Of a stretch of 64,000 bases of DNA, positions 1 through 64,000 are shown piece after piece. Below the pieces are notes generated by a model that did not search any database, was not told the DNA's origin, and saw only the letters and a list, made by a program, of their open reading frames with translations. How positions within the stretch are numbered: position 1 is the first letter of the stretch; each line of letters begins with the position of its first letter. The stretch is from Thauera carbonicopians (GTDB lineage: Bacteria; Pseudomonadota; Gammaproteobacteria; Burkholderiales; Rhodocyclaceae): positions 62,001 to 126,000 of the forward strand of contig NZ_JANUXN010000004.1 in assembly GCF_025699485.1 (NCBI RefSeq), in the 5' to 3' direction. Both the position numbers and the translations under genes were made by a program.

Positions 1-982
1 GCGTGGTCATCGCGCACACCCGGCGCGTATCGAAAACCGTGCCGGCCCGGCCGTCCGCGCCCCAGCTCGCAGTCACGCCCGCGTGCGTGCAGCTCACCGC
101 GAAACCATCGTCGAGCGCGATGATGTCGCCGGCGTAGTCGCCGCAGCGTTCGATCAGGCCGGCGTCGGCTCCGCCGTAGCGCAGCCGTTCACCGTCGAGC
201 AGGGCGAACAGCGGCCGGCCGGCCCTGCCTTCGTTCTGCATCGACACTGCGATGTTGCCGTGTGCGTCCTGGGCGATGTGGCGCACGCTCATGAAGGCGT
301 CCGGCGGACGGTGGCGGGACAGCAACCGCCCGTCGGTCGGGTCGAGAAAGGCCAGCGCGGGGTCCATGCTGCTCAGGTTGCGCTTCACCCGGCCGGTTTC
401 CGGCAGGGTCAGGATGCCGCCGACGGCGACCGCCAGGCGGCCGTCGGCGATCCATTCGACCGCATGCGGACCGATGCCGCCGCAGGGCCAGGCGTCCAGG
501 CGTTCGAGGCTGAGCGCGTCGAACACGCCGATGCGGCCGTCGCCGGTGATCAGGTCGGTCTCGGTGGCGTACAGCACGCGGCCGTCCGGGCGGAAGGCGA
601 GGTGGCCTTCGAAGCGCGACTCGTCGTCGGCTTCGAAGCGCGCCAGCTCGGTGCCGGTGGCGACATGCCAGCGCACGAGGAAATCGCCGGGGCGGCGCGC
701 GGCGACCACGGCGCTGCCGTCCGCCGACGGATGCCAGGCGATGTCGTGGCCGCGCGCGGGCAGCGCGAGCGCCGGCGAAGCGGTGCCGAGCAGGCCGGCA
801 TGGAATTCGGTCGGGCGCGTCGGCGAATCGCTCCAGCAGCTCAGCAGGCCGGGCGGCGCGCCGGCATCGGCGCGGGCGCAGGCGGTGGCCCGGGCCAGGG
901 CCGGGCGGGCGCTGAATCCGCCGCAGGACAGCGCGGCGAGGCCGGCGAGCAGGCGGCGGCGCGAGAGCTCAGTCGCCATCAT
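1..982 (-). CDS. DUF1513 family periplasmic protein, C-terminus beyond window
   Basis: The reading frame starts at 982 (ATG ATG, with an in-frame alternative at 979) and runs off the left edge, so the 3' end is missing. The N-terminus carries a twin-arginine signal, S-R-R-R-L-L-A-G followed by a hydrophobic stretch, so export folded through Tat is likely. The rest reads as a beta-propeller-like protein of the DUF1513 family (motifs HDIAWHP and GIGPHAVEW). The start overlaps the stop of the upstream imelysin gene by 14 bases, so it is the fourth gene of a translationally coupled cluster imelysin - di-heme oxidoreductase - imelysin - DUF1513. A comparable cluster exists in pseudomonads, where it is iron-regulated. 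The molecular function of DUF1513 is unknown. Confidence 0.85.
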   Translation of the reverse strand, partial: MMATELSRRRLLAGLAALSCGGFSARPALARATACARADAGAPPGLLSCWSDSPTRPTEFHAGLLGTASPALALPARGHDIAWHPSADGSAVVAARRPGDFLVRWHVATGTELARFEADDESRFEGHLAFRPDGRVLYATETDLITGDGRIGVFDALSLERLDAWPCGGIGPHAVEWIADGRLAVAVGGILTLPETGRVKRNLSSMDPALAFLDPTDGRLLSRHRPPDAFMSVRHIAQDAHGNIAVSMQNEGRAGRPLFALLDGERLRYGGADAGLIERCGDYAGDIIALDDGFAVSCTHAGVTASWGADGRAGTVFDTRRVCAMTT

Positions 983-2006
983 TGTCTCCGAAGCCGACCC
1001 GGACCTTCAGATGTTCCGCGGCATCGTGGGCGAGCAGCCCCTGCAGCACGGCCAGCGTCTCGATGGCGCGGGCGATGGCGGCCCCGCCATCCTCGCCGGG
1101 GATGGCCGGCAGCGCCTGCAGGGCATCCCCGGCAAGCGCGATCTGGGCGTCGAAGCGGTCGGCGAGCACCAGCAGGCCGCGGCCGCGCAGCATGGCGGTG
1201 AGCCCCGGCAGGCCCTCGCGGCCTTGCAGGCCGAGCCGCAGGCCGTCGAACAGGGCCAGCAGGTGGCTGCGTTCCTCGCCGCTGCGCCAGGCATCGAAGC
1301 CGCTGCGATCGGTCGGCTTGCGTGCGGGTTTTTCCAGGTACTTGACCCGCAGCGTATCGATGCCGCCGATCAGGATGTTCACGCTGTCGCTCATCATCGA
1401 GGCTTCGGTTTCCTCGTCGATTTCGTCCAGGCTCGCGATCCAGTCCTGCCAGGCGGGCAGGATCGCGTCGAGGTCATGGGCGGCGTCGGCCGCCAGCCAG
1501 CTCGCGTAGCCGCAGGCCGCGGCGTCGGTGGTGAGCGGCGCCCGGACCGGGTCGAACAGCAGGTATTCCAGCGCCGGCAGCCCCTTGGCGGTGACGCCGA
1601 TGCGTTCGTCCGCCAGCGTGCCCGCGGCGCGGCCGCGCAGCGAGGATTCGATCTGCGGCGGGCGGGTGGGCCAGAAGTCGAGCCGGCGCAGGATGCGGGT
1701 TTCCAGCGCCGGGCCGTAAGGCAGCGCGCTCAGGCGCCGCAGTTCGAGCGCGGCCTGGCGCCAGGCGCCGCGCGCGGCGTCGAGCGTGTCGTCGCCCGGC
1801 TGCTTGCAGACGGCGTCGACGCGCTGCGCGAGCGCGGCCGAGGATCGGGCCAGTTCCGCATAGCCGGGCGCCAGCACCTGCCGGCCGAGCGCCGACATCC
1901 AGGCCGAAGGGCTGACGAAGGGCGCCGGTGCAGCAGCGGAGGCCGGCGCGGACAGCAGCGCGGCGGCGAGCAGGGATGCGAGGGCAAGGGAAAGGCGCTG
2001 CTTCAT
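969..2006 (-). CDS. Imelysin family periplasmic protein (second copy)
   Basis: 345 residues with a cleavable Sec signal (MKQRLSLALASLL...ASAAAP) and the all-helical imelysin (peptidase M75 / IrpA) fold. The conserved region is diverged: around the GxHxxE site of the family it reads KGLPALEYLLFDP, so the histidine is replaced and the metal or proteolytic function is doubtful. The ATG overlaps the stop of the di-heme oxidoreductase gene by four bases (ATGA), showing coupling. It differs clearly from the other imelysin at 3592-4740, which keeps the histidine. Known family members are periplasmic or lipid-anchored iron-regulated proteins. A role in periplasmic iron handling is inferred from the cluster. 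Confidence 0.88.
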   Translation of the reverse strand: MKQRLSLALASLLAAALLSAPASAAAPAPFVSPSAWMSALGRQVLAPGYAELARSSAALAQRVDAVCKQPGDDTLDAARGAWRQAALELRRLSALPYGPALETRILRRLDFWPTRPPQIESSLRGRAAGTLADERIGVTAKGLPALEYLLFDPVRAPLTTDAAACGYASWLAADAAHDLDAILPAWQDWIASLDEIDEETEASMMSDSVNILIGGIDTLRVKYLEKPARKPTDRSGFDAWRSGEERSHLLALFDGLRLGLQGREGLPGLTAMLRGRGLLVLADRFDAQIALAGDALQALPAIPGEDGGAAIARAIETLAVLQGLLAHDAAEHLKVRVGFGDNDGD

Positions 2007-3493
2007 AGCGACTCCAGGAAACGGATCAGGGCGTCGCGCTCGGCCTGGCTGAAGCCGAGCACCCGCGCCTTGGCGGCTTCGGCTTCGCCGCCGTGCCACA
2101 GCACGGCTTCCATCAGGTTGCGGGCGCGGCCGTCGTGGAGGAAGAAGGTGTGGCCGTTGACCGTCCTGACCCGGCCGATGCCCCACAGCGGCGGCGTGCG
2201 CCATTCGCGCCCGTCGGCGTCGAAGTCGGGGCGGCCGTCGGCCAGCCCTTCGCCCATGTCGTGCAGCAGCAGGTCGGTGTAGGGGTAGATGGTCTGCTTC
2301 GACAGTTCCGGGAAGCCGGACAGGTCGCCGGTCACATGCCGGGGCACGTGGCAGCTCGCGCATTGCGCTTCGTGGAACAGGCGCTTGCCGGCCAGCACTT
2401 GCGGGTCGCGGGCGTCGGGGCGCGAGGGCACGGCGAGCGTGGTGGTGTAGAACACCGTGCGCTCGAGCGCGCGGTCGTCGATGTCCACATCCGGTTCGCC
2501 GCGCTCGCGCCGCCAGCCGGCTTCACGCTGCTGGCGCTCCAGGCAGTCGGTCTGTGCGGGCATGCACTCCTCGTGCGGGAACAGCGTGCTGGTGATGCCC
2601 ATGTCGCCATGGAAGGCGCCCGCGGTCTGGTGCCGGACGGTGGCGACGTTGGCCTTCCAGCCGAAGCGGCCGACCATCCAGTCCTGCGTGCCGGCATCCC
2701 AGACGCGGTTGAGGCGGCCGGAGATGCCGAGGCCTTCTTCCGCCTGGCGTGCGGCGATCGCGCGCAGCTCGGCCTCGGGGATCGCTTCCAGCAGGCCGAG
2801 GCCGATCACTGCCGGGGCGACGCGTGGCGACACACGGGTCTCCGGGTGCAGCGGCCCGTAGGCGAGTTCGTGCAGCCGGTAGGCCGGCTTGCGCAGCGAG
2901 TAGGGCGTGCCGTCGGCGAACTGGCCCGGCTGTTCGACGTAGCGGATCTCGACCGCGCCTTCGGCCTTGATGCCGGCCACGGCGGCGTTGTTGAACTGTG
3001 TGCCGTAGCTCGGCTCGGGCACCACGCCGTCCTTGCCGGCGGGCTGTGCCGGCGTGGCGGGAATGGACAGGCGGAACAGCAGGCCGACCGGCTGCTCGGT
3101 GTTGACGCCGTCCGGCGCCGGCGGCGGCGCGCCCCTGCCGTCGAGGATGTGACAGCCCGCACAGGCGCGGGCGATGAAATGGGGGCCGAGGCCGTCACGG
3201 CCGGTGGTGGAGGCGGGCGCCTCGACCCAGTTCTTCCTGAAGAAGGAATTGCCGATGAAGAACGGCGTCTGGCGGTCGACCGACAGGTTGGCGGCCGGGT
3301 AGGAAAAGGCGTTGCGGCCCTGGTCGCTGGTCGTGGTGTCGCCGCCCGGCAGGTCCTCGCCGGGTTCGAAATCGGCTGCCGCGGCATTGGCCGCCACGGC
3401 ATCGGCCGCTGCGGCGAAGGCGGGCAGGCTCGCGGCCATCACCACCAGCGCCGCGCGGCGCAGGCTGAGCTTGAGTGACATCGATCGATTCAT
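2003..3493 (-). CDS. Di-heme oxidoreductase (DHOR) family c-type cytochrome
   Basis: 496 residues with a signal peptide and two heme-c sites: CAGCH at residues 111-115 and CASCH starting at residue 378. This is the two-heme pattern of the DHOR family (DUF1111; formerly thiol oxidoreductase). The start at 3493 gives a typical basic-hydrophobic leader; an alternative ATG lies 12 bases downstream. Neither has a strong ribosome site. It sits between two imelysin genes and overlaps the downstream one by four bases. DHOR-imelysin clusters are known and usually iron-regulated. Electron transfer linked to periplasmic iron oxidation or reduction is plausible but inferred. Confidence 0.9.
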   Translation of the reverse strand: MNRSMSLKLSLRRAALVVMAASLPAFAAAADAVAANAAAADFEPGEDLPGGDTTTSDQGRNAFSYPAANLSVDRQTPFFIGNSFFRKNWVEAPASTTGRDGLGPHFIARACAGCHILDGRGAPPPAPDGVNTEQPVGLLFRLSIPATPAQPAGKDGVVPEPSYGTQFNNAAVAGIKAEGAVEIRYVEQPGQFADGTPYSLRKPAYRLHELAYGPLHPETRVSPRVAPAVIGLGLLEAIPEAELRAIAARQAEEGLGISGRLNRVWDAGTQDWMVGRFGWKANVATVRHQTAGAFHGDMGITSTLFPHEECMPAQTDCLERQQREAGWRRERGEPDVDIDDRALERTVFYTTTLAVPSRPDARDPQVLAGKRLFHEAQCASCHVPRHVTGDLSGFPELSKQTIYPYTDLLLHDMGEGLADGRPDFDADGREWRTPPLWGIGRVRTVNGHTFFLHDGRARNLMEAVLWHGGEAEAAKARVLGFSQAERDALIRFLESL

Positions 3494-3591
3494 GTCCGCA
3501 TCGCCGGCGCTGCTGCCCCGGCGATGCGGCTGTGAGTGCTGAAGCGGGCGGCGCCGGCAGCGGGCGCCTCTTTCGGAGCTGGCGGGCCGGC

Positions 3592-4740
3592 TCACTCGGG
3601 CAGCGCGGTGTTCAGGCGCTTGATGCCCAGCACGTCGGCCGCCTGCACCAGGCTCTCGGTCTGGCGTTTCAGGCTGGCGACGGTGGCTTCCACTTTCGGT
3701 CGTCCCGGGTTGCCGGCCAGGATGGCCTGGTCGAAGGGGGCGGGAATGGCCTCGGCGGCTTCCAGGCTGGCGCTCATGCGCGCATCGACTTCGCTGGCGA
3801 GCGCCTTGTCCTTTTCCGCCACCAGCGCATTGAGCGAGGGGCCCTGCAGCAGCGAGCCGTCGGCACGGCGGAATTCGCCGCGCCAGACGTTGCGGATGCC
3901 GAGCGCGTTGGTGACGGCGTCGCGGTGGGTGTTGTCGGAGAAGCAGGAATGCTCGTCTTCCTGGCTCTGCGAATCGAGTGCGACTTCGATGCGTTCGCCG
4001 GCCAGTTCGGCGCGGCTGAGGATGCCGAGCGCCGAGATCACCTTGGTCAGGCTGGCCGGATCGGCGACGAATTCCGCGCGGTAGTTCTGCGCGCCAGGCG
4101 CCCAGGCCTGGATGAGGTCGTCGAGGTCCTGCACCAGCAGGTCGGTGACGATCTTCAGGTAGGTGCGGCGGCGGTCGGCGTTGGGCGCCTTGCCGTCGAC
4201 GAAGTCGGTCCAGGCGCGGTCGCCCGGTCCGTCGGCGCGCAGGTCCTGGCCCCACAGCAGGAATTCGATCGCATGCCAGCCGGTGGAGATGTTTTCCTCG
4301 CCGTCCTTCTCGTTGAGTTCGGCGAGCGTGTCGGCATCGAGCTTCACGCTGCGGTCGTTGATGATGCCGGCACCCGGGTTGCCTTCCACGCTGTCGACAT
4401 AGGCTTCGTCCATCGGCCAGGCGTTGATGCGGCCTTCCGGGCCGTCCTCGCCGTCGATCGGGCCGCCGTAGAAGCGGAAGGCCTCGGTCTGGCCGTACCA
4501 CTCGCGCGCTTCCAGCCAGCGCTTGCGGGCTTCGAGCAGGCCAGCTTCGGACGGTGCGGCGACGAAGGCATCGATGGCCTTCTTCATGGTCTGCGCGGTG
4601 GAGGCGGAGTCCGCATAGCTGGCGTGGACGAGCTGGCCGTAGTGGTTCAGCACGTCCTGCGGGGTGACGGTCTTCTGCGCGATGGCGGGCAGGGAAAGGG
4701 CGGCCGCGGCCAGGCCGGCAACGAGGAGTTTCAGGCGCAT
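3592..4740 (-). CDS. Imelysin / insulin-cleaving metalloproteinase-like protein
   Basis: 382 residues with a Sec signal ending at ALPAIAQ. The family signature GxHxxE is intact as G-W-H-A-I-E (H156, E159), followed by FLLWGQD; this matches the ICMP/IrpA branch of the imelysin family. It is the first gene of the minus-strand cluster, with a 98-base gap to the di-heme oxidoreductase. A strong Fur-box-like sequence lies 31-49 bases before the start codon, so iron repression is likely. In pseudomonads the orthologue icmP is an outer-membrane, iron-regulated protein. Start chosen at 4740 because it begins the signal peptide; the frame continues upstream across the Fur box. Confidence 0.92.
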   Translation of the reverse strand: MRLKLLVAGLAAAALSLPAIAQKTVTPQDVLNHYGQLVHASYADSASTAQTMKKAIDAFVAAPSEAGLLEARKRWLEAREWYGQTEAFRFYGGPIDGEDGPEGRINAWPMDEAYVDSVEGNPGAGIINDRSVKLDADTLAELNEKDGEENISTGWHAIEFLLWGQDLRADGPGDRAWTDFVDGKAPNADRRRTYLKIVTDLLVQDLDDLIQAWAPGAQNYRAEFVADPASLTKVISALGILSRAELAGERIEVALDSQSQEDEHSCFSDNTHRDAVTNALGIRNVWRGEFRRADGSLLQGPSLNALVAEKDKALASEVDARMSASLEAAEAIPAPFDQAILAGNPGRPKVEATVASLKRQTESLVQAADVLGIKRLNTALPE

Positions 4741-4770
4741 GGGTAGTGGTTCCGGCAGAGTTCGAGAAAT

Positions 4771-4789
4771 GAGAACGACTTCCATTATC
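4771..4789 (-). promoter_or_regulatory. Fur box upstream of the imelysin cluster
   Basis: On the minus strand the sequence GATAATGGAAGTCGTTCTC matches the 19-base Fur consensus GATAATGATAATCATTATC at 14 positions, including the whole first seven bases. It lies 31-49 bases before the ATG of the first imelysin gene, where a promoter would be. Iron-dependent repression of the four-gene cluster is inferred. Confidence 0.75.
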
Positions 4790-4887
4790 GTGGCTTTGGC
4801 CGGCCATGTAAATTTCACCGTCCCGTTCCGCCGGGCAGCGCATGGAGGAAAGAAGCCAGATGTCTTGACAGGATGCCAGAATTGAAT

Positions 4888-4906
4888 GATATTGAGAACG
4901 ATTCGC
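4888..4906 (+). promoter_or_regulatory. Fur-box-like element before the S4-paralogue operon
   Basis: The sequence GATATTGAGAACGATTCGC reads as three degenerate Fur hexamers (GATATT, GAGAAC, GATTCG). It ends 19 bases before the ATG at 4926. The divergent imelysin cluster has its own Fur box 100 bases away, so the 185-base intergenic region appears to carry one element per direction. A Zur site is an alternative, because the downstream operon holds a zinc-free ribosomal protein, but the sequence lacks the usual Zur palindrome. Confidence 0.55.
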
Positions 4907-4925
4907 AGAATGTCGGAGGTGTCTC

Positions 4926-5219
4926 ATGGCAAGGGATCCAGTCTTCGAGCAGACGCGCCTGCTTGCCGGCGTGCTCACGCATGTGTCGCGCTATCTCGAT
5001 ACCGGCTGTCCCCGTGCCGCCCATCAGGCCGGGCTGCTGCTGCGCTGCCTCGATGCCAGCACGATGGATGAGGACCTGATGACATCGTGCGAACAACTCG
5101 ACCAGGCGATATCCCATCCCCGCCATCTGGGCGGTGCGAGCGCCGGCAGCGATGCATGGACTTCGGATCAGTTTCGCTCGCGCACTTCCGCCACAACCAT
5201 TTCATCATTCCAGAACTGA
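4926..5219 (+). CDS. Small helical protein upstream of the S4 paralogue
   Basis: 97 residues, no signal peptide or membrane segment. Start supported by a strong GGAGGT ribosome site five bases upstream. I do not recognise the family. Residues 13-63 (LAGVLTHVSRYLDT then a helix with cysteines) can be aligned with the core of the small protein encoded just after the S4 gene (LAAVLQLLSRF), suggesting the two are distant paralogues. The C-terminal third is Ser/Thr-rich and looks disordered. The stop is 15 bases before the S4 start. Preceded by a Fur-like element, so probably induced when iron is low. Confidence 0.7.
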   Translation: MARDPVFEQTRLLAGVLTHVSRYLDTGCPRAAHQAGLLLRCLDASTMDEDLMTSCEQLDQAISHPRHLGGASAGSDAWTSDQFRSRTSATTISSFQN

Positions 5220-5234
5220 TCGAAGGAGATCATC

Positions 5235-5846
5235 TTGTCCCGTTACACCGGCCCCCGATTGAAAGTGATGCGTGCGCTCGGAACAGAGCTGCCCGGCCTG
5301 TCGCGCAAGTCGCTCGGCGAGCGCAACTATCCGCCCGGCCAGCATGGCCAGCGCCCGAAGCGCAAGTCGGGCTACGGCGTGCAGCTGATCGAGAAGCAGA
5401 AGCTGCGCTTCAACTACGGCCTGACCGAGAAGCAGATCCAGCGCCTGTTCCGCGAAGCCAAGCGCGACCGCGGCCCGACCGGCGACAAGCTGCTCGAACT
5501 GCTCGAACGCCGCCTGGACAACTTCGTCTTCCGCGCCGGCTTCGCGCCGACCACCGTGGCTGCCCGCCAACTGGTGCGCCACAAGCACGTGCTGCTGAAC
5601 GGCCGCTCGGTCAACATCCCGTCGATCCGCGTCAAGCCGGGTGACCGCATCCAGCTCACCGAGCGCGGCCGCCGCATCCCGGTCGTGGTCGAGGCGCTCG
5701 CCGAGCCGGCGCTGACCCGCCCCGAATGGCTGGCTTTCGACGAAGCCGCCTTCGCCGCCAGCGTGACGCGCACGCCGTCGCCGGACGAAGTGCCGTTCCC
5801 GGTCGACGTGCAGCAGGTCGTCGAATACTACGCGGTGCGGATGTGA
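5235..5846 (+). CDS. rpsD: Zinc-independent paralogue of 30S ribosomal protein S4
   Basis: 203 residues covering the whole S4 family, including the RNA-binding S4 domain (residues about 92-155: LERRLDNFVFR, VRHKHVLLNG, IPSIRVKPGD). The N-terminus MSRYTGPRLKVMR resembles the chloroplast/cyanobacterial type, and the protein contains no cysteine at all. The standard betaproteobacterial S4 has a four-cysteine zinc site here, so this is a C-minus form. It lies outside any ribosomal operon (no rpsM, rpsK, rpoA or rplQ nearby), so it is very likely a second, conditional copy. Ribosome site AAGGAG at 5223-5228. It overlaps the following gene by GTGA. Expression under metal limitation is inferred from the Fur-like element upstream. 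Confidence 0.9.
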   Translation: MSRYTGPRLKVMRALGTELPGLSRKSLGERNYPPGQHGQRPKRKSGYGVQLIEKQKLRFNYGLTEKQIQRLFREAKRDRGPTGDKLLELLERRLDNFVFRAGFAPTTVAARQLVRHKHVLLNGRSVNIPSIRVKPGDRIQLTERGRRIPVVVEALAEPALTRPEWLAFDEAAFAASVTRTPSPDEVPFPVDVQQVVEYYAVRM

Positions 5847-6148
5847 GCACCCTGGCATCCCGTCGCCGTCGCGGCGCGGCTTCGGCTGCGCCGGACGAGG
5901 GGCTGGCCTACCCGAACCAGCCCGAACTGGCACTCGCCGCCGTGCTGCAGCTGCTGTCGCGCTTTCCGGCGCGGCAGTCGCCGGCGGTGGCGAAGGCCAT
6001 TGCCGATCACCTGGCGGTGATCGGCAGTGATGCCAGGATGGCCGGCTGCGTGCGCGAGTGCGCATCCAGGCTGGTCGATGACTGGCGCGCGTACGCCATG
6101 TTGAGCGAATCCCCGCCCACGCTGGAAGCGGGCTCGCAACTGCATTGA
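5843..6148 (+). CDS. Small helical protein downstream of the S4 paralogue
   Basis: 101 residues starting at a GTG that overlaps the S4 stop codon (GTGA), so translation is coupled. The N-terminus has an arginine run (S-R-R-R-R-G), followed by a helical core with SRF and two cysteines in CVRECASRLVDDW. It shares spacing and several residues with the 97-residue protein before S4. Family not recognised, no membrane segment. The overlap with the S4 gene suggests a function tied to the alternative ribosomal protein or to its regulation, but this is only context. Confidence 0.7.
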   Translation: MSTLASRRRRGAASAAPDEGLAYPNQPELALAAVLQLLSRFPARQSPAVAKAIADHLAVIGSDARMAGCVRECASRLVDDWRAYAMLSESPPTLEAGSQLH

Positions 6149-6188
6149 TCGATCGCCGTCATTGGGCCGATGGCCCGGGAGCAAGATC

Positions 6189-6254
6189 ATGAGCAAGAAG
6201 AAGTGCTGCAAGAAGGACAAGCCCTGCAAGGGTTGCCCGAAGCTGAAGAAGTAA
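6189..6254 (+). CDS. 21-residue Lys/Cys-rich peptide
   Basis: A very short frame beginning MSKKKCCKK with the cysteine pattern C-C-x5-C-x2-C. Ten of 21 residues are lysine and four are cysteine. A GGGAG ribosome site precedes the ATG at normal distance. Codons are the organism's preferred AAG and TGC, as expected for a translated gene. It follows the S4-paralogue operon by 40 bases and precedes a TonB receptor gene. The CC/CxxC pattern could bind a soft metal or an iron-sulfur cluster, and the lysines could bind nucleic acid; both are inferences. Confidence 0.6.
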   Translation: MSKKKCCKKDKPCKGCPKLKK

Positions 6255-6364
6255 GATCGAGCGCGTGTGACCGGGCATCTGAGATGCGGATTTGACCGGA
6301 ATCAAACGGTAGTGATTCCTATTTAGCTATCGTTGCATCAGTCTGATTCCTGTCATCCTGAGCA

Positions 6365-6384
6365 AGCCAGCCGCCGCCAGCCAG
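6365..6384 (+). repeat. AGCCAGCC leader element (TonB receptor operon)
   Basis: Two near-identical units, AGCCAGCC and GCCAGCCAG, separated by three bases, 25 bases before the ATG of the TonB receptor gene. The same doublet occurs in the sense orientation in three other iron-related leaders of this window (13497-13520; minus strand 25588-25630 and 32451-32503). Function unknown. Confidence 0.5.
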
Positions 6385-6408
6385 CTCGCCCGCCCGATGG
6401 AGCCGTCC

Positions 6409-8487
6409 ATGAAGTCGCGTCCGCGCAAGCTGTGCCTGGCCATGCTGGGTTTGTTCGCTGCCCCCCTGTCCCTGATCCCGTCCTCAGTCGTACATGCCGA
6501 AACCCTGCTCGGCGAGCAGGTCGTCACCGCCAAGGGCTATGCCGGCGATGCGCTCGAGACGCCGCAGGCGATCGAAGTGCTGCGCCCCGCCGCGAGCGGC
6601 GCCAACGTGCTCGGCGACCTGATGCGGGGCGGACCGGGCCTGGCGGTACAGTCCGACGGTGCCTGGGGGCAGAATCCGGTGCTGCGCGGCCTGAAACGGG
6701 AAAGCGTGGTCGTCATGGTCGACGGCCTGCGGGTCAATTCCGCCCAGCCTCAGGGCGCGATCGCCTCCTTCATGGACCTCGGCCTGCTCGACCGCGTGGA
6801 AGTGGTGAAGGGGCCGGGTTCGGTGCTGCATGGCAGCGGGGCGATGGGCGGCGTGGTCAACATGCTGACGCCCGATGCCGCCTTCAGCGCAGACGAACGC
6901 ATGGGCGGCCGCGCCGGCCTGCGCTTCAGCAGCGTCGACAAGGGCGTCACCGGCGCGCTGCTGGTGCAGCGCTCGAATGCCGACCATGCCCTGGTGCTGG
7001 GTGCCGCCGGGCGGGACATCGGCGACTACCGCAGCCCGGACGGCCGCGAGGATCGCACCGGCTATGACTCCAACACCCTGCTGGCCAAATATCGCCACCG
7101 CCTCGGCGACGACGTCAGCCTGCGGCTGAACCTGCAGCGGCACGAGGACAAGGACGTCTGGTATCCAGGTTCGGCGCGCACGGGGGCGGGCATTCCGCCG
7201 CCGCTCGGCGTCGCCACCATCCATTCGCCCGAGCAGCGCCGCGAACTCTACGAGCTGGGTGTCGATGCCAGATTGGGTGAGGGGCAGCTGTCGGCAGAAG
7301 TCTATCGCCAGGAAGTGTTCCGCCAGATCCGCGCCCGCGCCGAGCGGCTGGGGCGCGACTACGTGCGCAACGACGTCACCTTCACCACCGACGGGCTGCG
7401 GGCCAAGTACATGTTCCCGGTCGGCGGCAGCCATCTGCTGACGGTCGGCGCCGAAACCTGGCGCATGAAGGGCGATCCCGAGCGTTACATGGACAACAAC
7501 CCGCCCTTCTTCAACAACAACCAGCGCAACGATCCGTTTGCCGATGGCGAGATCGAGGCGGTCGGCGTCTTCGTGCAGGACGAGTTCGAACTGGGCCGCA
7601 GCCGCATCGTCGCCGGTGCGCGCTACGACCGCGTCAAGGGTGACGCCAGGCAGAAAGGCTGGGGGCCGGCGGCGCAGACCAGCGGCCTCGACAGCACCGA
7701 CAACAACCTGTCCTGGTCGCTGGGCGCGATCCATCCGCTGAGCGAAACCCTCAACGTCTATGCCAATCTCGGCCGCGCCTACCGTGCCGCCGACATGCGC
7801 GAACGCTTCGAGGACTCGGCGCGCGGCGACGGCTACTACCATGTCGGCAATCCGCAGCTCGACCCGGAAGTGTCGACCAGCGTCGAACTCGGCCTGAAGA
7901 GCAGTGCAAGAGGCGGGGTCGAGTACCAACTGGCGGCCTTCTACACCCGCATCGACGACTACATCGCCGGCCGCGTCACCGGGGCGGTGCATCCGGGCTC
8001 CGGGCTGCCGCTCAAGCGCACCGAGAACCTCGACAAGGTCACCATCTACGGTGTCGAAGGCAGCGTCCGCGCACCGGTCGGCGCCTTCGTCGCCGATGCC
8101 GGCTTCACCTGGCTGCGCGGCAAGAACCATCAGGACAGCGAGCCGCTGTACCAGATGCCGGCGCCCGAACTGCGGCTGGGCATCGGCCAGCCGGCCGAGC
8201 GCGGCTTCTACTGGCATGCGCAACTGCGTGCGGTGGCGGAGCAGGATCGCATCGCGACGCGCTTCTCCAACGGCACCGAGGATGCCACCTCCGGCTTCGT
8301 CACCGCCGACGCCGAGCTGGGCTGGCGCTTCGGCCCGGTCGGCTTCTTCAACGGTGCCACCGCCGCCGTCGGCCTGCACAACCTGGCGGACAAGCGCTAC
8401 CACGAACACCTGACCGACGGCATTTCCGGCCAGGAACTGGCTGCGCCCGGCCGGGGTTTAACATTGAGTCTTTCCGGGAGTTTCTGA
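6409..8487 (+). CDS. TonB-dependent outer-membrane receptor
   Basis: 692 residues from the ATG at 6409, which has a GGAG ribosome site six bases upstream; an in-frame ATG at 6397 lacks one. Signal peptide, then a TonB-box-like LLGEQVVTAKG, a plug domain (PVLRGLKRESVVVMVDGLR, VEVVKGPGSVLHGSGAMGGVVN) and a 22-stranded barrel ending in F. The motif GNPQLDPE is close to the NPNL-type box of heme/hemoglobin receptors, but no clear FRAP box is seen, so the substrate is open. It heads a tightly packed operon with an ABC transporter and nnrS. Confidence 0.93.
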   Translation: MKSRPRKLCLAMLGLFAAPLSLIPSSVVHAETLLGEQVVTAKGYAGDALETPQAIEVLRPAASGANVLGDLMRGGPGLAVQSDGAWGQNPVLRGLKRESVVVMVDGLRVNSAQPQGAIASFMDLGLLDRVEVVKGPGSVLHGSGAMGGVVNMLTPDAAFSADERMGGRAGLRFSSVDKGVTGALLVQRSNADHALVLGAAGRDIGDYRSPDGREDRTGYDSNTLLAKYRHRLGDDVSLRLNLQRHEDKDVWYPGSARTGAGIPPPLGVATIHSPEQRRELYELGVDARLGEGQLSAEVYRQEVFRQIRARAERLGRDYVRNDVTFTTDGLRAKYMFPVGGSHLLTVGAETWRMKGDPERYMDNNPPFFNNNQRNDPFADGEIEAVGVFVQDEFELGRSRIVAGARYDRVKGDARQKGWGPAAQTSGLDSTDNNLSWSLGAIHPLSETLNVYANLGRAYRAADMRERFEDSARGDGYYHVGNPQLDPEVSTSVELGLKSSARGGVEYQLAAFYTRIDDYIAGRVTGAVHPGSGLPLKRTENLDKVTIYGVEGSVRAPVGAFVADAGFTWLRGKNHQDSEPLYQMPAPELRLGIGQPAERGFYWHAQLRAVAEQDRIATRFSNGTEDATSGFVTADAELGWRFGPVGFFNGATAAVGLHNLADKRYHEHLTDGISGQELAAPGRGLTLSLSGSF

Positions 8488-8488
8488 C

Positions 8489-9523
8489 ATGCAAGCACCA
8501 CGCCCCCGTTTGCCCGGCTGGAGCCGGATCCTGCTGCACATCTGCGTGGTGCTCGCATTTCTGGTCGTGACCGGTACCTCCAGCGCGCAAAAGCTGCCCA
8601 AGCTGACGCTCGCCGGGCCTTCGGCGGCGGTGTCCAATCCGCTGATCCACATGGTCGACTCCGGCGCCCTGGCCGATCTCGCCGATGTGGTCGAGTTCGT
8701 GCCCTGGCGCGACCCCGACCAGTTGCGCGTGATGGCGCTCGACGGCCGCGCCGACGTGCTGGCGATGCCGAGCAACGTCGCCGCCAACCTCTACAACCGC
8801 GGCGCCAAGCTGCGCATGCTCAACGTGTCGACCTGGGGCGTGCTGTGGCTGGTGTCGCGCGATCCGGCGCTGAAATCGCTCGCCGACCTGCGCGGCAAGG
8901 AGTTGGCGATGCCTTTCCGCGGCGACATGCCGGACATCGTCTTCCAGCTGCTGGCCGAGCAGCAGGGCCTGGATGTGCGCAAGGACCTGAGCCTGCGCTA
9001 CGTCGCCAGCCCGATCGATGCGATGCAGCTGCTGGTGATGCGCCGCGTCGACCATGCGCTGCTGGCCGAGCCGGCGGTGTCGATGGCCTTGCGCAAGACC
9101 GGCTCCTTCCCGCTCAGCGTGGTCGCGCCCGAGCTGCACCGCAGCGTCGATCTGCAGCAGGAATGGGGGCGGGTGTTCGAGCGTCCGGCCCGCATTCCGC
9201 AGGCCGGCATCGCGGTGATGGGCGCTTTGCGCGATCGCCCGGACGTGATCGCCCGCATCGAAGCCGAATACGTCCGCTCGCTCGCCTGGTGCCGCGCCAA
9301 CGCCGAGTCCTGTGGCAGGGCGGTGGCCGCCCGCATCGACATGCTGAGCCCGGCAGCGGTGGCCGATTCGATCGCCGTCAGCCAGCTCGAGGCGGTGCCG
9401 GTTGCCGAGGCGCGCGCCGAGCTCGAGTTCATGTTCGGCCATCTGCTGCGCAAGAATCCGGCGCTGGTCGGCGGCAAGCTGCCCGACGACGGCTTCTACG
9501 GCGGAGCCGCCGCCGCGCAATGA
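8489..9523 (+). CDS. ABC transporter substrate-binding protein, NMT1/SsuA-like
   Basis: 344 residues with an N-terminal membrane or signal segment (LLHICVVLAFLVVTG) and a type II periplasmic binding fold of the NMT1/THI5/SsuA class: SLADLRGKELAMPF, ASPIDAMQLLVMRRVDHALLAEPAV. It begins one base after the TonB receptor stop and overlaps the permease gene by ATGA. Relatives bind sulfonates, nitrate, pyrimidines or other small organics. The coupling to a TonB receptor suggests a substrate too large or scarce for porins, perhaps a metal complex. The ligand cannot be told from sequence alone. Confidence 0.87.
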   Translation: MQAPRPRLPGWSRILLHICVVLAFLVVTGTSSAQKLPKLTLAGPSAAVSNPLIHMVDSGALADLADVVEFVPWRDPDQLRVMALDGRADVLAMPSNVAANLYNRGAKLRMLNVSTWGVLWLVSRDPALKSLADLRGKELAMPFRGDMPDIVFQLLAEQQGLDVRKDLSLRYVASPIDAMQLLVMRRVDHALLAEPAVSMALRKTGSFPLSVVAPELHRSVDLQQEWGRVFERPARIPQAGIAVMGALRDRPDVIARIEAEYVRSLAWCRANAESCGRAVAARIDMLSPAAVADSIAVSQLEAVPVAEARAELEFMFGHLLRKNPALVGGKLPDDGFYGGAAAAQ

Positions 9524-10311
9524 GGCTGCTGCGTGCCTGGGCGGCCGGACTGCCCGCCTACCTGTGGAGCGGCTGGGGCGCGATCGCCAGCCTGCTGCTG
9601 CTGTTCGCGGCCTGGGAGGCGGTCAGCCTGATCTACGGCCCGCTGGTGATGCCGGACCCGCGTTCGGCCTTCGGCACGCTGCTGGGCCTGATCGAAAGCG
9701 GCGCGGCCTGGCCGGAACTGGCCGCCACCGCGCGCCGGGCGATGAGCGGCTATGCCTTGTCGCTGGTCGCGGGCAGCTTCCTTGGGCTGCTCGCGGGGCT
9801 GTCGATGACCGCGTCGATGATGTCGCGCCCGCTCGTCACCGTGCTGATGGGCACGCCGCCGATCGCCTGGCTGGTGCTGGCCATGCTGTGGTTCGGCGCC
9901 AGCGACGGCACGCCGGTATTCACCGTCTTCGTCGCCGCCTTTCCGGTGATCTTCATTGGCGCCCTGCAGGGCACGCGCACGCTGGACAACCAGTTGCGCG
10001 GCATGGCCGAGGCCTTCCGCCTGCCGCGGCGCATGATGTTCACCGATGTCTATCTGCCGCACGTCGTCTCCTACCTGTTTCCGGCCTGGATCGCCGCGCT
10101 CGGCACCTCGTGGAAAGTCGTGGTGATGGCCGAACTGCTGGCGACCCAGGACGGTGTCGGCGCGGCGCTGGCAGTGTCGCGCTCGCATCTGGACACTGCG
10201 GCGACGATGGCCTGGATCGCCGCCGTGGTCGGTTTGCTGCTGGCGGTCGAATATTTGGTGTTGGAGCCGATCAAGCGCGAAGTGGAGCGCTGGCGGGAGC
10301 AGGGCAGATGA
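9520..10311 (+). CDS. ABC transporter permease, SsuC/TauC type
   Basis: 263 residues, about six membrane helices, with the binding-protein-dependent permease signature near residues 155-185 (EAFRLPRRMMFTDVYLPHVVSYLFPAWIAALGTSW contains the EAA-like loop). Its ATG overlaps the stop of the binding-protein gene and its stop overlaps the ATPase start, so the three components are coupled. Closest general type is the sulfonate/nitrate/taurine permease group (SsuC, TauC, NrtB). The substrate is unknown. Confidence 0.88.
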   Translation: MRLLRAWAAGLPAYLWSGWGAIASLLLLFAAWEAVSLIYGPLVMPDPRSAFGTLLGLIESGAAWPELAATARRAMSGYALSLVAGSFLGLLAGLSMTASMMSRPLVTVLMGTPPIAWLVLAMLWFGASDGTPVFTVFVAAFPVIFIGALQGTRTLDNQLRGMAEAFRLPRRMMFTDVYLPHVVSYLFPAWIAALGTSWKVVVMAELLATQDGVGAALAVSRSHLDTAATMAWIAAVVGLLLAVEYLVLEPIKREVERWREQGR

Positions 10312-11249
10312 GTGCGTCCTGTCCAACGGATACCCGCCCGCGCGAGCTGCGCGTCGCTGGCCTGAGCCATGCGTTCGGCCGCGACGAGGTGCTGGCCGGC
10401 ATCGGCTTCCGCCTGCCCGCGGGCGAAGTGGCGGCGCTGGTCGGTCCCTCGGGCTGCGGCAAGACCACCTTGCTGCATCTGGCCGCCGGGCTGCTGACGG
10501 TGCAGGAGGGGCAGGTCAGCAACGGCTTCGACACCACCGCCTTCATGTTCCAGCAGCCGCGCCTGCTGCCGTGGCAGACCGCGCTCGACAACATCGCGCT
10601 CGGCCTCAAGGCGGCGGGCCTCGCGCGCGCCGAACGCCACCGCCGCGCGCGCGACATCGGCCTGCAGCTCGGCCTCGCGCCGCGCGACCTCGACAAGTTT
10701 CCGCACCAGCTTTCCGGCGGCATGCAGAGCCGGGTGGCGCTGGCGCGTGCGCTGGTGCTGGCGCCGGACCTGCTGCTGCTCGACGAGCCGTTCTCGGCAC
10801 TGGACGTGGGCCTGAAGGAAGAGCTCTACCGCCTGCTGCTGGACCACCAGGCTGCGCGGGCGATGGGCGTGCTGATGATCACCCACGACCTGATGGAGGC
10901 GGTGCGGCTGTCGGACGCGATCCTGCTGATGGCGCCGGCGCCCGGACGCATCGTCTGCCGCTTCGAACTGGACGTGCCCGCGGCGCAGCGCGACGACGCC
11001 TGGGTTTATCGCCATACGGCGGAGCTGCTGCAGAACGCAGTGGTGCGCGATGCTTTTGGTATGCCGCCGCTGATGACAGGGGCAGGGGCGGCCGGCGAAC
11101 CGGCGGCCGGCACTCCGGCGGCGGGTGAGCAGGCTGCAGAAACGCCGGCCACCGGGATGCCGGCCGGCGTCCCTTCCACTTCGGCGCTGCGCCTGGTGGC
11201 GACGCCCGAGTCTGCGCCGGCGCGCAGCGCCAGCCGCTGCGGAGGATGA
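10308..11249 (+). CDS. ABC transporter ATP-binding protein with Ala/Pro-rich tail
   Basis: 313 residues. Walker [11 protein letters not shown]-loop FQQPRLLPW, signature LSGGMQSR and Walker B LLLLDEP are all intact, so ATPase activity is expected. It belongs with the NrtD/SsuB/TauB class and pairs with the preceding permease and binding protein. The family domain ends near residue 255. After it comes an unusual low-complexity extension made of repeats such as EPAAGTPAAGEQAAETPA and a Ser/Arg-rich end. Its stop overlaps the nnrS start. Confidence 0.9.
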   Translation: MSASCPTDTRPRELRVAGLSHAFGRDEVLAGIGFRLPAGEVAALVGPSGCGKTTLLHLAAGLLTVQEGQVSNGFDTTAFMFQQPRLLPWQTALDNIALGLKAAGLARAERHRRARDIGLQLGLAPRDLDKFPHQLSGGMQSRVALARALVLAPDLLLLDEPFSALDVGLKEELYRLLLDHQAARAMGVLMITHDLMEAVRLSDAILLMAPAPGRIVCRFELDVPAAQRDDAWVYRHTAELLQNAVVRDAFGMPPLMTGAGAAGEPAAGTPAAGEQAAETPATGMPAGVPSTSALRLVATPESAPARSASRCGG

Positions 11250-12553
11250 AGGGCGCGATGACGAGCTTCGATCGGCTGGCGGCGAAGCCGCTGTTCATGT
11301 GCAGCTTCCGTTCCTTCTTCCTCGCCACCGCGCTGTATGGCGTGCTCCTGCTGCTCGGCTGGCTGGGTTTTCTCGCCACCGGCATCGGCCTGCCCGACGT
11401 GCCGGGCGGCCCGATCGTCTGGCATGCGCACGAGCTGATGTTCGGTTTCGGCCTCGCCGCCGTCGCCGGCTTCGTGCTGACTGCGGTGCCCGAGTTCACC
11501 GCGACGCCGGCTTTCGGGCGGCGGGTGACGCTCGCGCTGCTGCTGTGCTGGGCGGCGGCGCGTGTGGCGTTCTGGCTGTCCGGCGTGCTGGGCGCAGGGG
11601 GCACTGTGCTGGCTGCGCTGCTCAACAGCGGCTTCATGGCGGGAATCGTCGTGCTGGTGGCGCCGCGGCTGTGGCGCGATCCGGAACGGCGCCACCTGTC
11701 CTTCCTGTGGGGGCTGGCGGCGATGTGGCTGGTGGTCAGCGGCTTCCACGCCGACGTGCTGCGCGGGCTGTACCCGATGCGCTGGGTGCTGGCCGGTGCC
11801 GGCGCGATGATGGTGCTGATCGTCGTCGCCATGAGCCGGGTGTCGATGCGCATCGTCAACGATGCGCTGGACGCCGAGCGCCTGCGCCGTGCGGCGGCGC
11901 AGGGCGATGCGATGGCCGGCGAACGGCCGCGCCTGCCCGGCGAGGACGACGACGAACTGCCTGCCTACCGCGCCCGTCCGCCGCGGCGCAATCTCGCCGT
12001 GTTCGGCATCGCCGCCCATACGCTGGCCGAGTTCGCATTGCCGGGCTCGCCGATCGCCGGCTGGATCGCGCTGGCCGCGGCCGCGGCGGTGCTGAACCTG
12101 CTCAACGACTGGCACGTCGGCCGCGCGCTACTGACGCGCTGGGCCTTTTTGCTGTACGCGGTGTACTGGATGATGGCGCTCGGCTACGGCCTGATCGGCC
12201 TGTCCCTGCTCGGCGTGGCGGTGGCGCCCAGTGCCGGCCTGCATCTGCTGACGGTCGGCGCGATGGGCCTGTCGATCTTCGGCGTGCTGTGCATCGCCGG
12301 ACGCACACACTCCGGCTACGAGCTCGATATGCGGCCATGGGTGCCGGTGGCCGCACTGGCGATCGGCGCAGCGGCGCTGGCGCGTGCGGCGGCGGGCCTG
12401 CCCGGGATGCCGGTAGCCGGGCTGCAGGCGGCGAGCGTGGCGGCCTGGGCGCTGGGCTATGGCTTCGCCGCCGTCTTCCTCGGCGCGGTGTTCCTGAGGC
12501 CGCGGCCGGACGCCGGCACGGGCTGCGAGGAACCGATGGAGGAGGGCGCATGA
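11246..12553 (+). CDS. nnrS: NnrS family membrane protein
   Basis: 435 residues with about twelve membrane helices and conserved histidine sites typical of NnrS (VWHAHELMFGFGLAAVAGFVLTA; LHLLTVGAMGLSIFGV). NnrS is a heme- and copper-containing inner-membrane protein linked to nitric-oxide stress and denitrification in known bacteria. The start at 11246 overlaps the ATPase stop; a second ATG at 11258 is in frame and may be the better start because the GGAGG lies directly before the first ATG. Residues about 210-245 form a charged cytoplasmic loop. Last gene of the TonB receptor-ABC operon. Confidence 0.88.
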   Translation: MKGAMTSFDRLAAKPLFMCSFRSFFLATALYGVLLLLGWLGFLATGIGLPDVPGGPIVWHAHELMFGFGLAAVAGFVLTAVPEFTATPAFGRRVTLALLLCWAAARVAFWLSGVLGAGGTVLAALLNSGFMAGIVVLVAPRLWRDPERRHLSFLWGLAAMWLVVSGFHADVLRGLYPMRWVLAGAGAMMVLIVVAMSRVSMRIVNDALDAERLRRAAAQGDAMAGERPRLPGEDDDELPAYRARPPRRNLAVFGIAAHTLAEFALPGSPIAGWIALAAAAAVLNLLNDWHVGRALLTRWAFLLYAVYWMMALGYGLIGLSLLGVAVAPSAGLHLLTVGAMGLSIFGVLCIAGRTHSGYELDMRPWVPVAALAIGAAALARAAAGLPGMPVAGLQAASVAAWALGYGFAAVFLGAVFLRPRPDAGTGCEEPMEEGA

Positions 12554-12557
12554 GGCT

Positions 12558-12598
12558 TTGATCTGCGTCAGAACGGCGGCGGCAGAGAGGCATAGAGT
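12558..12598 (+). promoter_or_regulatory. FNR/Dnr-type promoter before the outer-membrane protein gene
   Basis: TTGATCTGCGTCAG at 12558-12571 matches the FNR/Dnr consensus TTGAT-N4-ATCAA with a perfect left half and three of five bases on the right. A TAGAGT sequence at 12593-12598, 21 bases after the site, could be the -10 box, giving the class II geometry (site centred near -41.5). The same spacing occurs in the next promoter at 13431. The operon upstream ends at 12553, so this would drive 12714-13403. Confidence 0.45.
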
Positions 12599-12713
12599 GA
12601 GAATCAGTACTGTTTGATGACGGCATGAAGATGCCGCACCGACAGCCCTCACAGGAGGCGTCGCCGGGGAGCCGGCACCCCCTTTCATGTCTGTCTCCCC
12701 GCGGAGCCGCATC

Positions 12714-13403
12714 ATGAAAACGACAAGGAATTGCAGGCTGGTGAGCCTGCTCGCCGTCGCGTCCGCACTCGCCGCGACGAGCATGCCGGTATCGGCCGAA
12801 CGCCCGATGGCAGTCGATGACGCCGGAACGCTGGAGCGCGGCGGCGCCAAGCTGGAATTCGGCTGGAGCCGGGACGACGCGCTGAAAGGCTTCGAGGGTG
12901 CCGTTGGCTACGGCCCGATCGACAACGTCGAAGTCGAGCTTTCCTTCGGTCGGGCGAAGGACCGCGACGAGTCGCCCGACGTCACCGTGCGCGGCGTCGG
13001 AGCGGCGCTCAAATGGGTGCCGCTGCAGGCGGAAACCGGGCTGTCCGCCGGCCTCAAGTATGAATACGGGCGCGAGCGCGTCAGCGGCGAAGGCATCTCG
13101 CGTGCCAATGCGCTGGCCGGTCTTGCGAGCTGGGCCTTCGAGGCCGGTCCGCGGGTGCACGTGAATCTCGGCCGCGAATGGGTCCGCGGTGACGGCCACG
13201 CCGATTTCTGGGGGGTGGGCGCGGACTTCCCGCTCAGCGAGCGGCTGCAGTTCACGATCGAGACTTTCGGCGAGGAGCATGCCGGCCCGGATCGCCAGGC
13301 CGGGCTGCGCTACGAGATCGCCGATGGCGTCAAGGTTTCGGGTGCGGTCGGGCGCGGCAATGACCGCAACATCGCCAATGTCGGTGTGGCATGGGAGTTC
13401 TGA
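12714..13403 (+). CDS. Putative outer-membrane beta-barrel protein
   Basis: 229 residues from the ATG at 12714 (GGAG ribosome site eight bases upstream; an in-frame ATG at 12687 would lengthen the leader). Signal peptide ends near PVSAERP. The rest alternates polar and hydrophobic residues with many aromatic, Gly and Glu positions and ends in WEF, the typical C-terminal phenylalanine of barrel proteins. The family is not recognised. It stands alone between the nnrS operon and the fez-like cluster, each preceded by an FNR-like site, so an anaerobic role is possible. Confidence 0.7.
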   Translation: MKTTRNCRLVSLLAVASALAATSMPVSAERPMAVDDAGTLERGGAKLEFGWSRDDALKGFEGAVGYGPIDNVEVELSFGRAKDRDESPDVTVRGVGAALKWVPLQAETGLSAGLKYEYGRERVSGEGISRANALAGLASWAFEAGPRVHVNLGREWVRGDGHADFWGVGADFPLSERLQFTIETFGEEHAGPDRQAGLRYEIADGVKVSGAVGRGNDRNIANVGVAWEF

Positions 13404-13430
13404 AGACGGAGCAGCCGTTTCGACCGGAGT

Positions 13431-13471
13431 TTGACATGCGTCATTACCGCCCGCGGCAAGGGGCGTAAAGT
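13431..13471 (+). promoter_or_regulatory. FNR/Dnr-type promoter of the fez-like cluster
   Basis: TTGACATGCGTCAT at 13431-13444 keeps seven of ten FNR/Dnr consensus positions. TAAAGT at 13466-13471 can serve as a -10 box, with the same 21-base gap from site to -10 as the promoter at 12558. This places transcription start near 13479, about 130 bases before the first gene. The match is moderate, so the call rests mostly on the repeated geometry and the anaerobic theme of the genes behind it. Confidence 0.45.
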
Positions 13472-13496
13472 GATTCACAGATGGATCGGGTTCGTG

Positions 13497-13520
13497 TAGC
13501 CAGCCGAGGTCGCCAGCCAG
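13497..13520 (+). repeat. AGCCAGCC leader element (fez-like cluster)
   Basis: TAGCCAGCC at 13497-13505 and GCCAGCCAG at 13512-13520, six bases apart, in the presumed untranslated leader of the six-gene cluster. Same doublet as in the leaders of the three TonB receptor genes of this window. Confidence 0.45.
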
Positions 13521-13607
13521 CAATGCCCGTGGAATTGGTTGTGGAAACAGGGCCGTATGCCGTGGGTGTGGCAAGTCTGCCATGGTAGAGAAAGGCTGGA
13601 GATCGAA

Positions 13608-13946
13608 ATGCCGGAGTTCGAAGAGTTGCGCGTCTTTCTGTGTGATGTGCGTATCGCCCATCACATTCGCGGGCGCATCCGGCTGAAGCTGGAGAGCCGC
13701 TCGGTGTCCATCGACGTGCCGCGGACGCAGGCGCGCGAATTCCAGTCCCTGCTCGACCGCACTCCCGGCGTCGCTTCGGTGCAGGTCAATCTGCTGGCGC
13801 GCTCCTGCACCGTGCATTACGACCCCGCGGTGATACCTGAACGGGCCTGGATCGATCTGCTGGGCGGCGTCGACTCGGAGGCCGCGGCGATTCTCGAACG
13901 CATATTGCACGACGCCTATCTGGAGGCCGGCAATGCAAAACTATGA
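13608..13946 (+). CDS. HMA-like domain protein of the fez-like cluster
   Basis: 112 residues. Start at 13608 has a GGAG ribosome site six bases upstream. The fold resembles a heavy-metal-associated domain (LLDRTPGVASVQVNLLARSCTVHYDP), but the metal-binding CxxC is absent. Before it lies an arginine motif, R-G-R-I-R-L-K at residues 21-27, after HH. The same motif occurs at the N-terminus of the P-type ATPase in this cluster (R-G-R-A-R-W-R) and in the protein at 21923-22354. Related small proteins accompany P1B-6 ATPases in ferrosome operons. First gene of six, overlapping the next by 14 bases. Confidence 0.8.
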   Translation: MPEFEELRVFLCDVRIAHHIRGRIRLKLESRSVSIDVPRTQAREFQSLLDRTPGVASVQVNLLARSCTVHYDPAVIPERAWIDLLGGVDSEAAAILERILHDAYLEAGNAKL

Positions 13947-14628
13947 TGAACTGATCCTGCGCACGCAGCGCATCGATCCGGCGGCGCCTTTTCCCGTGGC
14001 GCACCAGGCGGTCAGGATCGCGCTCTACGATGAATATGCCGCCCGCAGCTTCTATGCGCGCGTGGTCGAGTCCTTCGGCGAGCGGGCGCCGTTTTCCAAC
14101 GTGCTGCGCTCGGAAGAGCAGCACGTGACGGCCTTGCTGGGCTTGTGCGAACGCTTCGGCATCCCGCGGCCGCTCGACCCCTTCCCGCAGGAATCCACCG
14201 TCGAGCCGACCTGGCTGGCGAACTGCCAGCGCGCCGTTGCCGGCGAAATCGCCAACGTGCAGATGTATGCCGGGCTGCTGAACCAGGTTGCCGAGCCGGA
14301 AGTGCGCAGGGTGTTCCAGAACCTGCAGGCAGCGGCGCTGCAGCATCATCTGCCCGCCTTTCGCCAGGCCGCGGTCGCGGCGCAGGCGCAGGAAAGCTAC
14401 CACGCCGCGCACGGCATCTCGCCGCAGCAGGCCTATGTGCGCCACGGCCCGCTGTCCGACTTTCTCGAACGTGCCTTCTCGCAGCTCGGGCCTTATGCCG
14501 GGCCGCTCGGCATCTTCAGTCCGCTTCTGCGCAATGCGCACCCCGCCATGCTGGCCGGCATGGTGACGGGGGGCGCAGGAGTCTATCTGTGGAAGACCAG
14601 GACCGGCCGCCATCGCAAGGAGGACTGA
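13933..14628 (+). CDS. Ferritin-like (DUF2202-type) protein
   Basis: 231 residues. Two helix pairs carry carboxylate/histidine positions of the ferritin-like superfamily: DEYAARSFY with EEQHVTALL, then AGEIANVQMY with ALQHHLPAF. The di-iron site can therefore be complete. The C-terminal 60 residues contain a hydrophobic Gly/Ala segment (HPAMLAGMVTGGAGVYLW) followed by a basic tail, so it may be tethered to a membrane, which is unusual for a ferritin-like protein. The ATG lies inside the end of the previous gene. Iron oxidation or delivery within the fez-like system is inferred. Confidence 0.78.
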   Translation: MQNYDELILRTQRIDPAAPFPVAHQAVRIALYDEYAARSFYARVVESFGERAPFSNVLRSEEQHVTALLGLCERFGIPRPLDPFPQESTVEPTWLANCQRAVAGEIANVQMYAGLLNQVAEPEVRRVFQNLQAAALQHHLPAFRQAAVAAQAQESYHAAHGISPQQAYVRHGPLSDFLERAFSQLGPYAGPLGIFSPLLRNAHPAMLAGMVTGGAGVYLWKTRTGRHRKED

Positions 14629-14629
14629 C

Positions 14630-15079
14630 ATGTTCCCGCTATTACCTTTCGTCGCCGGCGTGCTGACCGGTGCAGTTGCCCTCCGCCTGATCAAGACCGA
14701 CAAGACCAAGGCGGGCGTCGAGGCCGGCGTCGAGAAGGCCCGTGCCGGCATGGAAAAGGCACAGGACACGCTGCGCGGCGCCGCAGTATCCAGCCTGGAA
14801 GCGATCGAGAACGCCTCGGCGCGTGCGCGCAAGCGCCTGGCCGCCGAAGACGCGGTAGCAGATGAAGAAGTTGGGGCAGCCCACGCTGCGGCAGCCGATG
14901 CCGGGGCAGCTCCTGCTGCGGCAAGCGCCGATGCTGCACCGGAGCAGGCCGGGAAGCCGGCCCCGCCGCGCAGGAAGCGTGCGCCGCGCGCTGCGGCCAA
15001 GCCGAAGAAGGCAAAGGCCACACCCGCAGCAAGCACTGAAGCCGAACCCGGCGCAGCCGGGGAGGAAGCCGGATCATGA
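14630..15079 (+). CDS. Small membrane protein with Ala/Lys-rich tail
   Basis: 149 residues. Residues 3-20 form one hydrophobic helix (LLPFVAGVLTGAVALRLI). Residues 25-70 are a charged amphipathic helix (KAGVEAGVEKARAGMEKAQ) resembling YtxH-like proteins. The C-terminal half is a low-complexity Ala/Pro/Lys region like histone-type tails (PPRRKRAPRAAAKPKKAK). Strong ribosome site AAGGAGG. Its stop overlaps the next start (ATGA). No family assigned. Small membrane proteins of this kind are part of known fez operons, where they are needed to form or shape the compartment. Confidence 0.75.
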   Translation: MFPLLPFVAGVLTGAVALRLIKTDKTKAGVEAGVEKARAGMEKAQDTLRGAAVSSLEAIENASARARKRLAAEDAVADEEVGAAHAAAADAGAAPAAASADAAPEQAGKPAPPRRKRAPRAAAKPKKAKATPAASTEAEPGAAGEEAGS

Positions 15080-15423
15080 GAAACGCGATCATGCCCTATG
15101 GTGCGGTGCCGGTTGGCGTGCCGCTTCGCGCCAGCGGGGCGACCTTCGTGCAGGGCTTCGTTGCCGGGGGCTGCCTGTCGGCCTTCCAGGACCGTCCTGC
15201 ACAGCTTTCGTCGCCCTCGCCGGCCGAACTGAAGCGGGTGCTGCGCCATGCGCTGCAGGGCGGCACTGCACTGGCTGCCGGCACCCGGGCCGCGGCCGCC
15301 GTCCGCCAACGGAATTACACCGGTGCGCTGGCTGCCGCCGCGGTCGGTGCGGCCGGTGTGCTGATCATCGAACGATTGCTGCGCGACAGCGCGCAGGCCG
15401 AACAGGAGAAGCAAGATGGCTAA
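15076..15423 (+). CDS. Small Gly/Ala-rich membrane protein
   Basis: 115 residues with two hydrophobic Gly/Ala segments (ATFVQGFVAGGCLSAF, and ALAAAAVGAAGVLIIERLL) separated by a basic amphipathic stretch. Such small Gly-rich membrane proteins recall magnetosome and ferrosome membrane proteins in composition, though no homology can be shown here. The ATG overlaps the preceding stop and the following gene starts inside its last codons, so it is a fully coupled member of the cluster. Confidence 0.75.
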   Translation: MRNAIMPYGAVPVGVPLRASGATFVQGFVAGGCLSAFQDRPAQLSSPSPAELKRVLRHALQGGTALAAGTRAAAAVRQRNYTGALAAAAVGAAGVLIIERLLRDSAQAEQEKQDG

Positions 15424-15919
15424 GAAGAACAAGCACGGCCGCGGCAGGCAGGCGATGCAGAACGACGCCTGGCCGGGCCAGTACGGCCAGCCGCCCAATG
15501 CGCAGTACGGCCCGAATGGCCAGTATGGTCCTCAGTACGGTCAATACGGCCAGCAGTACGGAGCACCGCCCTGGGGGCAGTACGGCATGGCGAGCGGCCT
15601 GCCGGGCGGCATGGAAGCCGGCTTCGCCCAGGGGTTCGCCCAAGGCATGGGCCCGCTGCCCCAGCAGGCGGCTGCCGATGGTGGCTTCCTGCAGAACATG
15701 CCGGCCTTCCTGCGCACCGGCAATACCGAGCAGTTCCTGCTCGGTGCGTTGATCGGCGCGGCCGCGGCCTGGGTGCTGAGCGACGAGGAACTGCGCGGCA
15801 AGATCGTGAAGTCGGCGATGAAGCTGTATTCCGGCGTGGCCGGCGGCTTCGAGGAGATGAAGGAGCAGATGGCCGACATCCGCGCTGAAGTCGACGCGGA
15901 GCGCCACGGAGACGCATGA
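15416..15919 (+). CDS. QYG-repeat low-complexity protein with one membrane helix
   Basis: 167 residues in three parts. The basic start is MAKKNKHGRGRQ. Residues about 20-60 are a repeat of Q-Y-G and N-G-Q-Y-G-P units, a prion-like composition. Then a Gly/Met/Phe-rich segment (GMEAGFAQGFAQGMG) leads to one membrane helix (FLLGALIGAAAAWVLS) and an acidic amphipathic helix. Tyr/Gln/Gly-rich segments can self-associate, so a scaffold or phase-separating role on the compartment surface is possible. Its stop overlaps the ATPase start. No family recognised. Confidence 0.75.
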   Translation: MAKKNKHGRGRQAMQNDAWPGQYGQPPNAQYGPNGQYGPQYGQYGQQYGAPPWGQYGMASGLPGGMEAGFAQGFAQGMGPLPQQAAADGGFLQNMPAFLRTGNTEQFLLGALIGAAAAWVLSDEELRGKIVKSAMKLYSGVAGGFEEMKEQMADIRAEVDAERHGDA

Positions 15920-18048
15920 TGGACGCAGGCTGGATGTCCGCGCTCGAACCGGTCCACGCCGCGCGTGGCCGGGCACGCTGGCGCTACACCTGCCGCAAGG
16001 GGGCGCCGCTGGAAGCGCGCGCGATCGTGCGGGCAGTGGAAGCGATTGCCGGCGTGAGCAAGGTGCGGGTCAATCCGGCCGCCCGTTCGCTGGTGGTCGA
16101 GTTCGATCCGGCCGCCACCACGGCCGACCGCATCGCGCTCGACATCCTGCGCATGGCGCCGCTGCCGCGCCCGCATGCACAGGGCGAGGAGCCCAGTGCC
16201 GCGCCGGTGGCGCTGAGCGCGGCCACGCTGCTCGCCACCCGCTCGCTGCAGCCCGGGCTACAGGCGCCGGTGGCGGTGGGCACGGCGATTCCGCTGCTCG
16301 GCGAGGCGGTCGATGACTTCCTCGAGAAGGGCGTCACTTCGCACGTGCTCGAAGCGATGGCGGTGGCGATCTCGATCGGGCGCAAGGACTATCTCGCGGC
16401 GAACATGACTTCCTTCCTGCTCGCCTTGGGCGAGTACCTCGAAGCCTCGATCGAGCGCCGCTCCGACGACCTGCTGAAGCATCTGCTGAAGCCCGACGTG
16501 GGCGAAGTCTGGGTCGAGCGCGACGGCGAGGAGATCCAGCTCGACGCTGCCGAAGTGCGGATGGGCGATACCGTCATCGCCGCCTCCGGGCGGGTGATCC
16601 CGGTCGATGGCACGGTGCTGGGCGGCGAGGCGATGGTCAACGAGGCGACGATGACCGGCGAAAGCGTGCCGGTCGCGCGCCGCCGCGGCGATACGGTGCT
16701 GTCCGGCACCCTGGTCGAGGAAGGCCGCCTGCGCATCTACGCCGAACGGGTCGGCGCCCAGGCCGCGGCGGCGCGGATCGCGGATTTCGTCGAGCATTCG
16801 CTGGCGGTCAAGAGCGCCACCCAGCTCGAAGCCTCGCGCATGGCCGACCGCCTGGTGCCGATGGTGCTCGGCCTGGCCGGCGCCACCTGGCTGGTGTCGG
16901 GCGACTGGCAGCGGGTGGCGGCGGTGCTGCAGGCCGACTATTCCTGCGCGCTGAAGCTGTCGACGCCGGTCGCCTTCAAGGCCGCGATGTACGAGGCCGG
17001 CAAGTCGGGCATGCTGGTCAAGGGCGCGAAGGCGCTCGAACGCCTGGCCGAGGCCGACACCTTCGTCTTCGACAAGACCGGCACGCTGAGCACCGGCAAG
17101 CTCGAAGTGACCGATTCGATCGCCTTCAAGCCGGGCTATTCCCCCGAAGACATCATCAACCTGGCGGCCTCGGTGGAAGAGCACTATTTCCACCCGCTGG
17201 CGCTGGCGGTGGTCGAAGCCTCGCGCCGGCTGCATCACCCGCAGCACTTCGACCACAAGGAAGTCGAGTTCATCGTCGCCCACGGTGTGGCCAGCATCAT
17301 CGACGGCCGGCGCATCGTCGTCGGTTCGCGCCACTTCGTCGAGGACGACGAAGGCATCAGCACGCAGACGCATCGCGACACCATCGAGCGCCTGCACCTG
17401 GAAGGCAAGACCCTGCTCTACATCGGTTTCGGCGGCGAACTGCTCGGCGTCATCGCCCTGCGCGACAGCCTGCGCAGCAACAGCGCCGCCACCGTCCGGC
17501 GCCTGCGGCGCCTGGGCGTGAAGCGGGTGCTGATGCTGACCGGCGACCATCCCGAGCGCGCCCGGGCGATGGCCGGCGAACTGGGGCTGGACGAATTCCA
17601 CGCCGGGCTGATGCCCGAGGACAAGGCCCGCATCCTGCAGGAACTGGCGGCCGGCGGCGCGCGCATCGCCTTCGTCGGCGACGGCGTCAACGATGCGCCG
17701 GCGCTGAGCGGCGCGCACGTCGGCATCTCGATGCACAACGGCGCCGACGTCGCCCGCCTGGCGTCCGACGTCGCGCTGCTCGAAGACGACATCGCGCGGG
17801 TGGCGGACGCGAAAGCGCTGTCGATCGCCACTCAGCGGCTGATCGACAGCAATTTCAAGCTCACCGTCGGCCTCAACACTTCGATCCTGTCGGCCGCCGC
17901 CTTCGGCTGGCTGACGCCGGTGGCGGCCTCGGCGCTGCACAACGGCAGCACCATCGCGATCCTGCTGCGCGCATTGGCCGGTGCCGGCCTGCCGCGCGGC
18001 CGCCGCGCGGGCAAGGCACTGCCGCGCGAAAGGAAGGTGCCGGCATGA
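15916..18048 (+). CDS. fezB: P1B-type ATPase with YSC in place of CPC, FezB-like
   Basis: 710 residues. All catalytic parts are present: TGES (247-250), phosphorylation site D386 in DKTGT, HP at 426-427 and GDGVND (588-593). The membrane metal site is unusual: where copper and zinc pumps have CPC, this one has Y342-S343-C344 before ALKLSTP. The N-terminus has an HMA-like fold without CxxC, preceded by R-G-R-A-R-W-R (residues 17-23). These traits fit the P1B-6 group, whose member FezB builds ferrosomes, lipid-bounded iron stores. Being last of six overlapping genes and next to feoAB supports iron as the cargo. Start at 15916 has GGAG upstream. Confidence 0.85.
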   Translation: MMDAGWMSALEPVHAARGRARWRYTCRKGAPLEARAIVRAVEAIAGVSKVRVNPAARSLVVEFDPAATTADRIALDILRMAPLPRPHAQGEEPSAAPVALSAATLLATRSLQPGLQAPVAVGTAIPLLGEAVDDFLEKGVTSHVLEAMAVAISIGRKDYLAANMTSFLLALGEYLEASIERRSDDLLKHLLKPDVGEVWVERDGEEIQLDAAEVRMGDTVIAASGRVIPVDGTVLGGEAMVNEATMTGESVPVARRRGDTVLSGTLVEEGRLRIYAERVGAQAAAARIADFVEHSLAVKSATQLEASRMADRLVPMVLGLAGATWLVSGDWQRVAAVLQADYSCALKLSTPVAFKAAMYEAGKSGMLVKGAKALERLAEADTFVFDKTGTLSTGKLEVTDSIAFKPGYSPEDIINLAASVEEHYFHPLALAVVEASRRLHHPQHFDHKEVEFIVAHGVASIIDGRRIVVGSRHFVEDDEGISTQTHRDTIERLHLEGKTLLYIGFGGELLGVIALRDSLRSNSAATVRRLRRLGVKRVLMLTGDHPERARAMAGELGLDEFHAGLMPEDKARILQELAAGGARIAFVGDGVNDAPALSGAHVGISMHNGADVARLASDVALLEDDIARVADAKALSIATQRLIDSNFKLTVGLNTSILSAAAFGWLTPVAASALHNGSTIAILLRALAGAGLPRGRRAGKALPRERKVPA

Positions 18049-18299
18049 ATGGCCCCGACCGTTCCCGCGCCTTTCCGCTGGCGATGGCGAGCGAAGGCGA
18101 GCCCGTTCGGGTGGTCGGCATCCTGGGCGGTTCGTCGATGGCGCTGCGCGTGGCCGAGCTGGGCCTGAACGTCGGCAGCGAACTGGTCGTGCGCCAGCGC
18201 CAGGGCAGCGGGCTGGTCGTCGGCCGCGGCGAGACGCGCTTCGCACTCGGCGGCGGCATGGCACACAAGATTCTGGTGGCGCGGATCGAGGACCGATAG
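18045..18299 (+). CDS. FeoA-domain protein (first of two)
   Basis: 84 residues with an SH3-like FeoA core (VVGILGGSSMALRVAELGLNVGSELVVRQRQGSGLVV and GGGMAHKILV). The ATG overlaps the ATPase stop codon, so it belongs to the fez-like operon rather than to the feoAB unit, which starts 133 bases later. FeoA proteins are small cytosolic partners of FeoB. A second, separate FeoA here suggests a partner role for the ATPase or a divergent regulatory role. It is clearly different from the 75-residue FeoA that follows. Confidence 0.85.
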   Translation: MNGPDRSRAFPLAMASEGEPVRVVGILGGSSMALRVAELGLNVGSELVVRQRQGSGLVVGRGETRFALGGGMAHKILVARIEDR

Positions 18300-18432
18300 C
18301 GGTCCAGAGCCGACGTGATGACGAAATAAGTCGAGGGCAGTGCCCGGCGCCGTGAGGCCAGGCAAGGTATTCGTCGTTTTGAATGCAAATCAGTATGAAG
18401 CGCGCTGCGCAGATTCGATTGGAGTGAATCAG

Positions 18433-18660
18433 ATGATGCTCAAACAACTCGCGGTGGGCGACCGCGCCAAGGTGTCCGGTTTTGCCGAGGCGGGCAGCCC
18501 CTACCGCCGCAAGCTGCTGTCGATGGGCCTGACACCGGGGGCGGAACTGCAGGTGGTGCGGGTCGCGCCGATGGGCGATCCGGTCGAGATCCGGGTGCGC
18601 GGCTTCGCCCTGACCCTGCGCAAGGGCGAGGCGGATGCGCTGACGGTGGAGAGGCTGTGA
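18433..18660 (+). CDS. feoA: Ferrous iron transport protein A
   Basis: 75 residues, standard FeoA: Y-R-R-K-L-L-S-M-G-L-T-P-G near residues 24-36, and the ending IRVRGFALTLRKGEADALTVERL. Ribosome site GGAG eight bases before ATG 18433. The 133-base gap before it could hold a promoter, but I see no clear Fur box there. Its stop overlaps the feoB start, so FeoA and FeoB are made together. Role: small cytosolic protein needed for FeoB-mediated ferrous iron uptake. Confidence 0.95.
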   Translation: MMLKQLAVGDRAKVSGFAEAGSPYRRKLLSMGLTPGAELQVVRVAPMGDPVEIRVRGFALTLRKGEADALTVERL

Positions 18661-20993
18661 TGAAGAACGAAACCATTCTTGCCCTGGTGGGCAATCCGAA
18701 CTGCGGCAAGACCACGCTGTTCAACGCCCTGACCGGCTCGCGCCAGCGCGTCGGCAACTGGCCCGGCGTGACGGTCGAGAAGAAGAGCGGCGAATACAGC
18801 CACGACGGCCTGCACTTCGAGGTCGTCGATCTGCCCGGCACCTACTCGCTGGACGTCGTCGATCGCGAAGTCTCGCTCGACGAGAGCGTGGCGCGCGACT
18901 ACGTCCATTCGGGTGAGGCCGGGCTGGTCATCAACATCGTCGACGCGTCCAACCTCGAACGCAACCTCTACCTGAGCACCCAGCTCGCCGAAATGCGGGT
19001 GCCGCTGCTGGTGGTACTGAACATGGTCGACGTCGCCCGCGACAAGGGGCTGCGCATCGACGTCGACGCGCTGTCGCACCGCCTGGGCTGCCCGGTAGTG
19101 CCGGTGGTCGCGTCGGAAGGCGAAGGCGTGGATGTGCTGAAAGCGGCGATCCGCAGCGCGGTCAAGGCGCGCCAGCCGGCGAGCGCCACCGTCGCCTACC
19201 AGCCCGAGCTCGAGCAGGCGATCGACGCGCTGGTGCCGAAGCTCGAGTCGGCGGCGCAGGCCGCCGGCACCTCGCCGCGCTGGCTGGCGGTGCGGCTGCT
19301 CGAAGGTGACGATCTGGCGCGCACGGCGGCAGGCAAGGTGCTGGCTGCCGAAGCCGGGCGGCTGGGCGGCGAACTGGGTGAAGACCTCGACATCATGGTG
19401 GCGGATGCGCGCTACGGCCTCGCCAACCGGATCGCCGGCGAAGCGCTGACGGTCAGCGGCCGGGTCGGCCGTGACATCACCGACCGCATCGACCGCGTCG
19501 TGCTGAACCGGGTGCTCGGCGTGCCGATCTTCCTGCTGATGATGTACCTGATGTTCCTGTTCACGATCAACATCGGCGGCGCCTTCATCGACTTCTTCGA
19601 CCAGTTCACCGGCGCGCTGCTGGTCGATGGCCTGGCCGAACTGCTGAACGGCCTCGGTGTGCCGGAATGGCTGAGCTTCCTGCTTGCCCAGGGCATCGGC
19701 GGCGGCATCCAGGTCGTCGCCACCTTCATCCCGGTCATCGGCTTCCTGTTCCTGTTCCTGTCGGTGCTGGAGGATTCCGGCTACATGGCGCGCGCGGCTT
19801 TCGTCATGGACCGCTTCATGCGCTGGGTCGGGCTGCCGGGCAAATCCTTCGTGCCGCTGATCGTCGGCTTCGGCTGCACCGTGCCGGCGATCATGGCGAC
19901 GCGCACGCTGGAGCACCGCCGCGACCGGCTGATGACGATCGCGATGGCGCCCTTCATGTCCTGCGGTGCCCGCCTGCCGGTCTATGTGCTGTTCGCCGCT
20001 GCCTTCTTCCCGCAAGGGGGACAGAACGTGGTGTTCGGGCTGTACGTCATCGGCATCGCGGTGGCGGTGCTGACCGGCCTGGTGCTGCGCCACACGCTGC
20101 TGAAGGGCGAACCGACGCCCTTCATCATGGAACTGCCGCCCTACCACCTGCCGACCGTCCGCGGCGTGCTGATCCACGCCTGGGAGCGGCTGCTGGGCTT
20201 CATCGTGCGCGCCGGACGGGTGATCGTGCCGATGGTGCTGGTGCTGAACGTGCTGAACTCGATCGGCACCGACGGCAGCTACGGCAACGAGGACAGCGAC
20301 GCCTCGGTGCTGGCCGCGGTTGGGCGCAGCATCACGCCGGCGTTCACGCCGATGGGCCTGACCGAGGAGAACTGGCCGGCCGCGGTCGGCATCTTCACCG
20401 GCGTGCTGGCCAAGGAGGCGGTGGTGGGCACGCTGGACGCGACCTACTCGGCGCTTGCCGCCAAGGATGCCGGCGAAGAAGCAGATGGAGAAGAGGAACC
20501 CTTCAACCTGGGCGCCAGCATCGTCGCGGCCTTCGCCACCATCCCCGAGAATCTGATCGACGCGCTGGGCTCCTGGGCCGATCCGATGGGCCTCAACGTC
20601 GGTGACCTCAGCGATGCGGAGGCGGTGGCCGAGGCAGTGGACCAGGACGTGTCGGCCGGCACCTTCGGCGCGATGGCGGCCCGTTTCGACGGCGCTGCCG
20701 GGGCTTTCGCCTACCTGCTGTTCATCCTGCTGTACTTCCCCTGCACGGCGGCGATCGCGGCGGTGTACAACGAATCGGGTACGCGCTGGACAGTGTTCGT
20801 CGCCGCCTGGACGACGGGCCTGGGTTATGGCTTGGCGACGATCTTCTACCAGGCGGCAACCTGGGCGCAGCATCCGGGCTCGTCGATGGCCTGGATCGTC
20901 GGCATCGTCATCGGCTTCGCGATCGTCTTGTTGTCGCTGCGGCGCTACGGCGCACGCGAGGACGGTAGCCTGCCGCTGCCGCAACAGGTTTAG
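18660..20993 (+). CDS. feoB: Ferrous iron transport protein B
   Basis: 777 residues. N-terminal GTPase with G1 GNPNCGKTT, G3 DLPGT and G4 NMVD, then the cytosolic helical domain and the membrane part with two Gate motifs (FVPLIVGFGCTVPAIMATRT and the inverted FTGVLAKEAVVGTL). Imports ferrous iron across the inner membrane, mainly in anoxic or reducing conditions. Start given as ATG 18660; a GTG three bases earlier overlaps the feoA stop and is equally possible. The loop near residues 600-620 is acidic (AGEEADGEEEP). Confidence 0.96.
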   Translation: MKNETILALVGNPNCGKTTLFNALTGSRQRVGNWPGVTVEKKSGEYSHDGLHFEVVDLPGTYSLDVVDREVSLDESVARDYVHSGEAGLVINIVDASNLERNLYLSTQLAEMRVPLLVVLNMVDVARDKGLRIDVDALSHRLGCPVVPVVASEGEGVDVLKAAIRSAVKARQPASATVAYQPELEQAIDALVPKLESAAQAAGTSPRWLAVRLLEGDDLARTAAGKVLAAEAGRLGGELGEDLDIMVADARYGLANRIAGEALTVSGRVGRDITDRIDRVVLNRVLGVPIFLLMMYLMFLFTINIGGAFIDFFDQFTGALLVDGLAELLNGLGVPEWLSFLLAQGIGGGIQVVATFIPVIGFLFLFLSVLEDSGYMARAAFVMDRFMRWVGLPGKSFVPLIVGFGCTVPAIMATRTLEHRRDRLMTIAMAPFMSCGARLPVYVLFAAAFFPQGGQNVVFGLYVIGIAVAVLTGLVLRHTLLKGEPTPFIMELPPYHLPTVRGVLIHAWERLLGFIVRAGRVIVPMVLVLNVLNSIGTDGSYGNEDSDASVLAAVGRSITPAFTPMGLTEENWPAAVGIFTGVLAKEAVVGTLDATYSALAAKDAGEEADGEEEPFNLGASIVAAFATIPENLIDALGSWADPMGLNVGDLSDAEAVAEAVDQDVSAGTFGAMAARFDGAAGAFAYLLFILLYFPCTAAIAAVYNESGTRWTVFVAAWTTGLGYGLATIFYQAATWAQHPGSSMAWIVGIVIGFAIVLLSLRRYGAREDGSLPLPQQV

Positions 20994-21002
20994 GAGGCCG
21001 AT

Positions 21003-21305
21003 ATGATCCTGTCCCGTCTCAGTACCTATCTGCGCGAGCGGCGCCGGGCCAGCGTGGCCGACATGGCGCTTGCGCTGGAAAGCTCGCCCGAGGCGCTCGG
21101 GCCGATGCTGGACACGCTCGAACGCAAGGGGCGCGTGCGCCGGATCGAGGGTGAATCGGGCTGCGGTTCGACCTGCTGCAAATGCGATCCGGCGACGGTG
21201 GCGGTGTATGAATGGGCTGCCGCCGAGAACTCGGGCGCTGGGCAACCGGGGGCGCCTCAGCCGGGGGCGCCACAGCCCGGAGCACGCCAGCCGGGCGCCG
21301 GCTGA
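21003..21305 (+). CDS. feoC: FeoC-like winged-helix protein with Cys cluster
   Basis: 100 residues. Residues 1-48 form a winged helix (LSTYLRERRRASVADMALAL). A compact cysteine set follows, C54, C58, C59 and C61 in GCGSTCCKC, able to bind an Fe-S cluster as FeoC proteins do. The last 25 residues are a Pro/Gly repeat (units of GAPQP and GARQP) absent from usual FeoC. It sits ten bases after feoB with a GGAGG ribosome site. Expected to modulate FeoB according to iron or oxygen. Confidence 0.85.
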   Translation: MILSRLSTYLRERRRASVADMALALESSPEALGPMLDTLERKGRVRRIEGESGCGSTCCKCDPATVAVYEWAAAENSGAGQPGAPQPGAPQPGARQPGAG

Positions 21306-21318
21306 GGAGCGGATCGTG

Positions 21319-21903
21319 ATGGCCGCGCCTGCTGCGCCGGTGCTGGTCGTGATCGGCATCCACCGCGAGGAACTGGCCTTCGGCCGCGAAGTGGCGGCCG
21401 CGCTGGCGCCGGACGAGGCCGACGTGCTGGAGATTCCCGACGGCCTGTCCGGGCGCCGGCCGCGGCCGGACCAGTGCTTCCGCTACGACCTTGCGCACGA
21501 GGCCTTGTACCTGCAACTGCTGCCCCACATGCGCGGCCGCCACCGGCTGCTGATCGACCTGCATGTCGGCGCCGACCGCGATGGTCCCTGTGCCGATCTG
21601 ATGTGCGGCGACGCGGCGCTGGCCGAGCGGCTGCAAGCCGCGCTGGCGCAGGGTGCGGCCGCCGGAGCGCCGGCAAATGGCGTGCGCGTGATCCGGCTTG
21701 GCGCGCCGGATGCCATTCCCACCCGCACCGTGATTCCGGAGCGGATCTGGCGCAATCCGGCCTTTCTCTATCTCTGCATGGAAATCTATCTGGCCGACGA
21801 CGGCAGTGCGCGGCCGCAGGCGGTGGCGCTGGCAAGGCGATTGATCGGCCTTGCCGCGCAGTGCGCTGGTGATGCCGTGGCCGTGCCGCACCGTTGCTGT
21901 TGA
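21319..21903 (+). CDS. M14/AstE-like zinc hydrolase fold protein
   Basis: 194 residues. VLVVIGIHREELAFG resembles the GxHGxE start of succinylglutamate desuccinylase/aspartoacylase and M14 carboxypeptidases (zinc ligands H and E), and LLIDLHVGADRDG supplies the second histidine, as DLHTA does in those families. The protein is shorter than AstE (about 320), so only the core is present. It ends in CC. Start at 21319 follows GAGGAG; a GTG at 21316 is possible. Last gene of the feo operon. Function unknown; the metal ligands are inferred from motif spacing. Confidence 0.6.
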   Translation: MAAPAAPVLVVIGIHREELAFGREVAAALAPDEADVLEIPDGLSGRRPRPDQCFRYDLAHEALYLQLLPHMRGRHRLLIDLHVGADRDGPCADLMCGDAALAERLQAALAQGAAAGAPANGVRVIRLGAPDAIPTRTVIPERIWRNPAFLYLCMEIYLADDGSARPQAVALARRLIGLAAQCAGDAVAVPHRCC

Positions 21904-21922
21904 ATGCCGCCTCGGCTGCGCG

Positions 21923-22354
21923 TCAGCGCAGCAGGTGGCGGCGATGGACGCCGAGATGCACGCCCAGGCAGGCGACGAACATGCCGCCGGTGACGGCATG
22001 CCAGCGCTTGTTGCCGGTGGCGGCCAGCGCCAGCGAGGTGGCGAGGCTGCCCATCATGCCGATCTTGGCGCAGCGGTTCACCTGCATCCGCAGCGAACGC
22101 GTGCCGGCGGGGCGCTGCGGCACCGCGAGCGCCTTGTCGATCAGCGCATCGATGTCGTTCTCGAGCCGGATCGGATCGGTCCTGTCCGGTGAATAGTGCA
22201 GCACGATGCTGCCGGCCGCGGCATTCGGTTCGACGACGACCACGCCGTCCACCCGCTTCAACTCGGCTTCGACCTGGGCCAGGCGGGCACGATTGCGCAG
22301 CGCCTTGTCACGGATGCGGATGCGCCCCGGCAGCGAAGAGACGACGCGGCTCAT
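21923..22354 (-). CDS. HMA-like membrane protein with the fez-type arginine motif
   Basis: 143 residues. The start SSLPGRIRIRDK carries the same G-R-x-R motif as the first fez-like gene and the ATPase. An HMA-like fold without CxxC follows (VDGVVVVEPNAAAGSIVLHYSPD), then a hydrophobic segment (IGMMGSLATSLALAATG and GGMFVACLGVHLGV). It is convergent with the feo operon, ending 20 bases from it, with a separate promoter region holding a Fur-like element. It therefore looks like a sixth-kilobase-distant accessory of the same system rather than a chance HMA protein. Confidence 0.78.
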   Translation of the reverse strand: MSRVVSSLPGRIRIRDKALRNRARLAQVEAELKRVDGVVVVEPNAAAGSIVLHYSPDRTDPIRLENDIDALIDKALAVPQRPAGTRSLRMQVNRCAKIGMMGSLATSLALAATGNKRWHAVTGGMFVACLGVHLGVHRRHLLR

Positions 22355-22485
22355 CGGTGCTCTCCACGATCGTCTGGTGCTTCGCCTGGGTGGCGGTCAG
22401 TCTGCGGGCAGGGCTTACGGGATTGCGGGCGCATGGGCATCGGCTCGGAAAACCGTTCAGGAATCAGCAAGTCGGCGACTATAAC

Positions 22486-22504
22486 TCAATAATGAGAATC
22501 GGAC
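22486..22504 (-). promoter_or_regulatory. Fur-like element
   Basis: The plus-strand sequence AATAATGAGAATC at 22488-22500 gives two good Fur hexamers (AATAAT, GAGAAT) but the third is poor. It lies 132-150 bases before the HMA-like gene that reads leftward, and just past the end of piuC. CTCAATAATGAG within it is also a near-palindrome. Assignment to Fur is tentative. Confidence 0.4.
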
Positions 22505-22507
22505 TTG

Positions 22508-23188
22508 TTATGTTTCCACCCAGAGGCGCAGCAGGTTGTGGTAGTGGCTGGTCAGCGCCACGGTCTCGGGCGTCTCGCCGAGCTGCGCGCGCAGGCGCTG
22601 GATGTTCATGTCGAGGTCGAACAGCAGGTGGCGCTTCCAGTCGTCGCGCACCATGCTCTGCGTCCACAGGAAGGAACAGACGCGCACGCCCGCGGTGACC
22701 GGCTCGACGCGGTGCAGGCTGGTCGATGGATAGAGGATCATGTCGCCGGCCGGCAGCCGGACGCGGTGGGTGCCATAGGTGTCCTCGACCACCAGGTCGC
22801 CGCCTGCGTATTCGTCGGGCGCGGTGAAGAACAGCGTCGCCGACACGTCGGTGCGCACGATCTGGCCGCTGCCCGGCGCCTGGCGGATGGCGTTGTCGAC
22901 ATGGTTGCCGAAGTGCTCGCCGCCTTCGTAGCGGTTGAAGAAGGGCGGCAGCACCTGGCGTGGCAGCGCGGCGGAGACGAACAGTGGGTTGCGCATCAGC
23001 GCGGCGGCGACGATGCTGCGCAGGCGGCCGAGCGCCGGCGCATGCTCGGGCAGTTGCCGGTTGCGCTTGACCTGGGCAGCCTGTGCGCCGGCGGTGGCCA
23101 GGCCGTCCGCCCAGTCTGCCGCCGCCAGCAGTTGCCGGCACTCGTCGAGTTCGTCGGGCGTCAGGACTTCGGGAACATGCAGCATCAT
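22508..23188 (-). CDS. piuC: Fe(II)/2-oxoglutarate dioxygenase, PiuC/PKHD type
   Basis: 226 residues of the PKHD-type hydroxylase family. The iron ligands HVD (in FGNHVDNA) and the distal H (SLHRVEPV), plus the 2-oxoglutarate-binding arginine in GVRVCSF, are all present. In pseudomonads piuC lies next to the siderophore receptor piuA, as here with a Fiu/PiuA-like receptor 70 bases upstream. A terminator separates the two, so piuC is probably expressed by read-through or its own promoter. AAGGA precedes the start; a second ATG follows directly. The physiological substrate of PiuC is not established. Confidence 0.92.
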
Positions 23189-23210
23189 CGCGGGAATTCC
23201 TTGGAAAATG

Positions 23211-23244
23211 AAAAAACCGCCCGCCGATGAAGCCTGGCGGGCGG
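23211..23244 (-). terminator. Rho-independent terminator after the Fiu-type receptor gene
   Basis: On the minus strand, CCGCCCGCC pairs with GGCGGGCGG across a ten-base loop and is followed by TTTTTT (23211-23216). It lies 15 bases beyond the receptor stop and before piuC, so it would limit read-through from the Fur-controlled receptor into piuC. Confidence 0.85.
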
Positions 23245-23258
23245 CAAGGAGAGCAGCT

Positions 23259-25550
23259 TCAGAACTGGAAGTTCGCCGACAGCAGGGCCGAACGCGGCGT
23301 GCCCGGCGTGTAGCGGCCGCCGTTGTTGTTCATCGACGCGACGTACTTCTTGTCGGTGAGGTTGTACACGTTCAGCTGCAGCGAGACGTTCTTGCTGATC
23401 TCGTAGGATGCCATCGCGTCATACACCCAGTAGTCGTCGACCTCAGGCATGTTGGTGGTGGCGGTGGCGTTGTTGGACGAGCGCAGCATCGAATCGACGT
23501 AGCGCGCACCGCCGCCGACCGTCAGGCCGAAGGGCAGGCGATAGGTGGTCCATGCGGTGAAAGTCAGTTCCGGCGACCACTGCACCGCGTTGCCCTGCTG
23601 GCTGGTGCTGCCTTCCTTGACGTCGGTCTTCATCTTCGCCAGGCCGGCCGACACCTGCCATGCCGGCGTGATCGCGCCGACCAGGCCCAGCTCGATGCCC
23701 TTCACCGTCTTCTTGCCCCATTGGGTGACGTCGCCGGTGACCGGGTCGGTCTGGGTGAGATCGTTCTTGTTCTCGGTACGGTAGATCGCGGCAGTGAAGG
23801 CGAGCCGTTCGTCGAGCAGATCCCACTTGGTGCCCAGCTCGATGGTCTTCGCTTCCTGCGGGTCCATGTTCGGGCTGTTGATGCCGGTGGCGCTGAGGGT
23901 GAAGTTCGAGCCGCCCGGCGGTTGCTTCGACGTGGCGTAGGCGGCATAGATGCTGCCGTTGGCCGCCGGCTTGTACAGCGCGCCGACCTTCCAGCTCGTC
24001 AGCGTGTCCTTGGCGTCGATGTTCTGCGGCACCAGGGTGCCGACCGGCAGCGTCGGATGGCTGGTGGCGGTGGAAGCGACGGTGTTGCGGGCTTCGGTGC
24101 GGTAGCGGTCGAGGCGCACGCCGGCGGTGAATTGCCAGCGGTCGCCGAGCTTGGCGGTGTCGAACAGGTAGGCGCCGATGGTCGTCGTCTCGCCGTCGGC
24201 CTTGCGTCCGTCCGTGCCCAGGTCGTAGTTGCTGACCGGATCGTGGCGGCTGGGGTTGTACAGATTGCCCGGTACCATGCTGCCGGCGCCGGTCAGGGTC
24301 TTGGTCAACTGGCGCTCGTGGATGAATTCCAGGCCGGCGCTCAGCGAGTGCGTCAGCGCGCCGGTGCTGAACTCGGTCGTCAGGTTGGTCTGGTTGGTCA
24401 GCAGTTCGTTTTCCTGCCACTTGGTCTGGCGGCTGCGGGTCACCGTCCATGTTTCGGGGTTGTTGATGTTGCCCGCGTTGATGCCGTTCGGATTGGTGGC
24501 GCTGGAGTTGGCGCTGCCGGGGGCGGTCAGCAACAGTTCGTGCCGCACCTTGCCCCAGCGCGAAGTGTTGCGCACCGTGGTGCCGGGCGCGATGTCGTGC
24601 TCGATCTTGACGGTGAACATGTCCAGGCTGACGTCCTCGAAATCGTGCTTGGAGCCGTAGAAATTCTCGGTGTCGACCTTGCGCGCGCCCACGCCGGCGG
24701 CGGCGAGCGCGGCGTTGTAGTAGCCCTTGAGTCCGACCGTCGGGATGCCGCCGTCGGGCACGTTGTCCTGTTCGACGTGCAGGTAGGACAGCGTGGTGCG
24801 GGTCGGCGTGTTGAGGCCGAAGGCGATCGAGGGCGCGATGCCCCAGCGGTTGCTTTCCAGGTGGTCGCGGCCGGCGACGCCGCCGTCCTGCTTCATGACG
24901 TTGAGGCGGAAGGCCGAGGTTTCGCCGAGTTGCCGGTTCACGTCGGCGGTCATGCGCAGGTTCTCGGCAGTGCCGTAGCTGATGCTGCCGCTCAGCGCGT
25001 TGTCGGCGAAGGGCGACTTGGACGACAGGTTGACGTAGCCGGACGGCGCGCCGCGGCCGTTGTCGGCGCCCACCGCGCCCTTGGAGATCTCGATCTGCTC
25101 GACGTTGAAGGTGTCGCGGCCGAAGTTGCCGAGGTCGCGCACGTTGTCGATGAACACGCTGCCCGAGGTATCGAAGCCGCGCATGAAGATGTTGTCCTTC
25201 TGGTTGCTGTTGCCGCCTTCGCCCAGCAGCAGGGTGATGCCCGGGGTGTTGCGCAGCGCTTCGGTCAGCGAAGTGGCCTGCTGCTCGCGCAGGATTTCCT
25301 TCTTGATCACGGTGATGGTCTGCGGCGTGTCGACCAGCGGCTGGGTGAACTTGGGCGAGGACACCGTGTCGGCCTTGTAGGTCTGTTCGCCGGTGGCGGT
25401 GACTTCGACTTTCGGCAGCGTGGGCGTCTGGGCGGCCTGCTGGGCCGCGGCGGTGCCGGGCAGGGCCAGGGCGAGAAGGGTGAGGGCGGTGGTCTGGTGC
25501 AGGCGCGGCTGCTGCGGCAAGGCGTGTTTCTGGCTCTCGATGTGGGCCAT
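23259..25550 (-). CDS. fiu: TonB-dependent siderophore receptor, Fiu/PiuA type
   Basis: 763 residues. Signal peptide, TonB-box region [12 protein letters not shown], plug domain ([51 protein letters not shown]) and a barrel ending in FQF. The plug wording and the neighbour piuC match Fiu/PiuA receptors for monomeric catechols and related ferric siderophores. The specific ligand is inferred. Upstream on the same strand are a Fur box 93-111 bases before the ATG and a long leader with two AGCCAGCC units. Confidence 0.93.
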
Positions 25551-25587
25551 GGGATATCTCCGTCAGTGGGGGCAGGAAGTAAACGCT

Positions 25588-25630
25588 GGCTGGCTTCCTG
25601 GCCGGGAGACATCCGGTTGGGTGGCTGGCT
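25588..25630 (-). repeat. AGCCAGCC leader element (Fiu-type receptor)
   Basis: On the minus strand TAGCCAGCCACC (ending at 25623-25630) and GGAAGCCAGCC (25588-25595) occur 35 bases apart between the Fur box and the start codon. The FepA/BfeA-type receptor leader at 32451-32503 has the same two phrases in the same order, 45 bases apart. Confidence 0.55.
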
Positions 25631-25642
25631 ATTTTGTGGAAG

Positions 25643-25661
25643 CGAATAATAACGATTCTTG
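25643..25661 (-). promoter_or_regulatory. Fur box of the Fiu-type receptor gene
   Basis: Plus-strand CGAATAATAACGATTCTTG; its core AATAATAACGATTC is identical to the hemP Fur box at 43787. It lies 93-111 bases before the receptor ATG, in an AT-rich stretch unlike the rest of the window. Iron repression is very likely. Confidence 0.7.
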
Positions 25662-25751
25662 TTTTCGAAACATAATAAAATTTATTGAACTTTTTGAGAT
25701 GTTGTTGGGATACAACAATGCCCCGCTGTCGACGTTGATGCAGGAAACGAG

Positions 25752-25813
25752 GCGGCCCCCTCGGCCGGGCACTTCTTCCATGAAGGGAGGAAGTGCCCGG
25801 CCGAGGAGGCCGC
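25752..25813 (-). repeat. Long near-perfect inverted repeat
   Basis: Two arms of 28 bases (25752-25779 and 25786-25813) that pair with only two or three mismatches around a six-base loop. It lies 35 bases beyond the stop of the DUF6746 gene and 90 bases from the Fur box. On the minus strand the stem is followed by TCGTTTCC, a weak T-tract, so it may be a terminator for the minus-strand cluster. It is longer than any other hairpin in the window. The rest of the 298-base gap holds the Fur box and receptor leader. Confidence 0.6.
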
Positions 25814-25848
25814 TCGGGACAGACCCGGTCGGAGAGACCGGATCAGGC

Positions 25849-26238
25849 TCAGGGAAGAAGCTTCTCGATCCCGCTCAGATAAGCCCTGCCGTAGTCGATG
25901 ACGGCGTCGCGGTCCTGGCCTTCGCTGGAAAAGTGCATGTCGGTGACGATCTTGTGCAGGCGCTTGGCCTCATCGCCGCCGAGCGCCAGCAGCGCGTCTT
26001 CGAGCGTGTAGCACAGGCTGTGGACGTCATGGATGTCGTATTCACCCATTTCACCGTCCAGTAGTTCCTTCAGCTTGGCGTTGGTCTCGCGCAGGATGGC
26101 GATCGTCTCGTCCTTCGATTCGCCCTTCTTGGCTTCGTAGTGGTTGACGCGCGGTGCGCTGTCCTCGGCGTGCACGGGCAGGCTGCCCAGTGTGCCGAAA
26201 GCGGCGAGGGCGAGAATGGCGAAGCTTTGCTTGATCAT
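25849..26238 (-). CDS. Small periplasmic protein, DUF6746-like
   Basis: 129 residues with a Sec signal (IKQSFAILALAAFGTLGSLPVHAED), start 26238 preceded by AAGGAAG. The mature part is helical and acidic: NHYEAKKGESKDETIAILRETNAKLKEL is the start, and there is one cysteine. Several His and Asp (YDIHDVHS, DMHFSSEG) could hold metal. It resembles the DUF6746 family found beside TonB receptors, but that match is by eye only. It follows the flavoreductase gene by 65 bases and may be the last gene of the PepSY cluster. Confidence 0.7.
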   Translation of the reverse strand: MIKQSFAILALAAFGTLGSLPVHAEDSAPRVNHYEAKKGESKDETIAILRETNAKLKELLDGEMGEYDIHDVHSLCYTLEDALLALGGDEAKRLHKIVTDMHFSSEGQDRDAVIDYGRAYLSGIEKLLP

Positions 26239-26303
26239 GCTTTCTTCCTTGTCGTCGAGTTGAATGGAATCCTGGGCATGACGGCCGCAGCGGTCCGTCA
26301 TGT

Positions 26304-27680
26304 TCAATAGATGTCGCGGCGGTAGCGGCCTTCGTGCGCCAGCCGTTCCAGGCTCTCGGACCCGAGGATGGCCAGAAGGGTTTCATGTACCGCCGGACCC
26401 ATGCCCACGGCATTGCCGCAAACGTAGATCGCCGCCCCGCCATCGACCCATGCGCGCACCGTGTCGGCAGCGCCGGCGAGGCGGTCCTGCACGTATTCCG
26501 CCGGTTCGTCGCGCGAATATACGCGATCGCAGCGGGCCAGCAGGTCCTGCCGTTCGAGCGCCTCGGTTTCCGCGCCGTGGAAGTCGTCGAAAGCCTTGTT
26601 GCGCTCGCCGAAGATCAGCCAGTTGCGGCCGTCGCTGCGGCGGGCGCGCAGGCGCAGATGGGCGAGCAGGCCGGCAAGGCCGGTGCCGTTGCCGATCAGG
26701 AGCAGCGGCCGCTCGGCATTGTCGCCGATGCGGAAGTTGGGATGGGGGCGGATGCGCCCGCGCAGCACCAGGCCGGTGCCCGACGCGTCGGCCAGCAGCG
26801 AGGACATCACGCCCGGAGTGCCGTCGGGCCCTTTCATCTGGCGCACCAGCAGGTGAACAGCGCCGTCTTCGGGCAGCGACGCGATCGAATAGTCGCGCGG
26901 CGAGCTGCCTTCGCCCGGCGGGTACAGTTGCAACAGGTCGCCTGCCTGCCAGTCGGGCAGCGGCACCGGGCGGGCGTCCGGCCCGTCGCTGTCGACCGCT
27001 TCCAGTTCGACGTGCCAGGCCGGCTCGCCGGCGCTGCCGGGGTTGAGGTGGCGCTGGCTGCGCAGGCGCCAGAAGCCGAGTGCCGGCAGGGCGCTTTCGG
27101 GCAGTTCGGCGAGGCCGGCGAAAGCGGCCAGACGGTGGCGCCAGGTGGCGAGCGTATCGCCGTCGGCGCGATCGATGTCGATGCGCGGGAACATCGGCGT
27201 GGCGCCGCAGGCTTCCAGCCAGGCGTCCAGGCGGCGGCCGAAGCCGCAGTAGTTTGCATAAGTGGCGTCGCCGAGAGCGAGGAGGCCGTAGCGAAGCTCG
27301 GCCAGCGACGGCTCCAGCTCCATCGTGCGCTTGACGAAACGCGCCGCATTGTCCGGCGCGTCGCCTTCGCCGCAGGTGCTGGCGATGAACAGGGCCTGGC
27401 GGCAGGCTTTCAGGCCGGCGGCGTCAAGCGCGTCGAGCGCGCACAGGCGCACGCCGACGCCGGCCGATTCCAGCGCCGTGGCCGCTTCCTCGGCCAGTTC
27501 GCGGCCGAAGCCGCTCTGGCTGGCGAACGCCACCAGCACCGCGTCGGCCCCCGTCGCATTGTGCGCGGCGGCGCGCTTGCGATGGCCGTGCCAGATCCGC
27601 AGACAGAAGGCCGCGTAGGCGGCGATCACGCCCGCAGCCGGGCCGATGCGGCTGATTTCGAGACTGCTTATCATCGGCAT
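26304..27680 (-). CDS. Membrane-anchored flavodoxin / ferredoxin-reductase-like flavoprotein
   Basis: 458 residues. One N-terminal membrane helix (AAGVIAAYAAFCLRIW), a flavodoxin-like FMN domain (LVAFASQSGFGRELAEE; FIASTCGEGDAPDN), an FAD-binding part (RDYSIASLP) and an NAD(P)-binding part (LLIGNGTGLAGLL; YVCGNAVGMGPAV). This is the sulfite-reductase-flavoprotein architecture. With the PepSY protein in the same cluster, electrons from NAD(P)H could go across the membrane to reduce ferric siderophores; this is inferred. Starts at 27680, with an alternative ATG two codons later. Confidence 0.87.
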   Translation of the reverse strand: MPMISSLEISRIGPAAGVIAAYAAFCLRIWHGHRKRAAAHNATGADAVLVAFASQSGFGRELAEEAATALESAGVGVRLCALDALDAAGLKACRQALFIASTCGEGDAPDNAARFVKRTMELEPSLAELRYGLLALGDATYANYCGFGRRLDAWLEACGATPMFPRIDIDRADGDTLATWRHRLAAFAGLAELPESALPALGFWRLRSQRHLNPGSAGEPAWHVELEAVDSDGPDARPVPLPDWQAGDLLQLYPPGEGSSPRDYSIASLPEDGAVHLLVRQMKGPDGTPGVMSSLLADASGTGLVLRGRIRPHPNFRIGDNAERPLLLIGNGTGLAGLLAHLRLRARRSDGRNWLIFGERNKAFDDFHGAETEALERQDLLARCDRVYSRDEPAEYVQDRLAGAADTVRAWVDGGAAIYVCGNAVGMGPAVHETLLAILGSESLERLAHEGRYRRDIY

Positions 27681-27686
27681 TCAGGC

Positions 27687-27709
27687 GGCCCGCCGACGAG
27701 CGGCGGGCC
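27687..27709 (-). repeat. Intergenic GC hairpin
   Basis: GGCCCGCCG and CGGCGGGCC, nine-base arms with a five-base loop, between the DUF4198 gene and the flavoreductase gene. No T-tract on either side, so it is more likely an mRNA-stability or processing element than a terminator. Confidence 0.5.
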
Positions 27710-27717
27710 GGCCTCGA

Positions 27718-28521
27718 TCATTGCGCCAGCACTTCCAGCGTGGTGACGTAGGACAGGCGGCGCTCGACGTTTTCCATCGTCGCGCTCTTGCCGGTGACGC
27801 CGGCCTTCAGGTAGTACATGCCGGGGTGCTTCCAGGTGTGGCTGATCTGGCCGTCGGCATTGGTGGTGAGAGTGATCTTTTCCAACTGGTCGCGGTAGCG
27901 GGTGCCGGCGCGGATCATCTCCACTTCGATGCCGGCGGCGGGCTTGCCGTCGACGGCGAAGGTGAACACCGCAGGCGAGTCTTCATACAGGTCGTTCGGA
28001 TGGGTGACCGGCACCAGTTCCAGGCCCTGGCCGGTCGGCTTGACGTCGGTGGGGCGGCCGACGGTGACGAAGGTCTCGAGCCGCGACACGCTTTCGCGGA
28101 TCGTCAGTTCATCGGCCTTGGCCGGCACGTTTGCCGCCATCTCGGCCTGGGCACCGCGCCAGCGCTTGGTTTCGCCGCCTTCCTTCCAACTCGCCATCAG
28201 GCTGGAGTTGGCGATCGCCAAGCGATAGGTGCCGGCGGCCTGCAGGTTGGCGTCGAACACCGTGCGCAGCTTGCCCTGCACCATGCTCTCGGGCTCGACT
28301 TTGGCGCCGTCGGGCGAGACGATGGCCAGGTTGTCGCGGATGCCCAGCGGACGGTAGTTGAAATAGAAGATGTCGTTGGACACGGCCGCGTCGACGGTGA
28401 TGTAGCCGGGGCTCGACAGCACGGTGGAGGACGGCAGCAGCCAGAATTCGTGTGCCTGTGCGGCCGGCACGGCGGCGGCAAGGGCGAGGGCGGCAACAGC
28501 GAAGTGCTTGTTCAATTTCAT
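27718..28521 (-). CDS. DUF4198 family periplasmic protein
   Basis: 267 residues with a signal peptide ending AAQAHEFWLLPS; the HEFW motif right after cleavage is the hallmark of the DUF4198 family (metal- or carbohydrate-binding-like beta folds). C-terminal half is an Ig-like domain (DGQISHTWKHPGMYYL). Start 28521 has GAGGAGAG upstream. Middle gene of PepSY - DUF2271 - DUF4198 - flavoreductase. Such proteins often accompany TonB receptors and are metal-regulated, and the mature N-terminal His may bind metal (inference). Confidence 0.88.
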   Translation of the reverse strand: MKLNKHFAVAALALAAAVPAAQAHEFWLLPSSTVLSSPGYITVDAAVSNDIFYFNYRPLGIRDNLAIVSPDGAKVEPESMVQGKLRTVFDANLQAAGTYRLAIANSSLMASWKEGGETKRWRGAQAEMAANVPAKADELTIRESVSRLETFVTVGRPTDVKPTGQGLELVPVTHPNDLYEDSPAVFTFAVDGKPAAGIEVEMIRAGTRYRDQLEKITLTTNADGQISHTWKHPGMYYLKAGVTGKSATMENVERRLSYVTTLEVLAQ

Positions 28522-28555
28522 GGGATTTCTCTCCTCGGGTCGGATGGCGGATGGA

Positions 28556-29068
28556 TCAGGGCTTGAGCTGGACGGCGATGGTGCCGAGTTCGTGTTCACC
28601 ACGCACTTCGTTGCGGGTGGCCGAGGCCGGCGGCCATTGCAGCGGCACGGTCACCACTTCACGGCCGCCGTGCTCGCGCGAGGCTTCGACGACGAGGCGG
28701 TATTCGCCCGCCGCCAGCTTGCCGAGCGGTGTCTGGCCTTCGGTGAAGCTCAGCTTGTGCACGCCGGGGTTGCGGGTGGCGGCGGTCACGCCGTCGACCG
28801 GCTGCTCCAGGTCGCGGCCGGTGCGGCGCCACCACAGGCGCATGTCCTTCAGCCATTTGGCGCCTTCGGCGTTGCGCATCTTGACGTCGTACCACACGGC
28901 CAGGTTGGCGGCGACCGAGTTGTCCGGGCGCTCCAGCCAGGCGGCGACATAGGGGCGGCGGTAGTCCGATACGTCGATGCGCGGCAGTTCGATGTCGACC
29001 TCGATGCCGGCGGCGAACGCGGAACTGGCCGCGAGCAGGCCGGCAGCGAGGAACAGGGGTTTGTGCAT
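28556..29068 (-). CDS. DUF2271 family periplasmic protein
   Basis: 170 residues; signal peptide MHKPLFLAAGLLAASSAFA, then a beta-rich DUF2271 domain (VSDYRRPYVAAWLERPD, WYDVKMRNAEGAKWLKDMRLWWRRTG). The gene lies 19 bases after the PepSY gene and 34 bases before DUF4198, so it is co-transcribed. DUF2271 is regularly found in this PepSY/DUF4198 context. Its function is not known. In other genomes the group is iron-regulated and linked with periplasmic reduction of iron compounds. Confidence 0.87.
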   Translation of the reverse strand: MHKPLFLAAGLLAASSAFAAGIEVDIELPRIDVSDYRRPYVAAWLERPDNSVAANLAVWYDVKMRNAEGAKWLKDMRLWWRRTGRDLEQPVDGVTAATRNPGVHKLSFTEGQTPLGKLAAGEYRLVVEASREHGGREVVTVPLQWPPASATRNEVRGEHELGTIAVQLKP

Positions 29069-29087
29069 GGGTGACTCCTGGGCGGGG

Positions 29088-29795
29088 TTAATGGACGAAA
29101 AGCAGGATGAGCACGGTGGGCAGCACGATGCCGAGCCCGACGACGGGCCATACCGAGGCGCGGTTGGCGGCATGGACCTGCAGGATCAGCAGGCCTGTGA
29201 CCGAGAACACCACACAGGCCACGGCGAAGATGTCGATGAACCAGCTCCAGGCCTCGCCGGAATTGCGCCCCTTGTGCAGGTCGTTGAGCCAGGCGATCCA
29301 GCCGCGGTCGGTGAGCTCGTATTCCGCTTCGGCGCCCTGCAGGTCGAGGCGCAGCCAGGCGTCGCCACCGGGACGGGGCAGGGCGAGGTAGATCTCCTCT
29401 TCCGACCATTCCGCGTCCCGGCCGGACACCGAGATGCCCAGCGCTTCGGCCACCCAGCCGGCGGCATCGGCCGGCAGCGGCCGCTCCGCCGGGGCATCCT
29501 CGTCGGCGGCCATCCGGCGCAGCGCTTCGGCCACGGCGTCGGGCACGACGGCCGTGCGGGTCTCGATGACGGGCTTGGATTCGATGGCGCCGGAGTGGTT
29601 GAGCGTGATGCCGGTGATGGCGAACATCAGCATGCCGAACAGCGACACCGCGGAGCTGATCCAGTGCCATTGGTGCAGCGTCTTGAGCCAGTTGCCGCGG
29701 CGGGCCTGCTGGCGGGCGACGGCTTGGTGGCCGGACGCCGGAGTGGAGCTTGCGTTGGGCGTGCGGCGGCTCAGGGAGTCGGGAGAGGTCGGCAT
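29088..29795 (-). CDS. PepSY-associated transmembrane protein
   Basis: 235 residues from the ATG at 29795; the frame could begin at 29864 but that start is only 14 bases from the Fur box. Membrane helices near residues 45-65 (WHWISSAVSLFGMLMFAITGITL), 180-200 and 210-230, with a PepSY-like periplasmic domain between. The motif LHQWHWISS carries histidines typical of PepSY_TM proteins, which can hold heme and move electrons across the membrane. First gene of the cluster. A ferric-siderophore reductase role with the flavoprotein is an inference. Confidence 0.83.
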   Translation of the reverse strand: MPTSPDSLSRRTPNASSTPASGHQAVARQQARRGNWLKTLHQWHWISSAVSLFGMLMFAITGITLNHSGAIESKPVIETRTAVVPDAVAEALRRMAADEDAPAERPLPADAAGWVAEALGISVSGRDAEWSEEEIYLALPRPGGDAWLRLDLQGAEAEYELTDRGWIAWLNDLHKGRNSGEAWSWFIDIFAVACVVFSVTGLLILQVHAANRASVWPVVGLGIVLPTVLILLFVH

Positions 29796-29878
29796 CGGTA
29801 AAGCGCGGTTCCGTCGGTTCGAATGCCCGATGCGGTGTACGTAGCCGCTGGATGTCGGGACCATGAACCGGCGATTCT

Positions 29879-29897
29879 AATGTTGATAATCATTCGC
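29879..29897 (-). promoter_or_regulatory. Fur box of the PepSY cluster
   Basis: AATGTTGATAATCATTCGC matches 14 of 19 bases of the Fur consensus, with an uninterrupted central GATAATCATT. It lies 84-102 bases before the chosen PepSY start, in an AT-rich intergenic region between the PepSY cluster and the end of the FepA/BfeA-type receptor gene. The cluster reads leftward from here. Confidence 0.75.
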
Positions 29898-29945
29898 AAC
29901 AATAAGGTTTTCCGAATTTGTTGTAGTTTTTTGTACGTCGTGCGC

Positions 29946-29985
29946 CCTAAAAGAGAGAGCCGCGCCGGCTGGGCCGGCGCGGCTC
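29946..29985 (-). terminator. Rho-independent terminator of the FepA/BfeA-type receptor gene
   Basis: A perfect 13-base stem (GAGCCGCGCCGGC with its complement) around a three-base loop, 27 bases beyond the receptor stop; on the minus strand it is followed by TCTCTTTTAGG. It separates the receptor gene from the Fur box of the next cluster. Confidence 0.85.
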
Positions 29986-30011
29986 GTCATGCAAGGCAGA
30001 AGACCTCTATA

Positions 30012-32417
30012 TCAGAATCGGGCGTTCACGCTGATCCAGAAGTTGCGAGCCTTGTCCTTGTTGTTGTAGTCGTCGAGGTAGGTCACTTCTGAAGGCGAGG
30101 CACTGCTGTCGTATCTTCCGTCGCCATTGAGATCGTTGAACGTGGTCCGGTAAGTGGTGAAGTCGCGGTCGAGCAGGTTATTGACGCGGGCGTTGACGGT
30201 GATGTTGTTGTTCACCTGATAGCTTGCGCCAAGATGGAAGACTTCGTAGTCCTTGTAGTGTGCTTCCTCGTCGTTGATCACGCCGCGGTAGCGCTTCGAA
30301 CGTGCTTCCATGGTCAGGAAGACGTTGAGTTTGTCCATCGCCTGCCAGTCCAGCGTCGCGTTCATCATGTGCTTGGCGGTATTGTTGAGCGGACGTCCCT
30401 TGTTGGCGCCGCTCTTCTGCTCGCTGTCGGTATAGGTGTAGTTGCCGCGCAGCCCCCAAACAGGCGAGATCTGCCAGCGGCCGGCCAGCTCCACACCCTG
30501 GATCACGACCTTGTCGATGTTTGTGGCCTTGCTGGAGTTGGCATAGCCGAGGTCAGCATAGTCGCCCGTGCTGGCGCACGGCAGCGAGGTATTGGGGCCG
30601 CAAGGCTGTGAGGAAATCTTGTCCTTGAAGTCGTTGCGGAAGATCGTGGCGTTGAAGCTGTGGCCGTTCGGATGGTTCCAGTACGCTGCCAGTTCGGTGT
30701 TGCGGCTGGTTTCCGGTTCCAGATCCGGATTGCCGAAGAAGGGGAGTGTGCCTTGGCTGCCAAAGCCGGTGATACCGTCGTACAGATCGGTGGTCTTGGG
30801 CGTCTTGAAGCCGGTCGACACGCCACCTTTCAAGGTCCATTGCGAGTTCAGGTTGTAGATACCATAGACGCGCGGTGAAACCTGGTTGCCGAAGATGTCG
30901 TGGTCGTCGTAACGGATGCCGGCGGTGAGCGTGAAGGCCTCGGTCGCCATCCAGTTGTCCTCGATGAACAGTGACCACATCTTGTGGTCCTGGACCTTGC
31001 CCGGTGTGCCGGACTCCATGCCGAACACGCCGTCCTTCAGTTCGCCGTCGATGACCTGGCCACCGATGACCAGCAGGTGATCACCTGCGAAGTTCTGCAG
31101 CGGAATGTCCAGCCTCGCGTCCAGCGTGTATTGATTGCTCTGCAAGGTACGCTTGGGCCGAGGCAGGAAGGTCGCTTCGGCCGCGGCCCTGCGGTCTGCT
31201 TCGCTCACACCGGCCCAGGCCCCCCTGCCGAAGTACATGTCGCTCAGTTCGTTGCGTTCGGCCACGGTGAAGGGCATGGTGCGGCCCTTGTTGTCGGTTT
31301 CGACGTAGGACAGCGAGATGAAACTGTTACCGAAATCCCACTTGCCTTCATGGGTCAGCGACCAGGCGTCGCGGGTGAATTTTTGCTCGTCTACGTATCC
31401 GACGCGAGGGCCGACACGGCGGCTCCAGGTGCCCCCGTTGTTGGCGCACGCACTGGCATTGGCGCCGGAGGCGCCCTGGCAGTAGTTCTCCGCCCGCCAG
31501 ACAGTGCCAATGCTGTCCACCGTGCCGAGCGGGAAGCTGGAAGCTCCTGTTTCAGGGTCGACGATGGGTTTGTTGTCGTACTTTTGCCTGGAGATGTCGT
31601 AATCGAAAGTGATGCGCTGGCGTGCGTCGGGCGTGAAGAACAGGCTGATGCCATAAGCCTGATTGGTGTTGTCGACGGTCTTGCCGCCGCCGCCGAAGCC
31701 GAGAGTCCGGCGATGAACATCTCCGGCAGGGTCGGTAACCGACTTGAATTCTGGTGTGGAAGGTTCGCGGTCGTAGTAGCTACCGCGCAAGGCCACGCCG
31801 AGCTTGCCGGGCAGGATCGGGCCGCGGATGGCGAAGTCGGTGGTGGTGTCGTCGCCAAAGTCGTTGTCCGACTGGAAGGTGCGGCCGACCGTGACCGAGC
31901 CTGTCCACTTCGTGATGTCCTTCTTGGTGATGATGTTGATGACGCCGCCCATTGCGTCGGCGCCATACAGCGTGGAGGCGGGGCCGCGGATGACTTCGAT
32001 GCGTTCGATCGCGTCCAGCGGCGGGATGTGGTTGAACTGGTTGCCACCGAAGCTGTTGGGGTAGATGTCGCCGTGGTTGTTCTGGCGCTTGCCGTCGACC
32101 AGGATCAGTGTGTACTCCGAACCCATGCCGCGCATGCTGATCGTTCTTTGGCCGGTCTTGTCCGAAGTTTCGCCGACGTCCACGCCTTCCAGCTCGCGTA
32201 CCGCGTCGATCAGGGTCATGTAAGGCTTCTTGGTGAGCTCTTCCTGAGTGACGACCGAGATGCTGGCCGGCGCATCGGTGATCTTCTGTTCGAAGCCAGC
32301 CGCGCTGACCACCACCGAGCCGAGCTGCTGTTCCTGGGCGAAGGCTGCGCCGGCAGGGAAGATCAGACCGATCAGCAGGGCAGTGCGCCGCAGGCGCGGA
32401 ATTGCAGTATGTGCCAT
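30012..32417 (-). CDS. TonB-dependent siderophore receptor, FepA/BfeA type
   Basis: 801 residues from ATG 32417 (AAGGA nine bases upstream). Signal peptide, TonB-box-like QLGSVVVSAAGFEQ, plug (LEGVDVGETSDKTGQRTISMRGMGSEYTLILVDGKRQ shows the FepA-type plug), barrel with EEAHYKDYEVF and a terminal NARF. An EF-hand-like loop D-L-N-G-D-G-R-Y-D sits 36 residues before the end. Two Cys pairs in the loops (NYCQGASGANASAC; QPCGPNTSLPC) look like disulfides. Catecholate ferric siderophore uptake is the family role; the ligand is unproven. Confidence 0.92.
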   Translation of the reverse strand: MAHTAIPRLRRTALLIGLIFPAGAAFAQEQQLGSVVVSAAGFEQKITDAPASISVVTQEELTKKPYMTLIDAVRELEGVDVGETSDKTGQRTISMRGMGSEYTLILVDGKRQNNHGDIYPNSFGGNQFNHIPPLDAIERIEVIRGPASTLYGADAMGGVINIITKKDITKWTGSVTVGRTFQSDNDFGDDTTTDFAIRGPILPGKLGVALRGSYYDREPSTPEFKSVTDPAGDVHRRTLGFGGGGKTVDNTNQAYGISLFFTPDARQRITFDYDISRQKYDNKPIVDPETGASSFPLGTVDSIGTVWRAENYCQGASGANASACANNGGTWSRRVGPRVGYVDEQKFTRDAWSLTHEGKWDFGNSFISLSYVETDNKGRTMPFTVAERNELSDMYFGRGAWAGVSEADRRAAAEATFLPRPKRTLQSNQYTLDARLDIPLQNFAGDHLLVIGGQVIDGELKDGVFGMESGTPGKVQDHKMWSLFIEDNWMATEAFTLTAGIRYDDHDIFGNQVSPRVYGIYNLNSQWTLKGGVSTGFKTPKTTDLYDGITGFGSQGTLPFFGNPDLEPETSRNTELAAYWNHPNGHSFNATIFRNDFKDKISSQPCGPNTSLPCASTGDYADLGYANSSKATNIDKVVIQGVELAGRWQISPVWGLRGNYTYTDSEQKSGANKGRPLNNTAKHMMNATLDWQAMDKLNVFLTMEARSKRYRGVINDEEAHYKDYEVFHLGASYQVNNNITVNARVNNLLDRDFTTYRTTFNDLNGDGRYDSSASPSEVTYLDDYNNKDKARNFWISVNARF

Positions 32418-32450
32418 GAAACGAAGTCCTTGGTTGATGTCAAGAGAATT

Positions 32451-32503
32451 GGCTGGCTTCCCGACAGGCACATAAGGGGGACCTAGGCTGCAGGTGGCTG
32501 GCT
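32451..32503 (-). repeat. AGCCAGCC leader element (FepA/BfeA-type receptor)
   Basis: On the minus strand TAGCCAGCCACC (32496-32503 core) and GGGAAGCCAGCC (32451-32458 core) are 45 bases apart, 34 bases before the start codon. Both phrases recur in the Fiu-type receptor leader in the same order. Confidence 0.55.
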
Positions 32504-32526
32504 ACGATTTGTCAAATTTATGCAAA

Positions 32527-32545
32527 CAATAATGATTCGTAACAA
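32527..32545 (-). promoter_or_regulatory. Fur-like element of the FepA/BfeA-type receptor gene
   Basis: Plus-strand CAATAATGATTCGTAACAA contains AATAATGATTCG, two good Fur hexamers, in an AT-rich stretch 110-128 bases before the receptor ATG. The third hexamer is weak, so this is less certain than the boxes at 4771, 29879 or 43787, but the position and neighbours fit. Confidence 0.55.
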
Positions 32546-32824
32546 GCATTGCAAAGATTTGTTCGTTTTTGTGACGAAGTTGGCTTCTGTTTTGTTGCAA
32601 TAATGAAACACATATGACGAATATGTGTCGGTCCGGATCGAGCCGTTCATCGTGCCGGCAAGGCATGGCTGCCGTGCAGCCGTTGCGGTATGGCGGGCTT
32701 CAGCTACAGCGGCGATGAAGCACGATCGGTCGGAGAGGAAGACGCTGGGCGCATGAAGCGCCTGCGCAAGGTTGCTGCAACGGCGCTGACCAGCGTGCGC
32801 CCGCTGGCGATCAGTCCGGGCGCG
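32546..32824. other. Intergenic region without visible gene
   Basis: This is the rest of the 407-base gap between the FepA/BfeA-type receptor (reading left from 32417) and the end of the hydroxyacid oxidase gene. The first 100 bases are AT-rich and may hold promoter parts. The remaining bases return to normal GC content. No terminator, RNA gene or convincing short frame was seen. GGCATGGCTGCCGTGCAGCC near 32662 can fold into a small stem of unknown meaning. Confidence 0.5.
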
Positions 32825-33919
32825 TCAGCCCTGGCGCCGGATGTCCGCCAGCGTGGCGCAGCCGGTGAGCGCCATCGCGATCTCGAGTTCGTCGCGCAGC
32901 AGGCGCAGCACGTGGGCGACGCCGAGCGGGCCGGCGGCGGCGAAGGCGTGCAGCCAGGCGCGGCCGATCATGACGGCGTCGGCGCCGCGGGCGATCGCCT
33001 TGACGATGTCGGTGCCGCGGCGGATGCCGCCGTCGAGCAGCAGCGGCACGGCGCCGCCGATGCGGTCGGCGATGGCGGGCAGGGCGTCGATGGTGGCGGG
33101 CTGGGTGTCGAGCGTGCGGCCGCCGTGGTTGGAGACGACAATGGCGTCGATGCCGGCGGCGACGGCCAGTGCGGCGTCGTCGGGGTGCATGACGCCTTTC
33201 AGGATCACCGGCAGGCGGGTGGCGGCGCGCAGGGCGTCGAGATCCTTCCAGGTGGGGGCGTGCGCCATCAGGCGGTCGAACACCTGGCTGCCGCCGGCCG
33301 GCAGCGGCGGCGCGGCGGGCTGCGGCATGCCGCGCAGGTTGGCGGCGTCGATGCCGGCCGGCAGATGGAAGCCGGCGCGGTGCTCGCGGTTGCGCGCGCC
33401 GGCGACCGGGGCGTCGACGGTGATGACCAGGGCAGAGTAGCCAACGGCTTCGGCGCGTTCGATCAGGTGGCGGTTGAAGCCGGCGTCGGGCTGCACGTAG
33501 AGCTGGAACCAAAGCGGGCCGGCGGCGTGGCGGGCGATGTCTTCGAGCGTGCAGCTCGCCAGCGTGCTGACCACCATGCAGGCGTCGAGCGCGGCGGCGG
33601 CCTGCACGGTGCCGGTTTCGCCGGCCGGATGGGCGAGCTTCTGATAGGCCACCGGCGCCAGCAGGATGGGGTGGGCGAGCTTGTGGCCGAGCAGTTCGAG
33701 CCGGGTGTTGCCGCCGCGCACGTCGGCCAGCACCCGCCCGCGCAGCGGAATGCGGTCGAAAGCGGTGCGGTTGTCGCGCAGCGTGATCTCGTCGGCGGCA
33801 CCGCTGCCGATGTAGGCCCAGGCGTTGTCATCCACCCGGGCGCGGGCCTGGGCTTCGTAGTCGCCGACGGCGGCGATCTCTTGCGGAATGGCGCTCAGCT
33901 TGGGCAGCGGGGTGGACAT
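32825..33919 (-). CDS. FMN-dependent alpha-hydroxy-acid oxidase/dehydrogenase
   Basis: 364 residues, complete member of the glycolate oxidase / lactate dehydrogenase LldD family. The TIM-barrel FMN motifs are clear: VSNHGGRTLD with the active-site histidine, LLLDGGIRRGTDIVKA and GADAVMIGR. ILLAPVAYQKLAHPAGE and STLASCTLEDIA are typical of the lactate-oxidase branch. The protein is cytosolic, with no membrane-binding loop obvious, so oxygen or a quinone could be the acceptor. The gene ends the minus-strand efflux group, eight bases after the OMF gene. Confidence 0.9.
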   Translation of the reverse strand: MSTPLPKLSAIPQEIAAVGDYEAQARARVDDNAWAYIGSGAADEITLRDNRTAFDRIPLRGRVLADVRGGNTRLELLGHKLAHPILLAPVAYQKLAHPAGETGTVQAAAALDACMVVSTLASCTLEDIARHAAGPLWFQLYVQPDAGFNRHLIERAEAVGYSALVITVDAPVAGARNREHRAGFHLPAGIDAANLRGMPQPAAPPLPAGGSQVFDRLMAHAPTWKDLDALRAATRLPVILKGVMHPDDAALAVAAGIDAIVVSNHGGRTLDTQPATIDALPAIADRIGGAVPLLLDGGIRRGTDIVKAIARGADAVMIGRAWLHAFAAAGPLGVAHVLRLLRDELEIAMALTGCATLADIRRQG

Positions 33920-33927
33920 CGGTGGGT

Positions 33928-35361
33928 TCAGCCTTCGGTCGTGTCGGTCGGGGAAGGCGGCACGATCCAGCCGCCGCCGAGCACTTTATACAGGTCCACC
34001 GCGGCGTTGAGGCGCGACAGGCGCTGCTGCACGATCGAATCCTGCACCGAGAAGAGGCTGCGCTGGGCGTCGAGCAGCGAGGAAAGGTCGTCGCTGCCCT
34101 CGCGATAGCGCAGCTCCGAGAGCCGCAGCGCGCGTTCGTATTCGGTACGGATGGCGAGCTGGGAGGCTTCCTGCTGCTGGCTGCGTTCGGCATTGGCGGC
34201 GGCGTCGTCGACTTCCTTCAGGGCGGTGAGCACCGCCTTGCGGTAGTTCTCCAGGACCTGGCGGCGTTGCGATTCGCTTGTCTCGACCGCGCCGCGCAGC
34301 CTGCCGCCGTCGAAGATCGACTGCAGCAGCGAGATCGCCAGGGTGCCGCTGGAGACCGGATTGGAGAGGTTCAGCAGGCCGAACTCGCCGCTGGAAAGCC
34401 CGCCGCTGGCGCTCAGGCTGAGCTTGAGCGGGAAGAGCGCGGCACGGGCGACGGTGATGTTGGCATCGGCCGCCGCGAGCTGCGCTTCCGCGGCCGCGAG
34501 GTCGGGGCGGCGCACCAGCAGTTCGGCCGGCACGAAGGGCGCGACGTGGGGAATCGCGAGCGGATCGAGGTTCCTCCCGGCGACGTCGAAGCCGACCGGC
34601 GTGGAGCCGACCAGGATCGCCAGCGCGCGCAGCAGTTGGCGCTCGGTGACTTCCAGCGGCAGGATGGCATCGCGCTGCGACAGCACGGTGCCGCGCTGGC
34701 GGCTGAGATCGAGGGCCGAGGCGGCGCCGTTGCGGTAGCGCGCCTCGACGATCTTGAACAGGCGTTCGGCGATGGCGAGGTTTTCGCGGGCGATGTCGAG
34801 CCGCGCACGTTGCGACAGGATCTGCGTGTAGGCATTGACCACGCCCGCGACCAGCGACAGCCGGGTGGCCTCGTAGTCGTAGCGGGTGGCGGCGAGGCTG
34901 TAGCGCGAGCCTTCGTAGCGCGCGATGTTGCTGCCCCAGACGTCGATCTCGTAGCTGATGCCGAGACTGGCCTGGGAGCCTCTGCTGTTGCTGGAGCCGT
35001 CGCTGTCGCGGCTGCCGGTGGTGCTGGTGTCGAGGCGCAGATCGACGGTCGGGAACAGCGAGGTACGGGCACTGCGGGCGGCGATCTCGGCCTGCAGCAC
35101 CCGTTCGGTGGCGACGGCGAGATCGGGGCTGCCGGCGAGCGCACGCTCGATCAGGGCATCGAGTTCGGCCGAGCCGAACTGCCGCCACCATTCGGCATCG
35201 ATCGAACTGGCGGCAGCCTCGCTGGCGGCGGCTTCGTCCCAGGTGGCGGGGATGTCGAACGAGGCGCCGGGGTGGGCGATGGGCAGCGCGCAGCCGCCGA
35301 CGGCGAGCGCGGCGGCGACGGCCAGCATGGCGGGCAGGGTGCGGAGATGCGGAGCGGACAT
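33928..35361 (-). CDS. Outer-membrane efflux lipoprotein, NodT/OprM family
   Basis: 477 residues from ATG 35361. Lipobox A-V-G-G-C near residue 24 marks a lipoprotein. Two OEP repeats follow (LARRRDL-type signature LLVRRPDLAAAEAQLAAADANI), giving the TolC-like trimeric channel. A GTG at 35391 overlaps the macB stop (GTGA) and is also possible, adding ten residues. Together with MacA and MacB it completes a tripartite efflux pump encoded in order macA-macB-OMF. Confidence 0.92.
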   Translation of the reverse strand: MSAPHLRTLPAMLAVAAALAVGGCALPIAHPGASFDIPATWDEAAASEAAASSIDAEWWRQFGSAELDALIERALAGSPDLAVATERVLQAEIAARSARTSLFPTVDLRLDTSTTGSRDSDGSSNSRGSQASLGISYEIDVWGSNIARYEGSRYSLAATRYDYEATRLSLVAGVVNAYTQILSQRARLDIARENLAIAERLFKIVEARYRNGAASALDLSRQRGTVLSQRDAILPLEVTERQLLRALAILVGSTPVGFDVAGRNLDPLAIPHVAPFVPAELLVRRPDLAAAEAQLAAADANITVARAALFPLKLSLSASGGLSSGEFGLLNLSNPVSSGTLAISLLQSIFDGGRLRGAVETSESQRRQVLENYRKAVLTALKEVDDAAANAERSQQQEASQLAIRTEYERALRLSELRYREGSDDLSSLLDAQRSLFSVQDSIVQQRLSRLNAAVDLYKVLGGGWIVPPSPTDTTEG

Positions 35362-35387
35362 GGATGAGCGGAAAGACGGGGAGGGGG

Positions 35388-37361
35388 TCACTCGGAGGCC
35401 AGCGCGACGACCGGATCCAGCCGGGCGGCCTTGCGCGCCGGCAGGTAGCCGAACACCAGGCCAGTGGCGAAGGCGCAGCCGAAGGCGAGCACGACCGGCA
35501 GCAGGGTGTATTTCACCTGGGTGCCGAAGAAGGCGATGATGGCCGCGGTGCCGAGCCCGGCAGCGACGCCGATGGCACCGCCGATGGCCGACACCACCAG
35601 TGCCTCGATCAGGAACTGCTGCAGGATGTTCCTCATGCGCGCGCCGGTCGCCATGCGGATGCCGATTTCGCGGGTGCGCTCGGTGACCGACACCAGCATG
35701 ATGTTCATGACGCCGATGCCGCCCACCAGCAGCGAAATCGCCGCCACGGTGCCGAGCAGGATCGTCAGGGTGTTCTGCGTCGCCGACACGGTGTCGATGA
35801 TCGAGGCCATGTTGCGGATCTGGAAATCCTCCCTGCCGTGGCGATTGAGCAGCAGCGCGTGGACCTCGTCCTGGGTATCGTCGATGCGGTCGACGTTGGC
35901 CACCGCCACGGTGACGTTGCGCAGGAAGCGCTGACCGGTGATGCGCAGGCTGGCGGTGGTGTAGGGCATGAAGATCACGTCGTCCTGGTCCTGGCCGAAG
36001 GCGGTGGCGCCCTTGCCGCTCATGGTGCCGATCACCTGGAAGGGGATGTTGTTGACCACCACGTACTGGCCGATGGGGTCGGCGCCGGCGAACAGCGCGT
36101 TGGCGACGGTCTGGCCGAGCACGGCGACGGTGGCGTAGCGGGAGACGTCGTCGGCGCTGAAGAAGGTGCCGCTGGCGACCGCCCAGGTGCGCGCGATGAC
36201 GTAATCTTCGGATGTACCGTTGATCTGGGTGCGGTGGTCGTTGCTGCCGTAGCGCAGCGTGACGCTGCTCGACTGCTCTGGCACCGCGGCGCGGATGTTC
36301 GGCAGGTCGCGGATCGCGTCCACGTCCTCGGGCACCAGCGTGGCGGTGTTGTCGCGCCCGCGCTGGTTGGGTGCGCCGGGGCGGATGGTCAGCAGGTCGG
36401 TGCCCATGGCGCTGATCTGGTCGACCACTTTCTGCTTGGCGCCGTCGCCGATGGCGAGCATGGCGATCACCGAGGCGACGCCGATGACGATGCCGAGCAG
36501 GGTCAGGATGGTGCGGAACAGGTTGGCGCGCAGCGCGCGCAGCGCGGTGCGGGTGGCTTCGACGATGTCGGTCAAGGACGAGCTGCGGTCCACCTGCGGG
36601 CTGAAGTCGGGCTCCGGGCCTTCGGGCCGCCGCGGGCCGGGGTCGGCGACGACGTGGCCGTCGCGGATCTCGATGACGCGCTGAGCCTGCTCCGCCACTT
36701 CGCGGGCGTGGGTGATCAGGATGATGGTGTGGCCGTCGGCGGACAGCTGCCGCAGCAGCTTCATGACGTCTTCGCCGCTCTTGCTGTCGAGCGCGCCGGT
36801 CGGTTCGTCGGCAAGGATGATGCGGCCACCGTTCATCAGCGCGCGCGCGATCGAGACGCGCTGCTGCTGGCCGCCGGAGAGCTGGTTGGGGCGGTGATGG
36901 CTGCGTTCGGCGAGGCCGAGCGCGTCGAGCAGGGCTTCGGCGCGGGTGTGGCGCTCGGCCGGCGGCATGCCGGAGTAGATCGCCGGCACTTCGACGTTTT
37001 CACGTGCGGTGGCGCCGCCGATCAGGTTGTAGCTCTGGAACACGAAGCCGAAGGCTTCGCGCCGCAGGCGGGCGAGCTCGTCGCGGTCGAAACCGGAGAC
37101 GTCCTGGCCCATGAAGCGGTAGGTGCCGCTGGTGGGGCGGTCGAGGCAGCCGAGGATGTTCATCAGCGTCGATTTGCCCGAGCCGGAGGCGCCCATGATG
37201 GCGACGAATTCGCCCGGATGGATGGCGAGGTCGATGCCGTGCAGCACGCGCGTCTCGACTTCACCATTGACGAAAGTCCGCGTGATGCCGGACAGCTCGA
37301 TCAGCGGCTGGGCGGCTTTTGCCGCCTGCGCGCTGGCGGGAGAGAAAATCTCGCGCTTCAC
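35388..37361 (-). CDS. macB: MacB-type efflux ABC transporter (ATPase-permease fusion)
   Basis: 657 residues starting with GTG 37361, which overlaps the macA stop (GTGA). N-terminal ATPase: Walker [10 protein letters not shown], signature LSGGQQQR, Walker B IILADEP. Then one helix, the periplasmic MacB domain and three C-terminal helices ([26 protein letters not shown] is the FtsX signature region). Exports macrolides, peptides or other substrates with MacA and an outer-membrane channel. Substrate here unknown. No specific regulator is adjacent. Confidence 0.95.
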
Positions 37362-38794
37362 AGCCGCGGTCCCGGACCCATCATCGGCGGGCGGTTGCCG
37401 CCCGGCTGGCCACCGGGCTGGTTGCCACCCGCTGTGGCGACGCCGGCCACGACCCGATCGCCCTCTTCGAGGCCGGACAGCACCTGCGCAGCGACCCGGT
37501 TGGAGATGCCGATGGTGATGAGGCGCTCCTCGATGCTGTTGTCGGGCCTGAGCACCCGCACCGTGGCCTGGCGCGCTGCGCCGGTGGCGGCCTGCATACC
37601 TTCGCGCGGGCCTCGGCCGGTGCGCCGGAAGGCCTCGCCGGCGCCGCCGGCTTCGGCGCCCGCCTGGGCGCGAGGCCCGCGGCGTTCGCCATCCGGCCTG
37701 CCGGGGCGGCCGGCGTCGCTGCCGTCTCCGGCTTCGGCGGCTGTCCGCATGCGTGGTGCCGGGCGCTCGTCCCCGGCCGTGTCGGCCCCGGCGCCCTGCG
37801 GACGCAGCGGGCGGATCTGGCTCAGCGCGCCCAGCGGCACCTGCAGCACGTCGCGCGCCTGGGCAACGATGAAGTAGACCTGGGCGGTCATCTGCGTCAT
37901 CAGTTCGCCGTTGTCGTTGGGCACGTCGAACAGCGCGTTGTACAGCACGACGTTGTTGGTGACGGTGGGCGTGGGTTCGATCTTGGCCAGCTTGCCGTAC
38001 CAGCGCTTGCCCTGGCCGCCCAGCGTGGTGAAGTAGGCGTCCATGCCGGTGCGCAGCCGGCTGATGTCGGCCTCCGACACCTGGGTCTGCACCGTCATCG
38101 TGGTGAGGTCGGCCACCTGCAGGATGGTCGGTGCCGACTGGTTGGTGTTCAGGGTCTGGCCCTGGCGGGCGGAGATGGATACCACGGTGCCGTTCATCGG
38201 CGACAGGATGTTGGAGTACTGCAGGTTGGCCTCGTCGGCGCGCAGGCTGGATTCGTTCTGCTCGATCTGGGCACGCAGCGCTTCGAGCGAGGCTTCGGCC
38301 GACTTGGCGTTGGCTTCGGCCGTCTGCAGGCTTTCCTGGGTGGTGGCGTCCTCGGCCATCAGCGCTTTCTGGCGGCGAAGCTGGATGCGGGCCAGCGCGA
38401 GCTGCGCCTCGCGGTCCTTGAGCGTGGCGCGCAGGTTGCGCAACTGGGCGCGCGAGGCATCGACTTTCGACAGGTACACGGTGGAGTCGATTTCGCCGAG
38501 CAGGTCGCCTTCCTTGACCACCGAGCCGACTTCGACGTGGATCTTCTTCAACTGGCCGGAGACCTGGGCGCCGACATCGACGTAGTCGCGCGGCTGCAGC
38601 GTGCCGGTGGCGGTGACGACGTCCTCGATGTCGCCGCGCTGCACGCTGGCGAACTGGTAGGCAGCAGCGCCGTTGCTGCCGGTTAACTGCGACCAGGTCA
38701 GCCAGGTACCGGCGCCGGCAAGGGCGAGCAGCAGCACGACGAGGCCGGTGCGCAGGGCGCGGTTCTTCTTCGGGCGGGAGGGTGGGGCGGTCAT
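37358..38794 (-). CDS. macA: MacA-type periplasmic adaptor protein
   Basis: 478 residues. Single N-terminal helix ([19 protein letters not shown]), biotinyl-lipoyl halves around a long coiled coil (residues about 105-190: [21 protein letters not shown]) and a beta-barrel domain. It is longer than E. coli MacA (371) mainly because residues about 325-400 are a Gly/Arg/Asp-rich low-complexity insert ([15 protein letters not shown]) and because of a Gly/Pro-rich tail. First gene of the efflux operon. Its promoter must lie in the 277-base divergent region shared with the cytochrome c peroxidase gene. Confidence 0.93.
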
Positions 38795-39013
38795 CGTTTG
38801 CGTCGTTCAGTGGTTCGGAATGGGGCGGGCGCGGCCTGGAATGCCGGTACTGCGCCCCGCGGCCAGGATTGGACGCCGCCAAGCATAGTGACTGGCCTGT
38901 GTCGGCGTGTATCGAATTGCAGCCCTTGCGTGACAAGCGACCGTTGCAAGTGAATGTTTCTTGATGCCGGTCAACAAACGGTCCGGAAGAGCTGGGTCTA
39001 ATGGCCGTGGAAA

Positions 39014-39030
39014 TTTAGACGTCGTCTAAA
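39014..39030. promoter_or_regulatory. PerR/Fur-family operator: perfect 7-3-7 palindrome
   Basis: TTTAGACGTCGTCTAAA consists of perfect arms TTTAGAC and GTCTAAA around GTC. It ends 41 bases before the cytochrome c peroxidase ATG, where it would cover the promoter. It differs from the Fur boxes of this window, so it likely belongs to another regulator, most simply the PerR/Fur-family protein encoded just after the peroxidase gene. Confidence 0.7.
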
Positions 39031-39071
39031 AACGGCGGCAGAGCACTTTCAAGCGCACAAGGAGAATCAAC

Positions 39072-40067
39072 ATGAGAATCAAGGCAATCGCGGCCGCTAC
39101 CGCACTCGTCGTGGCCGGCTCCGCATGGGCTGCCACGGTCCGCGACGAGCCGATCCAGCCGATCGAGCCGGCCAAGGTCGTCAATCCGGCGATGGTCGAA
39201 CTGGGCAAGAAGCTGTACTTCGATCCGCGCCTGTCGCGCTCGGGCTTCATCTCCTGTAATTCCTGCCACAACCTGTCGATGGGCGGCAGCGACAACCTGA
39301 AGACCTCGATCGGCGACAAGTGGCAACAGGGCCCGATCAACTCGCCCACCGTGCTCAACTCCAGCCTGGCGGTGGCGCAATTCTGGGACGGTCGTGCGGC
39401 CGACCTGAAGGAACAGGCGGGCGGCCCGATCGCCAACCCGGGCGAGATGGCCTTCACCCACGATCTGGCAATCGATACGCTGCGTTCGATCCCGGGCTAT
39501 GTGTCCGAGTTCAAGTCGGTGTTCGGCTCCGCGGCGATCAACATCGACAAGATCACCCAGGCGATCGCGGCCTTCGAGGAAACGCTGGTGACGCCGAATT
39601 CGCCGTTCGACCAGTGGCTGAAGGGTGATGACAAGGCGCTGACCGACCGCGAACTGGCCGGCTACGGCCTGTTCAAGGAAAGCGGCTGCGTGGCCTGCCA
39701 CAACGGCCCGGCCGTGGGCGGCACCTCGTTCCAGAAGATGGGCCTGTTCGAGCCGTACAAGACCAACAACCCGGCCGAAGGTCGTGCTGCGGTCACCGGC
39801 AAGGACGAAGACCGCATGAACTTCAAGGTGCCGACGCTGCGCAACGTGGAACTGACCTATCCCTACTTCCACGACGGCGAAGCCGCGACGCTGGAAGAGG
39901 CGGTCGACATCATGGGGCGCCTGCAACTGGGCCGCAAATACAGCGAGCAGGAAATCGCCGACATCGTCGCCTTCCTGAAGACGCTGACCGGTGACCAGCC
40001 GACCTTCGTGATGCCGCTGCTGCCGCCGTCGTCCAACGACACGCCGAAGCCGAACCCCTGGCAGTAA
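39072..40067 (+). CDS. ccpA: Di-heme cytochrome c peroxidase
   Basis: 331 residues with a signal peptide (MRIKAIAAATALVVAGSAWA) and two heme-c sites, CNSCH (C62-H66) and CVACH in the second half, plus WDGRAADLKEQAGGPI and the methionine region typical of bacterial CcpA. Reduces hydrogen peroxide in the periplasm with electrons from small cytochromes. The AAGGAG ribosome site is at normal distance. A perfect operator palindrome lies upstream and a terminator follows at once. The co-located Fur-family regulator suggests peroxide control. Confidence 0.95.
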   Translation: MRIKAIAAATALVVAGSAWAATVRDEPIQPIEPAKVVNPAMVELGKKLYFDPRLSRSGFISCNSCHNLSMGGSDNLKTSIGDKWQQGPINSPTVLNSSLAVAQFWDGRAADLKEQAGGPIANPGEMAFTHDLAIDTLRSIPGYVSEFKSVFGSAAINIDKITQAIAAFEETLVTPNSPFDQWLKGDDKALTDRELAGYGLFKESGCVACHNGPAVGGTSFQKMGLFEPYKTNNPAEGRAAVTGKDEDRMNFKVPTLRNVELTYPYFHDGEAATLEEAVDIMGRLQLGRKYSEQEIADIVAFLKTLTGDQPTFVMPLLPPSSNDTPKPNPWQ

Positions 40068-40082
40068 GGGGGGGCCGATGGT

Positions 40083-40121
40083 CCGGCCGTTCCGTGCTGA
40101 CGGAATGGCCGGGGTTTTTTT
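40083..40121 (+). terminator. Rho-independent terminator of the peroxidase gene
   Basis: Stem CCGGCCGTTCCGT with ACGGAATGGCCGG around a GCTG loop, followed by GGTTTTTTT; it begins 15 bases after the peroxidase stop. This makes the regulator gene at 40193 a separate unit or dependent on read-through. Confidence 0.9.
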
Positions 40122-40192
40122 GCAGGGATGGCGCCACGGCGCGTGGCACCATCCCGACGACAAGATCGAGGTCCGGACGGGCCCAGAGAGAC

Positions 40193-40609
40193 ATGAACGT
40201 TCACACCACAGAAGATGCGATCGCCTGCCTGCGCAGCGTCGGCGTCCCGATCACCCAGCAGCGCATCGAGATTGCGCGCGTGTTGTTCGCGCGCCCCGTC
40301 CATCTGTCTGCCGACCAGGTGCTGGAGCGGGTGCGCGTCAACGCGCCCGAGACTTCGCGCGCCACGGTCTACAACACGCTGCGCCTGTTCCGCGAGAAGA
40401 ACTTGGTACGCGAACTGATCATCGATCCGGACCGGGTGGTGTTCGATTCGAACACCGACCCGCATTACCACCTGTACGACGTCGATACCGGTGAAGTGCG
40501 CGACGTTGCCGCCGATGAACTGAAGGTCGTCGGCGTGCCGCGCCTGCCCGAGGGCGCCGAACTGGAGCATCTCGACGTGATCATCCGGGTGCGCAGCAAG
40601 CGCGGCTGA
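40193..40609 (+). CDS. Fur-family transcriptional regulator, PerR/Irr-like
   Basis: 138 residues. Winged helix (QQRIEIARVLFARPVHLSADQV; SRATVYNTLRLFREKNLV) and a short C-terminal domain with HYHLYDVDTGEV, where HxH marks the regulatory metal site. The structural-zinc cysteines of Fur and classical PerR are missing (only one Cys, at 12). Such cysteine-poor forms occur among PerR/Irr-type proteins of proteobacteria. It lies after a peroxidase gene that has a palindromic operator, so peroxide sensing is the best guess. Start at 40193 with GAGAG upstream. Confidence 0.87.
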   Translation: MNVHTTEDAIACLRSVGVPITQQRIEIARVLFARPVHLSADQVLERVRVNAPETSRATVYNTLRLFREKNLVRELIIDPDRVVFDSNTDPHYHLYDVDTGEVRDVAADELKVVGVPRLPEGAELEHLDVIIRVRSKRG

Positions 40610-40630
40610 GTGTGCCGGTGCCGGACGTGC

Positions 40631-40659
40631 GTCGGGCCGCAGGATGCGGCCCGACTTTC
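40631..40659 (+). terminator. Terminator after the Fur-family regulator
   Basis: GTCGGGCCGC and GCGGCCCGAC form a ten-base perfect stem with a five-base loop, followed by TTTCC; it lies between the convergent regulator gene and exbD. The T-tract is short on the plus side. Confidence 0.75.
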
Positions 40660-40688
40660 CGTGCTGCCTTTATCTACCGCTCAGCCGC

Positions 40689-41117
40689 TCATTCGGCGGG
40701 TGCGCTTTCCGGCAGGGTGATGAAGCCCATCTTCTCGATGCCGGCCTCGCGCGCCTGCGACATGACTTCCGCCAGCTTCTGGTAGCGCGTCTCGCGGTCT
40801 GCACGCAGGTGCAGCTCGGGCTGGGGCTTCTGCTCGGCCGCCGCCTGCAGGCGCAACGGCAGCGCAACCTGGTCGAGCGGTTCGTTATTCCAGAACAACT
40901 GGCCTTCGCCGTTGATCGCCAGCGACACGGTTTCGGGCTTTTCCTCGTTGGGCTGGCTCGACGCCTGGGGCAGGTCGATCTTGACCGAGTGCGTCAGCAG
41001 CGGTGCGGTGATCATGAACACGATCAGCAGCACCAGCATGACGTCGATCAGCGGAACCATGTTGATTTCGCTTTGCAGGGGACGGCTGTCCCCGTTGTTG
41101 AAGCCGCCGAATGCCAT
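40689..41117 (-). CDS. exbD: ExbD/TolR family biopolymer transport protein
   Basis: 142 residues: one membrane helix near residues 20-42 with the essential aspartate (INMVPLIDVMLVLLIVFMITAP; D25 region), then a small periplasmic domain. Works with ExbB and TonB to convert proton motive force into movement that opens the outer-membrane receptors. It begins directly after the exbB stop. Third gene of tonB-exbB-exbD. Confidence 0.95.
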   Translation of the reverse strand: MAFGGFNNGDSRPLQSEINMVPLIDVMLVLLIVFMITAPLLTHSVKIDLPQASSQPNEEKPETVSLAINGEGQLFWNNEPLDQVALPLRLQAAAEQKPQPELHLRADRETRYQKLAEVMSQAREAGIEKMGFITLPESAPAE

Positions 41118-41885
41118 TTACGCTGCTCCGCTGGCCGGCGCGGCGCTCGCTGCCGGAGCCGCCGAGCGCTCCTTGGCGGTTTGCGCCACGCTCACCGGGG
41201 CGATGCGGGCGCCGGTCGAGAACCAGGCCTGCAGGTCGTGGGCGAAGGCATCGAGCTCGGACAGCTCGACGCGGTTGGCGCGGGTGACGGCGTTGTAGGC
41301 CAGCACTGCCGGGATCGCGACGAAGAGGCCGAAGGCGGTCATGATCAGTGCTTCGCCGACCGGGCCGGCAACCTTGTCCAGCGTCGCCATGCCCGAGGTG
41401 CTGATGTTGACCAGCGCGTGGTAGATGCCCCACACCGTGCCGAACAGGCCGACGAAAGGTGCGGTGGAGCCGATCGAGGCCAGCACGGTCATGCCCGATT
41501 CCAGGCCGGCGGTCGACAGCGCGATCGACTTGCGCAGGGAACGGGTCAGGACTTCGTCGGCATCGAGCTTGCTGCCCAGCGTGTCGTTGCCGGCATGGCG
41601 GCGGATGTGTTGTGCTGCGGCCGCGCCCTGCTGGGCGAGGGCTTCGAAGGACGAACCGGGGGCCAGTTCGCTGAGCCGCTTCAGGCCGGCGTCGAGGTTA
41701 GGGGCGGTCCAGAAGGCTTCGATCGCGCCCACCTGGCGGCGAGTGCGCAACTGGCGCAGGCCGCGCACCAGAATCAGATACCAGCTCGCGATCGACATCA
41801 GCATCAGGATCACAGCGATGCCACGGATTACGAGGTCGGACTGCTCCCACAGATGAGCGATGCCGAAGGCTTGCGTTGCTTCCAT
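41118..41885 (-). CDS. exbB: ExbB/MotA-TolQ-ExbB proton channel protein
   Basis: 255 residues, three membrane helices: near residues 12-35 (SDLVIRGIAVILMLMSIASWYLILVRG), then the pair SGMTVLASIGSTAPFVGLFGTVWGIYHAL and EALIMTAFGLFVAIPAVLAYN with the family signature. The C-terminus adds an Ala/Pro-rich tail. Partner of ExbD. It follows tonB by four bases, so the three genes form one operon that powers all the TonB receptors of this window. Confidence 0.95.
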   Translation of the reverse strand: MEATQAFGIAHLWEQSDLVIRGIAVILMLMSIASWYLILVRGLRQLRTRRQVGAIEAFWTAPNLDAGLKRLSELAPGSSFEALAQQGAAAAQHIRRHAGNDTLGSKLDADEVLTRSLRKSIALSTAGLESGMTVLASIGSTAPFVGLFGTVWGIYHALVNISTSGMATLDKVAGPVGEALIMTAFGLFVAIPAVLAYNAVTRANRVELSELDAFAHDLQAWFSTGARIAPVSVAQTAKERSAAPAASAAPASGAA

Positions 41886-41889
41886 TGTT

Positions 41890-42744
41890 TCAGTTTCCAG
41901 TGAGTTTGAAGACGATCGGTACCAGCACCCAGGCCTCGATCGGTGTGTCGCCGCGCTTGGCGGGCACGAAGCGCCAGCGGCTCACGGCCTGCTCGGCGGC
42001 GCGGTCGAGGCGTTCGGAGCCCGAACTGGTGCGCACTTCGATGCGGCTCGGCATGCCGTCGACCGATACCAGCACGCGCAGCATGACCTGACCTTCTTCG
42101 CGCAGCCGGCGCGACAGCGGCGGGTAGGGCGGTTTCGGGTTGTTGAGGTAGTCGGCGTCGAAACGCGCGCCGGTGACCGGCCCGCCGGTGGGAGGGCCGG
42201 GCGGCGCCGAACTCACCGGAGCGGCTGCGACCGGTGCGCTCGGCGCAGCGTCGGGGACTGTGGTGGTTTCGGGCGGACTGGGGTCGGGCGGAGCTTCTTC
42301 CTGGGTCACCGCAGTGGGCGATTCCGTCACCTTGGGCACCGGCTTGGGCTTGGGTTTCGGCTTGGGTTTGGGAATTTCCTTCGGCGGCGGCGGAGGCGGC
42401 TTGACCTCCGGCTTCACCGGCTCGGGCGGAGGCGGCGTCTCGACCGGCGCGGGGGCGGTCTGTTCGATGGCCGGCTCGGCGGGGATCAGTGCGACGGCGA
42501 TGCTGGTGAGTTCGGGTACGTCGACGGGACGGTTCGCCAGATGCGCGATGCCCGCCATGCCGGCCAGGTGGGCAATGACGACCAAGCTCGCCAGACCTAT
42601 GCGCTGGACGCTGCTGCCGTATGAGACGTGGGGAGTGGCCAATAATGAGGATCCCGCCAGCGTATCAGCGGCTTCTTGTCGAAGCGTGAGCGGATCGGGA
42701 GGCGGGTAGAGTGGCAACGTGAGAGCTGGGGCAGCGGAAGTCAT
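41890..42744 (-). CDS. tonB: TonB energy transducer
   Basis: 284 residues. Membrane helix near residues 48-70 (IGLASLVVIAHLAGMAGIAHL), a Pro/Lys-rich spacer with KPKPKPKPKP and PPPPPP runs, and a C-terminal TonB domain (YPPLSRRLREEGQVMLRVLVSVDG; VSRWRFVPAKRG). The chosen ATG has no ribosome site and stands inside the region after the bfr terminator. Typical TonB proteins have only 10-15 residues before the helix, and a Fur-like AATAATGAGGATC lies inside the reading frame at 42641, so the true start may be downstream, near 42640. Confidence 0.9.
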   Translation of the reverse strand: MTSAAPALTLPLYPPPDPLTLRQEAADTLAGSSLLATPHVSYGSSVQRIGLASLVVIAHLAGMAGIAHLANRPVDVPELTSIAVALIPAEPAIEQTAPAPVETPPPPEPVKPEVKPPPPPPKEIPKPKPKPKPKPVPKVTESPTAVTQEEAPPDPSPPETTTVPDAAPSAPVAAAPVSSAPPGPPTGGPVTGARFDADYLNNPKPPYPPLSRRLREEGQVMLRVLVSVDGMPSRIEVRTSSGSERLDRAAEQAVSRWRFVPAKRGDTPIEAWVLVPIVFKLTGN

Positions 42745-42751
42745 CAGTAGG

Positions 42752-42776
42752 AAAAAATGCGCCCCGCAGGGCGCAT
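42752..42776 (-). terminator. Rho-independent terminator of hemP-bfd-bfr
   Basis: On the minus strand ATGCGCCC / GGGCGCAT, an eight-base perfect stem with a four-base loop, is followed by six T. It lies 28 bases after the bfr stop and directly before the tonB frame, so it separates the iron-storage operon from tonB-exbBD. Confidence 0.9.
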
Positions 42777-42804
42777 GCCGTCAGGCGAATTTCAGTCTTG
42801 GGGC

Positions 42805-43284
42805 TCAGGAGGCCTGCGGCTCCATCTGCGATTGCAGGTAGTTCTGCAGGCCCACGCTGTCGACCAGGCCGAGTTGGGTTTCCAGGTAGTCGATGTGTTC
42901 TTCTGTGTCGTCGAGGATGTGTTCGAACAGTTCGCGCGACACGTAGTCCTTACAGGACTCACAGTACTGGATGGCTTCGACGAGGTTGGCACGGCCGCCG
43001 AGTTCGAGCGTGAGGTCGCCCTGCAGGCATTCGGGCACGTTCTCGCCGATCAGCAGCTTGTCGAGGTTCTGCAGGTTGGGCAGGCCTTCGAGGAAAAGCA
43101 CGCGCTCGATGAGCATGTCGGCGTGCTTCATTTCCTCGATGGATTCGTCGTACTCGTGCTTTCCGAGCCGGTCGAAGCCCCAGTTCTTGTACATGCGGGC
43201 ATGCAGGAAATACTGGTTGATCGCGGTCAGTTCGATGGTGAGCTGACGGTTCAGGTACTGAATGACTTTCTTGTCGCCTTTCAT
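42805..43284 (-). CDS. bfr: Bacterioferritin
   Basis: 159 residues. Ferroxidase positions E18, E51, H54, E94 and H130 are in place, as is heme-ligand M52. The position equal to E127 of other Bfr proteins appears to be Thr in DDTEEHID, with E128 next to it, so the di-iron site may be slightly altered. Start [11 protein letters not shown] at 43284 overlaps the bfd stop (ATGA). Stores iron in a 24-mer shell in the cytoplasm. Bfd, encoded before it, releases the iron. Confidence 0.95.
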
Positions 43285-43520
43285 ACGGCCTCCAGGGCAA
43301 GCGGGAACATGGGCCGGGCGAACATGGGGGTGCTCGCTTCGGACGTACTGTTGTGTTCCGCCAGCGCCGAACGCAGACAGTCGTGCGCACAACGCGCACA
43401 ACGCCCGCACTCGGCCGTCACGCCCAGATCCCGGCGCAGATGGCGCAGGGATGTGGCTCCCTCGCGCACGGCGGCGACGATGTGGCGTTCGGTGACGGCG
43501 TTACACACACAGACGTACAT
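43281..43520 (-). CDS. bfd: Bacterioferritin-associated ferredoxin
   Basis: 79 residues. The four [2Fe-2S] ligands follow the Bfd pattern: C4 and C6 in MYVCVCN, then CxxC in ECGRC near residues 38-41. Two more cysteines follow (CAHDC). The protein docks on Bfr and gives electrons to mobilise stored iron. In pseudomonads bfd is induced by iron shortage, matching the Fur box before hemP 267 bases upstream. Overlaps bfr by four bases. The C-terminal 20 residues are an additional tail. Confidence 0.94.
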
Positions 43521-43561
43521 ATTCTAGCCTCGCTGCTCGATTCCGCCTGAAGGTCGGCGAT

Positions 43562-43771
43562 TCACTTGGTCAGGATCAGCTTCCCGGAACGTGTTGCGCG
43601 CAGCACGTAATGAACTCCCAGATGCACGATGGTCACCGCGTTCCGTCCGGCGAGCAGTACATCGGTCGACAGGGGCGTGCCGGCGGGCAGCGGCCAGGGC
43701 CTGGGGAGCGCTGGATCGCCGGACTGGAACCGATCGGCTGGCGCCGGACCCTCATCCTGTCGGGAATGCAT
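43562..43771 (-). CDS. hemP: Hemin uptake protein HemP
   Basis: 69 residues; the second half, LLAGRNAVTIVHLGVHYVLR with the ending RATRSGKLILTK, is the HemP/HmuP family. The start at 43771 is the first ATG downstream of the Fur box; the longer frame to 43816 would run through that box. The start lacks an obvious ribosome site. HemP/HmuP proteins are needed for expression of heme receptors in some betaproteobacteria. It heads a hemP-bfd-bfr group; bfd begins 41 bases later. Confidence 0.9.
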   Translation of the reverse strand: MHSRQDEGPAPADRFQSGDPALPRPWPLPAGTPLSTDVLLAGRNAVTIVHLGVHYVLRATRSGKLILTK

Positions 43772-43786
43772 TTTTGTGCTTGCACC

Positions 43787-43805
43787 AATAATAACGATTC
43801 GCATT
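43787..43805 (-). promoter_or_regulatory. Fur box of hemP-bfd-bfr
   Basis: Plus-strand AATAATAACGATTCGCATT lies 16-34 bases before the hemP start. Its core is identical to that of the Fiu-type receptor box at 25643. Iron-repressed expression of hemP and bfd is expected; how bfr, which stores iron, escapes the repression is not visible. Confidence 0.8.
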
Positions 43806-43952
43806 ACATCACGCATTACCGGGGAGAGTCAATCCTGTCGGTGAAGGCGGTGCCGGAGGGCAGCGGAAAAGCGGTTTGCGGCGCTGCGCGAAGCTGCAGG
43901 AAAGGGGCTTCGAGAGATGGGAGCGCGCGCGAATCGATGCCGCGCAGCGGGG

Positions 43953-44882
43953 CTATGCGCTGGTGCTGCTGACCGTGTTGGCGACGACGGCCTCGGTCAG
44001 CTCCGGCGAACACAGCTCGATGAAGCGGTAGGCGAAGCCGCGCAGGTAGTGGCCGCGGCGGACCGCGATGCGGGTGATGTTCTCGGCGAACAGCCCGTCG
44101 CTGTCGAGCTTGCGCAGCCCGGGGTCGCGTTCCGGGCTGAAGGCCATCGAGGCCAGGATGCCCACGCCCAGCCCGAGTTCGACGTAGGTCTTGATCACGT
44201 CGGCGTCGAGCGCGGACATCACCACTTCGGGTTTCAGCCCGGCACCGGCGAAGGTCTTGTCGATGCGGGTGCGGCCGGTGAAGCCTTCGTGATAGGTGAT
44301 GACCGGGTATTCGGCGATCGCTTCCAGTGTCAGCGGCCGGACGGCTTCGAGAGGATGGCCCGCCGGCACCACCACCGCGTGCTGCCAGCCGTAATACGGG
44401 AAGGTGGCGAGCTCGGGCACCTCGGCGAGCGCTTCGGTGGCGACGCCGACGTCGGCTTCGCCGTCGAGCAGCATCTGCACGATCTCGTCCGGGCTGCCCT
44501 GGTGCAGCCGCAGATGGACCTTGGGAAAAGCCTGCTTGAAGGCGGCGACGATCTTCGGCAGCGCGTAGCGCGCCTGGGTGTGGGTGGTGGCGACCGTCAA
44601 CTGGCCTTCGTCCACGTTGCTGTACTGCTCGGCCAGGCGCTTGATGTTGGCGGCGTCGAGCAGCATGCGCTCGACCACCACGACCAGTTCCTTGCCCGGT
44701 GCGGTGAGGCCGAGCAGGCGCTTGCCCTTACGGGTGAACAGCTCGACGCCGAGCTCGTCCTCCAGGTCCTTGATGTGTTTCGACACGCCCGACTGCGAGG
44801 TGAACAGCGCATTCGCCACCTCGGTCAGGTTGAAACCGCGCCTCACCGTCTCGCGGATGATGCGCAACTGCTGGAAGTTCAT
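43953..44882 (-). CDS. cysB: LysR-type regulator CysB
   Basis: 309 residues. N-terminal helix-turn-helix ([27 protein letters not shown]) and a periplasmic-binding-like effector domain ([22 protein letters not shown] is the CysB/Cbl-type signature). Controls cysteine biosynthesis and sulfate uptake with acetylserine as coinducer. Its ATG overlaps the cysA stop by four bases, so CysB is made with the sulfate transporter it regulates. Confidence 0.94.
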
Positions 44883-45982
44883 TTCCGGGCTCCCGCCGCC
44901 GTGGCATTCGCCGCATGCCGTTGTTCGAAGATGCTGAGGCGGGAGGGTAGCAGGCGGACGGCCTGTCCTTCTTCCAGCGCGAGTTCGGCGGCGCGCTCGC
45001 GGGTGAGCTCGACCTCGAAATGCTGGCCGGTGGCGCCGTTCAGGCCGTCGAGTTCGACGCGCGCGGTGACACCGAAGGACAGCACGCGGCTGACCCGGGC
45101 GGGGATGCCCTGGTTCGCCTCGGCGCCGACGGCGATGTCCAGCTCGTGCGGGCGGGCGAAGGCGATCACTTCCGCGCCTTGGCCGAAATCGTCCGCGGCA
45201 TGGAGCAGGTGGTCGTCGCCGACGCGCAGGCCCTCGCCTTCGACGCGGCCGTGGAAGAAGTTGACCGCACCGAGGAAGCCATAGACGAAGGGCGTGGCCG
45301 GGTGGCGATAGACCTCTTCCGGGGTGCCGATCTGCTCGACATTGCCGTGGTTCATCAGCACCACGCGGTCGGCGACTTCCAGCGCCTCTTCCTGGTCGTG
45401 GGTGACGAAGATCGAGGTGATGTGCAGGTCGTCGTGCAGCTTGCGCAGCCAGCGCCGCAGCTCCTTGCGCACCTTGGCGTCGAGCGCGCCGAAAGGCTCG
45501 TCGAGCAGCAGCACGCGCGGCTCCACCGCCAGCGCGCGGGCCAGTGCGATGCGCTGGCGCTGGCCGCCGGAAAGCTGCGACGGGAAGCGGTCGGCCAGCC
45601 AGTCGAGCTGCACCAGGTTCAGCAGTTCGTGCACCTTGTCGGCGATCTGCTTCTCGGACGGCCGCTCGCGGCGCGGCTTCATGCGGATGCCGAAGGCGAC
45701 GTTGTCGAATACCGTCATGTGGCGGAACAGCGCGTAGTGCTGGAACACGAAGCCGACCTGGCGGTCGCGCACGTGGGTGTCCGAGGCGTCCTCGCCTTCG
45801 AGCAGCACCTGGCCGCCGTCGGCCTGTTCGAGGCCGGCGATGATGCGCAGCAGCGTGGTCTTGCCGCAGCCCGAGGGGCCGAGCAGGGCGACCAGTTCGC
45901 CGGTCGGGAAGTCGAGCGAGATGTCGTCCAGCGCGGTGAAGGTGCCGAACTGCTTGCGGATGTTGCGTACCTGGATGCTCAT
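44879..45982 (-). CDS. cysA: Sulfate/thiosulfate ABC transporter ATPase
   Basis: 367 residues. ATPase motifs [29 protein letters not shown]; the C-terminal TOBE-like domain starts near residue 240. Preceded by cysW with an ATGA overlap. Powers uptake of sulfate and thiosulfate through CysT and CysW. Confidence 0.96.
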
Positions 45983-46878
45983 GATGCGTCGTCCTGTGAA
46001 TTGCGCCAGGCTGCGGCGGCGCGGTGTTCGACCCAGGTCTTGATGCCCAGGGTCACCAGCGCCAGCAGGGCCAGCAGCGAGGCCACCGCGAAGGCGGCGG
46101 CGAACTGGTATTCGTTGTAGAGAATCTCGACGTGCAGCGGCAGGGTGTTGGTCTCGCCGCGGATGTGGCCGGAGACCACCGATACCGCGCCGAACTCGCC
46201 CATCGCCCGCGCGTTGGTCAGGATCACGCCGTACAGCAGGCCCCACTTGATGTTGGGCAGGGTCACGTGCCAGAAGGTCTGCAGGCCGTTGGCGCCGAGC
46301 ACGATCGCCGCTTCTTCCTCTTCCTTGCCCTGTGCCTGCATCAGCGGGATCAACTCGCGGGCGATGAAGGGGAAGGTGACGAACACGGTGGCGAGCACGA
46401 TGCCCGGCACGGCGAAGATGATCTTGATGTCGTGTTCCGACAGCCACGGCCCGAACCAGCCCTGGGCGCCGAACACCAGCACGTAGATCAGGCCGGCGAT
46501 GACCGGCGACACCGAGAACGGCAGGTCGATCAGCGTGATCAGGAAGTGCTTGCCGCGGAACTCGAACTTGGCGATCGCCCAGGCCGCGCAGACGCCGAAC
46601 ACCAGGTTCAGCGGCAGCGCGATGGCGGCTGCGAGCAGGGTCAGGCGCAGGGCCGACAGCGCGTCCGGATCGACCAGCGCGGTGGCGTAGGTTTCCCAGC
46701 CCTTGCGCAGCGCCTCGACGAACACCGCGATCAGCGGCATCAGCAGGAACACGGCGAAGAAGCTCAGCGCCGTGCCCAGGATCAGCCACTTCACCAGCGG
46801 CGTTTCGCGTGTGGCGGCGCGGCTCTCGAAGCGGGCGGCCTGGTCGCCGCCCAGGTGCATCGTGGTGGCGGCGGCCAT
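45979..46878 (-). CDS. cysW: Sulfate ABC transporter permease CysW
   Basis: 299 residues from ATG 46878, one base overlap with the cysT stop (TGATG). Six membrane helices and the EAA loop ([28 protein letters not shown]). The frame could begin at 46911 but that region overlaps cysT. A start at 46878 gives a normal N-terminus. Pairs with CysT. Confidence 0.95.
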
Positions 46879-47714
46879 CAGCGGTCCCTCCCGGTACGTT
46901 TCGCCGTCCATGCCTGCAGGCCGTTGATGACGAGCAGCAGGATGAAGGACAGGATCAGCATCACGGTGGCGATGGCCGTGGCGCCGGTGTAGTCGTATTG
47001 CTCCAGCTTGGTGATGATCATCAGCGGGGTGATCTCGGACACCATCGGGATGTTGCCGGCGATGAAGATCACCGAGCCGTATTCACCCACCGCGCGGGCG
47101 AAGGCGAGGGCGAAGCCGGTCATCAGCGCCGGCAGCAGGATCGGCAGGATGACGTGGCGGAAAGTCTGCCAGCGCTGGGCGCCGAGGCTGGTGGCGGCTT
47201 CTTCCAGTTCGGTGTCGAGGTCTTCGAGGATCGGCTGCACGGTACGCACGACGAAAGGCAGGCCGATGAACACCAGCGCCACCAGCACGCCGAGCGGTGT
47301 GAACGCGACCTTGATGCCGAACACGTCGAGGTACTGGCCGAGCCAGCCGTTCTTGGCATACAGCGCGGTCAGCGAGATGCCGGCCACCGCGGTGGGCAGG
47401 GCGAAGGGCAGGTCCACCAGGGCGTCGATCAGCTTCTTGCCGGGAAAGCTGTAGCGCACCAGCGCCCAAGCCAGCATCAGCCCGAACACTGCGTTGATCG
47501 CGGCGGCGAGCAGCGACATGCCGAAGGACAGCTTGTACGAGGCGACGACGCGCGGCGCGGTGACGACGTTCCAGAATTCGCCGAAGCTCAGCTCTGCGGT
47601 CTTCAGGAACACCGCGGCGAGCGGGATCAGCACGATCAGCGACAGGTAGCCGAGGGTATAGCCGAGCGTCAGGTTGAAGCCCGGCAGCACGCGGAAAGTC
47701 TTGGCGGCCGACAT
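46878..47714 (-). CDS. cysT: Sulfate ABC transporter permease CysT
   Basis: 278 residues, six membrane helices, EAA loop [23 protein letters not shown]. First confirmed gene of cysT-cysW-cysA-cysB. No sulfate-binding protein gene (sbp or cysP) is present in the window, so it must be elsewhere. The ATG is overlapped by the stop of a possible 54-residue leader frame. Confidence 0.95.
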
Positions 47715-47878
47715 CAGCGTACCGCCGCAGGCGTGTGGGGACTTCGGCCGGCGCCGGGGGCAGGCTCAGCAGCCAGCCCGTGCGTCAGGCCGGCAGCGGG
47801 CGGGAAGGAAGGGGAAAACGCTGCGACTGGCCTGTCGGGCAGCGCCGGCAGGCCAGGGGAAGAAGCCGGGAACGGCAT
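47714..47878 (-). CDS. Possible 54-residue leader frame before cysT
   Basis: A frame from ATG 47878 to a TGA that overlaps the cysT start (TGATG). A GGAG ribosome site lies five bases before its ATG. The peptide is Pro/Ala-rich (starts MPFPASSPGLPALPDRP) with no cysteine and no membrane segment. It occupies the leader of the sulfate transporter operon. It could be a translated leader that couples ribosome traffic to cysT, or chance. The remaining 140 bases up to the metQ terminator hold GACTCC/GGAGTC arms of a stem-loop near 47886-47913 and an AT-rich promoter-like stretch. Confidence 0.35.
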   Translation of the reverse strand: MPFPASSPGLPALPDRPVAAFSPSFPPAAGLTHGLAAEPAPGAGRSPHTPAAVR

Positions 47879-47981
47879 GATGATGACTCCAGCAAGTAAT
47901 GGCTGGGGAGTCTACAAGTGCCGTAATCAGGCAAAAAATAATAAAAACCGAATTCGATATGAAGATTTGTGCTTTAGGAAA

Positions 47982-48009
47982 GCACGGCCCCCGCGGACGA
48001 GGGCCGTGC
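47982..48009 (-). terminator. Terminator after metQ
   Basis: GCACGGCCC and GGGCCGTGC form a nine-base stem with a ten-base loop, followed on the minus strand by TTTCCTAAAG. It starts 11 bases after the metQ stop. T-tract short, so moderate certainty. Confidence 0.65.
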
Positions 48010-48020
48010 CATTGCAAGCA

Positions 48021-48815
48021 TCAGAAGGCCGGCACGACCGCGCCCTGGTACTTGTCGGCGATGAACTGCCGGACTTCGGGCGAGGTCAGCGCCGCCGCCA
48101 GCTTCTTCATTGCCGGGCTGTCGGCGTTGTCCTCGCGGCCCACCAGCAGGTTGGCGTAGGGCGAACTGGCGTCCTCGATGAACAGCGAGTCGGTGATCGG
48201 GTTCAGCTTGGCCTGGATCGCGTAGTTGGTGTTGATCAGCGCCAGATCGACCTGATTCAGGATGCGCGGCAGCGTGGCGGCTTCCAGCTCGCGGAACTTC
48301 AGCTTCTTCGGGTTGGCGGTGATGTCGCGGGTGGTGGCAACGACGTTGCCCGGATCCTTCAGCGTGATCACGCCCTGCCTGGCCAGCAGCAGCAGCGCGC
48401 GGCCGGAGTTGGAGGGGTCGTTCGGCAGCGCGACGGTGCCGCCTTCGGGCAGGTCGGCGAGCGTCTTGTGCTTGGTCGAGTAACCGGCGAAGGGCTCGAC
48501 GTGAATCTTGGCGACGACGACCTGGATGTCGTTCTTCTGCTTCTTCTTGAACTCGTCGAGGTAGGGGCCGTGCAGGAAGAAGTTGCCGTCCACCCGCTTC
48601 TCGTTGGTCTGCATCGACGGCTGCACGTAGTCGGTGAAGACCTTGACTTCGAGGTCCACGCCTTCCTTGGCCAGCATCGGCTTGACGAATTCGAGCAGCT
48701 CGGCGTGCGGCACCGGCGTGGCGGCGATGACCAGCTTGTCCGCGGCGTGGGCGGAGGCGGTGAAGGCGAGCGCGCCGACGGCGGCGCACAGCAGTTTGCG
48801 AAGGGTGAAGGACAT
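48021..48815 (-). CDS. metQ: D-methionine-type ABC transporter binding protein MetQ
   Basis: 264 residues with a signal peptide (LRKLLCAAVGALAFTASAHA) and the NlpA/MetQ domain (VIAATPVPHAELLEFVKP; GGTVALPNDPSNSGRALLLLA; LINTNYAIQAKL). No lipobox cysteine is visible at the cleavage site, so it is probably soluble rather than a lipoprotein. Binds methionine for MetI/MetN. Third gene of metN-metI-metQ, 31 bases after metI. Confidence 0.93.
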   Translation of the reverse strand: MSFTLRKLLCAAVGALAFTASAHAADKLVIAATPVPHAELLEFVKPMLAKEGVDLEVKVFTDYVQPSMQTNEKRVDGNFFLHGPYLDEFKKKQKNDIQVVVAKIHVEPFAGYSTKHKTLADLPEGGTVALPNDPSNSGRALLLLARQGVITLKDPGNVVATTRDITANPKKLKFRELEAATLPRILNQVDLALINTNYAIQAKLNPITDSLFIEDASSPYANLLVGREDNADSPAMKKLAAALTSPEVRQFIADKYQGAVVPAF

Positions 48816-48846
48816 GTGGGGCTCCGGGGTTGAAAGGTCCAGTCTG

Positions 48847-49509
48847 TTACTTGCGGCTGAAATGCAGCACGAGGCGGTCGCCGGCGTACTGGATGAGCTG
48901 CACCAGCACCACCAGCAGGGCGACGGTGATCACCATCACTTCGGTCTGGAAGCGCTGGTAGCCGAAGCGGATGGCGAGGTCGCCGAGGCCGCCGCCGCCG
49001 ATCACGCCGGACATCGCCGCGTAGGATATCAGGGTGATCGCGGTCACCGTGGTGGCGGCGAGCAGGCCGGGCAGGGCTTCGGGCAGCAAGGCGCCGAAGA
49101 TGATGCGGTGGGTGCGGATGCCCATCGCCTGGCAGGCCTCGATGACACCGCGGTCTACCTCGCGCAGCACGTTTTCCACCAGGCGGGCGAAGAAGGGTGA
49201 GGTGGCCACCACCAGCGGCGGGATCGCGCCTTCGACGCCGAGCGAAGTGCCGATCAGGATCACCGTCACCGGGATCATCACGATCAGCAGGATCAGGAAG
49301 GGCACCGAGCGCAGCACGTTGGCAACGAAGGACAGCACCCGGTACAGCGCGCGCTGTTCCAGCAACTGCCCCTGCGAGGTGACGAACAGCAGGATGCCGA
49401 GCGGCAGGCCGATCAGCACGGTGAAGAACAGCGACACGCCGGTCATCACCAGGGTTTCCCAGGTGGCGAGGGCGATGTCGCCCCACTCGATCATCGACAG
49501 GTCGATCAT
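48847..49509 (-). CDS. metI: Methionine ABC transporter permease MetI
   Basis: 220 residues, five membrane helices, with the EAA loop VIEACQAMGIRTHRIIFGALLPEAL. ATG overlaps the metN stop by four bases. Forms the methionine import channel with MetN. Confidence 0.94.
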   Translation of the reverse strand: MIDLSMIEWGDIALATWETLVMTGVSLFFTVLIGLPLGILLFVTSQGQLLEQRALYRVLSFVANVLRSVPFLILLIVMIPVTVILIGTSLGVEGAIPPLVVATSPFFARLVENVLREVDRGVIEACQAMGIRTHRIIFGALLPEALPGLLAATTVTAITLISYAAMSGVIGGGGLGDLAIRFGYQRFQTEVMVITVALLVVLVQLIQYAGDRLVLHFSRK

Positions 49510-50531
49510 TGCAGCACCTCGTGATGGATGTGGTGCCGGTCCAGTTCGGCGAACACCCGGCGGACGTCCTCGTCGCTGCCTTCGAGCTCGAGCAGCAACT
49601 GGCCGAAAGGCAGGTCCTTGATGCTCGACACTTCGCCCTGCAGGATCGTGAAGCGCACCGCGCTGGCGGCCATGATGTCGCTCAGGACGGGCTGGTAGGT
49701 GATGTCGCCGACGTAGGTCAGGCGCACCAGGGTGCCGCGCAGCTTGTCCTGGGCGAAGGCGTGGGTGGGGTCGAGCATCGCCGCGGTCAGCGGATCGTCC
49801 TGCGCCACCATGCTGCGGGTGACCGGATGCCGCGGGTGCAGGAAGACGTCCGCGACCTTGCCGCTTTCGACGATGCGGCCGCCGTCGATGACCGCGACGC
49901 GGTCGCATAATGTGCGGATGACCTGCATCTCGTGGGTGATCAGCACGATCGTGAGGCCGAGCCGGCGGTTGATGTCGAGCAGCAGGCGCAGGATGGACTG
50001 GGTGGTCTCGGGGTCGAGCGCCGAGGTCGCTTCGTCGCACAGCAGCAGTTGCGGCCGGCTGGCCAGCGCCCGCGCGATGCCGACGCGTTGCTTCTGGCCG
50101 CCGGACAGTTGCGCGGGGTACTTGCCGGCGTGCTCGCTGAGTCCGACCAGGGCCAGCAGTTCGGCCACGCGTTCGGTGCGCTGGGCGGCGGTCAGGTTGC
50201 TGGTGCAGCGTAGCGGCCAGTCGATGTTGGCCGCCACGGTCTTGGCGTTGAGCAGGTTGAAATGCTGGAAGATCATGCCGATGCGCTGGCGCAGCGCATG
50301 CAGGCGCTGGCGGTCGAAGCCGGTGATGTCCTCGCCGTCGATCAGCACCCGGCCCGAGCTCGGCCGTTCGAGCAGGTTCAGGCTGCGCAGCAGCGTGCTC
50401 TTGCCGGCGCCGGAGCGGCCGATGATGCCGAAGATTTCGCCCTTGGCTATTTCGAGGTCGACGCCGTCCAGCGCGCTGACCTCCCGCCCCTTGACGAGAT
50501 AGGTCTTGCCGAGTCCTTCGATTCTGATCAC
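49506..50531 (-). CDS. metN: Methionine ABC transporter ATPase MetN
   Basis: 341 residues starting with GTG 50531. ATPase motifs GRSGAGKST, LSGGQKQR, LLLCDEATSALD. The last 90 residues are the NIL regulatory domain (VRLTYVGDITYQPVLSDI; LPFGQLLLELEGSDEDV), where methionine binds to shut the pump. No ATG or clear ribosome site is nearer the domain start, so the GTG is chosen by alignment with the usual MIRIEGL beginning. Confidence 0.93.
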   Translation of the reverse strand: MIRIEGLGKTYLVKGREVSALDGVDLEIAKGEIFGIIGRSGAGKSTLLRSLNLLERPSSGRVLIDGEDITGFDRQRLHALRQRIGMIFQHFNLLNAKTVAANIDWPLRCTSNLTAAQRTERVAELLALVGLSEHAGKYPAQLSGGQKQRVGIARALASRPQLLLCDEATSALDPETTQSILRLLLDINRRLGLTIVLITHEMQVIRTLCDRVAVIDGGRIVESGKVADVFLHPRHPVTRSMVAQDDPLTAAMLDPTHAFAQDKLRGTLVRLTYVGDITYQPVLSDIMAASAVRFTILQGEVSSIKDLPFGQLLLELEGSDEDVRRVFAELDRHHIHHEVLQ

Positions 50532-50649
50532 GGAAATGGCTGCCGCGGCGGAGCCGGGCGCAAAAACGCGGAGTGTATCAACCTCGCCGCGGTGGCACCA
50601 TTGTGCTGCGGCGGGTGATCGCGTTCCCCGTGTGCATGGCGGCTCAGGC

Positions 50650-51099
50650 CTATTCGAGGCGAAGCAGGATGCGAAGCTCCGGGTCGTCGGCGTAACGCCC
50701 GGGCAGGTAGCCGATGGCGCCGGGGTTCTCGAGCAGGAGGCGGCGCGCATCGCTGGCGTCGGCCGCTTCCTTGGGCGGCAGCGCGCGTCCGGTGAACACC
50801 ATGCGCGACCAGTAGGCGCGGATCTGGCTGGGATTCTTGTCCGTGAGCGTGCGGTAGAAATGGTCTCGCGTTCTTCCGGGCGGCAGGTCCAGCAGCATGG
50901 AGATGCGGGTGGCGAGGGTGGCGCGGCGCCCCAGGTAGAGCTGTTCGGCTTCGTCGCGGCTCAGGGTCTCGACCGTGCCCGTGCGTGCGGTGACGATCAG
51001 GACCTCCTCCGCGTGTGCCGGGTGCGCGCCCAGGGCGAGCAGGATCGCCAACAGGGCGATCCAGCACTGTGGGAGGGCGAAGCGATCAGAAGACCACAT
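50650..51099 (-). CDS. Short PstS-like periplasmic domain protein
   Basis: 149 residues: signal peptide (WIALLAILLALGAHPAHAEE) and one small domain of the phosphate-binding (PBP-like) type, with GTVETLSRDEAEQLYLGRRA and NPGAIGYLPG. It is too short for a full two-lobed binding protein. Its start lies 14 bases inside the end of the barrel-protein gene. Small proteins of this type often accompany outer-membrane barrels and GGDEF/EAL regulators, as here. Ligand unknown. Confidence 0.8.
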   Translation of the reverse strand: MWSSDRFALPQCWIALLAILLALGAHPAHAEEVLIVTARTGTVETLSRDEAEQLYLGRRATLATRISMLLDLPPGRTRDHFYRTLTDKNPSQIRAYWSRMVFTGRALPPKEAADASDARRLLLENPGAIGYLPGRYADDPELRILLRLE

Positions 51100-52294
51100 C
51101 GATCGACAGACTCAAAGTGTTGACCGTGCGGCCGCTGACGCGGGTGGAAAGGATGTCTCCCTGCGGGTAGAACGCTCCCCATCCGTCGTTCTCGATGCGG
51201 CTGCGTGCCAGCTCGACCTTCATGGCGGCGTTCGGATGCAGATCCCAGCGCAGGCCGGCGCCGATGCTGCGCTGGCTGTTGTTGCGCGACGCGTTGAAGG
51301 CATCGATCTCGGCCAGGCCCATGCTCAGGTTCCGGCTGACGATCGGGCTGTTCTGCCGGTTGCGGGCGAACCTGAGGTAGGGCGTGGTGGCACCGACGTG
51401 CCGTCCGATCGTCAGATGCCAGCCGGAGGCGCTGTTCACGAAGGCCGAGGTGCGGCGCACCGCGTATTCGCCGATCAACTGCCAGCGGTTGTCGTCCCAG
51501 TGGAAGCCGGCGGAGGTGAAGGAGGCGGAGGCGCCGTCGCCCTCCATTTCGGCCAGCATCAGCCTGCCCTGCGGGAAAGTGTTCAAGGCGTGCTGCAGGC
51601 GATCGAATTCGGGGTCGCCCCAGCGCAGGTCCAGGCGCGCACGCGAGTAGCCGAGATGGAGCGTGAGCGGACCCTTGGAGAGCCCGATGTTCAGGCCCCG
51701 CAGCCGCGACAGCGAGGCATGGCCGTAGTGGGCGATGTTGACCCGGCTGCGGCCGAAGTAGGGGTGCAGCTCGAGGTCCACATCCGCGATCCGGGTGCGG
51801 TAGAGGAGGTCGATGCCGTCCAGGTCGGCAAAGGGATTGAGCGTGTACACCTCCACCGGCGGGCGTACCCAGGGATGCGCGTAATTGACGTCCAGCGAAT
51901 CCGACAGCATGAAGGCCGGCACACGCAGTCGTCCGGCGCGCAGGGTGAACTCCGGCGAGGGCGCGAAGCTGATGAAAGCCAGCGCAGCGCGGGGGGTGTA
52001 GTTGTTCTTCGGGGTGTGCCGGGCCAGTACCTGGACGACGGCTTCGGTGCCGTTGCCGAAGCCGAAATTGCCCTGCACGCCGAGAACCGAGTCGGAGCCG
52101 AAGTTGAGCCTGCCTGAGCCGGGTGCTTCGGTGCCCACGCGGACGAACTGGAGGTCGTCGGTATCCGACGCGACGGCGCCCAGGGTGCCGAAGCCCGAGA
52201 AGGTGACGCTCTCGATGTCCGCGGCAACTGGACCTGCGTGCAGGACGAGGGCGGCGGCGAAGGCCGTCAGCCGGGCGGTGAGTCTGTTCTTCAT
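51086..52294 (-). CDS. Porin-like outer-membrane barrel protein
   Basis: 402 residues with a signal peptide (LTAFAAALVLHAGPVAADIES) and a long barrel ending SLSIDVVF. Turns contain acidic loops and the strand FTLRAGRLRVPAFMLSDSLDVNYAHPWVRPP resembles DcaP/short-chain porin-like proteins. Start 52294 overlaps the GGDEF/EAL stop (TGATG). Probably made together with the PstS-like protein and the c-di-GMP enzyme. Substrate unknown. Confidence 0.82.
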   Translation of the reverse strand: MKNRLTARLTAFAAALVLHAGPVAADIESVTFSGFGTLGAVASDTDDLQFVRVGTEAPGSGRLNFGSDSVLGVQGNFGFGNGTEAVVQVLARHTPKNNYTPRAALAFISFAPSPEFTLRAGRLRVPAFMLSDSLDVNYAHPWVRPPVEVYTLNPFADLDGIDLLYRTRIADVDLELHPYFGRSRVNIAHYGHASLSRLRGLNIGLSKGPLTLHLGYSRARLDLRWGDPEFDRLQHALNTFPQGRLMLAEMEGDGASASFTSAGFHWDDNRWQLIGEYAVRRTSAFVNSASGWHLTIGRHVGATTPYLRFARNRQNSPIVSRNLSMGLAEIDAFNASRNNSQRSIGAGLRWDLHPNAAMKVELARSRIENDGWGAFYPQGDILSTRVSGRTVNTLSLSIDVVF

Positions 52295-54738
52295 CACGTG
52301 CTGGCCTTCGCTGATTCCTGTTCCAGCCATTGCAGGGTCTGGTCCCGGTCCAGCGGATGGGAGAAATAATAGCCTTGCCCGTAGTCGCAACCCAGTTCCC
52401 GCAGGACTTCGAACTGGCGCGCGTCCTCGATGCATTCGGCGACGACGGTCATGCCGAGGTCGTGGGCGAGCTCGATGCTGCGACGGACGATGGCCTGCAG
52501 GCGGTGATCCTCGGTGATCGAGCTGACGAAGGAGCCGTCGAGCTTGACCTGGTTGCAGGGCATCGTATGCAGATAGCTCAGGGTCGAATAACCGGTGCCG
52601 AAGTCGTCGATCAGTATCTCGATGCCGACGTTGCGCAACTCCCGCAGGCTGCGGGTGGCGGGACTGTCGGGGCGGGCGAGCAGGCTTTCGGTGACTTCGA
52701 AGCGGACCTGGTCGTGCGGCAGGCCGTTGCGGTCGATGATTGCCAGCAGTTCGGTGGCGAGCGCCGGGCGGGCCAGTTGGCGGGCGGAAAGGTTGACGCT
52801 GACGCGCGCGCGCAGGCTTTCGGGGCGGTTCTTCCAGTTGCGCATGTCCGCACATGCGATGCGCAGGACTTCCATGCCCAGATCGTGGATCAGATCCAGG
52901 GTTTCGGCGAGCGGGATGAATTCGGATGGCGCCAGCAGGCCGTGCGTCGCATGAGGCCAGCGCACCAGTGCTTCGAAGCTCGCGGTCTGCCGGTCCGAAA
53001 GGGTGACGATCGGCTGGTAATGGACGGCCAGGCCGCCATGGGCGAGCGCCCAACGCAGATCTGATTCGAGCTGCAGGGCGCGGACGGCCTGGGTGTGCAT
53101 CGAAGCGTGGAAGAACTCGATCGGCGAGGTATCGCTCTGGCGCGCCTTGTGCAGGGCGTTGTCGGCGTCGCGAAGCATGGCCTGGGCATCCTCGCCCTCG
53201 GTTTCGCTCAGGGCGATGCCGATCCGGCAGCGGGGGTGCAGGATGCGGTCGGCCGTCGGTACCGCGAACGACGGCAGCGCAATGAGCGTCTCGCTGATGC
53301 GCAGCGCGTCGGCCGAGCTCGCCAAGTCGTTCAGCAGCACGGCGAACTGGTCGCCGCCGACGCGCGCTGCCACGTCCCCTTCCCGCAGCGAAGCCTTGAT
53401 GTGGGCTGCGGCGCGGCGCAGCAGTTCGTCGCCGACGGCATGGCCGTAGCTATCGTTCACCAGGCTGAAGCGTTCGAGGTTGATGGCGACGACCGCGACC
53501 ATGTCGTCGCTGTCGCGCCGGCGCTGGGCAAGCGCGTGGTTGACGTGCTCGATGAACAGTGCCCGGTTCGGCAGCCCCGTCAGGCCGTCGTGCAGGGCGT
53601 CGTGGATGAGCTGCTCTTCCGCCCGCTTGCGCATGTCGATGTCGCTGATCGAGCCGGCCATGCGCGAGATGCGGGGCGTGTTGCTGCGGCGGGCGACGCC
53701 GCGGGTCAGTACCCAGCGGTAGTTGCCGTCGGGCAGGCGGACGCGGTGCTCCATCATGAACTGCGCGCTGTCGCCTTTCAGGTGCTCGATCATGCGCTCG
53801 CGGTATTCAGTCAGTTCGTCGGGGTGGACGTAGTCGAGAAAGGCTTCCGGGGAGCTGGCGAGGCCGCCGGGCGGCAGGCCGAGGATTTCGCAGAAACGGT
53901 CGGAGTAGTAGGCCGTGCCGGCGGGAATGTCCCAGTCCCACAGGCCGTCGTTGGCGCCGCGCAGTGCCAGGGCATGGCGTTCCTCGCTGATCCTGAGCCG
54001 GGTCGCGGTGTCCTGCAGCTCGGCCACGCGGCGCTGCAGCGTGGCCGCCATGATGTTGAAGTGGCGCGAGATGACGGATAGTTCGTCATGGCCTTTGGAC
54101 GGCACCCGGTGCTCGAGATGGCCGTCGGCGATCGCCTTGCTGCCGGCGAGCAGCTGCCCCAGGTTGCGGGTGAGCAGGTAGCCGATGGTCGACAGCAGCA
54201 GGAAGGTCAGCACGATCTCTGACAGCGCGATCGCCAGGCCTTGCTCGGTGATCGCGCGGCGGGCCGCCGCCAGGCCGGACACCGATACACCGAACTGCAG
54301 CAGGCCGACTTCGTTGCGCGGCAGCAGCAGGGGGTGGCGCACATGCACGATCTCGTTGCCGAGCACGCCTTCGAAGAAGCCGGTGCGGATCACCGTGGGC
54401 TCGGGCAGGGTGTCGATGTCGGGGCGGCCCGCGCTGACCAGCGGTGTCTGGTCGGGGGCGACGATGCGGACATAGACCAGGCCCTCGTTGGCGCCGAGGA
54501 GCAGCTCGCCGAGGATGTCCTGCAGCTCGCCATAGCGCTGTTGCTCGCCGTAGGTCGTGGCCATCGCGTGCAGCATGCTGGAGTTCTGGCTGATGGTGGT
54601 GTCCAGGCTGGCCGACGCCGCGTTGTTCATCAGGCGCACGCTGTTGGCCAGCAGCAGGCTCAGCAGCACCATCTGTACCGTGGTGCTCGCCAGCAGCAGG
54701 CGGAAACGGATCGAAGCGTGTCGGAAACGGAGGAACAT
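52294..54738 (-). CDS. Membrane PAS-GGDEF-EAL protein with degenerate GGDEF
   Basis: 814 residues. Two membrane helices (residues about 13-30 and 175-195) around a periplasmic sensor domain, then HAMP (LTRNLGQLLAGSKAIADGHLEHRVPSKG), PAS, GGDEF and EAL. The GGDEF site reads GGDQF, so cyclase activity is doubtful; the EAL part keeps EALVRW, DDFGTGYS and KLDGSF, so it probably degrades cyclic di-GMP. The sensor domain faces the periplasm, where the co-encoded PstS-like protein is. Function of the trio is inferred. Confidence 0.9.
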   Translation of the reverse strand: MFLRFRHASIRFRLLLASTTVQMVLLSLLLANSVRLMNNAASASLDTTISQNSSMLHAMATTYGEQQRYGELQDILGELLLGANEGLVYVRIVAPDQTPLVSAGRPDIDTLPEPTVIRTGFFEGVLGNEIVHVRHPLLLPRNEVGLLQFGVSVSGLAAARRAITEQGLAIALSEIVLTFLLLSTIGYLLTRNLGQLLAGSKAIADGHLEHRVPSKGHDELSVISRHFNIMAATLQRRVAELQDTATRLRISEERHALALRGANDGLWDWDIPAGTAYYSDRFCEILGLPPGGLASSPEAFLDYVHPDELTEYRERMIEHLKGDSAQFMMEHRVRLPDGNYRWVLTRGVARRSNTPRISRMAGSISDIDMRKRAEEQLIHDALHDGLTGLPNRALFIEHVNHALAQRRRDSDDMVAVVAINLERFSLVNDSYGHAVGDELLRRAAAHIKASLREGDVAARVGGDQFAVLLNDLASSADALRISETLIALPSFAVPTADRILHPRCRIGIALSETEGEDAQAMLRDADNALHKARQSDTSPIEFFHASMHTQAVRALQLESDLRWALAHGGLAVHYQPIVTLSDRQTASFEALVRWPHATHGLLAPSEFIPLAETLDLIHDLGMEVLRIACADMRNWKNRPESLRARVSVNLSARQLARPALATELLAIIDRNGLPHDQVRFEVTESLLARPDSPATRSLRELRNVGIEILIDDFGTGYSTLSYLHTMPCNQVKLDGSFVSSITEDHRLQAIVRRSIELAHDLGMTVVAECIEDARQFEVLRELGCDYGQGYYFSHPLDRDQTLQWLEQESAKAST

Positions 54739-54800
54739 CAGGAGCGTCCAGTGCTGCCGTGCGATGCAGAGGTCATGAGGTGGCGTGCCGCGACCATGGT

Positions 54801-56183
54801 TCAGCGCTTCGCCTGGCGCTTGACCGTGGCCGAAGCGTCGACACGGCCTTCGCTGGCGAAGGCTTCGAGGTTGGTTTCGATGCGATCGGGATCGTACAGA
54901 TAGTTGACCATCAGGCCCCAGGATTGCGCGAAGCCCTTCGACGAGGTATCGGCCAGCCAGTTCAGGCGTTCGATGCGTGCACCGTTGCCGAGGTGGAAGC
55001 GCGCCACGGCATCGACCGGCTTGCCGTCGCGCTTGGCGTCCAGCAGGTAGCGGGCGGCGACGCGCAGCAGCGGTTCGCGCAAGGCCTGAGCGAGCCGGGA
55101 TTCGGACGACCAGGCGCTGCCGCCTTCGAGCAGTTCGGTGAACAGCGGCGAGTCCGGGCCTTCGACGCCGACGGCGGCAAGGCGTTTCCAGTCTGCCGCA
55201 GTGAAGGCTTCCGCCAGTTCCTGTGGGTTGCGCTGGACCCAGCGCAACAGGCCGGGGATGGGCGACAGCGTGGCGAAGGTGTCCAGGCGCGGAAAGTCGC
55301 GCTGCAGATCCTCGACCACGCGCTTGAGCAGGAAGTTGCCGAAGGACACGCCGCGCAGGCCGGTCTGGGTGGCGCTGATCGAATAGAAGATCGCGGTGGT
55401 GGCCTTGCTGGCATCGGCCAGCGGCGCTTCGATGTCGAGCAGGCGCTGGACGTCGTCGGCGAGTTCTTCCAGCAGCGCGACCTGGACGAAGATCAACGGT
55501 TCGAGCGGCATCCGCGGATGGAAGAAGGCGTAGCAGCGGCGGTCGGAGTCCAGGCGGTTCTTGAGGTCGTCCCACGAGCGGATCTCGTGCACCGCTTCGT
55601 ACTTCACCAGTTTTTCGAGCAGCGCGGCGGGCGAAGTCCAGGTGATGCGCTGCAGTTCGAGGAAGCCGACGTCGAACCAGGCCGACAGCCGGGCTTCGAG
55701 TTCGCGGTCGAGCGGCTTGAGCAGCGGGTCGTCGGCGACGAAGCGAAGCAGGTCGGCGCGCAGGTCGACGAGGAACTTGACGCCCTGCGGAATGGAGTTG
55801 AACTGGGTCAGGATGCGCAACCGGCTCGAGCGCATCGCGGCGCGCAACTGGGCTTCGGCATCCCATTGCGCGGGGGTGCCGACCGCGGCCTGGTAGGCGC
55901 CGTGGGCGGCTTCGATGCGCGCCGGGTCCGGCCCGAACTCCAGCGCGATCATGCGCAGGATCGCCTGGCGGCCGCTGTCGTCCAGGCGAAGATAGGCTTC
56001 GGCCAGGCGCGCGGCGCGCTGGCGTGTCGAGATTTCGCCGCCGCGGCCTTCCGCGCATTCATGGAGCTGGCTGCGAATCCTTTCCAGATCGCGTTCGGTG
56101 GGTTCCACCTGCTGTGCGCTGCGGCCGCTCATCAGTTGCCGCATGCGTGACAAGCTGCGTGACACGAGTCCGTTCCCCGCCAT
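54801..56183 (-). CDS. Malonyl-CoA decarboxylase
   Basis: 460 residues, full-length MCD: helical N-terminal domain (RQAILRMIALEFG) and the catalytic acetyltransferase-like domain with FATLSPIPGLLRW (catalytic Ser) and RFHLGNGARIERLNWLADTS (catalytic His). Turns malonyl-CoA into acetyl-CoA and carbon dioxide, as in malonate use or detoxification. No malonyl-CoA ligase or transporter is nearby. The gene ends 62 bases before the GGDEF-EAL gene start. Confidence 0.93.
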   Translation of the reverse strand: MAGNGLVSRSLSRMRQLMSGRSAQQVEPTERDLERIRSQLHECAEGRGGEISTRQRAARLAEAYLRLDDSGRQAILRMIALEFGPDPARIEAAHGAYQAAVGTPAQWDAEAQLRAAMRSSRLRILTQFNSIPQGVKFLVDLRADLLRFVADDPLLKPLDRELEARLSAWFDVGFLELQRITWTSPAALLEKLVKYEAVHEIRSWDDLKNRLDSDRRCYAFFHPRMPLEPLIFVQVALLEELADDVQRLLDIEAPLADASKATTAIFYSISATQTGLRGVSFGNFLLKRVVEDLQRDFPRLDTFATLSPIPGLLRWVQRNPQELAEAFTAADWKRLAAVGVEGPDSPLFTELLEGGSAWSSESRLAQALREPLLRVAARYLLDAKRDGKPVDAVARFHLGNGARIERLNWLADTSSKGFAQSWGLMVNYLYDPDRIETNLEAFASEGRVDASATVKRQAKR

Positions 56184-56326
56184 GCTGTCCCCGAATCGTT
56201 ATGCCCGAACCGACAATCATAGCGTCTGATGTCATGCGAGCAGGGCTGTCGGTCCTATTGGTAAGGAATTATGTCACGGCGTTGGGGAATTCCTGTTATC
56301 GGTCTCGTGGACGATGTGATCGAGAT

Positions 56327-57115
56327 TCAGGTGGGGCGGTGATTCCGTGCTGCCAGCACGATGCCGAATACGATCATCGGCAGGCAGAGCCATTGTGCGG
56401 TCGATAGCCCGAGCGACAGCGTGCCGAAGATGCCCGGGTCCGGCGTGCGGAAGAATTCCGCGGCGAAACGCAGGCTGCCGTAGCCGATCAGGAAGATGGC
56501 CGATACCGCGCGCAGCGGCCGCGGGCTGGCCGAATACCACCACAGCACGGCGAACAGCAGCACGCCTTCGCCGAGCGCCTGGTAGAGCTGGGAAGGATGG
56601 CGCGGCAATGCATCGACCCAGGGAAAGACCATCGCCCACGGCAGTTCGCCGTCCACCGGGCGGCCCCACAGTTCGCCGTTGATGAAGTTGCCGATGCGTC
56701 CGGCGGCGAGGCCGGTCGGCACCAGCGGGGCGATGAAGTCGGTCACCTGCCAGAAGGACTTGCCGTGGCGGCGGGCATAGAGCCACATCGCCGCCAGCAC
56801 GCCGAGGAAGCCACCGTGGAAACTCATGCCGCCTTTCCAGATCGCGAGGATTTCGGCCGGGTGCTGCAGGTAGTAACCGGGCTGGAAGAACAGCACTTCG
56901 CCGAGGCGGCCGCCGAGGATGACGCCGAGCACGCCGTACATCAGCAGGTCGTCCAGCATCTGTGCGTTCCAGCCCAGTTCCGGGCGGCGGCGCGCATGCA
57001 GGCGGCCGAGCACGATGAACAGCGTGAAGGCGATCAGGTACATCAGCCCGTACCAGCGCACCGAGAGCGGGCCGAGGGAGAAGGCGATCGGATCGAACTG
57101 CGGGTGGGTCAGCAT
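56327..57115 (-). CDS. lgt: Prolipoprotein diacylglyceryl transferase
   Basis: 262 residues, seven membrane helices, with the Lgt signature [15 protein letters not shown] and the conserved H in [12 protein letters not shown]. Adds diacylglycerol to the lipobox cysteine of lipoproteins, such as the OMF protein of this window. Start [12 protein letters not shown] is the family's usual beginning. Confidence 0.96.
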
Positions 57116-57163
57116 GGGCGTGATCGGGGTCGGGGCTGGCGGGGACGGTGCCGGTTGCCGGAA

Positions 57164-57868
57164 TCAGTCGAACTGCTGGCGGAAGATGTCGAACTCGCGC
57201 CGGAGCTGGTCGAAGTCCTCTCGCAGACGGCGGATCTCGTCTTCGAGTTCCGCGCTGCGCCCGCGTCCGCCCGCGCTGCCGCCGCCGTGCTGGCTTTCGG
57301 CCATTTCGGCGACGGCCGCCTGGCCGCCGAGCAGATGGGCATGGCGGACTTCCTTGGTGCCGGGCGCACGCGGCAGCGAAGTCACCAGCGGCGGATATTT
57401 CTCCGCCAGGTGTTCCAGCACCGCATCCACCGCGGCGATGTCGTCGAAGCGGTGCAGGCGTTCGCAGCGCTGGCGCAGTTCGCCCGCGGTCTGGGCGCCG
57501 CGCAGCATCAGCGTCGCCAGCACCGCCTGTTCGGCCGGCGGCAGCGAATGGCGCAGGCGGACCAGATGTTCGTACTTGGCGACGCGGGCGCTGGGCTGGT
57601 CGCGGCGGGCGACCAGGCGGCGGCCGACCAGGCTGTCGATGGCGGCCTGGGTTTCCGCTTCGGACAGGTTCATCACCGGCTCGCGCGCGGTCAATTGGTT
57701 GCAGCCGGTGACGATGGCGTTGATCGACATCGGATAGGCGTCGGGCGTGACGAAGGCTTTCTCGATCAGCACGCCGAGGATGCGGATCTCGGCGGCGTCG
57801 AGGTCGAAGCCGGCATCGGTATCGGCATCGGCTGGGGGGGCGTTGGCGGCGTTGGCGGGCTCCGTCAT
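57164..57868 (-). CDS. yceH: YceH family protein (DUF480)
   Basis: 234 residues with two winged-helix domains ([50 protein letters not shown]), and a coiled-coil tail ([21 protein letters not shown]). Conserved protein of unknown role. AGGAG precedes ATG 57868. It lies 48 bases upstream of lgt on the same strand. Confidence 0.92.
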
Positions 57869-57966
57869 GGCGACTCCTGGCAAAAGGCGAGAGCAGGGAT
57901 GATACGCATGCTTCGCTACGCGCGTTAGAATCACATGCTTTACTGCAGAGTTTCCGGAGCGCCCCC

Positions 57967-59817
57967 ATGCCCCAGTATCGTTCCCGCACATCCACCGCCG
58001 GCCGCAACATGGCGGGAGCCCGCGCCCTGTGGCGCGCGACCGGCATGAAGGATGGTGATTTCGACAAGCCGATCATCGCCATCGCCAACAGCTTCACCCA
58101 GTTCGTGCCTGGCCACGTCCACCTGAAGGACCTGGGCCAACTGGTCGCGCGCGAGATCGAGGCCGCGGGCGGCGTCGCCAAGGAATTCAACACCATTGCG
58201 GTCGACGACGGCATCGCCATGGGCCACGGCGGCATGCTGTATTCACTGCCGTCGCGCGAGTTGATCGCCGACAGCGTCGAATACATGTGCAACGCCCACA
58301 CCGCCGATGCGCTGGTGTGCATCTCGAACTGCGACAAGATCACCCCGGGCATGCTGATGGCCGCGCTGCGGCTGAACATCCCGGCGATCTTCGTCTCCGG
58401 CGGGCCGATGGAGGCCGGTAAGGTCAAGTGGGAAGCCAAGGTCATCTCGCTCGACCTGGTCGATGCGATGGTCAAGGCCGCCGACAAGAGCTGTTCGGAC
58501 GAGGAAGTGGATGCGATCGAGCGTTCGGCCTGTCCGACCTGCGGCTCGTGCTCGGGCATGTTCACCGCCAACTCGATGAACTGCCTGACCGAGGCGCTCG
58601 GCCTGTCGCTGCCGGGCAACGGCACCACGCTGGCGACCCACGCCGACCGCGAACGCCTGTTCAAGGAAGCGGGCCGCCGCATCGTCGGGCTCGCGCGCCG
58701 CTATTACGAGCAGGACGACGCCTCGGTGCTGCCGCGCTCGATCGCGACTTTCGAGGCTTTCGAGAACGCGATGAGCCTGGACGTGGCGATGGGCGGCTCG
58801 ACCAACACTGTGCTGCACCTGCTGGCGGCCGCGCGCGAGGCCGGGGTCGACTTCACGATGAAGGACATCGACCGTGTCAGCCGCCGCGTGCCCTGCCTGT
58901 CCAAGGTCGCGCCGGCCGTGGCCGACGTGCATATCGAGGACGTGCACCGCGCCGGCGGCATCATGTCCATCCTCGGCCAGCTCGACCGCGCCGGCCTGCT
59001 GCACACGAAGGTGCCGACGGTGCACTGCGCGACGATGGCCGAAGCGCTGGACAAGTGGGACATCACGCGCACCAGCGACGAAGCCGTGCATACCTTCTTC
59101 CGCGCCGCGCCGGGCGGCGTGCCGACCCAGGTCGCCTTCAGCCAGGATCGGCGCTGGAACGAACTCGACAGCGACCGCGAGCACGGCGTGATCCGCAGCA
59201 AGGAGCACGCCTTCACCGCCGACGGCGGCCTCGCGGTGCTGTACGGCAACATCGCCGAGAAGGGCTGCATCGTCAAGACCGCGGGTGTGGACGAGTCGAT
59301 CTGGAAGTTCACCGGCAAGGCGCGGGTGTATGAGAGCCAGGACGACGCGGTCGAAGGCATCCTCGGCGAGCAGGTGCAGGCCGGCGACGTCGTCATCATC
59401 CGCTACGAAGGCCCGAAGGGCGGCCCCGGCATGCAGGAGATGCTGTACCCGACCTCCTACCTGAAGAGCCGCGGCCTCGGCAAGGAGTGCGCGCTGCTCA
59501 CCGACGGCCGCTTCTCCGGCGGCACTTCCGGGCTGTCGATCGGCCACGCCTCGCCCGAAGCCGCCTGCGGCGGCGCGATCGCGCTGGTCGAGGACGGCGA
59601 CACGATCGAGATCGACATCCCGAACCGCCGCATCCACCTGGCGATCGGCGATGCCGAGCTGGCTGCCCGACGCGCGGCGATGGAGGCGAAGGGCGCCGCG
59701 GCCTGGAAGCCGGCAAACCGTCAGCGCGTGGTCTCGGCGGCGCTGCAGGCCTACGCCGCGCTGACGACTTCGGCCGACACCGGCGCGGTGCGTGACGTCA
59801 GCCAGGTCCAGCGCTGA
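57967..59817 (+). CDS. ilvD: Dihydroxy-acid dehydratase
   Basis: 616 residues. Fe-S cysteines in [13 protein letters not shown] and [19 protein letters not shown]-terminal signature [17 protein letters not shown]. Makes the 2-keto acids of valine and isoleucine. GGAG lies before the ATG. The length and motifs match the E. coli type with a [4Fe-4S] cluster. Confidence 0.97.
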
Positions 59818-59853
59818 TTGACCGCTTCGAGGCCACTGTCTACGATCGGCACC

Positions 59854-60048
59854 ATGGATAGCGAACTTGCTCAACTCGAAGCGCAGATCGAGGAACTGAT
59901 CGGCCTGCACAACCGGCTCAAGGCCGACAACGTCGGCCTGCATGGCCGCGTCGCCCAGCTCGACGCCGAGAACCGCCAGCTCGAAGCCAAGCTCAGGCTG
60001 GCGGTCGATCGTCTCGAAGCGCTGCTCGACAAACTCCCGGAGGCCTGA
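59854..60048 (+). CDS. TIGR02449-type small coiled-coil protein
   Basis: 64 residues, almost entirely a heptad coiled coil (LAQLEAQIEELIGLHNRLK, LDAENRQLEAKLRLAVDRLEALL). Matches by position and pattern the small conserved protein that precedes zapA in many proteobacteria, with a possible ZapB-like role in cell division. ATG 59854; weak ribosome site. Four bases separate its stop from the zapA GTG. Confidence 0.8.
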   Translation: MDSELAQLEAQIEELIGLHNRLKADNVGLHGRVAQLDAENRQLEAKLRLAVDRLEALLDKLPEA

Positions 60049-60052
60049 AAAC

Positions 60053-60355
60053 GTGTCGATGGATCATCTGGACGTGATGCTGCTCGGAAAGGAGTACCGG
60101 GTTTCCTGCACGCCCGAGACGCGGGACGACCTGCTCGCCACCGTCGCCTACCTGGACGACAAGCTGCGCGAGCTGGGCGGCAGGACCAATGCGTCGGGCG
60201 AGAAGCTGGCAGTCATGACCGCGCTCAACATCGCCCATGAATTCCTGCAGCATCAGCGTGGAAACGGGTTTGACATGCCGGGTGCGAAGCGTAGAATCGG
60301 ACTCATGAAAGCACGCCTCGACGGGGTGCTGGCCCAGCAGGAAAAACTGTTCTGA
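60053..60355 (+). CDS. zapA: Cell-division protein ZapA
   Basis: 100 residues starting with GTG 60053, nine bases after GGAGG; the ATG two codons later is too far from it. VMLLGKEYRVSCTPETRDDLLATVAYLDDKL is the ZapA domain and the second half is a coiled coil. Promotes FtsZ-ring assembly. It precedes 6S RNA, the usual proteobacterial arrangement. Confidence 0.93.
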   Translation: MSMDHLDVMLLGKEYRVSCTPETRDDLLATVAYLDDKLRELGGRTNASGEKLAVMTALNIAHEFLQHQRGNGFDMPGAKRRIGLMKARLDGVLAQQEKLF

Positions 60356-60381
60356 GGACATGCTTGGCGCAATACCGATCA

Positions 60382-60563
60382 ATCCCCTGCAGTGTTCGTT
60401 GAAGCCGTAGATTCCTTGAACCAATAGTCGAGAGACTCGGTTGCTGACCATCAAGGCCGCTGGTGTGAACGCCCCTTGCGGGTGATCCTGAAGCGGAAGG
60501 AATGCGACCTCCCTGAACCCATGGTTCAGGATGCCCGGCGGAGACGGCACAGGCGGGGGGCCA
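60382..60563 (+). ncRNA. ssrS: 6S RNA
   Basis: Lies immediately after zapA, the classical location. The 5' segment CCCCTGCAGTGTTCG pairs with the 3' segment GGCACAGGCGGGG, and the conserved sections around TCGGTTGCTGACC, CCTTGCGGG and CCCTGAACCCATGGTTCAGG match the 6S secondary structure with its central bubble. 6S RNA binds sigma-70 RNA polymerase in stationary phase. Ends are approximate, within about ten bases. It fills most of the 319-base gap before the next gene. Confidence 0.88.
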
Positions 60564-60571
60564 GACAAAAA

Positions 60572-60600
60572 GGCGCAGCCATCGCGGTTGCGCCTTTTTT
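60572..60600 (+). terminator. Rho-independent terminator after 6S RNA
   Basis: GGCGCAGCC / GGTTGCGCC, nine-base stem with one wobble pair and a five-base loop, followed by TTTTTT and preceded by AAAAA, so it can work both ways. Confidence 0.9.
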
Positions 60601-60674
60601 CGCTTTTTCGCCTTTCGTCCATGCGGGGCGGGCGCCGATGGTGGCGACGCACAACACATGATGGATCGTTCAGC

Positions 60675-61481
60675 ATGACTTTCGATATCTGGTGGTTCAC
60701 TTATCCCGTACTCGGCGCCGTCGTCGGCTTCTTCGCCGGCCTGCTCGGCGTCGGCGGCGGCGGCATCATGGTGCCGATGCTGACCACGCTGTTCCTCGCC
60801 CAGGGCTTTCCGCACGAACAGGTGGTGCATATGGCACTGGGCACCTCGATGGCGAGCATCGTGCTCACCTCGGTGTCCAGCCTGCGCGCCCACCAGGCGC
60901 ACGGCGCGGTGCGCTGGGACGTGGTGCGCACGATCACGCCCGGCATCCTGGTCGGCACCTTCTGCGCCACCTTCATCGCTTCGCGGGTGAATACGGCGGC
61001 GCTGGCGATCTTCTTCGCCGTGTTCATGGCCTACGTGTCGATCCAGATGCTGCTCAACATCAAACCCAAGCCCAGCCGCGACCTGCCCGGCCCGATCGGC
61101 ATGACGGGCGTCGGGCTGGGGATCGGCGGCATTTCGGCACTGGTCGCGATCGGTGGCGGCTCGCTGTCGGTGCCCTTCATGACCTGGTGCAACGTCAAGG
61201 TGCAGAACGCCATCGGCACTTCGGCCGCGATCGGCCTGCCGATCGCGCTGGCCGGCACGATCGGCTACCTCGTCAACGGCTGGAGCGTGCCCGGCACGCC
61301 GCCGCTGAGCTTCGGCTACGTCTACCTGCCGGCATTCGTCATGGTGTCGCTGGTCAGCATGTGGGTGGCGCCGGTCGGCGCCCGCCTGGCGCACCGGCTG
61401 CCGGTGGCGACGTTGAAGAAGATCTTCGCCGGTGTGCTGATGGCGCTGTGCGCCAAGATGCTGCACAGCATCTTCGGCTGA
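60675..61481 (+). CDS. TauE/SafE family sulfite exporter-like permease
   Basis: 268 residues, about eight membrane helices, with the duplicated motif GLLGVGGGGIMVPML and ISALVAIGGGSLSVPF. The family exports sulfite, sulfoacetate or related anions, or imports them. The substrate is not known here. No other sulfur gene is adjacent. ATG 60675 is the first in frame; upstream sequence is the 6S terminator. Confidence 0.9.
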   Translation: MTFDIWWFTYPVLGAVVGFFAGLLGVGGGGIMVPMLTTLFLAQGFPHEQVVHMALGTSMASIVLTSVSSLRAHQAHGAVRWDVVRTITPGILVGTFCATFIASRVNTAALAIFFAVFMAYVSIQMLLNIKPKPSRDLPGPIGMTGVGLGIGGISALVAIGGGSLSVPFMTWCNVKVQNAIGTSAAIGLPIALAGTIGYLVNGWSVPGTPPLSFGYVYLPAFVMVSLVSMWVAPVGARLAHRLPVATLKKIFAGVLMALCAKMLHSIFG

Positions 61482-61517
61482 GGTCCCACAGTTCGCTTCA
61501 GCCGGCGGTCAAGCGGC

Positions 61518-62471
61518 TTACGGCGCCGACAGCGCCTCGTGCAGCACCTTGAAGTTGCTGCGCATCATCGACAGGTAGTCCGGGGCCGGGCCGTCGGCGG
61601 CCGACAGCGCGTCCGAATACAGCGTGCCGCCGATGCGCGTGCCGCTTTCGGCGCGGATGCGCTCGATCAGGCGCGGATCGGCGATGTTATCGATGAACAC
61701 CGCGGGAATCTTCTCGGCCTTCAATTGAATGATCAGGCGGGCGACGCCCCTGGCCGTGGGTTCGGCATTGTTCGACACGCCCACCGGCGCCAGGAAGCGG
61801 ATGCCGTAGGCCTTGCCGAAATAGGCGAAGGCATCGTGCGAAGTGACGACCTTGCGGCGTTCGGCCGGCAGCGCGGCGAAGGCGGCACGGATCTCGGCGT
61901 CCAGCACCTTCAGCTCGCCCTGGTAGCGTTCCGCATTGGCGCGGTAGCTGTCGGCGTGGGCCGGGTCGGCCGCCGCCAGCGCCGCGGCGATGTTGGCCAC
62001 GTAGCGCTGGGCGTTGCCGAGATCCTGCCAGGCATGCGGGTCGGCGCCGTGGCCATGGTCGTGATCGTGGCCGTGGTGGTCATCATGATCATGGTCGTGA
62101 TCGTCATCCGCCATCTCGATCGTGCTCACCCCCTCGCTGGCAACGACGACGGTGCCCTTGTAGCCGCCTGAACGCGCGAGTCGCGCCATCCAGTCGTCGA
62201 AACCGAGGCCATTGACCACCACCAGCGCCGAACTGCCGATCTGGCGTGCGTCCGACGGCCGCGGCTGGAAGGCGTGGGCGTCCTCGTTGGCGCCGACCAG
62301 CGGGCGCACACGGACCCTGTCGCCGCCGACCTCGCGCACCATGTCGCCCAGGATGCTGAAGCTGGCAGTGACGTCGAGCGGCTCGGCCTGCGCCTGTACG
62401 CCGGAGGTGGTCAGGGCGAAGAGTGCGAGCAGGCCGGCGAGCCGGCGCACTGAGGGGCGGAAAGCTTTCAT
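61518..62471 (-). CDS. znuA: Zinc ABC transporter binding protein ZnuA
   Basis: 317 residues, signal peptide (LAGLLALFALTTSGVQAQA), zinc-binding lobes (HAFQPRPSDARQI; VTSHDAFAYFGKAYGI) and, between residues 120 and 145, a charged histidine-rich loop of alternating His and Asp. Such loops mark zinc-specific proteins of the ZnuA class. Gene order znuC-znuB-znuA on the minus strand. No Zur box was recognised before it, and the operon promoter is probably right of the window. Confidence 0.92.
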   Translation of the reverse strand: MKAFRPSVRRLAGLLALFALTTSGVQAQAEPLDVTASFSILGDMVREVGGDRVRVRPLVGANEDAHAFQPRPSDARQIGSSALVVVNGLGFDDWMARLARSGGYKGTVVVASEGVSTIEMADDDHDHDHDDHHGHDHDHGHGADPHAWQDLGNAQRYVANIAAALAAADPAHADSYRANAERYQGELKVLDAEIRAAFAALPAERRKVVTSHDAFAYFGKAYGIRFLAPVGVSNNAEPTARGVARLIIQLKAEKIPAVFIDNIADPRLIERIRAESGTRIGGTLYSDALSAADGPAPDYLSMMRSNFKVLHEALSAP

Positions 62472-62504
62472 GGCGGTGCCTTTCTTACGGGGCGTTGGAG
62501 GAAT

Positions 62505-63371
62505 TCAGGATTCGAGGTGGTGGCGCACCGGCAGGCGGGCGACCAGCAGGCCGCCGGGCGCGGCAAGCAGCGAAACGAAATAGACCAGGCCGCACACCAG
62601 CACGATCGCCGGTCCGGCCGGCACGTCGGCATGGAAGGACAGCAGCAGGCCGGCCACGCCGCTGCCGAAGGCGAACAGCACCGCCAGCAGCAGCAGCGCC
62701 GGCAGCCCGCGCGCCCACAGCCGCGCCGCGGCCGAAGGCAGGATCATGATGCCGACCGCCATCAGCGTGCCGAGCGCATGGAAGCCGCTGACCAGGTTCA
62801 GCACCACCAGCATCAGGAAGCCGTAGTGCGCCACCGGCGACCAGCGGCTGATACCGCGCAGGAAGGCCGGATCGAAGCACTCCATGACCAGCGGCCGGAA
62901 CAGCACGGCGAGGCAGAACAGCGTGACGCTGGCGATCGAGGCGATCAGCAGCAGCGAGCCGTCGTCGAGCGCCAGCACCGAGCCGAACAGCACGTGCAGC
63001 AGGTCGAGGTTGCGGCCGCGCAGCGACACGATCATGACCCCGGCCGCCAGTGACAGCAGGTAGAAGGCGGCGAGGCTGGCGTCCTCCTTCAGCACCGAGG
63101 CGCGCGTCACCAGGCCGGCGGCCAGCACTACGACGATGCCGGCGACGATGCCGCCGATCGTCATCGCGCCGAGCGACAGGCCGAAGGCCAGGTAGCCGAG
63201 CGCCGCGCCGGGCAGGATGGCGTGGCTCATCGCGTCGCCCATCAGGCTCATGCGGCGCAGCAGCAGGAACACGCCGACCGGCGTGGCGCCGAGCGCCAGC
63301 GCCAGGCAGCCGGCGAGCGCGCGGCGCATGAAGGCGAAGTCGGTGAAGGGGGCGAGCAGGAATTCGGTCAC
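62505..63371 (-). CDS. znuB: Zinc ABC transporter permease ZnuB
   Basis: 288 residues starting with GTG 63371, which gives the family's usual beginning (EFLLAPFTDFAFMRRALAG); an ATG at 63329 would cut into it. About nine membrane helices; LRRMSLMGDAMSHAILPGAALGYL is the ABC-3 family signature. Partner of ZnuA and ZnuC. Confidence 0.92.
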   Translation of the reverse strand: MTEFLLAPFTDFAFMRRALAGCLALALGATPVGVFLLLRRMSLMGDAMSHAILPGAALGYLAFGLSLGAMTIGGIVAGIVVVLAAGLVTRASVLKEDASLAAFYLLSLAAGVMIVSLRGRNLDLLHVLFGSVLALDDGSLLLIASIASVTLFCLAVLFRPLVMECFDPAFLRGISRWSPVAHYGFLMLVVLNLVSGFHALGTLMAVGIMILPSAAARLWARGLPALLLLAVLFAFGSGVAGLLLSFHADVPAGPAIVLVCGLVYFVSLLAAPGGLLVARLPVRHHLES

Positions 63372-63409
63372 GATGAAAGGATGAGCGTTGGCAGCGCAGC
63401 GGCTGCGGA

Positions 63410-64000
63410 TCAATGCCGGTGCGAGCCGTGTTCGTGGTGATGAGCATGCCCGTGGGCATGTGGGCCGGCATCCGGCGGCAAGGCCTGGGCCGGCTGCTCG
63501 ATGTGGCACTCCGGCGCGTCCTCGTCGAAGGCCTCGGACAGGCGGCGCGCGCGCGCCAGCATCTCCGGCGTCAGCACCTGGGCGGTGGGGCCGAAGGCGA
63601 CGGGTTCGCGCGACAGCAGCAGGCAGGTGGGGAAGTGGCGGCGGACCTGCTCGAAGTCGTGCACCACGGTCAGCACCGTGCGGCCTTCGCGGTGCCAGCC
63701 GAGGATGAGCTGCACCAGATCGTCCACGGTGCGGCTGTCGATGGCGGCGAAGGGCTCGTCGAGCAGGATCAGCGGCGCATCCTGCAGCATCAGCCGGGCG
63801 AAGCGCGCGCGCTGCAGCTGGCCGCCCGACAGCGAGCCGATCGGGCGCGCCTCGAAGCCGGACATGCCGACCGCGGCCAGCGCCTCGCGCACCCGCTGGC
63901 GCTGCTGGCGCGACAGGCCGCCGAAAGCGCCGATCTCGCGCCACAGGCCCATCGCGACGACGTCGAACACCGAAACCGGGAAGCTGTGGTCGATCTCGCC
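63410..64000 (-). CDS. znuC: Zinc ABC transporter ATPase ZnuC, N-terminus beyond window
   Basis: The frame ends at 63410 and runs off the right edge, so Walker A is missing. Signature LSGGQLQR and Walker B LILLDEPFAAID are visible, then VVHDFEQVRRHF. The C-terminus is rich in histidine (AHGHAHHHEHGS), an added metal-binding tail as seen in some ZnuC proteins. Pairs with znuB, 38 bases away. Confidence 0.92.
   Translation of the reverse strand, partial: GEIDHSFPVSVFDVVAMGLWREIGAFGGLSRQQRQRVREALAAVGMSGFEARPIGSLSGGQLQRARFARLMLQDAPLILLDEPFAAIDSRTVDDLVQLILGWHREGRTVLTVVHDFEQVRRHFPTCLLLSREPVAFGPTAQVLTPEMLARARRLSEAFDEDAPECHIEQPAQALPPDAGPHAHGHAHHHEHGSHRH

Follow-up and report, generated by a model that had tools for sequence, protein, structure and literature searches.

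Does a densely packed gene block beside the ferrous iron uptake genes of Thauera carbonicopians encode parts of a ferrosome, and if so, what would a ferritin-like protein be doing among them? Ferrosomes are recently described iron organelles with a short and mostly unexplained parts list, and we addressed the question in a window of 64,000 nucleotides (the whole stretch of DNA analysed, contig NZ_JANUXN010000004.1, positions 62,001 to 126,000, with coordinates below counted from its first letter). At 13608-18048 of the plus strand, six tightly packed genes (g1 to g6) are directly followed by feoAABC, and a FezC-like gene lies farther on in the opposite orientation:

13608-13946, plus strand: g1, HMA-like protein, 112 aa from ATG, containing the stretch HHIRGRIRLK but lacking CxxC
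13933-14628, plus strand: g2, four-helix bundle of ferritin-like (DUF2202-like) type, 231 aa, carrying a C-terminal extension specific to fez copies and a tail of weak hydrophobicity
14630-15079, plus strand: g3, small protein, 149 aa, Ala/Lys-rich after a membrane segment at its N-terminus
15076-15423, plus strand: g4, small membrane protein, 115 aa
15416-15919, plus strand: g5, 167 aa, with a low-complexity N-terminus rich in QYG, followed by a single membrane segment and a conserved C-terminal stretch rich in Glu/Lys
15916-18048, plus strand: g6, FezB-type P1B-6 ATPase (TM4 DYSCALKLSTP, TM6 LHNGST; no CPC, no CxxC), 710 aa
18045-18299, plus strand: feoA, first copy, with a 4-base overlap with g6 (FezB)
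18340-18660, plus strand: feoA, second copy (ORF and Pfam)
18657-20993, plus strand: feoB, ferrous iron uptake (ORF and Pfam)
21003-21305, plus strand: feoC-like regulator (ORF and Pfam)
21923-22354, minus strand: FezC-like protein, a DUF4405-like cytochrome with an HMA_2 domain and conserved His in its two membrane segments (Pfam, alignment, and His motif)

Neighbouring genes from g1 through g6 overlap by 4 to 14 bases, the exception being a 1-base gap between g2 and g3 (the start of g1 was taken at the ATG at 13608; its mechanical ORF begins at 13539). Because this block is kept in other species and dN/dS against two Thauera genomes was 0.13-0.47 for the six genes and feoB, we consider it more than a chance arrangement; the packed six-gene block of a preliminary description of this DNA is real, as is its nearness to feo. 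The 4-base FezB/feoA overlap recurs in three further loci (L110, L119, and L123), and several other Thauera, a Pseudothauera, and Azotobacter vinelandii likewise have the fez genes in one run with feoB and feoC, while feo is absent within the fetched stretch in both Thauera genomes without g2 and in L034. Consensus scans revealed no FNR-like site near g1 and no Fur-like site above it (three Fur-like matches, 12-13 of 19, lie in or near the locus, of 36 in the window), and scans for promoters and terminators yielded no excess over shuffles.

The g6 product matches the Pfam E1-E2 ATPase family and carries P1B-6 features, with HN in TM6 (a named P1B-6 feature in the available excerpts of PMC9374683), CPC absent from TM4, and CxxC absent from the N-terminus; its TM4 and TM6 residues are invariant across 12 of 12 aligned FezB. 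In a tree, 69 FezB rows (67 different) separated from four paralogous ATPases of the same genome (two Cu-type, CopA, and two Zn/Cd-type, together 4 of its 6 other P-type ATPases), though this was a quick search with long-branch warnings and contains few other P1B types because the set was gathered by FezB-type peptide patterns and FezB searches. The tree omits L092, whose gene is split, L045, whose gene is broken, L028-L030, which come from the genomes of L110, L114, and L119, 25 rows among the 34 of L058-L091, the paralogues found in L054 and L057, L159, and L161-L163. One Shewanella genome (G535) and Rhodoblastus share a 47-row group with g6. The protein also passes the general cadmium-family model of NCBIfam (TIGR01512; 353.9 against a cut-off of 313.5), and no P1B-6-specific family is among the 25 NCBIfam families listed for it. 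Judged by these motifs and this tree, g6 is a P1B-6 ATPase of the FezB type, apart from four Cu- or Zn/Cd-type ATPases of its genome, just as the preliminary description had proposed for a P1B ATPase lacking CPC and CxxC. As the comparison set consisted of FezB proteins identified by sequence, the membership of the locus among fez systems rests on gene content and kin.

For the small partner proteins, g1 exceeded the Pfam cut-off for HMA (25.6 bits against 24.8) and fell under that for HMA_2 (28.9 against 30), g5 matched YtxH and DUF5132, both below cut-off, and a Pfam search gave nothing useful for g3 and g4. Homologues of g1, g3, g4, and g5 are present in six-gene operons of other genera, those of g1 at the same position: an operon fezC-HMA-g3-g4-g5-FezB, homologous to the window genes, was found in Aeromonas, Magnetospirillum, Azospirillum, Rhodoblastus, and one Shewanella (1 genome of 129 searched with all six as one operon), and the gene set fezC-g1-g3-g4-g5-FezB occurs in 14 of 38 named window-type loci. 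The earlier calls of an HMA-like protein, two small membrane proteins, and a QYG-repeat membrane protein (g5 has seven QYG and one membrane segment) are borne out. Separately, a PacL-type scaffold identity (DUF1490/DUF6110) was tried for the small proteins and rejected, as none in the window had a Pfam match to either family at E up to 1 (HMMER filters drop many weak matches).

The FezC-like protein, encoded beyond the feo genes and one further gene, was absent from the earlier gene set. Its HMA_2 domain is over the Pfam cut-off, its membrane His motif recurs in 24 of 31 FezC-like ORFs of fez-type loci (one of these 24 is probably a chance match; L164, which duplicates L127, was not counted), and four Magnetococcales FezC-like proteins are without the membrane part. 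Like the FezC/DUF4405 cytochrome family described in the accessible portion of PMC10979944, it combines an HMA_2 start, two membrane segments, and conserved His, though it differs in that its DUF4405 match is below cut-off (E 0.0094) and its heme binding is putative.

The window departs from the arrangement of six adjacent genes fezC-HMA-g3-g4-g5-FezB, since g2 is inserted and FezC lies on the other strand; this order is an arrangement and no definition of a fez cluster, and known clusters differ. By its predicted gene content, the locus is fez-type, yet without the usual six genes, g2 being added as a seventh, and the count of six once taken as a fit is a coincidence, since g2 is an addition and FezC falls outside the block. 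Fez-linked g2 occurs in Thauera, Pseudothauera, some Azoarcus, Oligella, Ottowia, and A. vinelandii, and it is not essential to the operon, as two Thauera genomes carry the operon without it. Across a 399-genome sample of the order, extended g2 was present in 7 of 7 genomes with a window-type FezB (at least 62% identity) and in 0 of 392 others; the searches also covered a class of 48 genomes around G212, which the match of L093 and L097 marks as probably Magnetococcia. Among the literature matches listed, a scope with the founding ferrosome papers outside it, we found no report of a ferritin-like protein in a fez operon.

What kind of protein is g2? Pfam matched it to DUF2202 below cut-off (E 4.6e-4) and not to PF00210 (Ferritin) at E up to 1, three PF00210 genes lie elsewhere in its own genome, and searching solved structures with the g2 alignment gave at best only E 0.38-0.82. 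The predicted model is a four-helix bundle (pLDDT 93-98 over residues 11-150) that matched 3q4n (MJ0754, the top solved match among DUF2202-like proteins; E 2.4e-4 and TM 0.63 by target, but rmsd 8.5) and 2ib0 (E 3e-3, TM 0.75-0.80 by target, rmsd 2.8). By its modelled fold, then, g2 is a ferritin-like four-helix bundle, and that half of the former "ferritin-like protein with a membrane tail" stands; the tail, whose hydrophobicity is weak (mean of 1.12 in the best 17-residue segment) and whose model is of low confidence, is likely a membrane tail.

All five putative iron ligands (E34, E61, H64, E105, and H139) are kept in 12 of 26 fez-linked g2 copies, versus 8 of 8 relatives without the extension, and at least one is lost in the remaining 14; the window's copy retains all five and has Leu at position 136, where the usual ExxH of the fourth helix has Glu. 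On this alignment, the five putative diiron ligands are not conserved across the fez-linked family, while E154, H157, H171, and E179 of the fez-specific C-terminal extension are present in 26 of 26 copies. These 26 form one clade versus the 8 copies without the extension (support 99/99; L037, a relative without the extension but with all five ligands, was omitted from the 34-row alignment), and ligand loss takes 4 changes on the best tree, but only 1 is forced by strongly supported branches. Against two Thauera genomes, dN/dS was 0.13-0.15 for g2 versus 0.15-0.19 for FezB, and the two gave a Mantel r of 0.83 over 22 copies. Compared with DUF2202-like proteins, the fez copies share the bundle, whose five-ligand pattern is that of the relatives without the extension, and differ by the conserved extension and frequent ligand loss. 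Hence the suggestion that a ferritin-like protein links two iron-storage strategies is weakened by the ligand loss in 14 of 26 copies, though it may hold for the window's own copy, with its five ligands intact. A link to g5 was also examined: its N-terminus spans 60-137 aa in 22 loci with g2 versus 40-58 aa in 23 without, but this was not significant once tree-corrected (p 0.125; of 5 independent pairs, 4 agreed in direction, none ran opposite, and 1 showed no difference), with a length threshold picked after seeing the data, start sites set by pattern, and 4 of 49 loci unparsed (L101, L118, L124, and L034).

Together, these data make a fez-type (ferrosome) gene set the probable identity of the locus, with g2 as an added component, most likely a membrane-attached ferrosome protein. 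FeoB would import Fe(II) into the cell, FezB would presumably take it out of the cytoplasm and into vesicles bounded by lipid, the membrane cytochrome FezC might tune the redox state of this iron, and g1, g3, g4, and g5 may build or shape the membrane, so that the locus would form ferrosomes. The ancestor of g2 would have been a free-standing four-helix protein, diiron-type and DUF2202-like, that gained the extension and tail and joined the operon, in keeping with the single fez-linked clade; its present-day descendant may partner with the Tyr/Gly-rich domain of g5 and, where ligands survive, may still bind or oxidise iron. Tyr/Gly-rich domains of this kind can phase-separate. In our reading, g2 is a ferrosome component of ferritin origin and not a conserved ferroxidase, and catalysis by the window's own copy is possible because it keeps all five putative ligands. 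More tentatively, a ferritin-like enzyme may have been recruited into the ferrosome operon as a structural organelle part, its iron site dispensable and its Glu/His extension invariant, acting jointly with the g5 domain in collecting or retaining iron at the vesicle membrane; if true, this would be a ferritin-derived organelle protein uniting two known bacterial iron-storage routes.

That g2 is instead a working ferroxidase or iron chaperone, which oxidises or passes on Fe(II) at the ferrosome and whose ligand loss elsewhere is secondary decay, would suit oxygen-exposed hosts and draws on the intact ligands of the window copy, 11 other fez-linked copies, and all relatives without the extension, as well as on the confidently modelled bundle and its matches to ferritin-superfamily structures. 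We nevertheless think it unlikely, as the gene persists with an invariant extension in the 14 copies missing at least one ligand, and Leu136 replaces the fourth-helix Glu in the window copy itself. Considerably less probable is a plasma-membrane metal-efflux platform, comparable to mycobacterial PacL1-CtpC or to PmtA, an iron/cobalt exporter, in which small membrane proteins stabilise an Fe(II)-exporting ATPase. Excerpts of PMC9374683 present PacL1 as a small protein that has a repeat region and a single membrane segment, and state that DUF6110 proteins are typically co-encoded with P1B6 ATPases; PmtA is described as an Fe(II)/Co(II) efflux pump (PMC7012047), and a small membrane partner of a P1B-6-like ATPase is common to PacL1-CtpC and the window. 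However, CtpC has the CPC that the window's FezB lacks, the window's small proteins match neither DUF1490 nor DUF6110 at E up to 1, both FezC and the HMA-like protein belong to fez systems, and the operon continues into feoAABC, where uptake with storage would fit better than uptake with export. A fez-derived system for another metal, or for detoxification only, seems very improbable: the ATPase passes the cadmium-family model and its metal specificity is only predicted, but the FezB/feoA overlap and the shared run with feoB and feoC, here and in the other Thauera, Pseudothauera, and A. vinelandii loci, argue against it.

With g2 read as a ferrosome component, the locus adds a candidate part to the organelle; it also documents the fez gene set in Thauera, some Azoarcus, and A. 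vinelandii, a laboratory organism. It provides natural pairs with and without g2 inside one genus, Thauera, and makes the role of the ferritin-like protein in the ferrosome, and the need for its iron site, directly testable.

Among known systems, Grant et al. (2022) reportedly described fez operons of six genes in Rhodopseudomonas palustris and Shewanella putrefaciens. The fez clusters of Desulfovibrio magneticus and Clostridioides difficile have other partner sets and, compared by description only, share the FezB transporter with the window. The former has FezB and FezC and the latter FezA and FezB in the available parts of PMC10979944 and PMC12574912, and the R. palustris operon corresponds to RPA2333-2338 in that of PMC12016538. 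Through the operon of one other Shewanella genome, rather than from the R. palustris and S. putrefaciens sequences themselves, we infer that their common set comprises a P1B-6 ATPase, FezC, an HMA-like protein, and three small membrane proteins; from these, the window differs in that a ferritin-like gene follows the HMA gene as an insertion, FezC is encoded on the opposite strand beyond feo and one more gene, and g5 carries a QYG-rich extension.

The six ORFs that the ORF listing of the window places at 13608-18048, with neighbours overlapping or almost abutting, form what is, as known here from its genes, a fez-type operon in a presumed Thauera host, and the main call of the preliminary description, a ferrosome-like operon in the window, was borne out. 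The last gene (g6, the ATPase FezB) overlaps feoA by 4 bases, and the same run goes on as feoA-feoA-feoB-feoC and then one more gene. Pfam identified g6 as a P-type ATPase, placed the HMA match of g1 (the HMA-like protein) barely above its cut-off, and gave weak matches to DUF2202 in g2 (the ferritin-like protein) and to YtxH/DUF5132 in g5 (the QYG-rich membrane protein). Beyond feoC lie two further genes:

about 21319-21903, + strand: gene 3' of feoC, no Pfam match at E ≤ 0.01
21923-22354, - strand: FezC-like gene, HMA_2 above cut-off, DUF4405 match weak (Pfam)

The gene directly after feoC is presumably M14/AstE-like, judging by its appearance, and its relatives stand 3' of feo in Thauera, Azotobacter vinelandii, Pseudothauera, Hydrogenophilus, and Gallionellaceae loci. 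The FezC-like gene was missing from the gene list of the preliminary description; in PMC10979944, FezC is presented as a DUF4405-type cytochrome belonging to ferrosomes. Adjoining fez/feo, a PKHD-type 2OG-Fe(II) hydroxylase and a TonB-dependent receptor (22508-25550, - strand) probably belong to an iron-uptake island.

The window's FezB, closest to that of Thauera butanivorans NBRC 103042 (97% identity), contains no CxxC, and has DYSCALKLSTP at the CPC position of Cu and Zn pumps and LHNGST in its sixth membrane segment; HN in TM6 is described as a P1B6 feature in a section of PMC9374683. Across 12 aligned FezB, D341, C344, K347, S349-T350-P351, and L674-H675-N676-G677 were invariant. In a rapidly built 73-row tree, for which the program gave long-branch warnings, a branch with support of 100 separated 69 FezB rows (67 different) from four heavy-metal ATPase paralogues of the window's own genome (two Cu-type, two Zn/Cd-type), and this tree covers part of the P1B types because the FezB rows were collected by FezB-type peptide patterns or by FezB searches. 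The general cadmium-family model of NCBIfam scored above its cut-off on the window ATPase.

The structural model of g2 (34 sequences) had a pLDDT of 93-98 over residues 11-150; the value dropped from 70 to 50 along the C-terminal extension (161-190) and lay under 50 in the tail. Its best solved match was MJ0754 (3q4n; E 2.4e-4, TM 0.63 by target, rmsd 8.5). A closer fit was obtained with 2ib0 (E 3e-3, TM 0.75-0.80 by target, rmsd 2.8), and numerous ferritins and bacterioferritins followed at E > 4e-3. Five putative ligands (E34, E61, H64, E105, and H139), which we picked from the alignment on the basis of a ferritin-like pattern, are all present in the window g2, where Leu136 occupies the usual fourth-helix Glu position. 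All five occur in 8/8 copies without the extension versus 12/26 fez-linked copies. Breakage takes four changes if the best tree is followed (4-6 over bootstraps), one of them forced by strongly supported branches. Since E154, H157, G161, H171, G172, and E179 of the extension are kept in 26/26 fez-linked copies (as are P204, G209, and G213 of the tail), the strictest conservation lies in the extension, not the iron site, which favours a structural or docking role for g2. A ferroxidase role would be possible in Thauera, because seven of its eight g2 copies have the five ligands complete. The proposal of the preliminary description that the ferritin-like protein would link two storage strategies is weakened and has to be amended in this sense. 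Three PF00210 (ferritin family) genes lie elsewhere in the genome, so fez would be an addition to the host's ordinary iron storage.

FezB was found in 10 of 29 Thauera genomes and g2 in 8 of those 10; the other two (G012, G025) retain g1, the small membrane proteins g3 and g4, g5, and FezB, and two more (G009, G028) have a bundle-only relative of g2 and no FezB. Among 399 genomes sampled across the order, a sample that leaves out both g2-less Thauera, 15 had FezB at E ≤ 1e-110: seven at ≥ 62% identity, all with g2 including its extension, and eight at 36-42% identity, with no g2-like match. These eight (G055, G623, G664, G701, G736, G793, G875, G900) belong to one family (f20) and measure 2.0-2.9 Mb. 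The other 6 of the 13 ferritin-like matches in this sample extend over the bundle at most and come from genomes that lack FezB at E ≤ 1e-110. A tree of bundle columns with ligand positions left out split the 26 fez-linked g2 from the eight copies without extension (support 99/99), g2 and FezB identities were correlated across 22 loci (Mantel r 0.83, 0/2000 permutations as high), and dN/dS was 0.13-0.15 for g2 and 0.15-0.19 for FezB. Presence of g2 needs seven changes on the FezB tree, four forced by strongly supported branches, and these changes together with the single clade of fez-linked g2 suggest losses or transfer of whole operons. In a Methylocystaceae MAG, a ligand-intact ferritin-like gene without extension (L094, 4947-5531, - strand) is divergent from the fez operon, an arrangement possibly resembling the state that preceded entry of g2. 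The laboratory aerobe Azotobacter vinelandii CA (L104, NC_021149.1) has the fez set, including a ferritin-like gene with one of five ligands absent (E61 to G), together with feo, the further gene, and FezC, all arranged as in Thauera.

The QYG-rich low-complexity stretch of g5 (window 15416-15735) holds seven QYG. Across genera the length of this N-terminus tracks g2: the 22 loci that have g2 show 60-137 aa and 3-18 aromatic residues, the 23 that lack it 40-58 aa and 0-5 aromatics, and in both g2-less Thauera it measures 51 aa with zero Tyr. After tree correction, length agreed with g2 presence in four of five independent pairs, with none opposite and one without difference (p 0.125), so the g2-g5 link is a lead, not a result.

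The window's FezB group, a 47-row group of the FezB tree, was compared over 38 loci (L099-L137 minus L120, from the best 80 of 590 related stretches; phmmer, E ≤ 1e-3). Within these, 14 lack g2 and have fezC-g1-g3-g4-g5-FezB all in one direction, 16 have g2, and 8 are partial or without recognised genes. FezC-like ORFs, absent from 7/38, share the membrane-His pattern of the window FezC in 24/31 (L136 probably matching by chance), and the remaining seven retain its first two His. In the window, as in L104, L106, L110, L114, L115, L119, L122, and L127, FezC lies downstream on the opposite strand; in L101, L105, and L161, fezC-g1-g2-g3-g4-g5 runs in one direction with FezB behind (truncated by the locus end in L161).

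A second fez type (L058-L092: Vibrio, Photobacterium, Hafnia, Kluyvera, Ferrimonas, and others) consists of HMA, a Tyr/Gly/His-rich protein, g4-like, g5-like, and FezB; in 34/35 loci it is accompanied by a divergent FezC-like gene. Two deltaproteobacterial MAGs (L096, L098) carry two FezB-like genes back to back close to feoAB. FezB-like matches occurred in 12 of 129 Shewanella genomes: one (G535), 60% identical to the window's FezB, has the exact order fezC-g1-g3-g4-g5-FezB, and the other 11 were 39-42% identical, the four looked at (L155, L059, L062, L063) being of the Vibrio type. The S. putrefaciens fez operon of Grant 2022 reportedly has six genes. Six fez genes are likewise listed for R. 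palustris CGA009 (RPA2333-2338) in an excerpt of PMC12016538. We infer that the six in both are fezC-g1-g3-g4-g5-FezB; the window's count of six, put forward in the preliminary description, matches in number, and the match is coincidental. With its ferritin-like gene and displaced FezC, the window's locus would be a new fez variant.
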